From assembly GCA_021545585.1 (NCBI GenBank), contig JAJRTF010000025.1, positions 1-32,608 on the forward strand: 32,608 bases of DNA. Reading direction: 5' to 3'. This document shows positions 1 to 32,608 of this stretch, in pieces (position 1 is the first letter of the stretch; each line of letters starts with the position of its first letter). Source of the stretch: Zetaproteobacteria bacterium (GTDB lineage: Bacteria > Pseudomonadota > Zetaproteobacteria > Mariprofundales > Mariprofundaceae). A program made the translations under genes and the position numbers. The notes beneath the pieces are model-generated. The model was not told where the DNA came from, searched no databases, and was given only the letters and a program-made list of their open reading frames with translations.

Positions 1-215
1 AAGGCTGCGGCCCTGGCTGCGGCCCTGGCTGCGGCCCTGGCTGCGTCCCTGGCTGCGTCCAAGGCTGCGGCCCTGGCTGCGTCCCTGGCTGCGGCCCTGG
101 CTGCGTCCCAGGCTGCGGCCCTGGCTGCGGCCCTGGCTGCGGCCCTGGCTGCGTCCAAGGCTGCGGCCCTGGCTGCGGCCCTGGCTGCGGCCCTGGCTGC
201 GGCCCAGGCTGCGGC
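1..215. repeat. 12-bp tandem repeat, about 18 copies, coding
   Basis: The unit reads CTGGCTGCGGCC on the plus strand with variants ending GTCC or CCAAGG. It keeps the minus-strand frame of the gene starting at 560 and encodes four-residue Ala-rich blocks. Variation is concentrated at the fourth residue (R, W, L) and at one Ala/Asp position. The repeat runs to base 1, so its true length is unknown; such repeats can also collapse in assembly. Confidence 0.95.
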
Positions 216-560
216 CGATATTTCACCACGAGCAAAAGCACGCGCGGCTTCGATTGCCTTCCGGGGCCGATCATCGGCAGGGCAATCGCGCTCAAACAGA
301 TATAGCGATAACTCTGCAAAATCAGCAGCCATCAATCGAGCCACAACATCGCAGTTCTGTTCTGTTGCGCACAAACACCAGAGCATATCTTCGACGCCAT
401 TGGAATCGAGAACAGTCAACAGATTGATAGGCGCATCATGATCAAATGACGTTCCGCCCACATGGACAAGCAACTTCTTGTACCCGTCGGCGCAGGCGTC
501 TTGCTGTTTTAATAAATTCAGCGTCGTAGTCAGCACAACCTTTTCCGAAATATCAGACAT
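1..560 (-). CDS. Ala-rich tetrapeptide-repeat protein, 3' end beyond window
   Basis: The reading frame opens with ATG at 560 and stays open to the window edge, so 186 codons are visible and no stop is seen. The first ~115 residues look like a normal globular domain (start MSDISEKVVL; later LLVHVGGTSF and ERDCPADDRPRKAIEAARAF). The rest is a strict four-residue repeat of the type AAAR, AAAW, AAAL or DAAR, coded by a 12-bp tandem repeat and probably forming a long helix. Similar Ala/Arg-rich helical repeats occur in phage and immunity-like proteins (Imm5-like); that link is from memory and weak. Its start overlaps the stop of the AlpA-like gene by 8 bases (553-560), suggesting translational coupling in the early leftward operon. 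If the contig is circular, the frame would end about nine codons beyond the edge at TAG 32583-32581. Function unknown. Confidence 0.75.
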   Translation of the reverse strand, partial: MSDISEKVVLTTTLNLLKQQDACADGYKKLLVHVGGTSFDHDAPINLLTVLDSNGVEDMLWCLCATEQNCDVVARLMAADFAELSLYLFERDCPADDRPRKAIEAARAFARGEISAAAWAAARAAARAAARAAALDAARAAARAAARAAAWDAARAAARDAARAAALDAARDAARAAARAAARAAA

Positions 561-774
561 CAGACACCTCCTCGATAAACCGCCAGATGTCCTTCCCGCG
601 CCAGAATGTATTGCAGCCGATTTTTATCGGTTGCGGCGCGAATCCGGCCTTGACCCAGTCGAACCATGTGGATTTCCCCACATCGATGATTTCGACCACG
701 GTATTCACTTTGAACAATCCGTCATCGGGAAACACGCGGCGGCGCTCCAGCATTCGGGCGTTTATGCCCGCCAT
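553..774 (-). CDS. AlpA-family HTH regulator / excisionase-like protein
   Basis: A 73-residue protein whose C-terminal two thirds carry an AlpA/MerR-like winged HTH: VVEIIDVGKSTWFDWVKAG, then a basic PxPIKIG strand, a WRGKDIWRFI helix and an acidic end. AlpA-type proteins act as phage transcription activators or recombination directionality factors. The frame is open further upstream to 882, but that would overlap the preceding gene by about 50 bases, so ATG 774 was chosen. ATG 753 (MLERRRVFPDDG) is also plausible; no start has a strong Shine-Dalgarno. It lies between a hypothetical gene and the Ala-repeat gene in the leftward early operon. No integrase is visible to pair with it, so a transcriptional role is at least as likely as excision. 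Confidence 0.75.
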   Translation of the reverse strand: MAGINARMLERRRVFPDDGLFKVNTVVEIIDVGKSTWFDWVKAGFAPQPIKIGCNTFWRGKDIWRFIEEVSDV

Positions 775-832
775 GCCCGACGCTTTTTCTGCGCCTGCGC
801 AGAGGATTGCCGCATGACAACCACCGACCCCA

Positions 833-1057
833 TCACGCCACATCGTCCATCTGGACAGCGCACCATGCGGCATCCAAATCATCCAGCGCCCGCAAGCGCC
901 GTTTTATCGTTTTAATGTTATCAAGCGGAATAAAGCCCCGCGCCCGCGCCTCGGCCAAACCCGCCGCCGCGTCGCACCTGTCGCGCCTGATCCGCTCCAG
1001 CACCGCCCTCCGATCCGCCGCCGGCACAAAATCGGGAATTATCAACCTCAATGCCAT
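833..1057 (-). CDS. Hypothetical phage early protein (74 aa)
   Basis: Starts MALRLIIPDFVPAADRRAVL, followed by an Arg/Asp-rich helical middle and a short acidic C-terminus. The start at 1057 is chosen because AAGGGG lies 8-9 bases upstream; an in-frame ATG at 1078 would itself contain that site. No membrane segment or signal peptide is seen, and the family is not recognised. It is the first leftward gene after the divergent rightward gene at 1139, and it is followed by the AlpA-like gene about 60 bases downstream. It is probably co-transcribed with the early leftward genes. Confidence 0.6.
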   Translation of the reverse strand: MALRLIIPDFVPAADRRAVLERIRRDRCDAAAGLAEARARGFIPLDNIKTIKRRLRALDDLDAAWCAVQMDDVA

Positions 1058-1138
1058 ATCACCGCCCCTTTTTTGCAAAAAAACGCCCCCGCGCCTATGG
1101 TTTTGTCACCACAACAAGCCAAAAACACGGAGACGAAT

Positions 1139-1363
1139 ATGGAACCAACAACAACTGAACTTAAAAAAGCCATGGGCGCATTTTTTATTGCCTTTGGCGC
1201 ATCAATGCCAAAAGAGCTCGCAGAGCGCATCGCCAACGGACTCACTGAGATGGCTCCTCAGATGCGCCGCAACGGCGAACCCATTGTTGGTAAATTGTGT
1301 GAAGGCTTTGCGGACGCACTGCTTTCGCCGCACGCCACCACCGGAAAAATCGACATTCATTAG
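1139..1363 (+). CDS. Hypothetical small protein on the plus strand (74 aa)
   Basis: The protein starts MEPTTTELKKAMGAFF and continues as a helical, slightly acidic sequence (GASMPKELAERIANGLTEM). The ATG at 1139 has GGAG seven bases upstream, which decides the start over an in-frame ATG at 1073. Amino-acid composition looks natural, whereas the antisense frame over the same bases is Trp/Arg-rich and looks like a shadow. The gene is transcribed against its neighbours and meets the Mor-like ORF tail to tail; its TAG (1361-1363) nearly coincides with the TAA that ORF would use after a -1 shift. Family and function are not recognised. Confidence 0.55.
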   Translation: MEPTTTELKKAMGAFFIAFGASMPKELAERIANGLTEMAPQMRRNGEPIVGKLCEGFADALLSPHATTGKIDIH

Positions 1364-1484
1364 CAGTCATGCTGCCCTCCTTTGAGACATTGCCTGGATG
1401 TGCTCTCGATGCGTGTTTTGGGAGATAGATAAGATGCCCGCCCCAATCTCGGCGAATAGTCGCCCTCAGATCGCCGTCATTCAT
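1242..1484 (-). CDS. Mor-family-like transcription factor fragment
   Basis: The N-terminus MNDGDLRATIRRDWGGHLIY then LPK matches the WGG..IYxPK strand seen before the HTH in Mor/C-type phage activators. The start is well supported: ATGA overlap with the cro-like stop (1481-1484). After LPK the zero frame turns into an unlikely Trp/Arg-rich sequence, and no recognisable HTH follows. At the same place the bases C CCA AAA form a -1 slippery heptamer; reading on in -1 gives a natural continuation (TRIESTSRQ) to TAA 1360-1362, exactly where the opposing plus-strand gene ends. The gene may therefore be truncated, frameshifted, or decoded by frameshifting. Compare the intact relative at 24082-24354. 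Confidence 0.5.
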   Translation of the reverse strand: MNDGDLRATIRRDWGGHLIYLPKHASRAHPGNVSKEGSMTANECRFFRWWRAAKAVRPQSLHTIYQQWVRRCGASEEPSQ

Positions 1485-1678
1485 GCGGCCTCCGAATCAG
1501 GGACATCAAGCAGCGGCGTCGGATCAATGCCTTGTCGGACGCATGCCGCGATGACGCGGTCGGCAGCAGTGGGCGATAAAGGGTCACTCCAATTGTTAAT
1601 TGCTTGGTTTGTAATGCCAACCGATTGGGCGATTTTCGCCTTGCTGCCAAACAGGTTTATTACTTTTTGCATATCCAT
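1481..1678 (-). CDS. Cro/YdaS-like repressor
   Basis: A 65-residue HTH protein: MQKVINLFGSKAKIAQSVGI then TNQAINNW, followed by the PLSPTAADRVIAACVRQGID region typical of Cro/YdaS-type DNA-binding proteins of lambdoid prophages. It is divergent from the CI-like gene across an 81-bp operator region, the normal place of Cro. A GTG at 1687 is in frame, but ATG 1678 is preferred because a good -10 (TATAGT, minus strand 1691-1686) puts transcription start almost on this ATG. There is no Shine-Dalgarno, so the transcript is probably leaderless. The stop overlaps the next gene as ATGA. Confidence 0.85.
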   Translation of the reverse strand: MDMQKVINLFGSKAKIAQSVGITNQAINNWSDPLSPTAADRVIAACVRQGIDPTPLLDVPDSEAA

Positions 1679-1685
1679 GCGGCAC

Positions 1686-1759
1686 ACTATAAAGAACTAT
1701 TTACGGAAAGTAACCAACTTTTTACTTGTTGCAGTATCTATAAACAATAGTTTACAGTC
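1686..1759. promoter_or_regulatory. cI/cro divergent promoter and operator region
   Basis: Three inverted repeats share TTAC/GTAA half sites: TTAC...GTAA at 1701-1713, AAGTAA...TTACTT at 1708-1727, and TAAAC-AATA-GTTTA at 1741-1754. They overlap each other or the promoter boxes and are the likely CI/Cro operators. The leftward -10 is TATAGT (1691-1686). A rightward -10 candidate is TATAAA (1739-1744), without a convincing -35. Neither repressor gene has a Shine-Dalgarno between its -10 and ATG. Confidence 0.65.
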
Positions 1760-2374
1760 ATGAAGCAAGAAACAACCGGCGATAGAATAAAAAAAGAACG
1801 CTTGCGCCTTGGCATGAGCCAGCAGGATGTCGCTGATCTGGCTGGAATCAATAAAATGACGATATCAAGCCTGGAGCGCGGAAGAACAGTTAATCCATCA
1901 GCAGAAAATGTGAAACCCATTGCAATTGCAATAAGGGTGAACCCGGAATGGCTGACAACAGGTGAAGGTGACAAACATCAAAGATCACCCACACAGACAC
2001 GCATCAAGTCAGCACTGAAGGATGCGGATATAACCGTCATGGATTTGGTCGAAGCGTGTGGCGGTCGGCTGGCCCCTGAAACTGTCGAATTATGGTTATG
2101 TGGAACGCAGGAACCCACCGATGCAGAAATTGACATCATTGCCGCTCAACTGAGCCGCTCAACCGATTGGCTCAAGTCCGGAATGATGGTAGTGCAAGAA
2201 GGCGTGTCGGATCACATAGCGTACGACATTCACGGAGAAAGGTTGCAGGAAGCAAAAAACCCAAGAGAAAAAGCAGTCCTGGAAAGCTTTCGAAAACTCA
2301 CCCGTGAACAGCAAGATGCATATCAAACAATACTTGATGCGGTTGATCAATCAAAGGTAGCCAGGGGGAAATAA
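1760..2374 (+). CDS. CI-like repressor with two HTH-like modules and no S24 peptidase
   Basis: Residues 8-70 form a classical XRE HTH (RIKKERLRLGMSQQDVADLA, then INKMTISSLERGR) ending in the phage-repressor signature PEWLTTGEG. Residues 79-145 look like a second, diverged copy (TRIKSALKDADITVMDLVEA), ending STDWLKSGMM. The last ~55 residues are charged helix. There is no Ser/Lys peptidase domain, so RecA-stimulated self-cleavage is not expected and induction must work differently, for example through an antirepressor. The gene is divergent from cro, has no Shine-Dalgarno and may be leaderless. It is followed immediately (TAA then ATG) by the HsdR-N-like gene, forming a two-gene lysogeny operon. 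Confidence 0.85.
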   Translation: MKQETTGDRIKKERLRLGMSQQDVADLAGINKMTISSLERGRTVNPSAENVKPIAIAIRVNPEWLTTGEGDKHQRSPTQTRIKSALKDADITVMDLVEACGGRLAPETVELWLCGTQEPTDAEIDIIAAQLSRSTDWLKSGMMVVQEGVSDHIAYDIHGERLQEAKNPREKAVLESFRKLTREQQDAYQTILDAVDQSKVARGK

Positions 2375-3070
2375 ATGGCGAAATATATAAAATATAAAGC
2401 AGTGGTTGAACGCATCAGCGCGGGCATAAAGCAGGCGCAGAAAATAGCCCAAATTGCCATAGACAGGGAAATGAACGAGGCACAAACCACAGATGTGGTT
2501 GAAGATGTGCTTGAGAAGATGCTCAACTTTGACCGGTTTGAAGATCGCAAACCGCAATTCAACATCGATGGAAAAAGCAAAAACATCATTGATATATTGC
2601 TGGAATTAGGTGATGGCATTCGCATCCCCATTGAAATAAAACAGGCAACATTGAAATTGAACGATAAACACGCCGGGCAACTTGAGGATTATGCCAAACT
2701 TCTTGGCGCAGAGTTCGGCATCTTAACAAACGGCGTGGAATGGAAAATAATCCAATATTCGGCCAGTGATGGTGATGTGATGGTCTCTGAGTTTAATTTA
2801 ATTCAAGACAAACATTCGGCCATAGCAGATGCGATTTATGTATTCAGTAAAGAGGCTATCAAAGGCGGGCATACCCATAAACAAGCCGAATTATCTGCAT
2901 TCTTGCAGGCTGGAAACATTGCCGACACCATGGCTTCAAAGCGAGTACTCTCTGCTATACGTCTGGAAATGCATGACAGGCATAAAGTATACCTTGATGA
3001 AGATGACATCAGAAACGTTCTCATTGGTGAAGTAATCAGAGCGTCATTGTTATCCCCAACCCAAAAATGA
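2375..3070 (+). CDS. Stand-alone HsdR N-terminal-type nuclease-domain protein
   Basis: A 231-residue protein with a PD-(D/E)xK core as in HsdR_N domains: D73 in IIDILLEL, then E87-x-K89 in IPIEIKQATL, and the Q102xxxY106 motif (GQLEDYAKLL) typical of type I restriction and RecB-like nucleases. A strand GILTNGVEWKIIQ follows. No helicase motor is attached and no HsdM/HsdS is nearby, so this is not a type I restriction system. The start abuts the cI stop, with AGGGGG upstream, so it is expressed from the prophage with the repressor. That context suggests superinfection exclusion or another lysogen-protective role; this is inference. Its 3' end overlaps the converging lipoprotein gene by 35 bases. 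Confidence 0.8.
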   Translation: MAKYIKYKAVVERISAGIKQAQKIAQIAIDREMNEAQTTDVVEDVLEKMLNFDRFEDRKPQFNIDGKSKNIIDILLELGDGIRIPIEIKQATLKLNDKHAGQLEDYAKLLGAEFGILTNGVEWKIIQYSASDGDVMVSEFNLIQDKHSAIADAIYVFSKEAIKGGHTHKQAELSAFLQAGNIADTMASKRVLSAIRLEMHDRHKVYLDEDDIRNVLIGEVIRASLLSPTQK

Positions 3071-3434
3071 ACACCGCCCCTTGGCCAACCAGCCCCGAGC
3101 AGATCAATCCGGATATGCTGGATGATATTGCGGCGGCCGTGGCGGCACCGGCGCGGATGCCGGTTTTGGCGACGTCGGCGATGATCTTCTGGCCCTGGAA
3201 TGCTTTGACAGACAACTCATGCAGATGCCCCTTGAATGAACCGTCCGGCTTTATGCTTACATCAGCTGTGATTTCTCCGATTTCTTTGCCGTTGCGGATC
3301 TCCCACGAACAGCATTGCTTAGCGCCATTTCTGTCAACATAAAGCTGAACCTTCATTGTCGAGTTGCCGGCGTAGTTCAGCGATGCGCAACCGCTCATGG
3401 CGGCCAGTGTTAATGCTATTATCAGTCGTTTCAT
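3036..3434 (-). CDS. Prophage lipoprotein of the lysis cassette
   Basis: The protein begins MKRLIIALTLAAMSGCASLN, a clear lipoprotein signal with lipobox MSGC, so Cys16 should be lipidated after cleavage. The mature part has a small beta domain (KVQLYVDRNGAKQCCSWEIR) and then an Ala/Gly-rich hydrophobic C-terminus (ISSSISGLICSGLVGQGAVF) that could insert in membrane. It overlaps the upstream membrane-protein gene by ATGA (3431-3434). It is last in the lysis operon, where spanin outer-membrane subunits or other late lipoproteins usually sit. It is longer than Rz1, so a spanin role is only possible. It converges with and overlaps the HsdR-N-like gene. Confidence 0.75.
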   Translation of the reverse strand: MKRLIIALTLAAMSGCASLNYAGNSTMKVQLYVDRNGAKQCCSWEIRNGKEIGEITADVSIKPDGSFKGHLHELSVKAFQGQKIIADVAKTGIRAGAATAAAISSSISGLICSGLVGQGAVFIFGLGITMTL

Positions 3435-3637
3435 ATGTTAGCCCTCGTTTTTGTCCACATCGTCACCACGCCGAATGCCAGCGCCAGGGTGGATGTGGCA
3501 TACACCGTCTGTTCGGTGGTCGGATTATCCAGCGCGAAAAACCATTCCTGCGTGCGCCAACCGATCACGCACGCATAGGCCAGCAGCGCCACGGCCACTA
3601 ATCGGAAATGGCGGATAAACTCAAGGGCTGTCATCAC
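3431..3637 (-). CDS. Small two-TM membrane protein, holin candidate
   Basis: A 68-residue protein with a short charged N-terminus, a hydrophobic segment around LVAVALLAYACVIGW (residues 13-27), a polar loop with Asp/Glu, a second hydrophobic segment TVYATSTLALAFGVVTMW and a basic tail. The size and two-TM layout fit a class II holin or a general phage membrane protein. It sits among lysis genes: its start overlaps the nuclease gene by 17 bases and its stop overlaps the lipoprotein start by ATGA. No catalytic residues are evident. Holin is the best guess from context, but another small membrane ORF (4079-4192) competes for that role. Confidence 0.7.
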   Translation of the reverse strand: MMTALEFIRHFRLVAVALLAYACVIGWRTQEWFFALDNPTTEQTVYATSTLALAFGVVTMWTKTRANI

Positions 3638-4082
3638 ACCATGCCCGGTTGCGCTTGCCGCCGAAATACGGGCGGGCGTGGCTGTGCGTCAGCATCCAGT
3701 GCGCCACGGGTTCGCCGTCGGCAAACAAGTCAGCCAGCAAGCGACCGGCATATTTACCATTCTCTACATTTTTCACGATAACAGACCTACTTTTCAAGAA
3801 TACTTTCAGCGCATCTTTTGCTTGATAGCCGAGACTTTTCTCGCACGCCGATTTAGTACGAATTTCTGGTGTATCAATACCACGAATACGAATAGAGCCG
3901 TTGTAATGAATGTTGGGGAATACTGTGACATCCGTGTGTGTGAGCGTATCGCCATCATAAACCTCGTATGAATTCACAGAATATTCATTAGCGAAAGCAT
4001 TGTTTGCCACGGCCACAATTGTTATCAACATGATGAACGCAATCACGAAGAACAGTCTTACTTCAAACAAATCCAGCTTCAC
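3621..4082 (-). CDS. Exported or membrane-anchored SNase-like thermonuclease
   Basis: After an N-terminal hydrophobic segment (FFVIAFIMLITIVAVANNAF, with an AFA-like cleavage site), the protein has a staphylococcal-nuclease fold. Visible motifs are YEVYDGDTL, RIRGIDTPEI and GRLLADLF, which hold the Asp and Arg residues used for Ca2+ and phosphate binding in this family. GTG 4082 was chosen because CAGGGG lies about 7 bases upstream and it overlaps the preceding stop as GTGA. An in-frame GTG at 4115 has no ribosome site and lies inside the previous ORF. A periplasmic or membrane-bound nuclease in a lysis operon could degrade host DNA at lysis or incoming DNA of competitors; the latter is inference. 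Confidence 0.85.
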   Translation of the reverse strand: MKLDLFEVRLFFVIAFIMLITIVAVANNAFANEYSVNSYEVYDGDTLTHTDVTVFPNIHYNGSIRIRGIDTPEIRTKSACEKSLGYQAKDALKVFLKSRSVIVKNVENGKYAGRLLADLFADGEPVAHWMLTHSHARPYFGGKRNRAWCDDSP

Positions 4083-4192
4083 AACATACCCCTGAAAAAT
4101 AAACTTATGAGCCACGAACTGATGATATACAGCATATAGCCCCCCGCGATTATCCCAGTGAGAGTCGCGGCTATTCCAATTAGCGTCTTCAT
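4079..4192 (-). CDS. 37-aa single-TM membrane peptide
   Basis: A short ORF: MKTLIGIAATLTGIIAGGYM, then LYIISSWLISLFFRGML. It is almost entirely hydrophobic with one Lys at the N-terminus and one Arg near the end. It overlaps the endolysin stop by ATGA (4189-4192), and its own stop overlaps the nuclease GTG start (4079-4082). Both neighbours are thus translationally coupled through it, which strongly supports that it is real. Size and position immediately after the endolysin suggest a pinholin- or holin-like peptide, but nothing in the sequence proves this. Confidence 0.7.
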   Translation of the reverse strand: MKTLIGIAATLTGIIAGGYMLYIISSWLISLFFRGML

Positions 4193-4557
4193 GTCACCAA
4201 CTGATAGTGCGGGCCATCGTAAAACGATTTGAAAGTTCCGCCCCATTTAATTTTGATACCCATATCATCTGCTGTCTGCTGTACGAATGCTGCAAACACG
4301 TTGAACCTTTCAATATCAGACCAATCTATCGGATATGGCGCTACGTCAACTGCAATGGACGGCAAGGAGTTATGCTTACTGTTCGGCCAGTCAACGTTGC
4401 TGAACCCTTTTACCTTCGCGCTGTGTTGCTCTGATGCTGTCCTGTGACCGCAAAGGATGGCGCAGTCATGGTGTTTAATAACTTCATTGAATAATCGCTG
4501 CAAATCATGATGACATGTTGCGAGCCTGTCTTTACTTTTGCGGCTGAATTTTGCCAT
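4189..4557 (-). CDS. Endolysin, M15-family peptidase
   Basis: A 122-residue zinc peptidase of the M15 (VanY / L-Ala-D-Glu or D-Ala-D-Ala peptidase) type that should cleave peptidoglycan cross-links or stem peptides. The metal-site motifs are visible: GHRTASEQ early, SKHNSLPSIAVDVAPY (the SxHxxxxAxD pattern giving His and Asp ligands), and GPHYQL near the C-terminus giving the last His. Length fits a single-domain phage lysin with no wall-binding domain. There is no signal peptide, so it needs a holin. GGGGG lies about 6 bases upstream of ATG 4557. It heads the lysis cassette. Confidence 0.9.
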   Translation of the reverse strand: MAKFSRKSKDRLATCHHDLQRLFNEVIKHHDCAILCGHRTASEQHSAKVKGFSNVDWPNSKHNSLPSIAVDVAPYPIDWSDIERFNVFAAFVQQTADDMGIKIKWGGTFKSFYDGPHYQLVT

Positions 4558-4593
4558 CCATATCCCCCTTGAAAAAAGCCCTGTCGAAATAAC

Positions 4594-5313
4594 TCATCCT
4601 TTGCCGCCTCCATAATGCGCCATTGCATATAGCCCTCCAGCGATAATGCCGACCGATGCAACAAGCTTCGCAACCATGAACACCGCCCTGCTGATTGTAC
4701 CCATGCCTTCGATTGCATTCTTCAAATCAATCACGGGGTTTTTAATCGAGGCGAGTTCTGCAAAAAACCTGTCGTGTTCTGCTTTATCGCCAATCTCATG
4801 TTTATCTTTCCATTCTGTAAATCTGGATATTTGATCTGAGAGCAGAATATGATTCTCGTTTACATCGTTCGTAATCGACTCAATCGCACTATGCAGTTTA
4901 TCAAATGATTCGCGTTCGCGTTCTTCGTGAATACGTATTGCGCGTGAAATATCGCTGCGCCGTTCATCTCCGGGATATTCCATCAGAAATCCCCATTTTA
5001 ACGGATCAATAACGGCAGGCATGGGTATTTCCCAGTGTTTTGCATACCCCGCGCCCACCGCATCAAATTTGGCTGTATAATAAACGGCATGCGCCAGCGC
5101 CGCCGTGCTGCTAATCGCGCCCTGATATTTACCGTTTGAGCCGGGCACATACACCAGTGTAACAGGCCATGTTTCACCCGCCACGGGCACGTCGTTGGCA
5201 TCCACGATGGTGCATGTAACGGCTGCATTATTGATATATGACCCATCTGCCGATTTTTTAAGCCAATCAACTTCAAGCAGGTTGTCGCTGCCGACATATA
5301 ATACATTGTTCAT
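4594..5313 (-). CDS. Late phage protein: beta domain fused to coiled-coil/TM tail
   Basis: A 239-residue protein with two unlike halves. Residues 1-~110 (MNNVLYVGSDNLLEVDWLKK...) look like an Ig-like beta domain of phage fibre or baseplate accessory proteins. Residues ~120-200 are charged coiled coil (RIHEERERESFDKLHSAIES), followed by a single membrane segment (VFMVAKLVASVGIIAGGLYAM) and a Gly/Lys tail. The second half resembles XhlA/holin-like membrane-anchored coiled coils. ATG 5313 overlaps the upstream stop as ATGA and follows GGGTGGTG, so it is preferred over an in-frame start at 5361. It lies between fibre and lysis genes, so a structural-lysis fusion is plausible. Function is unproven. 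Confidence 0.65.
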   Translation of the reverse strand: MNNVLYVGSDNLLEVDWLKKSADGSYINNAAVTCTIVDANDVPVAGETWPVTLVYVPGSNGKYQGAISSTAALAHAVYYTAKFDAVGAGYAKHWEIPMPAVIDPLKWGFLMEYPGDERRSDISRAIRIHEERERESFDKLHSAIESITNDVNENHILLSDQISRFTEWKDKHEIGDKAEHDRFFAELASIKNPVIDLKNAIEGMGTISRAVFMVAKLVASVGIIAGGLYAMAHYGGGKG

Positions 5314-6491
5314 ATCACCACCCTTGTCACCGTTATCGTTGCCTGTATGGCCGGCAGACATGATACAACAGCATCCAGGGCCGGTTGTGCTGACGCATTC
5401 GCATCAATGGCCGTATGAGATACGCGTATTGACCCGTCCAGAGCCGGTTGCGCTGTTATTGTTGCATCAACTGCAATCAACGATAGACCTGCAGACTGTG
5501 TTGACAGCCCGCCAAATCCGATGCTGCCACTGCCTGTCTGGTCGTAGGCTGAGAATGTTCCCCTGCCCGATGTGGACAGCCCACCAAACCCGATGCCGCC
5601 ACTGCCGGCCCGGTTGTACGGGGTGAACGAACCGCTGGCGCTGCTGCTTAAGCCTCCGATTGTGGCGCTGGCTGTACCCGTTTCGCTTTGAATCGGCATG
5701 AATGTGCCCTGTCCGATTTCCAACAATCCACCGAATACAATGCTTGCCGTGCCGGTGATGCTGTAGGGCGCATAGCTGCCACTGGCGGCTGTGCTTAATC
5801 CGCCCAGCGTGGCCGCTGCCGATCCGGTCCGGCTATAAGCTGCAAACGTGCCCGCCGATGACGATGCCAGCCCACCGAGCTGAACCGTGGCCGAACCCGA
5901 TAGGCCGGGCATAAAGAATGTGCCGGATGCTGTGGTGGACAGGCCGCCAATCGTGCCAGCCGCCTGTCCTGATCTGGCATAGGGTGCATAGGTCCCGGTG
6001 GCACGGTCTCCCAGCCCACCAATCTGAACGGTGTCTGCACCGGTCCGGCTATAAGCTGCAAACGTGCCCGCCGATGACGATGCCAGCCCACCGAGCTGAT
6101 CTGTGGCCGAACCCGATAGGCTGTAGGACAGGAATGTGCCCGCTGCCGATGTCGATAGCCCGCCAATTGAATCGCTGGCTTGCCCCGTTCGACTATAAGC
6201 TGCAAACGTGCCCGTACCGGCTTCAGATAGCCCTCCGATTTGAATCGTGCCAAAGCCTGCTCGGACATGGGACGCATACGTTCCCGCTGCGGCGGTGGAT
6301 AATCCGCCGATTTGAATCGTGGCTATCCCCGTGCGGTTGTGCGGTGCATAAGTGCCGGTTGCCACCGATGCCAGACCACCGATGGCAATAATCGCAACAC
6401 CTGTGATGGCGGCAATGCCGCCGGCTACGGAGTGGTCGGCAGCCCGCCATCCGCCTCCGGTCTGCGATATCTTTTTGGCGTACCAGGCCAT
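5310..6491 (-). CDS. Tail-associated repeat protein, thirteen 24-residue repeats
   Basis: After a short leader (MAWYAKKISQTGGGW) the protein consists of twelve full repeats and one partial repeat of 24 residues (one is 25), residues ~32-343. The core is IGGLSTxAxGTFxAYSRTG, with GGL and GT(F/Y) nearly invariant. The C-terminus (~344-393) holds a second, shorter duplication with AQPALD. The regular beta-turn pattern suggests a fibrous beta-solenoid or stalk. It lies among fibre genes, and its stop overlaps the next gene by ATGA. Two repeat units are almost identical at the DNA level, indicating recent duplication or gene conversion. The family is not firmly known; a fibre or decoration role is inferred. 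Confidence 0.75.
   Translation of the reverse strand: MAWYAKKISQTGGGWRAADHSVAGGIAAITGVAIIAIGGLASVATGTYAPHNRTGIATIQIGGLSTAAAGTYASHVRAGFGTIQIGGLSEAGTGTFAAYSRTGQASDSIGGLSTSAAGTFLSYSLSGSATDQLGGLASSSAGTFAAYSRTGADTVQIGGLGDRATGTYAPYARSGQAAGTIGGLSTTASGTFFMPGLSGSATVQLGGLASSSAGTFAAYSRTGSAAATLGGLSTAASGSYAPYSITGTASIVFGGLLEIGQGTFMPIQSETGTASATIGGLSSSASGSFTPYNRAGSGGIGFGGLSTSGRGTFSAYDQTGSGSIGFGGLSTQSAGLSLIAVDATITAQPALDGSIRVSHTAIDANASAQPALDAVVSCLPAIQATITVTRVVI
5463..6398. repeat. 72-bp coding tandem repeat, 13 units
   Basis: The units encode the IGGLS...GTF blocks. Units around 5826-5900 and 6042-6116 are nearly identical in DNA over about 70 bases, while other units differ by many third-position changes. 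This mix of old and recent units shows continuing expansion or conversion. Confidence 0.9.
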
Positions 6492-6504
6492 TAGATGAGA
6501 CCCG

Positions 6505-7431
6505 TCAAACCAGCTGCACCGGAGTAATCAGGTTTGTGGATAAACCATCGATGTCCACTGCCGGATCAACGACCAGCCAGCGTTGCACCAAATCGGTATT
6601 CGGGAACGTGAAACTCACCTCGCCTGCAACCAATGCTGTCATGCTCGGATTGGCGGTATCTGTACCTGTTACCGCGCCGACTGAGCCAGTCAACTCCAAA
6701 ACGCCGGTCGTGGTGTAGCAATAAACTGTTGTCCCGTTCGGATACGCAGTGCCCGTTGAATCATTGAGCTGTTCCCGTATCTCGGTCGGTGGCCCCGGCG
6801 GCACTTCTTGCAAATCCACATCCCAGACATCGAAGCCCCATTCACGACCTGTTGACCCTTTGTTTTCATTGCCCATGATCTGAAAAAACTGATAGGCAGA
6901 CGGCTCACCGCCGCCTCGATTGATCGTGTCCGATGTGACCATGGCCGTGCCGTTCTGTGCGTCCGTGATCGTCGGATAAAATTCGATAGTGAAAGTCGCC
7001 GATGCCATGATGAGCTTGAGATAATACGTGGTCAGCTCATTCAGTGCGCCTGTGACGCCGCCTGACTTCGTTGCGCCACCGTCAGTAATGGCGTTGATGT
7101 CCACGCGCCCGGCACCATCTGATACAAACATGCATCCGGTGCCCGGATCGCCGTTTTTTTTCGCGGTACGGAAATCTTCCGCAATATTTTGATAGCCCAT
7201 ATAGCATTTGCCGTTGCCTGTTGTGTCAGTGTACTGCCATGCGATAATATGCGTAAATCCAACGGTAGCATCGAAATGGCCTGCACCGCCATCATTATAC
7301 AGAATAGCCATAGCATCCGAATCGGCCGGCGCTGCGATATTTGCATTGGCGCGTGTGGCCAACGGAAACAGAATATACCCGTTCGGGTCATTCACAGCCC
7401 ACGGCGCGGCATTGAGAGATTCAAAGGGCAT
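6505..7431 (-). CDS. Phage structural protein with lectin-like and Ig-like domains
   Basis: A 308-residue protein (start MPFESLNAAPWAVNDPNGYI). Residues ~30-210 look like a concanavalin/laminin-G-type beta sandwich (HIIAWQYTD, MGYQNIAEDF, YYLKLIMASATFTIEFYP, GFDVWDVDLQEV). Residues ~220-308 form a short Ig-like module (REQLNDSTGTAYPNGTTVYC to the VVDPAVDIDGL region). Such proteins occur as tail-tip or fibre adhesins. It overlaps the small upstream gene by 11 bases. No enzymatic motif is visible. The assignment as a structural/adhesion protein rests on composition and position. Confidence 0.65.
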   Translation of the reverse strand: MPFESLNAAPWAVNDPNGYILFPLATRANANIAAPADSDAMAILYNDGGAGHFDATVGFTHIIAWQYTDTTGNGKCYMGYQNIAEDFRTAKKNGDPGTGCMFVSDGAGRVDINAITDGGATKSGGVTGALNELTTYYLKLIMASATFTIEFYPTITDAQNGTAMVTSDTINRGGGEPSAYQFFQIMGNENKGSTGREWGFDVWDVDLQEVPPGPPTEIREQLNDSTGTAYPNGTTVYCYTTTGVLELTGSVGAVTGTDTANPSMTALVAGEVSFTFPNTDLVQRWLVVDPAVDIDGLSTNLITPVQLV

Positions 7432-7642
7432 CTTCGATCACCTTGATTGCTTTGCGTACTGCATCAAACGAATCGTCGTATTCATTATACGATGCCAGCA
7501 GCATGCCGCCTGCCGTGTAGAGGGCACCGTAGTAGTTTGATTCGGCCACCAATGCCAGTCTCATTTTCTCAAGCAGCACCCGCTTTTGTGCCGCCGTTCC
7601 TGCTGACAACACAATGGGCGGGTGAAATACGGACAGGGCCAT
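7421..7642 (-). CDS. Hypothetical small tail-region protein (73 aa)
   Basis: Start MALSVFHPPIVLSAGTAAQK, followed by an amphipathic helical stretch and an acidic-basic C-terminal helix (FDAVRKAIKVIEDAL). The start overlaps the preceding stop as TAATG (7642-7644). Its end overlaps the lectin-like gene by 11 bases. Small helical proteins of this kind sit between fibre genes in related siphophages; the function is not known. Confidence 0.65.
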   Translation of the reverse strand: MALSVFHPPIVLSAGTAAQKRVLLEKMRLALVAESNYYGALYTAGGMLLASYNEYDDSFDAVRKAIKVIEDAL

Positions 7643-8025
7643 TATGCCATCGTTACCGTCATGCCTGTGATATTGACCGCGCCACCAAGTTGGATAGCCA
7701 CGTTATCCAGCGTCATGTCACCGCCGCCGCCGGTTGCTGTGACGCTGCCTTCGAGCACGCCGGCTGTGCCAACCATACGATAATGCGCTGCCGTGCCGGT
7801 AGCATCAGCTGCCGCATCAGAGATCGCGGCAGAGAGCGCCGCTCAACCGCCTGCAGCGGGATTAAATGCCGTGGCTGGCAGCGCGATAGTTGCCAACACC
7901 GTACCCGCCGCCGGATTGGCCGCACCCGGTGCCGCACCGGTGCGAATGGTCAGGGTGCTGTTATTAAAATCCGCGAGCAGCGCATCGAGTGCTAGATCGC
8001 GAAGATTGTTGGTGTAGGTATTCAT
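7642..8025 (-). pseudogene. Phage structural protein gene interrupted by in-frame TGA
   Basis: Reading from ATG 8025 (AGGAG six bases upstream) gives MNTYTNNLRDLALDALLADF and 60 residues up to TGA at 7845-7843. The same frame then stays open for 66 codons (AALSAAISDAAADATGTAAH ... GGGDMTLDNVAIQLGGAVNI) to a TAA coupled to the next ATG. The combined sequence matches a phage tail protein family I recognise by its N-terminal LRDLALDA and C-terminal GDMTLDN motifs, so the stop falls inside one gene. It may be a nonsense mutation, a sequencing error, or a read-through site giving two lengths. Other genes here end in TGA, so TGA is a normal stop in this genome. Confidence 0.7.
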
Positions 8026-8037
8026 AGTAGTCTCCTG

Positions 8038-8121
8038 TTATTTTCGTTGCATGTCCAGGCTGGCCGTGCGGAACATAGGATCCCGCAGCTGGTTTCTCGA
8101 AAAGTCTGTTAATCGCCCCAT
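8038..8121 (-). CDS. Possible 27-aa peptide
   Basis: ORF MGRLTDFSRNQLRDPMFRTA followed by SLDMQRK, preceded by AAAGGAG two bases before the ATG, a spacing shorter than ideal. It fills the gap between the DUF4376-like gene and the interrupted gene. The N-terminus faintly resembles starts of small phage structural proteins. It could equally be leader sequence. Confidence 0.35.
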   Translation of the reverse strand: MGRLTDFSRNQLRDPMFRTASLDMQRK

Positions 8122-8128
8122 TTCTCCT

Positions 8129-8689
8129 TTATATCACTGTACTGGTTATCGGTACAATTTTTAATACTGCTGCTTTTGTTGTTGCCTTTCGTACACTGAT
8201 TTTACTCGCTTGAAATGCTGCAAAGGCGGCTGCTTTGTTATTCGCAAACTCAGACGCCAGACCTTGCAGAAATACTAGATCAGCAGGGTGTAATGAGTTA
8301 TCTGCTGCAACCCATGCGAAGCCTGCGGGTAGCACCCATCCGTTTGAAACAGCTGTAAGCGTTTCATTCATATTATCCATTGAGGCTTTATCAGACTGGA
8401 AGGTAATCCCGCTATATGTGACGCCACCGTTTAAGGCCGTTTGATATTCATCGTTCAGTTGGGACATTGCCGCTTCTTGGGCTAACGCCAGTGCTGCGGC
8501 TTTATCATCTTCCACCCACTTCTTACCACTCCATTTCGGTGTGTGGAAGCCTACGGGCTGGATGTCCGTAGCGTTTGTTGGCAATGTATATACATCAGGG
8601 TCGTCCGGATTTGTTTTAACATCCGGGGGGAGAAATGCGTCTTCTACATAGAGTTTAGTTTTTGTATCAAATCTGTGAATTAGCTTCAT
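8129..8689 (-). CDS. DUF4376-like tail fibre assembly protein
   Basis: A 186-residue protein. The N-terminal part (MKLIHRFDTKTKLYVEDAFL, PDDPDVYTLP, GFHTPKWSGKKWVED) is like the start of phage tail-fibre assembly proteins. The C-terminal half (GVTYSGITFQSDKASMDNMN ... GWVLPAGFAWVAADNSLHPA) is the DUF4376-type helical domain seen at the end of such proteins. These act as chaperones or small parts of the fibre. It follows the fibre gene with only three bases between them, so it is probably the chaperone of that fibre. Confidence 0.75.
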   Translation of the reverse strand: MKLIHRFDTKTKLYVEDAFLPPDVKTNPDDPDVYTLPTNATDIQPVGFHTPKWSGKKWVEDDKAAALALAQEAAMSQLNDEYQTALNGGVTYSGITFQSDKASMDNMNETLTAVSNGWVLPAGFAWVAADNSLHPADLVFLQGLASEFANNKAAAFAAFQASKISVRKATTKAAVLKIVPITSTVI

Positions 8690-8692
8690 CGG

Positions 8693-9736
8693 TTAAATCC
8701 TCACGATAGTAGAGATAGAAAGCCACGCTGAAGCGTCGCCTGTATGTGCGTTAATGCCATAAAAATGCACGGCTCCCGCTGGTGTTATATAAATATCGCC
8801 TACGCCGCCATAAACCGGCGCGGCATAATGGTGGTATCTAGCTGATGAGTAGCCTGCTATTGTAAATATTATCGTATCAGTAATGTTGCTGCCGCCTAGC
8901 ACACGGCCCTCCATGATGACATTGCCTATATCATCTATTGCGTAGCGCGGAGCACTAATGCTTGTATCAGCTACCCAACCATTCACGAACGTAGGGGTAG
9001 TCCACACAAGAGGCTTGTCTGTTGCTAATTTTGCCCACGGCGTCCATGTGGCCCCATTGTTTGATGCTGTATATGTCTCACCTGATGGCCACGCTGTACA
9101 GCGCAATGACCGGCGTTTAAGACTTGAGCTGTCCGAAGTTAGCCGCAACACTTCTACAAACACAGTGCCGGATGTTACCGGCCCGTTGGTGGGGGTGGCT
9201 ATACTGTATATCTGACCTGACACAAGCTCATCAGTCCACGCATGCAAATCAAAACCTGCTGGGAGTGCGATACATAAGCCGTCCCATGACCCGTCAGCGC
9301 GTTTCCTTGCACCAATTCTGCCTAACGCCAATTGCGCTGCTGCGCCTGCTGGATTTTCTGCGATTTCTCCATTCGCATCCGGTGTGATTCCGCTCGCCTG
9401 CGAAAATAATGTATAACTATCTCCGGGCAAGACAGGTGCACCGGTGGCAAAAGACACAGTGGTGGCTGTATTGCTAATGATTGTTTCAGCCCGAATGAAT
9501 GCACCTGCTCTGTTCACAACAATCAACCCATTGACAAAAGCATTTATTCCTAGTGTCAGCCCGCTATCAATCAATGTAGTCGCACTACCGCCCGTTGCTA
9601 TGCCTGAGACCCCGGATGTCAGCGCGAGAGCATTAACTTCGGCCTCAATTGAGGCCAGATCACTTGTTAGATCAGCCAGTAATGTTAGACCTGTCTCTGA
9701 GCCTGTGTGTGATTTCACTTTCGATGTTATTGGCAT
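8693..9736 (-). CDS. Tail fibre protein
   Basis: A 347-residue protein: start MPITSKVKSHTGSETGLTLL, a short coiled region, then beta-rich sequence (LGINAFVNGLIVVNRAGAFI), a pyocin-knob-like stretch (GFDLHAWTDELVSGQIYSIA ... ATWTPWAKLATDKP) and a C-terminal domain ending ASAWLSISTIVRI. The pyocin-knob-like and TWTPWAK motifs are typical of distal fibre regions that bind the host surface. It lies just after the baseplate/tip gene and before the DUF4376-like chaperone, the usual order in lambdoid fibre modules. Receptor specificity cannot be read. Confidence 0.75.
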   Translation of the reverse strand: MPITSKVKSHTGSETGLTLLADLTSDLASIEAEVNALALTSGVSGIATGGSATTLIDSGLTLGINAFVNGLIVVNRAGAFIRAETIISNTATTVSFATGAPVLPGDSYTLFSQASGITPDANGEIAENPAGAAAQLALGRIGARKRADGSWDGLCIALPAGFDLHAWTDELVSGQIYSIATPTNGPVTSGTVFVEVLRLTSDSSSLKRRSLRCTAWPSGETYTASNNGATWTPWAKLATDKPLVWTTPTFVNGWVADTSISAPRYAIDDIGNVIMEGRVLGGSNITDTIIFTIAGYSSARYHHYAAPVYGGVGDIYITPAGAVHFYGINAHTGDASAWLSISTIVRI

Positions 9737-9747
9737 CCTTTCATCTC

Positions 9748-12700
9748 CTATCCTATAACCTGTGCGATTTGAGCCCCGGTGCCACCAACCTGGGCAGGAA
9801 CACGCGCACCTAATGTAATCGGCACGAAACCAACGATTGATCCAACATTCAGCCCGCCGGTCACGAGGATTCTTGATGGCGATACCGACAGCACCGGCAG
9901 ACCATTGGCATCGCGCTCTGCTAAAGCGACAAATGACCCGCCAGCGCCGGAGCCAGCGCCCAATGCTGTATCCGATGCAGCATTGGCTACCGTGCCGGAT
10001 GTGCCATCGCCACCGCGCAAATCAATCAACCCCGTTGTAACAAAGATGCCGCGCGCCATCACGAGAAAGCCGGCACCGCCTGAGCCGCCAGCGCCGCCCA
10101 CAGCCCCTCCTGAAACATACCCGCTTGACTCGCCCATAGCGCCGCCAGCGCCATGCAGTGCGGTTGGCAGACCGCTTACAGCCGTCCATGTGCCACTGGC
10201 ATCCTGCGCTGTAGCAACCACTGCGATGGTGGGTATAACAGATGCGGGAGACGCACCGCCCGCAAACGGCGTATAGGCCGTATTAAAACCTTCCGAATCA
10301 CCGCCTTTTCCAACGAATCCTCCACCCAATCCATTCGGACTGGGTGCAACAATCGAATGATTCAGATATGATGTAACCCATACAAATGTATTGGCAACAC
10401 CTGGCATGCCCGTGCCACCGCGACCAACGCCATCGACCGTGCCGTTGATAGTCACATTGCCGTAGGCGAAAATCCGCACCGTGCCGTTGACTGTGCATGT
10501 CGTGCCTGTGGCCAGGGTCACATTGCCATCGAACCAGTAATCGCCCGATGCAAAATCGGAACCATCCACGATGGTATAGCCCAGCATGGCATCACCCGTG
10601 ATGCGCGGGTCTGCTGCAGTCAACTGAGTGCCCACCTGATATACCGCATCTGCAATAACCGGTGGCGTCACCTGTGGCGGCGCAGCATTGGCCACTGTGA
10701 CAGCCGTCGGGGATGACATAATAGAACTGGACGTCTCTGTCGCGGTGATATTCGCCGTGCCATTTGCCACGGCTGTCACCAGCCCGTTGGCGCTCACGGT
10801 TGCCACTGCCACATTATCCGAGGCCCATGTGAAACTCACGACATTAACCTGCGCGCCGGCCACATCAAATGCGGTCGCTGCCATTTGTTGAACGGCTGCG
10901 GGCTGCAGACCTATTGATGTCGGAGCTATAGTGACGCTGGCCACAATATTTGTATTAGCTGATGCTGTTACCGTGACGGTGGCGATATTCGATACAATTG
11001 CACCCAACACAGCCTTAACAGTACCGGAGCCCGCCGTTGCCGACGCTGTCACCAACCCTGATGCGCTGACGGAAACATTGCCGGTGGCCACCCATGTTGT
11101 TGTGCCGGGGAGCATCTGATTGCCCGAAGCATCCAGCGCCACCAGGCTCATCTGTTGTGTTGTTGATACTGGCATCGAAACTGCAGCCGGTGATATTGAT
11201 GCTGTAGCGACTGCACCAACACCGGAGTTCCAGAATGCGGACTTTTCAGGTTGCGCAATAAGTTTGAGTTTTACCTGTCCGGTTTTCAGATCGTTCGATA
11301 CCTGCAACACTTCAAAAGCGCGATCAAGATCAAGCCCGGTGGCCAGATCACGGATTGGCAATGTCACGCGCATGATATCCCCGATTTCAATATCATGATG
11401 ACGCGGCAATAGCGTCACCGACATGCTCATGGGCGGGCGACTGAACCGGGCCATGACGCGCTGGAATCGCTGATAAATCTGCGACGTCCAAAGGTTGTTC
11501 GGGATGATGCCGCGCGCCTTATATTTCAGCTGATTGGTTCTGCCCCATTTCGCCTGACTGACCGAATCAATGAAAAAAGACGCTCGTATATACTTACCGG
11601 ACAAGCGCGGTGATTCATCAAAATCCAGCCACATCTCATTTGCCAATTTTGTGTAGTCATAATGCAGCGCTGACCATGTCACGACATTGTTTACATCCAG
11701 CGCCCGGGAGGCATTTTCTTTGAGGGCATTGGCTAAATCGTTATAAGCCCGACAGCCGAGCAGTCCGTCACCAGTCACACGGGCAAATGCACCCATGATT
11801 TTGAGTATATCGTCCTCGATAAACCGCTTGGCTTCGATTGATTTATCAAGCACGAATTCAAACTGGATTCCATCAGCAGCGAGCGGCGTAGCAGACAGAC
11901 CGGCGATCAGCTGACCAACCTGCGTCCATTCCACAACATTGAATTCACCGGCATCGAGACCGACGCCCCAATGTGCGGGCCGGGTATCGTATACCCCGTT
12001 GGTTCCTGACCCCGTGGACGCCATCACCTCCATGGCCAAAATGAAGGGATTGCCGCGCAGTACCACAATCTCCTGCACATCCGTTCCGGCAGCATGTGTT
12101 GCTGCGATGGTGCCAAACATTCCGCGCCCGGCCAACGGCACAGTAAGCAGATTGCCGGCTTTTGACGTCCATTTCATGATCTCATCATCAATTTTGATGA
12201 AACCGGCGGTGCCGTGTGTTTCGTTCGTAACCAGCATCAGCCCGCTGGTATCTGCCAAGCTGACGCTGAACGCCCCGGTGCCTGCAATATCAAGCGACAG
12301 GGCTGTTTTCGCCGGCGTGAACACCTGCCGCTTCAGATTACGCTGAATGTCTTGTGCGTGCAGTGTGTAACTAATTCCGTCAGCGGCCAGGATCAAATCG
12401 GAAATCTGCATGGTTCGGATCTTCACCTTATCGGTCATCCAGTTCTGATTTGCGAAAATTCGATATAGTTCACACCGCTGGCGGCGCAGTCCGTGCCCGA
12501 CAATATCGGCAGCGTGTATAATATCGGACACGGAACCATCTTTATCCAGCAGTCCCGCAGCCAATGAACCGATGGAGGATACACCATTGATTGGATCGAC
12601 CTGTTGCGTGATGTTTGACAAACGCTCGACATCCAACACCGGATACCAACGTGACGGATATGGCATGTTGGTGATGCCGGAATCAGTCAGATCGCGGCTT

Positions 12701-12828
12701 GCAAAATAAATATCATTCAGTCCCTCTGTCCCGTGCAGCCCATTGGCCCATAGCACCTCAAGCACATAGATCGGCTCTTTACCGATTGCGGAGTTGGTGG
12801 CGGTGTAATTGGCTGGAAGCGTTAGCAT
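9748..12828 (-). CDS. Large tail-tip/baseplate protein with two BIG2 domains and Gly-rich end
   Basis: A 1026-residue protein. Residues 1-~535 are a tail-tip/baseplate hub-like region (VLEVLWANGLHGTEGLNDIY, HAADIVGHGLRRQRCELYRI, MRVTLPIRDLATGLDLDRAF). Residues ~536-620 and ~628-712 are two BIG2/Ig-like domains (LVALDASGNQMLPGTTTWVA; ATAFDVAGAQVNVVSFTWAS ... GTANITATE). Residues ~715-1026 carry a beta-helix-like FAYGNVTINGTVDGVGRGG section and very Gly-rich loops (GGAVGGAGGSGGAG), a pattern common in receptor-binding ends. It occupies the gpJ position after tape measure and the small tail protein. Host binding is likely. Confidence 0.75.
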   Translation of the reverse strand: MLTLPANYTATNSAIGKEPIYVLEVLWANGLHGTEGLNDIYFASRDLTDSGITNMPYPSRWYPVLDVERLSNITQQVDPINGVSSIGSLAAGLLDKDGSVSDIIHAADIVGHGLRRQRCELYRIFANQNWMTDKVKIRTMQISDLILAADGISYTLHAQDIQRNLKRQVFTPAKTALSLDIAGTGAFSVSLADTSGLMLVTNETHGTAGFIKIDDEIMKWTSKAGNLLTVPLAGRGMFGTIAATHAAGTDVQEIVVLRGNPFILAMEVMASTGSGTNGVYDTRPAHWGVGLDAGEFNVVEWTQVGQLIAGLSATPLAADGIQFEFVLDKSIEAKRFIEDDILKIMGAFARVTGDGLLGCRAYNDLANALKENASRALDVNNVVTWSALHYDYTKLANEMWLDFDESPRLSGKYIRASFFIDSVSQAKWGRTNQLKYKARGIIPNNLWTSQIYQRFQRVMARFSRPPMSMSVTLLPRHHDIEIGDIMRVTLPIRDLATGLDLDRAFEVLQVSNDLKTGQVKLKLIAQPEKSAFWNSGVGAVATASISPAAVSMPVSTTQQMSLVALDASGNQMLPGTTTWVATGNVSVSASGLVTASATAGSGTVKAVLGAIVSNIATVTVTASANTNIVASVTIAPTSIGLQPAAVQQMAATAFDVAGAQVNVVSFTWASDNVAVATVSANGLVTAVANGTANITATETSSSIMSSPTAVTVANAAPPQVTPPVIADAVYQVGTQLTAADPRITGDAMLGYTIVDGSDFASGDYWFDGNVTLATGTTCTVNGTVRIFAYGNVTINGTVDGVGRGGTGMPGVANTFVWVTSYLNHSIVAPSPNGLGGGFVGKGGDSEGFNTAYTPFAGGASPASVIPTIAVVATAQDASGTWTAVSGLPTALHGAGGAMGESSGYVSGGAVGGAGGSGGAGFLVMARGIFVTTGLIDLRGGDGTSGTVANAASDTALGAGSGAGGSFVALAERDANGLPVLSVSPSRILVTGGLNVGSIVGFVPITLGARVPAQVGGTGAQIAQVIG

Positions 12829-12830
12829 GA

Positions 12831-13358
12831 CTACACAAAAGGAGGCACAGTGGATGGCATCTGTACCGAAGATAGTATATTGAATTCAAAGTCAAAATTC
12901 CATGATTCCGTCGTGCCTACTCGACTTGGCAGTTTGCGTTTCAAAATCAGTGCGGAATAATATTCTGTCGGATGATTGTTCCAGTCCGGATACCATCTCA
13001 GCACCGTGCCCCGCACCGATTCATCGATCATGGCATTGAGTATTGCATAATCGTTTACTATCCCGGGGGTCCGGTCCTTCAGCACTAGTGGAATCGTGAA
13101 CTGTTGTCGTTGTTGCTTGGCAAAATATAATACCTCGAAGACACCTGATGACGCTCTCTGGTGGCTGGCATGATCGGAATCGGCAGGCCGCAGTGATGCG
13201 TAACCCCAATCCAGATAAATATCCTGCGTGTTGCCTGCCGGAATCGTGTCCACATAAGGCAACGTCGCTGCCGTATAAATCTGCGCTTGCTTATAGGGCG
13301 ATCGCGACACCGATGCCATGGTGGTCGTGTACGTGATGCGGCCCATTTGCCGAGCCAT
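12831..13358 (-). CDS. Minor tail protein after tape measure
   Basis: A 175-residue protein with beta-rich composition (YVDTIPAGNTQDIYLDWGYA, FEVLYFAKQQRQQFTIPLVL, YYSALILKRKLPSRVGTTES, FDFEFNIL). Its start overlaps the tape measure stop as TAATG. This is the position of distal tail / minor tail proteins (gpM or Dit-like) that link the tube to the tip complex. No close family is named with certainty. Internal in-frame ATGs exist but the coupled start is preferred. Confidence 0.65.
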   Translation of the reverse strand: MARQMGRITYTTTMASVSRSPYKQAQIYTAATLPYVDTIPAGNTQDIYLDWGYASLRPADSDHASHQRASSGVFEVLYFAKQQRQQFTIPLVLKDRTPGIVNDYAILNAMIDESVRGTVLRWYPDWNNHPTEYYSALILKRKLPSRVGTTESWNFDFEFNILSSVQMPSTVPPFV

Positions 13359-15484
13359 TACGCTGCCGCCGCCAGGATCGTCTGAGCCTGCCTGCTGCGC
13401 GGATCAATGATCTGGATGTCTGCATTGGCGACCCGGTCCTGAATGTGCGGAATGACCTGTGTATCAATAAACTCTGTGCCGTTGCCCCGGTTGACGACAA
13501 GTATCTGAATCGGCTGTGGCGTCTGCGCCGGCTGCGCCGGCTGCGCGGCTGTTGGGGTCACCGGCACACCCTGGCTGGTCGCCTGTGAAGGAATCGCGCC
13601 GCCGCCGCCAGTTACCGCACCGCCGGCTGATCTCGAGCCAAATGATGTGCTGGCAATTTTGGCGACATTGGCCGCCGTAGCAGCGACAGCAATCGCAGCC
13701 AGCGCGGCGCCGCCGACAGGGCCGGCGGCGCTGGAACCATATGCATAGGCTGATTGAACCGCTTCGATACCCTTGACGATGGCATTGGCGATGGATGCTA
13801 CCTTGTTGACCTCAAACATGGCGCGCGACTTCGTGGCTGCGCTGGCGGTCATTTCCATCAGCATGCCGGAAATGGTCTGCACCTGCGCCCTGGCGCTGGA
13901 TGTTTGAAATTTCTCGATATCCGTCATATTGCGCTTGCGGATATCGGCAACCTTTTTCTCGCCGGCCGTCACAATCGACGCGCGCGCATCTATAAATGCC
14001 TGTTCGCGCTCCAAACTGAACGCATCGTGATCTTCCAGGAGTGTTTTCTCGGCTTCCAGCGCCGCGATTTTCTTCTCGACCTCAGCCTGGGCGCGGGCCT
14101 CATCGGTCATGGCGGACAGATCGGCCATTTTAGCCAGACGATCAAATTTAGCTTGGTGCAGATCGATGATCTTCTGCGCAGCGGCGCGGGCTTTATCCAC
14201 AGCCGCGCTGGATGATGCCGGGACCGCCGCTCCTGGCTGCGTGCTGCCGGACGTGTCCGGTTGCGGGCCGGGAATCTTGCCGGCGGCGGCACCGCGCGCT
14301 TTTTCCATGGCGCTGACAAACTTCACTGCTTTTTTATCGATTGCGCTGAATTCATCGCCTAGCGCCGCGATGCCATTGGACAGCTGCGCCATGGATTCGC
14401 CGCCGGTCTGCTTGATCCCCTCTTCCAGGTGCCCCAGATCGGCACGAAAAGTGCCGATATCTTTAGACGCCTGGGCATAGGTCTGGCCGATATCGCCCGG
14501 CAGATGCGCCAGCGCATCATAAAACGATTGCAGGCCGGATACCGCCGCGTCAAAACCCTCAACCATGGACAGCGATACGGCATCGATACCACCGCGCACG
14601 CCATCGGTCACCGTGGTTAGCGCGGCGAAACCTTTGGCCATCAGGGCTGTCCAGGTCACCGCATACTCCATCGATGTGATCAGTCCATCGGAAATATTGG
14701 TGGCCAACGCCTGCACTTCGGCATCGTTTTTGTTCAGCTCATCGAGAACGATGGACAGTGAGTTTTTGGCGGCGTTGAACGCGCCGGCATCGCCAATGGA
14801 TTTTTTGAACAGATTCCAGTTGTCGGCCATGTTGGATGTCATGCCATCCCAGGTATGACTGAGTTTATCCATGCCGCCGGCATATTTATCGTTCCAGATG
14901 CCCAGCAGGGTTTTCTGGATCATTGCCTGGCTGGTTTTATCCGCCGTGGCGACCATCTTCTGCCCGTTCTGTTGGTAGGAAAACTGCACCTGATTACCGA
15001 CGGTGCTGGCCTTGATGCCGAATTCTTTCAGGCGCTCGAATTCGCCGGTGGCGGCATCGGCCAGGGCCTGTACGGATTGATCCAGTGTGCGCCCCATGGC
15101 GGCGGATGTGTTGCCGAGTATCTTGAGCGAGTCATTGGCAATCGGATCAATGCCAAAAGCCTTCAGCTGCACAAAGGCATCGGTGACGGTCGCCAGTTCA
15201 AACGGCGTGTTTTTTGTGAACTGGGTGATCCAGTCCATCGATGCGGCGGCTTTGGTGCTGGAGCCTTCGATGGTGTCGAGCTGGGTGCGGAAGCGCTCGA
15301 ATTCGGCGCTGGTTTTGACCACGGAGCCATCGATCAGCGAAAACGCACCAGCAGCTGCTGCAAACGATGCCGCAATGGCTTTGGCGGTTACGTTCGCAGC
15401 CGCGCGCGCCTGATCAAACGCCTGCTCGGCGTTTTTTGCGTCGCCCATAATGCGTATTTTTAGGGGCTTTATGTTGGCCGGCAT
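13358..15484 (-). CDS. Tail tape measure protein
   Basis: A 708-residue protein with the typical N-terminus for this class (GDAKNAEQAFDQARAAANVT), a tape-measure core domain (FERFRTQLDTIEGSSTKAAA, SMDWITQFTKNTPFELATVT), long Ala-rich helices, a coiled-coil region (~450-530), hydrophobic segments (GGAALAAIAVAATAANVAKI) and a Pro/Gln-rich linker near the end. It sets tail length and is ejected with DNA. It is short compared with lambda gpH, so a short siphovirus tail is expected. It overlaps the frameshifted chaperone ORF by 16 bases, the standard order. Confidence 0.93.
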   Translation of the reverse strand: MPANIKPLKIRIMGDAKNAEQAFDQARAAANVTAKAIAASFAAAAGAFSLIDGSVVKTSAEFERFRTQLDTIEGSSTKAAASMDWITQFTKNTPFELATVTDAFVQLKAFGIDPIANDSLKILGNTSAAMGRTLDQSVQALADAATGEFERLKEFGIKASTVGNQVQFSYQQNGQKMVATADKTSQAMIQKTLLGIWNDKYAGGMDKLSHTWDGMTSNMADNWNLFKKSIGDAGAFNAAKNSLSIVLDELNKNDAEVQALATNISDGLITSMEYAVTWTALMAKGFAALTTVTDGVRGGIDAVSLSMVEGFDAAVSGLQSFYDALAHLPGDIGQTYAQASKDIGTFRADLGHLEEGIKQTGGESMAQLSNGIAALGDEFSAIDKKAVKFVSAMEKARGAAAGKIPGPQPDTSGSTQPGAAVPASSSAAVDKARAAAQKIIDLHQAKFDRLAKMADLSAMTDEARAQAEVEKKIAALEAEKTLLEDHDAFSLEREQAFIDARASIVTAGEKKVADIRKRNMTDIEKFQTSSARAQVQTISGMLMEMTASAATKSRAMFEVNKVASIANAIVKGIEAVQSAYAYGSSAAGPVGGAALAAIAVAATAANVAKIASTSFGSRSAGGAVTGGGGAIPSQATSQGVPVTPTAAQPAQPAQTPQPIQILVVNRGNGTEFIDTQVIPHIQDRVANADIQIIDPRSRQAQTILAAAA

Positions 15485-16091
15485 GCGTCTATAATCTCAA
15501 CGAGATCGACAAACAGTGGCGATTGATCCTCCCATCCACCGGCAGCCGGCCATGTGTTGTGACGCTCAAGCAGCTGGTAGGCGCGGAAAACAGGCCAGAG
15601 TTCGAGCATTTCGGAGACCGGGCAGCATTCACTTTCAATGCCCTCGATCCATTCCACCGGCTCGCTGCCATGACAACGCTGTGTGGGCGCGGCATGCCTT
15701 GAGTTCGGGCAGCCTAGGCATCGCTTGCTGCCCCAGTATGCTCTAGCGGCGCGGACTGCTTTTTTTTTGCATCATCGGACAGCAACAACTCCTGGATGAT
15801 GATGGCGGATATGCCGACCAGAAAGGTCTGATTGTCGGCGTCCTTGGTGTCCAATGTGTAGCCCAGCGCCAGCGGATCATAGGTTTCCCCCTTGACGGTC
15901 AGCTCGGAAACCACTTCGCGCAGGGCAAACATGGCCATGGATGTGTACGCCGCCTGACGTGTCGTGCCGGCCTGCAATAGTCCCTGCATGGTGGTGATAT
16001 GCTCGGGCATTAAACGCCCGAATCGCACAAGGATGCCCATTTCCTTGTTCTCAACCGGTGCATCTTTGCGGGTCAATAGTTTCAATGCCAT
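15469..16091 (-). CDS. Tail assembly chaperone, -1 frameshift fusion (gpGT type)
   Basis: Reading the upstream chaperone frame to Lys111 and slipping -1 at A AAA AAG (15765-15759) joins it to a second frame that runs without a stop to 15469: AVRAARAYWGSKRCLG just after the slip, then VEWIEGIESECCPVSEMLEL and WPAAGGWEDQSPLFVDLVEI. The product is 207 residues. The downstream part alone would need a GTG at 15657 with no good ribosome site, which supports production by frameshifting. In lambda the equivalent gpGT recruits tail tube protein to the tape measure; the role here is inferred from that. The fusion overlaps the tape measure start by 16 bases. Confidence 0.85.
15714..16091 (-). CDS. Tail assembly chaperone, unshifted form (gpG type)
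   Basis: A 125-residue protein (MALKLLTRKDAPVENKEMGI ... LRFG-like LVRFGRLMPEHITTM ... VVSELTVKGETYDPLALGYT), ending at TAG 15716-15714 when no frameshift occurs. It lies between tail tube and tape measure as in lambdoid phages. AAGGAT lies upstream of ATG 16091. The Lys109-Lys111 codons are inside an A9 run that forms the slippery site. Expected to be the major product, with the longer GT form as a minor one. Confidence 0.88.
   Translation of the reverse strand: MALKLLTRKDAPVENKEMGILVRFGRLMPEHITTMQGLLQAGTTRQAAYTSMAMFALREVVSELTVKGETYDPLALGYTLDTKDADNQTFLVGISAIIIQELLLSDDAKKKQSAPLEHTGAASDA
15759..15765 (-). promoter_or_regulatory. Programmed -1 ribosomal frameshift site A AAA AAG
   Basis: The minus strand has A9 followed by G. 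In the zero frame it reads A AAA AAG, the most efficient bacterial -1 heptamer type (as in dnaX). A -1 slip here opens a 96-codon extension ending at 15469. Confidence 0.88.
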
Positions 16092-16112
16092 GGTTAAATC
16101 CTTTTTTGGCCG

Positions 16113-17039
16113 TTAATCAATCAAAAACTGATAGGCATCATCGCCGTTGGTTTCGGCCAACAATAAATCGATGGTGCGCATCATCAGGGTGTCCTGCGCC
16201 TCGGATTTCAGGGTGCCATAATATGCCTTTGCGGCGGTCAGGCCCAGGCGGTTGCCGGGGTTGCCGGTCACGGCGGAAAATGCACCGGCGGTGACGCTGG
16301 TCAGGCGGGTGACATCACCAACTGTGCCGAGAGAATCCTTGCTGATGCTGATTTTGCTGCGGTCGCGGGTGTTGACGTTGGCCTCGGCACCACCAATCAG
16401 GCGGCGCACGGCACCGGCAATGCCGGAATCAAAGGAGAACGTGCCGACTCGGATCGCGATGCCTGCATCGGTGATGACATCGGCAGGCTTGGGGTGGATC
16501 GGGTCACTGGTTTGATAGACCAACCCGGCGGGGAAGGCCACGGCAGTCGGGGCCAGGAACGGCGCAACGATGGTTGCCTTGCCGCGAATCAGGCCATCCA
16601 GCGGGTAATCAACCGAAAAGGCCGAACAGACTGCACCAATGAAATTATAGCGCAGGCCATCCTCGAAATAATAAAACGAGGATGTATGGCGCACCGCACC
16701 AAGTGCGGTGATCGGGTTGATTGCGACGCTGACGCCGGCATTGGATGTGACTGTGTGTGAGGCGGCATGCATGATCGGGGTGAAATCAGGCAACACGCCC
16801 AATCCGCCGCCGGCGCGCATATAAAACTCCACTTCGAGCGTCATGGCGCGTTCATCCAGCGGGCCGACCAGTTTTCCGTGTGTCTGTTTGATCGCGTCAT
16901 ATTCCAGCGGAGAGGCATCCAGATTCGGTGTGGCGGTGATGATGCGGATAGCATCGGTGCCGACCACCGGCACGGCATCGGTGCCAGGCGTGGTTTCTAT
17001 TTTGCCCAGCAGGGCCTTGTTCAGTGCAGATACGGTCAT
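16113..17039 (-). CDS. Major tail tube protein
   Basis: A 308-residue protein: start MTVSALNKALLGKIETTPGT, then TLEVEFYMRAGGGLGVLPDF, the DYPLDGLIRGKATIVAPFLA strand and a C-terminal domain (KISISKDSLGTVGDVTRLTS; LLAETNGDDAYQFLID). The N-terminus and the order (terminator, tube, chaperones, tape measure) match phage tail tube proteins that form hexamer rings around the tape measure. The start overlaps the small upstream ORF by ATGA and is preceded by AGGAG. The extra ~100 residues compared with minimal tubes could be a surface-exposed domain. Confidence 0.85.
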   Translation of the reverse strand: MTVSALNKALLGKIETTPGTDAVPVVGTDAIRIITATPNLDASPLEYDAIKQTHGKLVGPLDERAMTLEVEFYMRAGGGLGVLPDFTPIMHAASHTVTSNAGVSVAINPITALGAVRHTSSFYYFEDGLRYNFIGAVCSAFSVDYPLDGLIRGKATIVAPFLAPTAVAFPAGLVYQTSDPIHPKPADVITDAGIAIRVGTFSFDSGIAGAVRRLIGGAEANVNTRDRSKISISKDSLGTVGDVTRLTSVTAGAFSAVTGNPGNRLGLTAAKAYYGTLKSEAQDTLMMRTIDLLLAETNGDDAYQFLID

Positions 17040-17125
17040 GATTTATTCTCCTGGGCGTTGTTTTCAGGTCGGCGCGGGGTCAGCGCCGGGACGCGTTTTT
17101 CTTTGACTGGTTTTTTATCGGCCAT
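17036..17125 (-). CDS. 29-aa basic peptide between tail terminator and tube genes
   Basis: MADKKPVKEKRVPALTPRRP followed by ENNAQENKS. It has a strong GGAGG seven bases before ATG 17125, and its stop overlaps the tail tube start (TCATGA). The strong ribosome site and the overlap make it a likely real gene rather than leader. Highly charged and probably disordered. Function unknown; it may couple translation into the tube gene or assist tail assembly. Confidence 0.7.
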   Translation of the reverse strand: MADKKPVKEKRVPALTPRRPENNAQENKS

Positions 17126-17126
17126 G

Positions 17127-17546
17127 TTATGCCTCCGTGACGTAGGTAATATCGTAATCCAGCGACAACCGGCCAATCGGAACCGCTGCTTTTTCCATGT
17201 TTTGCCGGATCGATGTCAGCACGGCATCCATCGCCACGCCGCCAAGGGTGGCATCGGCATTGATCGCGGCTTCCACTTCCATTGCAATCTGATCGAGCGT
17301 GTCGGCCAGCCCAGAAGTCGCCGAGGCGATGCCCTCAATACTCAGATTCAATGCGCGCTGATAAATACGCGGTGCGAATTGAGCGGTAATATCAACCGAC
17401 TCATCGCCGGTGGTAATCACCAGCGCCGGCAGGCTGGCCTCAGCAATATCATATACCGGATCAACCGACACATTGGCACCGGTTGTAGCCAATCCGGTTA
17501 GGGTGGACACAACAGCGTCACGGATTTGCTTGCGGGCGTGCTCCAT
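17127..17546 (-). CDS. Tail terminator (gpU-like)
   Basis: A 139-residue protein: MEHARKQIRDAVVSTLTGLA, then SLPALVITTGDESVDITAQF, a strand with RALNLSIEGIASATSG and the end VPIGRLSLDYDITYVTEA. The closing LDYxITYxT strand and the size match gpU-type minor tail terminators that cap the tail tube. It overlaps the head-tail joining gene by one base and lies upstream of the tube gene, as in lambda (though the gpZ-like gene is missing from between them). Confidence 0.82.
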   Translation of the reverse strand: MEHARKQIRDAVVSTLTGLATTGANVSVDPVYDIAEASLPALVITTGDESVDITAQFAPRIYQRALNLSIEGIASATSGLADTLDQIAMEVEAAINADATLGGVAMDAVLTSIRQNMEKAAVPIGRLSLDYDITYVTEA

Positions 17547-17845
17547 CAGACCCGCTCCAGTTCCAGCACTGTGAAGCCGGTGCCATCGGGTTGGCTTTCT
17601 GCCACGGTGTAGTTCACCGCATTGACGATCACCGAAATGCCCTGTGAAACGCCAGCCACATCGGCATCATCGGCCAGCGCTACGGGGTTGGATGATTCCA
17701 CTCCCAACGATGCCAGATATTCATTATCGAAAATCACCGTGACCGGATCGCCAAGCACGTCCGCAGGCACCCCGACGACCTGCCCAATTAGGGCAGGTAC
17801 CCCGAAATCCGCAAAAAACACGGCGCGATTTTCGGTGAAGGGCAT
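17546..17845 (-). CDS. Head-tail joining protein (gpFII-like)
   Basis: A 99-residue beta protein: MPFTENRAVFFADFGVPALI, VTVIFDNEYLASLGVESSNP and the end FTVLELERV. This fits the lambda gpFII / phage attachment family, which binds under the connector and receives the tail. The start overlaps the preceding stop by one base (TAATG at 17845-17847). The neighbours (FI-position small protein and gpU-like terminator) support it. Confidence 0.82.
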   Translation of the reverse strand: MPFTENRAVFFADFGVPALIGQVVGVPADVLGDPVTVIFDNEYLASLGVESSNPVALADDADVAGVSQGISVIVNAVNYTVAESQPDGTGFTVLELERV

Positions 17846-18012
17846 TATTCAGCCGCCGCCTTGCGCTTGCTGACTGGCTTTTTTTTTGCTGCTTCTGTCG
17901 CCGCGCCGATGCCGATCAGATAGCGGGCATCACGCTCGCCGACTTCGGCTGTGTCGCCGATGTCGTGATGTTTGCCGCCGATCAGGCAGGCGCGCTTTAG
18001 TTTAATGTGCAT
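17845..18012 (-). CDS. 55-aa small head-region protein
   Basis: MHIKLKRACLIGGKHHDIGD, then TAEVGERDARYLIGIGAATE, and a Lys/Ala-rich tail AAKKKPVSKRKAAAE. GGAGG lies seven bases before ATG 18012. It matches small phage proteins of the ARYLIGIGAA type that sit in the gpFI position between capsid and head-tail joining genes. Its basic tail may contact DNA. Stop is coupled (TAATG) to the gpFII-like gene. Confidence 0.8.
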   Translation of the reverse strand: MHIKLKRACLIGGKHHDIGDTAEVGERDARYLIGIGAATEAAKKKPVSKRKAAAE

Positions 18013-18047
18013 AATAGCCTCCATGTGGTTATCGCATGGTCAGTTCA

Positions 18048-18071
18048 GGGAGCGGCCCGAAAGCCACTCCC
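18048..18071 (-). other. Stem-loop after the capsid gene
   Basis: A 9-bp stem (GGGAGTGGC pairing with GCCGCTCCC, one G-U) with a six-base loop lies 10 bases after the capsid stop. There is no U-tract, so it is more likely an mRNA-stabilising or partial-attenuation hairpin than a full terminator. Confidence 0.6.
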
Positions 18072-18080
18072 TGCCGCTCA

Positions 18081-19430
18081 TCAGACGATGTCGGTAATGG
18101 CCGCGAACGACTCTGGGTGGCGAACCGCGCAGTCAACGAACTGCAAGGCTTTCACCTTCACGTTGCCGATGCCGCCGGTGTACGGATCAACCTGCAAATC
18201 CAGCGCACCCCACTCGCCGATGATCAGATCAGACCAGTTTCCGAAGATCAGGGCGGACAACACGCTAACGCTGGTGCCCTTGCTCAAATTACTCGGCACC
18301 TGATTGGAGCGTGCGACCGAATAGCCGTTGATGCTGCCCAATGTGGCGGACGGATAATCACCGGCTGCCTCGTTGGTCCACAGGTATTCGCCGGTGGTGG
18401 TTTTCAGCTTTTTGAGTGCTGCAATCACATGGCTGTTGGTCAGATAGGCCATATTGCCTTCGTCTGCATTGACGTTGGCCAGGGCGGCTTCCAGATCAAT
18501 CAGCGGATCGACATTGGCCAGCGCCGCGCCGTTTGCGCCAAGCGCAACAGAGCCAATACCGGCAGTGTTGAGGATGCCGGTCGGCTGACCGCCCGCGCCG
18601 GAGCCGTTAATGCAGCCCAAATCAATCGCCAGAGCCATAACCGATGCCAGATCGTTGCGGATCATGGCCTCCATATCGATGGATGACTGGATCAGCGTCT
18701 GGGTAGTGACCTGCGTCTCAGCGGCCACGCCGTTCGGCGCCAGGGTGACAGCATCGAACGTCTGATTGGACTGCGCAGGCTGAGCGCCTTCTGCCACCCA
18801 TGCAGCGGTTGCGCCGCCGGACTGGCGCGGGATGCTGATATTGCCGGCCAAACCGCCCAGCACGGTCGCACCAAGCTGGCGCACCCGCATTTTATTGCGC
18901 AGCAGATCGATAAAGCTGGAAGACAGCGTATCAGTCGCGATGGTGGATGCAGCGCCGGTGGTGGTTACGGCACGGCTCAGCACATCAGTCGGGATCAATG
19001 CACCCTTGGCCTTCCGGCCCATGCGCTGCGCAGTGGCCTGACATACCTCGAATTCATACGCAGCAGCTTCACGCAGCGCGGCATTGGATGGATCTGCCAT
19101 GGCGGACATCAAGCGAAGGAACGAAAACGATCCGGCCTCTTTGTCATTCAGGCCAATCGGGCTGCGCTGCTCCGAACTCTTGGCGATGACTGCGTCATAA
19201 ATCGACTGGCGGAATTCATCCACCGATGTGTCGGTCTGGCGTGCTTCGCGCACCAGTTTGGCTACGGCATCGTGCCCGAGCTGCTTTTCTGCCCGTTCGG
19301 CGATGGCCTCGATATCAGCCACGCGCTGGCGGTCTGCCTGTAGTGCGGCTTTGCCGCCTTCCTTGCGGGCATAGTCCAGATCAATATTCTGATCAGCGGG
19401 CGCTGCCGGTTTGTTGTTTGCTCCTGGCAT
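18081..19430 (-). CDS. Major capsid protein from an internal start (449 aa)
   Basis: Within the fusion, Met209 (MPGANNKPAAPADQNIDLDY) has AGAGGAGG ending five bases before its ATG, one of the strongest ribosome sites in the window. Initiation here gives scaffold region plus capsid without protease, so many capsid subunits and few protease-fused ones could be made from one gene, as with lambda C/Nu3 internal initiation. The site falls in the charged linker between the two domains, as expected for a functional start. Actual use is not proven. Confidence 0.75.
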   Translation of the reverse strand: MPGANNKPAAPADQNIDLDYARKEGGKAALQADRQRVADIEAIAERAEKQLGHDAVAKLVREARQTDTSVDEFRQSIYDAVIAKSSEQRSPIGLNDKEAGSFSFLRLMSAMADPSNAALREAAAYEFEVCQATAQRMGRKAKGALIPTDVLSRAVTTTGAASTIATDTLSSSFIDLLRNKMRVRQLGATVLGGLAGNISIPRQSGGATAAWVAEGAQPAQSNQTFDAVTLAPNGVAAETQVTTQTLIQSSIDMEAMIRNDLASVMALAIDLGCINGSGAGGQPTGILNTAGIGSVALGANGAALANVDPLIDLEAALANVNADEGNMAYLTNSHVIAALKKLKTTTGEYLWTNEAAGDYPSATLGSINGYSVARSNQVPSNLSKGTSVSVLSALIFGNWSDLIIGEWGALDLQVDPYTGGIGNVKVKALQFVDCAVRHPESFAAITDIV

Positions 19431-20054
19431 AACAACCTCCTCTCGTTTTGAGTTTTGTTCAGGCATTGCGCCTGCCTTGTCACCCGCTGCTGCGGATTCG
19501 GGTCGTGCATCTTTATCGGCTGCATCAATCACAGCCTGTTCGGCGGATCGGCCCACGCCGACCGTGGCATCGGCGGGCACGGAAACGAACGAAATCTCGA
19601 ACGGCTCCCAGTCAGTGATGCGATAAATGTCTTTTTCGGCGGACTGCTCTTCGAGCACGGCCGTGTGGATGCGGTAGCCGACTGAAATCTTGCTGCGAAT
19701 GCCGTCCACCACGTCCTGAAATATTTCCTGGGCATGCGCGGAGCGCGAAAACAACACGCTGGCGCGACCGACTCGGTCCTTATCAATCGAGGCATTACGC
19801 ACCACGCCGATCTGGTCGCGATGATCGTGGCCCAGCAACAGCGCCGCGCCATCATGCAGACGATCCATGCGTACCGACGATGCTTTATGATCAAGAATCT
19901 CATCGCCGAAGCAGCGATCCACCGGCTCCTCGGATGAAAAGGCCAGATCAACGGTGCGTTCCGCCTCGTTAATCGCACGCGTATCAATCGAAAATTCACG
20001 AAACAGCATTTCCGATTGCATGAGTTTCAATACTTTTTTGTTAATATCAGGCAT
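18081..20054 (-). CDS. Prohead protease-major capsid protein fusion
   Basis: A 657-residue protein. Residues ~15-170 are an HK97-type prohead protease (U35): GAALLLGHDHRDQIGVV with His76/His78, KISVGYRIH with Ser124, and WEPFEISFVSVPADAT. Residues ~210-300 are a charged helical scaffold (delta-like) region. Residues ~305-657 are an HK97-fold major capsid protein (LGGLAGNISIPRQSGGATAA, AAWVAEGAQPAQSNQTFDAV, GSGAGGQPTGILNTAGIG, FGNWSDLIIGEWGALDLQVD). Fusions of this kind are known in some siphophages. The start overlaps the portal stop by 8 bases. A very strong internal ribosome site before codon 209 suggests that the capsid is also made alone. Confidence 0.92.
   Translation of the reverse strand: MPDINKKVLKLMQSEMLFREFSIDTRAINEAERTVDLAFSSEEPVDRCFGDEILDHKASSVRMDRLHDGAALLLGHDHRDQIGVVRNASIDKDRVGRASVLFSRSAHAQEIFQDVVDGIRSKISVGYRIHTAVLEEQSAEKDIYRITDWEPFEISFVSVPADATVGVGRSAEQAVIDAADKDARPESAAAGDKAGAMPEQNSKREEVVMPGANNKPAAPADQNIDLDYARKEGGKAALQADRQRVADIEAIAERAEKQLGHDAVAKLVREARQTDTSVDEFRQSIYDAVIAKSSEQRSPIGLNDKEAGSFSFLRLMSAMADPSNAALREAAAYEFEVCQATAQRMGRKAKGALIPTDVLSRAVTTTGAASTIATDTLSSSFIDLLRNKMRVRQLGATVLGGLAGNISIPRQSGGATAAWVAEGAQPAQSNQTFDAVTLAPNGVAAETQVTTQTLIQSSIDMEAMIRNDLASVMALAIDLGCINGSGAGGQPTGILNTAGIGSVALGANGAALANVDPLIDLEAALANVNADEGNMAYLTNSHVIAALKKLKTTTGEYLWTNEAAGDYPSATLGSINGYSVARSNQVPSNLSKGTSVSVLSALIFGNWSDLIIGEWGALDLQVDPYTGGIGNVKVKALQFVDCAVRHPESFAAITDIV
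19436..19443 (-). promoter_or_regulatory. Strong internal Shine-Dalgarno (AGAGGAGG)
   Basis: The minus strand reads AGAGGAGG, then TTGTT, then ATG at 19430. It lies inside the protease-capsid ORF and decides the internal capsid start. The codons it occupies (RE-E-V) have no other obvious reason to match anti-SD so well. Confidence 0.8.
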
Positions 20055-21681
20055 GTTCTGCCTCCTGTTGGGCTCTCAGTTCGGATTCAAACAATGATTT
20101 TGCACCGGCCGGCTGCATGGAAGCTGCGGCGGCGGCGGCAGGCAGATCAATTCCCATGGCTGCCATGGTTTCATTTTCGCGCTGAATTTCTGCCCAGACT
20201 TCTTCCGGGTCGCGACCCATATCGCGTATGATTTCAGAGCGGGATTTCAGGCCCAGTTCGATGGATTTCTCATTGGCGGCCATATCCTTGAGCGGATCAA
20301 CCCAAGCCCATCGGCGGGACTGGAATGAGACTTTGCGGAACTTGTCGAAACGATCGACCGGCAGCGCCACCGGCACGCCGGACTTGGTCGGCACTTTCAG
20401 CGTGCCCAGGGTCAACTGCATATCCAGCCAGGACTCGAACACCGGACGCATAAACTGATCGACAAACCATGATTGCAGCGACTTCCATTGTTCGCGCTCT
20501 TCGAGCACGCCGGCGCGGATGGATGAGAAATTCACGCCTTCCAGATCGTTGCTCAATCCGTTGTAGCACACGCCCAGACCGGATGCGATGCCGCGCAGCG
20601 TGCCTTTGACGAAATCGGAAAACTGCTGGTGCGGATAGTCCGGATTGAACGCGGTGAAATCATAACCCTCGGGCAGCACCTCAAATGTACCCGGCTCGGC
20701 GTCCTGGATGAATTCACCGTCCGCCGTCTCATCATCAGCCAGGGCTTCCGGTCCTTCGCCATCAGCGGCATGGAAAAAGCCCATTTTCGATGCGCCGATA
20801 CGCGATGCAACCACAGCGGCCTCGATATATTTATCCAGATTTTTCATGCCGACCAGCGCCGATGCCATCCACGGCACCCCGCGTGCCTGATCAATCATTT
20901 CATGGCGGAAAATGTGCAGCATTTCATCGGCAGGCACGCGGATGTGCTTGCCTGTGTAGTAGCTGGACTGGTACAGATCGGCGTTTTTATTGTCGAGCAG
21001 GTAGTATGCAACCGGCTTGCCGTTGGCATCGGACTCGACACCCATGCGCACCACGTTGCCGTTCGGTTTTGTTTCATTGTAGCGAATATCCAGCCATTCC
21101 GGATCAATCAATTTGAGCTGGAATGCATACGGCCCGGCATTGACACGCCGCACCAGGCATTCGCCGTCCACCACCACGGTGGCGATGATCAGATTGCACA
21201 TCTCCACCAGCGACAGCCGCCCTGCGACATCACAATAGCGCGACCATTCGCGCCAGCCGTTCTCGACAGCCGTTTGCGCCAGCTTATCCTGTGCGCCATC
21301 CGGATCGGAGGCTTTCGATTGCATCTGGATACCGTTCGGGCCGATCATGTTGGCCTTGCACATCGACACAAAGCGGCGGGCATAATCATTGTTGCGCGAC
21401 TGCTCACGCGAGCGGGTGCGCAGCCGTTGCAGACCCTGCCAGATATGCCAGTTCGGCGGTGTCGGAACGCTGCCCCAGCCCGAATTCAGGCGGGAAATGG
21501 CCGCGCCGGCATAGTTGCGTTTCTGTTTGGAAATGCGCCCCGATGTGGATGCGGTGGCAGCCCGTTCATTCAGTCTGCGCTCGGCCAGCCACGCATTCAG
21601 AATGCGGGAGCCTTGCTCGCGTTTCGGATTCTCCTGCCCGATCGTCAGATCGGAGCGCAATTTGATTGCCTGCACGGCCAT
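20047..21681 (-). CDS. Portal protein (lambda family)
   Basis: A 544-residue portal of the lambda gpB family: RLRTRSREQSRNNDYARRFV, ANMIGPNGIQMQSKASDPDG, WREWSRYCDVAGRLSLVEMC, RVPADEMLHIFRHEMIDQAR followed by GVPWMASAL, and the C-terminal GMDLP-like region with Ala repeats. It forms the dodecameric DNA channel at the capsid vertex. It overlaps the connector gene by one base and the protease-capsid start by 8. The N-terminus has a basic stretch before the conserved core. Confidence 0.93.
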   Translation of the reverse strand: MAVQAIKLRSDLTIGQENPKREQGSRILNAWLAERRLNERAATASTSGRISKQKRNYAGAAISRLNSGWGSVPTPPNWHIWQGLQRLRTRSREQSRNNDYARRFVSMCKANMIGPNGIQMQSKASDPDGAQDKLAQTAVENGWREWSRYCDVAGRLSLVEMCNLIIATVVVDGECLVRRVNAGPYAFQLKLIDPEWLDIRYNETKPNGNVVRMGVESDANGKPVAYYLLDNKNADLYQSSYYTGKHIRVPADEMLHIFRHEMIDQARGVPWMASALVGMKNLDKYIEAAVVASRIGASKMGFFHAADGEGPEALADDETADGEFIQDAEPGTFEVLPEGYDFTAFNPDYPHQQFSDFVKGTLRGIASGLGVCYNGLSNDLEGVNFSSIRAGVLEEREQWKSLQSWFVDQFMRPVFESWLDMQLTLGTLKVPTKSGVPVALPVDRFDKFRKVSFQSRRWAWVDPLKDMAANEKSIELGLKSRSEIIRDMGRDPEEVWAEIQRENETMAAMGIDLPAAAAAASMQPAGAKSLFESELRAQQEAEHA

Positions 21682-22232
21682 CAGCCAGCCATCCTGGTCA
21701 GCAGGCGGCGGCGGGGTTTCTGGCCGGAGTTGATGCGGTCGGCATTTTTCTCATCGCGCCAAAGCTTGCGATAGCGGCTGTGCAGGGCGATGACTTCGGT
21801 CATCGGGATTCGGTTCAGCGAGCGCCCGGAAATCGAATAGGCTGCGGCGCGCAGGTTGTTCGGGTCTTCGAGATAGGCTTCGATGGCATCCAGTGTCTTT
21901 TTGACATGGGTTCTGGCATCGGCGGCGCTGGTCAGGTTCGGGCGGACGGTGACGGATGATGTCTCAATCGTGTAACGCTCGCCGGATTTCACGGCGGCAA
22001 TACTCAGCCGATAATCACCAGCCGTGATGGCGGCGGTCAAAGCCGCCGAAAATGTGACCAGGTGCAGGCCGTCGCTATTGTCGGTGGATGTTACATTGTG
22101 ATTTTCCGCGCTGTTGGTGAGATTGACATCCAGCGACCAGCCATCGGATGGCAGATAATCCGGCGCGGATACCGTCCATTTGACGGTATCGCCGGCGAAA
22201 AATGAGCGCGGTGCGCTGGTCGGAATCCCCAT
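21681..22232 (-). CDS. Head-tail connector (gpW position) with N-terminal Ig-like domain
   Basis: Residues 1-~95 form an Ig-like beta domain (FFAGDTVKWTVSAPDYLPSD, GLHLVTFSAALTAAITAGDY). Residues ~105-183 form a helical connector-like domain (HVKKTLDAIEAYLEDPNNLR, SISGRSLNRIPMTEVIALHS then RYRKLW), which matches small gpW-type/DUF6148-like head completion proteins that precede the portal gene. The end is basic (PRRRLLTRM). The stop overlaps the portal start by one base. The accessory island begins immediately upstream. Confidence 0.72.
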   Translation of the reverse strand: MGIPTSAPRSFFAGDTVKWTVSAPDYLPSDGWSLDVNLTNSAENHNVTSTDNSDGLHLVTFSAALTAAITAGDYRLSIAAVKSGERYTIETSSVTVRPNLTSAADARTHVKKTLDAIEAYLEDPNNLRAAAYSISGRSLNRIPMTEVIALHSRYRKLWRDEKNADRINSGQKPRRRLLTRMAG

Positions 22233-22309
22233 GGCGCGTCATTCAAAACCCACCGGCGGAAACTTTTTAGGGTAAAAGTTTCACTTTCTTTTACAGATTT
22301 TCAAAAGCG

Positions 22310-22351
22310 TTCACCGCAGAGTACACAGAGTTTCGCAGAGGAAAGTCAAAA
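22310..22351 (+). repeat. CGCAGAG-type dispersed repeat, copy A
   Basis: Core TTCACCGCAGAGTACACAGA continues with GTTTCGCAGAG and GTCAAAA. It has three CGCAGAG-like submotifs (the middle one mutated to ACAGAG). It lies in the 202-bp gap 22233-22434 between the HTH gene and the connector gene. Apart from this copy I see no gene in that gap. See copies at 26366, 27661 and 27970. Confidence 0.85.
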
Positions 22352-22434
22352 GAATAAAGTGGCGATGTTGTACCCTCGCTAGATGTGGCCCACATCCTTG
22401 CGTCCCTCGGTCTCAGGAACCACTTTCAGTAGCA

Positions 22435-22764
22435 TTACGATGTTTCTGCAATGATCCTGTTTTTTATCTCATCCTTTACTGCCAGCGCATCATCAGACAT
22501 TGCAACAATCAGTGGGTCAATCCCTTCGCCCCAGAACACCTGGCACACTTTAAGCACAGCATCGCTGGCTATTTCACCGGCAACGACCGACAGACAGGCA
22601 TCGCGAACATTTTTGCGCGGCGAGCGTTTGCCGTACTCCCACTCCGAAATACGAGACACCGGAAACGGTTCAGCGCGGCCAGTCTTTCCGGCCAGCCATA
22701 CGCCGAATGTTTCCTGAGTCATGTCCAGCGCCGCTCTTGCTGCTTTAACGATGTTTGAATTCAT
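22435..22764 (-). CDS. XRE HTH regulator, Aca candidate
   Basis: A 109-residue protein with one XRE HTH: AARAALDMTQETFGVWLAGK, a short insertion (TGRAEPFP), then VSRISEWEYGKRSP; the last ~45 residues are helical. GAGGT lies 8 bases before ATG 22764. It is transcribed leftward, divergent from the CRISPR-repeat sRNA, and their short shared promoter region contains the palindrome ACGAT-TTGC-ATCGT. This matches anti-CRISPR-associated (Aca) autoregulators in size, HTH and position, but no Aca family is recognised by sequence. It could also be an ordinary phage regulator. Confidence 0.75.
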   Translation of the reverse strand: MNSNIVKAARAALDMTQETFGVWLAGKTGRAEPFPVSRISEWEYGKRSPRKNVRDACLSVVAGEIASDAVLKVCQVFWGEGIDPLIVAMSDDALAVKDEIKNRIIAETS

Positions 22765-22766
22765 GC

Positions 22767-22795
22767 TTGACCTCTTTTTTCATAGAGACTACGAT
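22767..22795 (+). promoter_or_regulatory. Sigma70 promoter of the CRISPR-repeat sRNA
   Basis: -35 TTGACC (22767-22772), 17-bp spacer, -10 TACGAT (22790-22795). Transcription start is predicted at 22801-22803, i.e. at the first base of the CRISPR repeat. It overlaps the 5' region and ribosome site of the divergent HTH gene. Confidence 0.7.
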
Positions 22796-22804
22796 TTGCA
22801 TCGT
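22791..22804. promoter_or_regulatory. Palindromic operator ACGAT-TTGC-ATCGT
   Basis: A perfect 5-bp inverted repeat with a 4-bp centre covers the sRNA -10 box and transcription start. Binding here would repress the sRNA, and it is also just upstream of the HTH gene promoter. The adjacent HTH protein is the natural candidate ligand. Confidence 0.6.
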
Positions 22805-22830
22805 TCACTGCCGCACAGGCAGCTTAGAAA
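22803..22830 (+). CRISPR. Solitary type I-F CRISPR repeat (28 nt)
   Basis: Length, terminal GTTCACTGCC, 5-bp CTGCC/GGCAG stem with GCACA loop and 3' CTTAGAAA handle are all as in canonical type I-F repeats of gammaproteobacteria. Only one complete repeat exists, followed at 22833-22852 by a diverged copy of the first 20 bases. There is no spacer, leader array or cas gene, so it is not a CRISPR array. Confidence 0.92.
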
Positions 22831-22860
22831 AACTTCACTGCTGTACAAGCAGAGTTAATG

Positions 22861-22889
22861 AAAGAGCCTCCTTTGCCGGAGGCTCTTTT
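22861..22889. terminator. Bidirectional intrinsic terminator
   Basis: An 11-bp perfect stem (AAAGAGCCTCC with GGAGGCTCTTT) with a six-base loop. On the plus strand it ends in TTTT then AATTTT and closes the sRNA; on the minus strand it lies just after the stop of the orphan gene ending at 22894. The two transcripts converge here. Confidence 0.9.
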
Positions 22890-22893
22890 AATT

Positions 22894-23352
22894 TTAGTCA
22901 CCCCATGCTTCGCGCTCTGCCGCTTTTTGGTCTTCTTTTTCTTGCAATGATGATTTAATTTCATCTTCACTTGATTCGATAAGACTTGTATATTCAATAT
23001 CCGCATCGGGATCAAGGCTTTCTCTGATATATTTGTAAATCTGCAAAGCTTCTTCAGCAGTAAAATCAATGTCGTCAAAATCTGATTCATACATTTGTTC
23101 AATCTTTGCAATCACAGAATCTGTTCCTGCGATCTCTTCCATTGAAATTTCTTCGCATGGCATACTATAATCGTTCTGATAAAAACTATGCCCGGCCTGA
23201 TAATTGACATGGTACTCTTTATCATTGACTTTTAGAGTAGTAAATACGTCAACATTACTGTAAATGTATTCGCTGTGTGTGTTTCCTCCGCATTTTTGCG
23301 AATCATGATAGATACTTTCGAATGCTGTGTGGCTAATGTTTAGTTTTGTCAT
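22894..23352 (-). CDS. Orphan acidic protein, anti-defence candidate (152 aa)
   Basis: Starts MTKLNISHTAFESIYHDSQK and ends in a long acidic helix (EDEIKSSLQEKEDQKAAERE). The middle has KVNDKEYHVNYQAGHSFYQN and FDDIDFTAEEALQIYKYI. It is small, strongly acidic and AT-rich, unlike its structural-gene neighbours, with no recognised domain. ATG 23352 is chosen because GGGAG lies 8 bases before it. It has its own strong promoter and structured leader (see 23353-23440) and ends at the bidirectional terminator. Size, charge, orphan status and neighbours (CRISPR-repeat sRNA, HTH regulator) make it an anti-CRISPR or other counter-defence candidate; no known Acr is recognised. Confidence 0.7.
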   Translation of the reverse strand: MTKLNISHTAFESIYHDSQKCGGNTHSEYIYSNVDVFTTLKVNDKEYHVNYQAGHSFYQNDYSMPCEEISMEEIAGTDSVIAKIEQMYESDFDDIDFTAEEALQIYKYIRESLDPDADIEYTSLIESSEDEIKSSLQEKEDQKAAEREAWGD

Positions 23353-23440
23353 TTTAATCTCCCGCACCCCGTTAGCCGGTGCCGCTTTGGTTTCCCTTTC
23401 GGGATACGGTAATTTTACGCTTTATGCGTAAGCTTATCAA
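23353..23440 (-). promoter_or_regulatory. Promoter, operator and structured leader, copy 2
   Basis: -35 TTGATA (23440-23435), 17-bp spacer, -10 TAAAAT (23417-23412). The palindrome TTACGCATAAAGCGTAA (23431-23415) fills the spacer. The RNA is predicted to start A at 23405 directly before the hairpin TCCC-GAAA-GGGA (23404-23393, GNRA loop). A second hairpin GCACC...GGTGC (23382-23364) lies just before the GGGAG ribosome site. The same cassette precedes the gene at 23636. Confidence 0.78.
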
Positions 23441-23464
23441 GCACTTTATGCATGTTTATTTTGC

Positions 23465-23489
23465 CGATGTTTGAATTCAAGCTTGACCT
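23465..23489 (-). repeat. 25-bp duplication of the HTH gene start region
   Basis: Minus strand reads AGGTCAAGC, T, then TGAATTCAAACATCG; at 22774-22750 the HTH gene 5' end has the same bases except for A at the marked position, which changes its ATG into TTG here. It is therefore a dead copy of a gene start and marks an old duplication or insertion junction. Confidence 0.8.
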
Positions 23490-23495
23490 ATCTGT

Positions 23496-23639
23496 TTAGC
23501 ATTCAATATATTGTTTCACCTTCTCAATCGGTGCGCCCCCAACGGTGGAAACAAAATAGGAGTTTGTCCAAAGGGTGGGTAGTTTGGTCGTCAAGTGTTT
23601 GAACTCTTGTCTTAGCAATCGACTACTCCTCCCCTTCAT
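23496..23639 (-). pseudogene. IS200/IS605-family TnpA remnant (C-terminal part)
   Basis: A 47-codon frame MKGRSSRLLRQEFKHLTTKL, then PTLWTNSYFVSTVGGAPIEK and VKQYIEC. It matches the end of Y1 (HUH) transposases: the KGRSSR..RQEF helix, LWTxSYFVSTVGG strand and VKQYIE helix with the catalytic Tyr. The N-terminal two thirds, including HUH, are missing, so it is inactive. Its first ATG overlaps the stop of the 113-residue orphan gene (ATGA). It indicates that a single-stranded-DNA transposon once landed in this island. Confidence 0.82.
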
Positions 23640-23977
23640 TTGCTTGATAGGCCGATGTATTCCGCATTAAAAGCTTGAGATGTGTTTAGTATGCGCTTAA
23701 ACTCTTTAATAGTTGCTTTGAACTCATCAATGTTTTCACTAGACGCAAGCTGGAAAAGATGCTCAAACAATTTTGCACTTGTCAGCATCGACCGCTGTTC
23801 AAATGTGTAGTCATTCTTTGAGTGCATCATTTCCTCATCATTGAGAAGCTTTTCAACACAATCGTTGATTGACTCTATCAGAGTCCAGTCTTCAATCTGC
23901 GTTCCTGTGAAATAATTATTTGACGTTTTGACTGCATACAGTCCATATTTGAATCCAGTCATTTTTGTGTTGTTCAT
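23636..23977 (-). CDS. Orphan protein, anti-defence candidate (113 aa)
   Basis: Start MNNTKMTGFKYGLYAVKTSN; mostly alpha-helical afterwards (WTLIESINDCVEKLLNDEEM, AKLFEHLFQLASSENIDEFK). AT-rich, acidic, no domain recognised, no signal or membrane segment. GGAG lies 8 bases before ATG 23977. It is expressed from copy 1 of the duplicated promoter-leader. It is not similar to the other orphan gene, so the control cassette, not the protein, is duplicated. An anti-defence or other moron role is inferred from context only. Confidence 0.7.
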   Translation of the reverse strand: MNNTKMTGFKYGLYAVKTSNNYFTGTQIEDWTLIESINDCVEKLLNDEEMMHSKNDYTFEQRSMLTSAKLFEHLFQLASSENIDEFKATIKEFKRILNTSQAFNAEYIGLSSK

Positions 23978-24066
23978 CTTTAATCTCCTGCACCCCGTCA
24001 GCCGGTGCCGCTTTGATTTCCCTCTCGGGATAGATGTATATTACGCTTTATGAGTAATCGCGTCAA
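23978..24066 (-). promoter_or_regulatory. Promoter, operator and structured leader, copy 1
   Basis: -35 TTGACG (24066-24061), 17-bp spacer, -10 TAATAT (24043-24038), close to consensus. The spacer holds TTACTCATAAAGCGTAA (24057-24041), one base off the perfect palindrome of copy 2. The leader starts at the hairpin TCCC-GAGA-GGGA (24030-24019; GNRA loop kept) and has the GCACC...GGTGC hairpin (24008-23990) before GGAG. Confidence 0.78.
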
Positions 24067-24081
24067 GCGTTTCTGCATGTT

Positions 24082-24354
24082 TTATTTTTTTCGGCGGTTG
24101 ACGATCTGGCGGATGCGGCGCGGGGTCAGGTGGTATGCAGCAGCCAGGCGATCCACGCTCATGCCATCCCGATAGCGCCGGCGGATATCGACATCGCGCG
24201 TGCGGCCTTTGGCCGATGCGATATAGACATCGCCGGCCCAGTCGCGGCGGGTTTCCACTTCGATATTCATCAACACTTGCGGCGGCACCACATCCGCGCC
24301 CAATGATTCCGCCAGGCGCTGGATGATATCGGCAACGATGTCGTTTTCAGCCAT
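24082..24354 (-). CDS. Mor-family HTH protein
   Basis: A 90-residue protein: N-terminal helix (MAENDIVADIIQRLAESLGA), a strand RRDWAGDVYIAS in the place of Mor's WGG..IYIPK, then RDVDIRRRYRDGMSVDRLAA and YHLTPRRIRQIVNRRKK, a clear HTH as in Mor/C transcription activators. It overlaps the large terminase stop by 8 bases. Mor activates middle transcription in Mu; in this late-operon place it may control late or island genes, or be a DNA-binding packaging accessory. It appears complete, unlike the relative near cro. Confidence 0.8.
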   Translation of the reverse strand: MAENDIVADIIQRLAESLGADVVPPQVLMNIEVETRRDWAGDVYIASAKGRTRDVDIRRRYRDGMSVDRLAAAYHLTPRRIRQIVNRRKK

Positions 24355-26359
24355 TCACAAAGCCACCGCCACGGCGGCGGCGTTGGCGGTGGCGCAGGCC
24401 GCGTTTGCGTACCGGCTCCGGCTCGCCTGGCGTCCCGCTGCTGTCGCCATCGTCTGGCGCGTCTGCCACCACCTCGGCATCCGCCGGTTCCAGCATATCA
24501 GCCAGGCGTTTCCAATAGCGCGGATACGGGTCACCCTTGCGCGTCCTGCCAATCATCACTTCGCGGTGATCGCCGATGGCCCAGGCATAGACCAGGGTGT
24601 CGAGCGGTTCGTTGCGTTTGTATTTACTGCCGATGCGCGGGATGTAGCGTTTTTTTGTTTCATCGTACACTTCCGACAGCACGCCGTTGTAATACTCCTC
24701 GCTCATATCGAGTGGAAAACGGAACACGCGCTCATGCACCGGGCGCTTTTCATCGCTGGATAGATTGCGGAAAATGAAATGCTTGCAGTATTCGGTGCCG
24801 ACATTCCATGTGCAGTAGCCGCGCCGCACCACTTTGCCGCGCCGGTCTTTGGTCGGGTAGCTGCCACTGGTGGCAATGGCGCGATACATGCGCGTGGTGC
24901 TACCCTGAATAGCATACACCTTGACCTGTAGCGACGGGCGCATGACAAAATCGCGCACCTCTTTGGCGCGATGGCCGCGACTGTCCACCGCCACGGCACG
25001 CAGGCGCATGGTTTTGCCGTAGCTGTTAGTCATCGGCTTGTTGATTTCCGCCTCCAGCTCATCCCATACCTGCGTGCCGGCGGTATCGCCGAAAATCTGG
25101 CCGTGATCAATGATGGCGTGGCGGATGCGCTCGCCATCCCACGACCAGCCGAGTCGGGTATATTCCAGCCATGTATCCTGCGTATCCACGCCCATGGTAA
25201 TCACCAGCACGCCTGGCGGGATCACGCCATGCTCGTAGCCGTCCGCCGCCGCGCGCTGCATCATTTCAGCCGTTTCCACCGTGGTGCGTTCGTCGCGCCA
25301 TGTTTCGCCCAGGTAGGAATTGACAAACACCTGCAATGATTCCTTGTCACCCGATTTCAGGATGCGGCGGAACATGCGCACCAGATCGAGCCATGACGGC
25401 CCCAGGCCTGGCGATGCGTACAGGCTGGAAATGTGATAGCTGCGGTGGCGTTTGATCTCCGGGCGCTGCGGCTTCCAGTAGGCCGTGCCGCCGTGGCCGC
25501 GTTCGGCGAACATGGCCGGCTTGTGTTTCTCCTCGATCTCGCTGCCGCAATGCTCGCAGACATACCATGCTTCGGTCAGCGCATCGTCGGCAAACAGCTG
25601 ATCCATTTTGAGCACCAGATATTCGGCGCAGTGCGGGCACTGGACATGATACTGCCGGCCATCGCCGGCATCGCATTCGCGCTTGATCAGGCTGGCCCCT
25701 TCAATGGTGGGTGTGCTGGCCTTGAGATATTTGTATGAGCGCGCGAATGCTTTGAAACGGGTGCGGCCCAGCTCCACCGGGTCGCCCTCATTGCGGATGG
25801 TGGCCGGGAAGCGATCCAGATCATCCAGCAGCACGACGCGGACGGATTTCTGCGCATAGGAATTCGGCGAATTACCGCCGGCCAGATAGAGCGTGGCGGC
25901 GCCGTAATCGATGGCGTCCTGGGTGTTTGAAGTCGAGCGGCTGCGCCGATCCACCAGATCGCGGATGCATTCGGTGTGTTCCAGCATCGGATTGAGTTTC
26001 TGGATGCGCCAGGTGGTGCGCGATTCGATGGTCGGCATCAACACCATCACCGGCCATGGCGCATAGTCCATATAATAGCCGATGGTGGAGATAAACGGCC
26101 CCTCGGTAATACCGACCTGCGAGGCTTTCATGATGGTGATTTCACGCACCGGCGATGAATCGGACAGGCAATCCATGATTTCACGCAACATCGGATTGCG
26201 CGCCGTGCGCCAGCGCCCCGGCTCGGGCGAGCCTTTGGTGGACAGCACCCGATGCGCATCGGCCCATTCGGAAACCGTCAGCCGCTTGCGCGGGCGGAAT
26301 CCCTTGATCGCCGCGCGCATGGCGATGCCGTATCCGTCTGCCAGGCCAGAATCAGTCAA
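24347..26359 (-). CDS. Terminase large subunit (lambda gpA-like)
   Basis: A ~670-residue packaging ATPase-nuclease. The gpA-type N-terminus has LTVSEWADAHRVLSTKGSPE then PGRW; the Walker A-like motif is MKASQVGITE (~77-86), with the Walker B-like VRVVLLDDLDRFP. A zinc-ribbon pair lies in VQCPHCAEYL and YVCEHCGSEI. The nuclease domain starts ITMGVDTQDTWLEYTRLGWS, followed by WPYPRYWK-like DPYPRYWKRLA. The C-terminus is Arg-rich. The frame starts with TTG 26359; ATG 26320 is the alternative, and neither has a good ribosome site because repeat copy B sits immediately upstream. Functions with the small subunit at 26412. Confidence 0.93.
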   Translation of the reverse strand: MTDSGLADGYGIAMRAAIKGFRPRKRLTVSEWADAHRVLSTKGSPEPGRWRTARNPMLREIMDCLSDSSPVREITIMKASQVGITEGPFISTIGYYMDYAPWPVMVLMPTIESRTTWRIQKLNPMLEHTECIRDLVDRRSRSTSNTQDAIDYGAATLYLAGGNSPNSYAQKSVRVVLLDDLDRFPATIRNEGDPVELGRTRFKAFARSYKYLKASTPTIEGASLIKRECDAGDGRQYHVQCPHCAEYLVLKMDQLFADDALTEAWYVCEHCGSEIEEKHKPAMFAERGHGGTAYWKPQRPEIKRHRSYHISSLYASPGLGPSWLDLVRMFRRILKSGDKESLQVFVNSYLGETWRDERTTVETAEMMQRAAADGYEHGVIPPGVLVITMGVDTQDTWLEYTRLGWSWDGERIRHAIIDHGQIFGDTAGTQVWDELEAEINKPMTNSYGKTMRLRAVAVDSRGHRAKEVRDFVMRPSLQVKVYAIQGSTTRMYRAIATSGSYPTKDRRGKVVRRGYCTWNVGTEYCKHFIFRNLSSDEKRPVHERVFRFPLDMSEEYYNGVLSEVYDETKKRYIPRIGSKYKRNEPLDTLVYAWAIGDHREVMIGRTRKGDPYPRYWKRLADMLEPADAEVVADAPDDGDSSGTPGEPEPVRKRGLRHRQRRRRGGGFVNG

Positions 26360-26365
26360 AATCTT

Positions 26366-26414
26366 TTCACCGCAGAGTACGCAGAGTTCCGCAGAGTACA
26401 GTCAAAATCATTTA
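26366..26414 (+). repeat. CGCAGAG-type dispersed repeat, copy B
   Basis: TTCACCGCAGAGTACGCAGA, then GTTCCGCAGAG and GTCAAAATCATTTA. It spans the whole gap between the two terminase genes and supplies the stop codon (TAA, 26414-26412) of the small subunit. It has three CGCAGAG submotifs. Confidence 0.9.
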
Positions 26415-26999
26415 TGCCTCTTTACCGGCCAGTGCGCCGAGTTTTCGGCACAGTTCGGATTGCAGATTCTCGAAATGCTCCCCAAGCAGTGCATGGATGG
26501 CGTCCACATCATCCTCACCGGCCAGTTCGGCGGCGATCTGGTCGCGCAAATGATCCATCGATATGCGCAGCTGGTTCCACTGCGCCGCAAACGCGCGCCG
26601 GACATCGGCCTCATCAACCAGCTTGCCGATTTCTTTTTCATACTGCATTTTGGCCTGACGCGCGGCATAGGACTCTTTCAGAGCGCGGGCAACCTGGTAT
26701 GACATGACTGCCTTATCTTCTTTGACTTCATCACGGGCTGCATCGGTTTCTTTTTCCGGTGGCGCGGTGGCGGTTTCTTTTTCTGGCGACTGGCGCGATT
26801 GCTTCCAGCGCTTTTTGACATCGTCGCGGTTCTGGTCAGCCGTGGCGGCGATCAAATCCAGCGATGCATCGACCACGACAAATGATTTTCGACCGCGTTT
26901 TTCCATGACCAGCCGATCATTGTGCTTGAGCTCGGTCACATAGGAGCGCGACCAGCCGTTGTTGCGGGCGAATTCCGCCTGGCTTACCAGATTTGCCAT
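26412..26999 (-). CDS. Terminase small subunit (Nu1-like)
   Basis: A 195-residue protein. The N-terminal Nu1-type winged HTH is MANLVSQAEFARNNGWSRSY then VTELKHNDRLVMEKRGRKSF; the middle is a charged linker (PEKETATAPPEKETD). The C-terminal helices (YEKEIGKLVDEADVRRAFAA, HLRDQIAAELAGEDDVDAIH) resemble the gpNu1 region that binds the large subunit. It recognises phage DNA for packaging. GGAG precedes ATG 26999 by 9 bases; the start overlaps the PLD-like gene by 16. Its stop codon lies in repeat copy B. Confidence 0.88.
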   Translation of the reverse strand: MANLVSQAEFARNNGWSRSYVTELKHNDRLVMEKRGRKSFVVVDASLDLIAATADQNRDDVKKRWKQSRQSPEKETATAPPEKETDAARDEVKEDKAVMSYQVARALKESYAARQAKMQYEKEIGKLVDEADVRRAFAAQWNQLRISMDHLRDQIAAELAGEDDVDAIHALLGEHFENLQSELCRKLGALAGKEA

Positions 27000-27643
27000 G
27001 CCGGAAACTCCTTGTGATTAAATGCCTTGATGCCATCGAAAAACGATTTGTAGAAATCGAACAGATCGGCGCAGACATGGATGGCGGTATTTTCGGTGCG
27101 CGGGTTGGTGTTAATGTTGGCGCTCGATTCGATGACGATATGTTGCGAGCCGGTATCAAACAGCATGATTTTGGAATGATTTTTGAATGTGGCCACGCGA
27201 CCGTCGCAAATGCGCACGGCGTCGCACAGGGCGGCGAATTCATCGGGGTATTGGTTGCAGAATATTTCACCTACATAGGCATCGACGCGATCTATCGTGC
27301 CGGACTCAATCCAGCCCGTGATGCGCTCGACATCCGGCATGGCCATGCACCAGGGGGAAAACAGCATGTAGTCAATCGGGTGGTTGCCGATGACGTGGGC
27401 GGCGAACGACATCGAATCGACATCGCCGCCGGAGATCACATGCCACGAATCGCCCGAATCAAACGATGGCGGCAGCACATCGGCCAGCACTGCCTCGGAT
27501 GCGGCGCGGCGTGTGATATGGCGCTGGCGCGTTTTTTGGGCGCGGGTTTTTTCTTTATGCCTTGTCTCTTTTTTCAAACCGGCTGCGATGGCATCGGCAT
27601 CGGCAAAATCGGACAAATCGAATAGCAGTGCGTCATTCATCAT
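26984..27643 (-). CDS. PLD-like domain protein upstream of terminase
   Basis: A 219-residue protein. The N-terminal 60 residues are basic (HKEKTRAQKTRQRHITRRAA). The rest resembles one phospholipase D-like unit: HVISGGDVDSMSF, MLFSPWCM, then the HxK motif in FKNHSKIMLFD (His ~156) followed by HIVIESSANINTNPRTEN. A single HxK implies that two copies dimerise for activity, as in small PLD-type nucleases. TTG/ATG/ATG starts lie close together (27646, 27643, 27640) behind AGGGG. Homologues sit beside terminase genes in related phages (recalled). A nuclease or DNA-end role is plausible. Confidence 0.72.
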   Translation of the reverse strand: MMNDALLFDLSDFADADAIAAGLKKETRHKEKTRAQKTRQRHITRRAASEAVLADVLPPSFDSGDSWHVISGGDVDSMSFAAHVIGNHPIDYMLFSPWCMAMPDVERITGWIESGTIDRVDAYVGEIFCNQYPDEFAALCDAVRICDGRVATFKNHSKIMLFDTGSQHIVIESSANINTNPRTENTAIHVCADLFDFYKSFFDGIKAFNHKEFPAWQIW

Positions 27644-27660
27644 CAACCCCTAAAACCTTG

Positions 27661-27707
27661 CACCGCAGAGTACGCAGAGTTTCGCAGAGTACCGTCAAAA
27701 TCATTTA
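27661..27707 (+). repeat. CGCAGAG-type dispersed repeat, copy C
   Basis: CACCGCAGAGTACGCAGAGT, then TTCGCAGAG and GTCAAAATCATTTA. It provides the TAA stop (27707-27705) of the 79-residue gene, exactly as copy B does for the small terminase gene. It is nearly identical to copy B over its length. Confidence 0.9.
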
Positions 27708-27944
27708 ACGATTTCTACGTCTTGCTTGCTTAGCTACACGACGGGCTTCCTGCCGACGCTTCCGTGCAAACTTTGACAGTTTTCCGCCGGATGATTTGCT
27801 AACAAATGCCGATTTATTTCCGTTCAGCTTGACCTTTGCGGCATGCTGTAATTCAATCGGCAGCGGCTCAAAACCATGTGCCAGAGCATTTATCATTTCA
27901 GTCTCATTCTCTAATAATCTAATTTCTCCAGTTTCACATTGCAT
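27705..27944 (-). CDS. Small basic protein between inverted repeats (79 aa)
   Basis: Start MQCETGEIRLLENETEMINA; the C-terminal half is strongly basic (KFARKRRQEARRVAKQARRR). GGAG lies 7 bases before ATG 27944. A nucleic-acid-binding role is likely from the charge, but the family is not recognised. The gene is bracketed by repeat copy C (direct, giving its stop) and copy D (inverted, just upstream of its ribosome site), so it looks like a one-gene cassette between inverted repeats. Confidence 0.65.
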   Translation of the reverse strand: MQCETGEIRLLENETEMINALAHGFEPLPIELQHAAKVKLNGNKSAFVSKSSGGKLSKFARKRRQEARRVAKQARRRNR

Positions 27945-27969
27945 AATTATTCTCCTTTTTTTTGGTTTT

Positions 27970-28012
27970 CCTCTGCGGAACTCTGCGTACTCTGCGGTGA
28001 AATCTTTTAACT
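27970..28012 (-). repeat. CGCAGAG-type dispersed repeat, copy D (inverted)
   Basis: On the minus strand: GTTAAAAGATTTCACCGCAG, then AGTACGCAGAG, TTCCGCAGAGG. Same core as copies A-C but reversed, so copies C and D form an inverted pair around the gene at 27705-27944. Confidence 0.9.
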
Positions 28013-28014
28013 TT

Positions 28015-28227
28015 TCATCCTGCGCACCTCACTTCGCCGGTTTGTTGTTGCCCGTTGATTTTGATGCCGTGCATCAGGGCGCAGCCCAGGCAATGGCTGC
28101 ACCCGAGCCATTCAACATGCACCCCCTCGCTGCCGAGCTGGTGCACACGCGGGCACTGCACCGACGGCATCGGCACCGGTCGCAGACTCGCCGTGCGCCA
28201 CTGGATCGGGCGGTGGGTGATGCCCAT
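28015..28227 (-). CDS. Small Cys-rich protein (70 aa)
   Basis: Start MGITHRPIQWRTASLRPVPM; the Cys/His pattern (VQCPRVHQLG ... VEWLGCSHCLGCALMHG) fits a small zinc-binding protein. The frame is open upstream to 28371, but ATG 28227 overlaps the stop of the two-TM gene as TGATG, which decides the start. Function unknown. It is the last of a string of small coupled early genes ahead of repeat copy D. Confidence 0.6.
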   Translation of the reverse strand: MGITHRPIQWRTASLRPVPMPSVQCPRVHQLGSEGVHVEWLGCSHCLGCALMHGIKINGQQQTGEVRCAG

Positions 28228-28367
28228 CAGAACGTCACCACAAACGTCAGACATGCGGCGGCAGTCCAATAGACTGTTTTCCGCCAGTCGCCATCGGCCA
28301 TATACAGCGCCGCACTGGCGAGATTGATTGCGATTAGCAAACTCGGAAAAAGCTGGGTGCGGGTCAT
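28227..28367 (-). CDS. 46-aa two-TM phage membrane protein
   Basis: MTRTQLFPSLLIAINLASAA, LYMADGDWRKTV, then YWTAAACLTFVVTF. Two hydrophobic helices flank a short loop with DGDWRK. The MTRTQLFP start and DGDWR(K/H)xxYW loop recur in small membrane proteins of many Pseudomonas/Burkholderia-type phages (recalled). GAGGTTG lies 6 bases before ATG 28367. Overlaps at both ends: ATGA with the upstream HTH-like gene and TGATG with the Cys-rich one. Confidence 0.8.
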   Translation of the reverse strand: MTRTQLFPSLLIAINLASAALYMADGDWRKTVYWTAAACLTFVVTF

Positions 28368-28558
28368 GCAAACAACCTCAGCGCCGGATGCAGGCCGGGC
28401 GTGCGGCGGGATTTTCTGGCCAGACAGACCGCGTTGGCGACCGAGCGCCAGTGCAGGCCGAATTGCCGCGCCGCCTGTTTGTGATCCATGTCCCCGGCCA
28501 GTACGGCGGACACGGCATGTTTCATGTTGGCTGTTTTCTCAGGATTCGCGATTGGCAT
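28364..28558 (-). CDS. Small HTH-like protein (64 aa)
   Basis: MPIANPEKTANMKHAVSAVL, then AGDMDHKQAARQFGLHWRSV ANAVCLARKS, which reads as a helix-turn-helix (KQAARQFGLHWRSV), with a basic tail. The start overlaps the upstream stop (TGATG) and is preceded by GGAGGTGAG. It is probably a DNA-binding regulator of the early region; homology to a named family is not certain. Confidence 0.65.
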   Translation of the reverse strand: MPIANPEKTANMKHAVSAVLAGDMDHKQAARQFGLHWRSVANAVCLARKSRRTPGLHPALRLFA

Positions 28559-28761
28559 CACTCACCTCCATTCAGCAGTTCCACGATCTCGTGGAATGCT
28601 TCCGCTTTGTCTTCATCCAGCTTGCAGATTCGGTTCAGAACCTCGGGCCATTTATCCGGCGGTATCAGATCGGTGTCTGTTCCTGTACGCTCTGCAATCG
28701 CATCAATCAGTGCGCTCATGGCCACGGTGACATCCATCATTTTATTTTGTATTCTGTTCAT
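28558..28761 (-). CDS. Small early phage protein (67 aa)
   Basis: MNRIQNKMMDVTVAMSALID, AIAERTGTDTDLIPPDKWPE, then VLNRICKLDEDKAEAFHEIV ELLNGGE. Helical and acidic. GGGAGG lies before ATG 28761, preferred over an in-frame start at 28788. It overlaps the upstream zinc-ribbon-like gene by ATGA. No family recognised. Confidence 0.65.
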   Translation of the reverse strand: MNRIQNKMMDVTVAMSALIDAIAERTGTDTDLIPPDKWPEVLNRICKLDEDKAEAFHEIVELLNGGE

Positions 28762-28997
28762 GCAGCCTCCCTGTGGTATTCGCGCCAAACGCGGCGCATG
28801 TTTTCCAGACGATTGCTATCCCATGCCGGCATCGCCTTCGCCGCTGCCTTTTCAGACGGGAACCGTTCGATATCCAGCACCTCATGCCCGAAACAGCACG
28901 GCCCGCCGTCCACCGCGCCGCCGGCGCTATCGCCGATCCACGCCTCGACCCAGTATGCCGCCCCGCATGTTCGGCATTCGATGATTGCGAGATTCAT
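28758..28997 (-). CDS. Zinc-ribbon-like early phage protein (79 aa)
   Basis: MNLAIIECRTCGAAYWVEAW, with Cys8-x2-Cys11 and a later CC pair (GGPCCFGHEVLDIERF), suggests a small zinc site. The C-terminus is helical and basic (RLENMRRVWREYHREA). The frame is open to 29075, but ATG 28997 overlaps the preceding stop as ATGA, which favours it. Function unknown. Confidence 0.7.
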   Translation of the reverse strand: MNLAIIECRTCGAAYWVEAWIGDSAGGAVDGGPCCFGHEVLDIERFPSEKAAAKAMPAWDSNRLENMRRVWREYHREAA

Positions 28998-29146
28998 GTG
29001 AATGCCATTGCGACGATCAATGATGACAATCCATCGCATATCAATTCGGCCTCTGACTGTGGTGCAAAATTCCATCCAAAATAGGCCGTTTCAGTAATCG
29101 AAAAAAAGAGACCTATTCCAAACACAATCCAGTTTATGTTATACAT
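28994..29146 (-). CDS. 50-aa membrane protein
   Basis: MYNINWIVFGIGLFFSITET, AYFGWNFAPQSEAELICDGL, then SSLIVAMAFT. Two hydrophobic segments with an acidic loop. GGAGGTG lies about 10 bases before ATG 29146. The stop overlaps the zinc-ribbon-like gene (ATGA). Function unknown. Confidence 0.65.
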   Translation of the reverse strand: MYNINWIVFGIGLFFSITETAYFGWNFAPQSEAELICDGLSSLIVAMAFT

Positions 29147-29160
29147 GATTAAACACACCT

Positions 29161-29433
29161 CCAATGATTCGCCATTTGCATCACCACTTCTTGGGTGACG
29201 CAACAAAAAAATCCAATAGAAACAAGCCTTTGGATGCCATGATTCGCCATTTTCTCCATTTGCGTGTGGTTTCTATATGTGCGCGAGAGAAAAAAGGCGC
29301 TGGCGCGTAAAGCACATACGCGCATACGCGCGGGGATGGCGAAAATGGCGAAAATGGCGCAAACGCTTTGTGCCGCAACGCTTTCAGCACCGCCATGTGA
29401 CGAATCATGTGACGAAAATGACGAATCATGGCG
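29161..29433. other. Iteron-like repeat region, possible replication origin or control site
   Basis: The gap between the primase stop and the next gene holds many copies of an ATGRCGAATCATG-like motif: inverted at 29161-29177 and 29237-29253, direct at 29398-29409 and 29419-29430, and related ATGGCGAAA units at 29335-29359. The copies at the two ends face each other. One frame is open across the gap, but its protein is repetitive and unconvincing. P4-type primase-helicases act on iterons near their gene, so an origin is plausible. Confidence 0.5.
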
Positions 29434-29435
29434 CA

Positions 29436-31916
29436 TCAAATCTGCCCTCCGTCATCAATATCGAGGCGAAAATCGCGGATTCGAGCCGATAGCCATGTCT
29501 GGTACGGTTCGCCGTCCGGCTTGGGATCATCATCCGGCAACACCACACAGACCACTTTTCGGCTGCCATTGCTCTGGGTGACCGGTTTTCGTGACACGCC
29601 GAGGCCATCGTGTTTGCCGATGCGGGCGGAAAACTTGTTTTTTGCATAGGCAAAGCGCTCGCCCTCGGACCGGCACCAACGGGCATAATAGACATAGAGA
29701 TCACCCAGGGCGCAGGCGCGGCATGGTGCATCCAGTTCGCCGCGCAGCCAGGCTTCGATGAATCTGTCCGGACTCTCCTTGCTGATTTCGATCAGTTCGC
29801 GGCGTGCGCGTGTGGACATCGGTGGCGTACCGGGATTGAAATCACCCAAATCCACATTGAGCAGATAATGATGCAGGGCGGCAATGCCGCCGTCCGCGAT
29901 CTCATCGAGCACGGCGCGGTAGAATGCCGCATCGCGTTTTTTCGGCGTCCAGATAGCCATGAAGCGGCGGTCATCCGGATCAAGCACTACCGGTTGCGCC
30001 TCATTCGATAAAAACACCATGTTCAGGTGGTTGCGCTCATCATGCGATGCGACGTTTTTCGGATTGATGTGTATCCAGTCATCGGTGATCAGCGCCTTGA
30101 CCTTGTTTTTCTGGTGAAATAGATCGGAGCGCGCCATCACCTCGTTGGCAATCAGGAACAGCTTGCGACTGGCCCATTCGTTGAATTTTTCTTCCAGTTC
30201 GGACTGACCGACCACGCGGCCATATTCGCCGTAAATCGACATGACCGCTTCAAAAAACAGATTTTTGCCGACGCCCTGGCCGCCATGCACCACGACCGCC
30301 GTTTTCATTTTAGCGCCCGGATGCTTGAGCGGGTATGCCAGCCAGCATTCCAGCCAGCGATAGACATTGCGCGCCTCTTTTTCTTCCGAGCACATATAGG
30401 CCAGCAGCTCCAGTAACTTGTCGCATGAGCCGCGATCATCGGGCACGGTAGGCCAGCCGCCCCACATATTGCAGATGATGTTCGGGTCGGACTCGGTCGG
30501 ATCGAAACCGACCTGGTCAATATCGACCACGCGGAAATCGGCACGGCGCTTCATGTCGCGCCAGGCATGATCGGGCGTGATATCGAGCACGCAGCTTTTC
30601 GGCACCAGTTTGAACATATCGCCATCGAACATCGTATCCTTGACACCATACACCAGCGCATAACGGGCGCAGGCATCATCAACAGTCATAAAAGACGGTG
30701 ACGCCTTCCCCGCCCCCCCGTGGCGCGGTTCCCGCGCGGAAGGCGCTGCCTTTCCATGGGCGGGGAATTTATCGGCGATGGCGGCCTGAATCTGGCCTGT
30801 CACGACCTGCAGCGACTCATCGCAGTGCAGATCGTTGAAATCGGTCAGTTTGCGCGGCTTGCCGGTTTTGTCATCGATGCGGGCGGTGAATTCGGGGATG
30901 ATCCATTCGGCATTGTCCACACTCATCGCCGCTTTCATGGCCACGGTGACGCCGGTATTCAGTTTGCCATGCGACTGGCCGCAATGGGCGCAGTCGGCAT
31001 CGGCCTGCAGTGTCTGCTTTTTGCAATGCTTGCAGCGGCACAGGAAATCATCATCGGCGCAGATCAGGAAATGCATGCGACCGTATGCTTTTTCGAGATT
31101 GAGCAGCACCGGCAGCACATTGTTGGCTGAAAACACCACGGCAACCGGCAGCTTTGTGGCCATGTGCAGGCTGGCACCGGTGGCATAGCCCTCGGTAATC
31201 AGCATGATGCCGGTCGGATCGGGCGCGCCGATCTGGTGGAAATGGCCGGCCATGGCCAAACCGGTCGGCCAGAATCGTTTGTCGCCATCCATTTTGCGGA
31301 TGCGCTCTTTGTGTTCGGGGTTGGATTTGTCCAGGATGAATTGCAGGCCGTGCAGCTTGCCGGCGGTATCCCGCATCGGCACAGCCAGCGCGCCGCCACT
31401 GAACCGGACACCAAACGCGTCCACCTGTTTGGTGGTCAGGTAGCCGGACGTGCCGGTTTCCTGCATGGCGCGCCATTTTTTCAGAGCCTCGGCATCGGCC
31501 TTGGCCTGCTGGCGCGCCAGCTCGGCTTCCAGTTTGCGCTTGCGCTCCAGCGATTTTTTACGGATGGCGGCCAGATCGTCTTTGCTGATTTCGTGTTGAT
31601 CGAACTGGGCCTCTTTGCAGCTCGGGCAGCGTTTAATCGTGCGCCGAACTGCCGTGCCACATTTCTGGCAAATCTGTTCGGGCATCATGATCTCGGTCTT
31701 GCCGTTGTCTGAGCCGTGCCAGACGCCAAACGAACCGGTGATGATCACCGCGCCATCCGGCAACGGGAATTCACTCAGCCAGTACCAGCCCTTGCTCCCC
31801 TTTTCGCCGTCCACTTTGCAGCGGACGGGCTTGGGCGTGCCGATGCGCAACCCTTCAATCAACAGCCCGGCAGCGTTCATCTGCTGATAAGCAGCAGTTT
31901 CGTTTTCGTAACTCAT
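29436..31916 (-). CDS. Phage primase-helicase (TOPRIM plus D5/DUF5906-type ATPase)
   Basis: An 826-residue protein. An N-terminal zinc-ribbon-like part (QKCGTAVRRTIKRCPSCKEA) is followed by a TOPRIM domain with ITEGYATGASLHMAT and LICADDDFLC. A second Cys cluster is CKHCKKQTLQADADCAHCG. The C-terminal SF3-like ATPase has VVVHGGQGVGKNLFFEAV (Walker A), LFLIANEVMARSD, and the LSNEAQPVVLDPDDRRFMAI sensor region. It should prime and unwind phage DNA. ATG 31916 overlaps the gpZ-like stop (ATGA) and is preferred over a start at 31967. Iteron-like repeats lie directly downstream. Confidence 0.9.
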   Translation of the reverse strand: MSYENETAAYQQMNAAGLLIEGLRIGTPKPVRCKVDGEKGSKGWYWLSEFPLPDGAVIITGSFGVWHGSDNGKTEIMMPEQICQKCGTAVRRTIKRCPSCKEAQFDQHEISKDDLAAIRKKSLERKRKLEAELARQQAKADAEALKKWRAMQETGTSGYLTTKQVDAFGVRFSGGALAVPMRDTAGKLHGLQFILDKSNPEHKERIRKMDGDKRFWPTGLAMAGHFHQIGAPDPTGIMLITEGYATGASLHMATKLPVAVVFSANNVLPVLLNLEKAYGRMHFLICADDDFLCRCKHCKKQTLQADADCAHCGQSHGKLNTGVTVAMKAAMSVDNAEWIIPEFTARIDDKTGKPRKLTDFNDLHCDESLQVVTGQIQAAIADKFPAHGKAAPSAREPRHGGAGKASPSFMTVDDACARYALVYGVKDTMFDGDMFKLVPKSCVLDITPDHAWRDMKRRADFRVVDIDQVGFDPTESDPNIICNMWGGWPTVPDDRGSCDKLLELLAYMCSEEKEARNVYRWLECWLAYPLKHPGAKMKTAVVVHGGQGVGKNLFFEAVMSIYGEYGRVVGQSELEEKFNEWASRKLFLIANEVMARSDLFHQKNKVKALITDDWIHINPKNVASHDERNHLNMVFLSNEAQPVVLDPDDRRFMAIWTPKKRDAAFYRAVLDEIADGGIAALHHYLLNVDLGDFNPGTPPMSTRARRELIEISKESPDRFIEAWLRGELDAPCRACALGDLYVYYARWCRSEGERFAYAKNKFSARIGKHDGLGVSRKPVTQSNGSRKVVCVVLPDDDPKPDGEPYQTWLSARIRDFRLDIDDGGQI

Positions 31917-32533
31917 CGCGCCGTCCGCATGGCATCGGCAAATGCCTGCTCGAAATTGCGCCGCCAACGATGCGCCACCACGCCCTCAACAATCTTGCGG
32001 AACGGCAGGCGCTTTTTATAAGTGATCTGTTTTTTGTATTGCACGACCAGCCGGATATTACCGCGACCGCCTTTGCCCATGCGCTGCCAGATACCGGCTG
32101 GCGCACCGGCATGGCCACGCGGCACGCCGGAGAAATACTTTGCTTTATTCGCCAGCAGCTTCCCTGCCTTGCCGCGCGCACCAGGCATATTGCCGTATTT
32201 GTTCAACCTCACCTTGCTGCCCGGCGTTGCGATCGCTGATTTTTTAGGCCGGCGCGTGCCGCCCTCGATGGCGTATTTCAGATATTCGGCCTGTTTGTCT
32301 TTCACAAATACATCAGATTGTAACTGCGTTTTGCGCGCCGCCTTGATGCCAATCGCCAGCCGCGTGAATGGTCTGGGTCGATCCAGTTTTTTCGGCAGCT
32401 GCGCATCAACCGCTTTTTTCGCCTGCGCCGCAGTTACCGTCAGCGCCTTGGCCGTCGCAAACGGCAACTGCTCTTTCTCAATATCCGACAACCACCGCTT
32501 GAGCGGCCTCGTATCAACCTGAATCGATATCAC
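31913..32533 (-). CDS. gpZ-like tail completion protein in the replication module
   Basis: A 206-residue basic protein: MISIQVDTRPLKRWLSDIEK, FATAKALTVTAAQAKKAVDA, RPFTRLAIGIKAARKTQLQS, AEYLKYAIEGGTRRPKKSAI, and the C-terminal YKKRLPFRKIVEGVVAHRWR. This pattern, N-terminal helix with ALTxTAAQAK and the later EGGTR, is that of minor tail gpZ-type proteins. GTG 32533 follows GGAG by 6 bases. In lambda gpZ lies between FII and U; here that place is empty and the gene is next to the primase. Upstream, 32534-32608 shows no gene; if circular, it would hold the end of the Ala-repeat gene. Confidence 0.72.
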   Translation of the reverse strand: MISIQVDTRPLKRWLSDIEKEQLPFATAKALTVTAAQAKKAVDAQLPKKLDRPRPFTRLAIGIKAARKTQLQSDVFVKDKQAEYLKYAIEGGTRRPKKSAIATPGSKVRLNKYGNMPGARGKAGKLLANKAKYFSGVPRGHAGAPAGIWQRMGKGGRGNIRLVVQYKKQITYKKRLPFRKIVEGVVAHRWRRNFEQAFADAMRTAR

Positions 32534-32608
32534 ATCATCTCCAGAAAATAAAAACGTTCAGTATGTTCCAAGCCCACTCCCTAGACACAAAACGCGCCTC
32601 GAATTACC

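Follow-up and report, generated by a model that had tools for sequence, protein, structure and literature searches.

We found that a phage contig of a Zetaproteobacteria bacterium carries a small RNA locus in which a perfect type I-F CRISPR repeat is followed, after only 2 nt, by a degenerate second repeat that keeps its hairpin. We put at about 0.68 the probability that this locus encodes a Racr-like RNA anti-CRISPR, carried by a prophage and consisting of two hairpins without a guide, which would trap Cas6f on both hairpins. What is shown is the sequence of the RNA, its predicted structure, its recurrence and the identity of its repeat with repeats of the host family; binding, cutting and inhibition are what we infer. 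The window, by which we mean the whole stretch of 32,608 nt that was analysed, is of phage origin, with genes for a terminase large subunit, a portal, a head-tail joining protein, a primase, a minor tail protein and a Mor-like late activator, and its GC content (0.545) and tetranucleotide profile (r 0.90) agree with those of the metagenome-assembled genome (MAG) bin.

The small RNA and its parts

The RNA is intergenic (22764 to 22894), lying between a gene for a divergent HTH protein and an acidic 152-aa ORF (Table 1). The initial annotation had described a sigma70 promoter with its start at a perfect 28-nt type I-F repeat, a degenerate repeat two bases on, a pairing-neutral change in the second hairpin and an intrinsic terminator, and each of these parts was recovered. 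The window is one contig of a 1.75-Mb MAG in which the repeat is the sole type I-F match. The transcription start predicted from the promoter-like site falls at 22802-22803, ~7 nt past the promoter end; in L034, L173, L153, L154 and L190, other loci with such a repeat, the highest-ranking promoter-like site likewise ends 2-6 nt ahead of it.

In the second hairpin, the loop-closing C-G pair has become T-A (CTGCC/GGCAG to CTGCT/AGCAG) with pairing kept, and downstream of it AGTTAATG replaces the handle CTTAGAAA. The word "covarying", which had been applied to this hairpin, rests on one compensated pair, although the same swap recurs in other copies. Chance is excluded as the source of the second repeat: its local score is 13, whereas 2000 shuffled versions of the flank gave 6.1 +/- 1.1 and never reached 13. 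The predicted fold of the whole RNA consists of the two hairpins and the terminator (-37.6 kcal/mol, z -5.5, with no shuffle doing as well), and the terminator supplies much of this score, the 54-nt two-hairpin part without it having a z of -2.2 against mononucleotide shuffles.

Table 1. Features of the small RNA and of the surrounding locus in the window
Feature	Position	Strand	Basis or remark
Sigma70-like promoter, TTGACC-17-TACGAT	22767-22795	+	9/12 consensus bases
Perfect 28-nt type I-F CRISPR repeat, GTTCACTGCCGCACAGGCAGCTTAGAAA	22803-22830	+	Rfam CRISPR-DR4, 50.1 bits, E 4e-9
Cas6f hairpin of first repeat	22808-22822	+	sequence
5' handle CTTAGAAA of first repeat	22823-22830	+	sequence
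Linker AA, 2 nt, where the spacer would be	22831-22832	+	sequence
Degenerate second repeat, CTTCA + hairpin	22833-22852	+	sequence, fold, shuffle test
Second Cas6f-type hairpin, CTGCT-GTACA-AGCAG	22838-22852	+	sequence
Intrinsic terminator, 13 pairs	22859-22890	+	common to the convergent 152-aa gene, face to face
Divergent HTH gene, 109 aa, putative new Aca-like repressor	22435-22764	-	homologues in L255 and L034
Acidic 152-aa ORF, candidate anti-CRISPR or other anti-defence gene	22894-23352	-	behind promoter/operator/leader cassette
Promoter, inverted-repeat operator and leader before 152-aa ORF	23364-23441	-	sequence
Operator TTACGC-ATAAA-GCGTAA, perfect inverted repeat	23415-23431	-	within core promoter
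113-aa ORF, second candidate gene of the locus	23636-23977	-	behind second cassette copy
Second promoter/operator/leader cassette, before 113-aa ORF	23990-24070	-	imperfect operator copy

Recurrence in phages and repeats of the host family

When sequence patterns were run over IMG/VR and 85,000 species genomes, with arrays and chance matches removed, they returned 11 further repeats with a second hairpin downstream, on IMG/VR contigs and in one Methylophaga prophage; a search for the two-hairpin form in other phages had been suggested by the initial annotation. The resulting set of 12 comprises the window, L034, L011, L132, L140 (= L148), L153, L173, L174, L180, L183, L190 and L202. Many matches to looser patterns were set aside because they lay in coding sequence and had no first hairpin, and among 399 genomes of the phylum the exact form was found in the window only. 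As read from the sequences, the second handle is absent in 10 of the 12 copies and a terminator-like hairpin ends 7 of them; the linkers measure 2, 14, 14, 20, 18, 18, 17, 21, 24, ~39, 41 and 48 nt. A second hairpin lies <=100 nt downstream in 9 of 16 solitary type I-F repeats (0.005 expected in shuffles), a set that the search patterns enriched for this form, and in an unbiased pattern sample ~4 of 9 interior solitary repeats have it.

The C-G to T-A swap occurs in the second hairpin of the window, L034, L132 and L180 and in the first hairpin of L173. In predicted folds, L011, L140 and L190, which have identical arms, pair one hairpin with the other, and copies with the swap form their hairpins separately. 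These predictions weakly suggest that, through the swap, the two Cas6f sites stay independent of each other, and only weakly because L153, L174, L183 and L202 fold locally without it. Three other arrangements of such repeats were seen. On the phage contig L180, three Cas6f-type hairpins, two with handles, lie within ~110 nt (1127-1240). L016 has two full type I-F repeats 48 bp apart with the same 15 bases after each (3114-3200), a tandem duplication of a repeat and partial spacer. A Thauera sp. MAG (L028) contains several short I-F-like arrays whose repeats stand 54 bp apart (26-nt spacers) rather than 60.

The Methylophaga prophage L034, which has a terminase and a portal nearby (called by eye from the sequence), carries the same module as the window: a leader cassette, two small ORFs, a convergent two-hairpin RNA with its terminator and a divergent HTH gene. 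In its RNA, the first repeat is perfect and identical to the window's, the linker measures 21 nt, and the second hairpin again shows the C-G to T-A swap. The suspicion that the tandem form under a divergent HTH gene is a subtype of its own is strengthened by this module and by the copies in unrelated phage contigs.

Arrays with the window's repeat exist in the host group, as the initial annotation had thought worth checking. All 28 bases are identical in 14 repeat copies in the arrays of one host-family genome (G024) and in 3 copies in the array of another (G030), and the array repeat of a third (G023) is one base off. Overall, type I-F repeats occur in 14 of 74 host-family genomes, the window's own MAG counted, and Cas6f (PF09618) in 5. 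The host MAG, which is 87% complete, yielded neither Cas6f nor a CRISPR array, and the target may therefore be in sister hosts; the host itself may be without type I-F, or its MAG may miss the system. Type I-F arrays are also found in Methylophaga relatives, their repeat being different at a single base of the loop. Comparison of 253 spacers from host-family and Methylophaga arrays with phages gave no match above the reversed control.

The accessory locus around the RNA

The locus that carries the small RNA is accessory. The Mor gene and the head-tail joining gene are separated by ~1.8 kb in the window and by only 52 bp in the relative L253, and the GC content of the locus is about 38-48%, compared with about 54-61% in the surrounding phage genes. 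The repeat unit is present in none of the phage relatives identified by terminase (L253-L259), and blastn of the 161-bp locus against 50,697 phage records gave nothing of note. The 152-aa ORF matched no PHROG or NCBIfam family and no Pfam family over the cut-off, the 113-aa ORF matched no PHROG, Pfam or NCBIfam family over the cut-off, and no known acr gene was detected near the small RNA by NCBIfam or Pfam over the cut-off.

The HTH protein has homologues in L255 (66% identical), a close relative of the phage (portal 86%, capsid 85%), and in L034 (52% identical), where the gene stands beside the dual-hairpin RNA. Its AlphaFold model (pLDDT 92.7) combines an HTH with C-terminal helices. There was no PHROG match, no match to Pfam Aca2_YdiL and no PDB sequence match, profile search included, and Foldseek returned very weak matches only, among them Aca2/YdiL-like structures (E 0.4-1.6); an assignment to Aca2 was rejected on these grounds. 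As judged by Pfam and PDB sequence comparison, the protein thus falls outside the known Aca families.

In acr-aca operons, the regulator and leader are constant and the small ORFs are exchanged (PMC9410906), and, to judge from its gene and motif arrangement, our locus follows the same logic. The operator TTACGC-N5-GCGTAA is perfect before the 152-aa ORF and in L255 and imperfect before the 113-aa ORF and in L034 and L265. In L255, the cassette is followed by an 89-94-aa ORF, an acidic 45-aa ORF and the HTH homologue, with stop/start overlap. In L265, which has different head genes, it precedes another, 116-aa ORF, a 49-aa ORF (63% to the 45-aa ORF of L255) and a short HTH homologue; in both, the HTH gene comes after small ORFs in one operon. 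The leader before the 152-aa ORF contains the hairpins CCCGAAAGGG and GCACC..GGGGTGC, and a two-hairpin leader lies by the ribosome-binding site before L255:4134, L034:1930, L265:3499 and positions 23352 and 23977 of the window, these two being its only copies in the host family. Standing before unrelated small ORFs, these leader hairpins may be where the HTH protein binds, either to RNA or to DNA. The small variable ORFs, the HTH gene that closes the operon in L255 and L265 and the inverted repeat inside the core promoter resemble the described operons of Aca1-Aca10 (PMC9410906); unlike those, the locus has an HTH protein with no match to a known Aca by Pfam or PDB sequence, and no known Acr neighbour. 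The small RNA's own promoter lies outside the operator.

Two further features of the window deserve mention. The start of the HTH gene (AGGTCAAGC.TGAATTCAAACATCG, 22750-22774, minus strand) recurs ahead of the 152-aa ORF at 23461-23490 (minus strand), a scar left where a cassette was duplicated within the locus. Elsewhere, a 231-aa protein with an HsdR-N-like domain (2375-3070, plus strand) adjoins a CI-like repressor and a Cro/YdaS-like gene, its neighbours lying at 1760-2374 (plus strand) and 1481-1687 (minus strand).

How the RNA may act

In the mechanism that we favour, an RNA of ~90 nt would be transcribed from the prophage or in the early phase of infection. The Cas6f of the host would bind both hairpins, cut after 22822 and after 22852, and stay on both products, a 20-nt hairpin RNA and a 30-nt RNA made of handle, 2 nt and hairpin. 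Two Cas6f molecules would thus be tied up per transcript, and pre-crRNA processing and Cascade assembly would be starved. The 30-nt piece would also offer its 5' handle to Cas5f/Cas8f, though it would not be long enough for a Cascade that is stable or guided. This predicted product equals a '-30' crRNA made in the laboratory (PMC7296934); the latter was engineered, whereas here it would arise from a natural phage RNA. In the type I-F1 system of Aggregatibacter, Cascade resisted purification with spacers of 2 nt or 8 nt but was obtained with 14 nt, and none of the truncated spacers gave interference (PMC7296934). Given these results, the 2-nt linker favours the trapping of two Cas6f by the window RNA. 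Partial Cascade trapping is possible in relatives with linkers of at least 14 nt, and those with 14-21 nt could also form short, interference-dead Cascades. The surroundings would be an anti-CRISPR-type island of small candidate genes with a shared operator and leader and a new HTH repressor.

One of the closest known systems is RacrIF1, from a Thiocystis violascens prophage (Camara-Wilpert 2023, PMC10651486). Cas6f binds and cuts its solitary repeat, and its activity lies in the part upstream of the Cas6f cut, where a Cas7f filament forms on about 70-76 nt, Cas7f being recruited on ~50 nt upstream of the hairpin (PMC10651486). Like RacrIF1, the window RNA is an intergenic prophage small RNA with a type I-F repeat, its own promoter (within 250 bp), a Cas6f hairpin and a handle; it mimics the repeat of host-family arrays, and its predicted structure, by Rfam match and fold, is like that of the repeat. 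It most likely works like a Racr. However, it has 20 nt upstream of the first cut instead of ~70-76 nt, and it carries a second, handle-less hairpin. From the predicted start, 5 nt precede the first hairpin, the upstream gene being on the other strand, and there is no room for a Cas7f filament of the RacrIF1 type. Circumstance gives good support to the original proposal that the phage encodes an RNA anti-CRISPR directed at type I-F, namely the phage context, the repeat and Cas6f of the host family, the RNA's own promoter and terminator and the acr-aca-like locus. Of the accompanying idea that the RNA titrates Cas6f and Cas7f, the Cas7f part is doubtful because of these 5 nt.

The window RNA also departs from the solitary repeat units (SRUs) catalogued with SRUFinder (PMC10651486). 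It shares with them a repeat at least 90% identical to a known one, an intergenic place on a virus and a promoter at hand, but SRUFinder drops repeats with a >70% match in the 100-bp flank (PMC10651486), and the right flank of the window repeat matches at 77%. When we re-enacted this filter, 10 of the 12 two-hairpin copies scored >=75% and four single repeats scored <=62%, so the published census would be blind to most two-hairpin copies. On its sequence, then, the window RNA is no SRU by the published operational rule and cannot act quite as RacrIF1 does. Viral mini-CRISPR arrays likewise have more than one repeat copy in a virus, but the window RNA lacks a guide-length spacer (2 nt rather than about 32 nt).

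A different fate for the same products would make the RNA a full crRNA mimic. After the two Cas6f cuts, the handle-linker-hairpin piece would seed a short, dead Cascade (Cas8f-Cas5f-Cas7f-Cas6f) and so trap the large subunits too. The handle sits between both Cas6f sites in the window and in the other two-hairpin copies, the second handle would be dispensable, the 2-nt spacer is the one-Cas7f case of L = 6N - 4 (PMC7296934), and the 14-nt linkers of L173 and L174 correspond to the shortest stable type I-F1 complex (PMC7296934). Nonetheless, the failure to purify the 2-nt and 8-nt complexes counts against it, as do the linkers (2 to 48 nt): a 6-nt (Cas7f) periodicity was rejected, the lengths 2, 14, 14 and 20 fitting in 4 of 12 cases with 2 expected. 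We regard this account as unlikely, though far from negligible.

We consider it improbable that the locus is a decayed mini-CRISPR array, a captured repeat-spacer-repeat unit that lost its spacer and has no present function. The spacer is almost gone, and degeneracy such as that of the second repeat is common in terminal array repeats. However, the first repeat is perfect, the change in the second keeps pairing, promoter and terminator are intact, and the layout recurs in L034, an unrelated prophage, as well as on further phage contigs. Still less probable is a role in the phage's own regulation, in which the RNA would control, in cis or as an antisense RNA, the operon that holds the 152-aa ORF and HTH gene and would resemble the host repeat only secondarily. 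The RNA does lie antisense between these genes, face to face over one terminator, but such a role would leave the identity with the host-family repeat, handle included, unexplained, and two-hairpin copies exist in phages without this operon. A crRNA-like guide (of the CreA/CreR type or a viral mini-array) that sends the host Cascade to a promoter or rival phage is scarcely credible, for although handle and hairpin are as in a crRNA and some relatives have 14-21 nt between them, 2 nt cannot guide, which excludes the window RNA by length, and the linker of the homologous L034 RNA differs in sequence and length, which argues that no guide has been kept.

Returning to Cas6f trapping, we tentatively suggest, at somewhat less than even odds, that two-hairpin RNAs with the handle in the middle form a recurrent class of RNA anti-CRISPR in their own right, acting as natural mini-crRNAs that lack a guide and offer two traps for Cas6f, that in at least two phage lineages they lie within an anti-CRISPR island together with a new Aca family and new Acr proteins, and that the design of the published survey removed them. 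Because the only large survey of RNA anti-CRISPRs dropped repeats with a similar copy within 100 bp, the whole architecture may have been missed; in our small unbiased sample it accounts for about half of interior solitary type I-F repeats. If the RNA works as proposed, it would represent a second mode of action for a repeat mimic, Cas6f trapping without a Cas7f filament, and would supply natural substrates of the short-spacer kind, which have so far been made only in the laboratory. The HTH-leader-operator cassette, in turn, could serve as bait for new Acr proteins.
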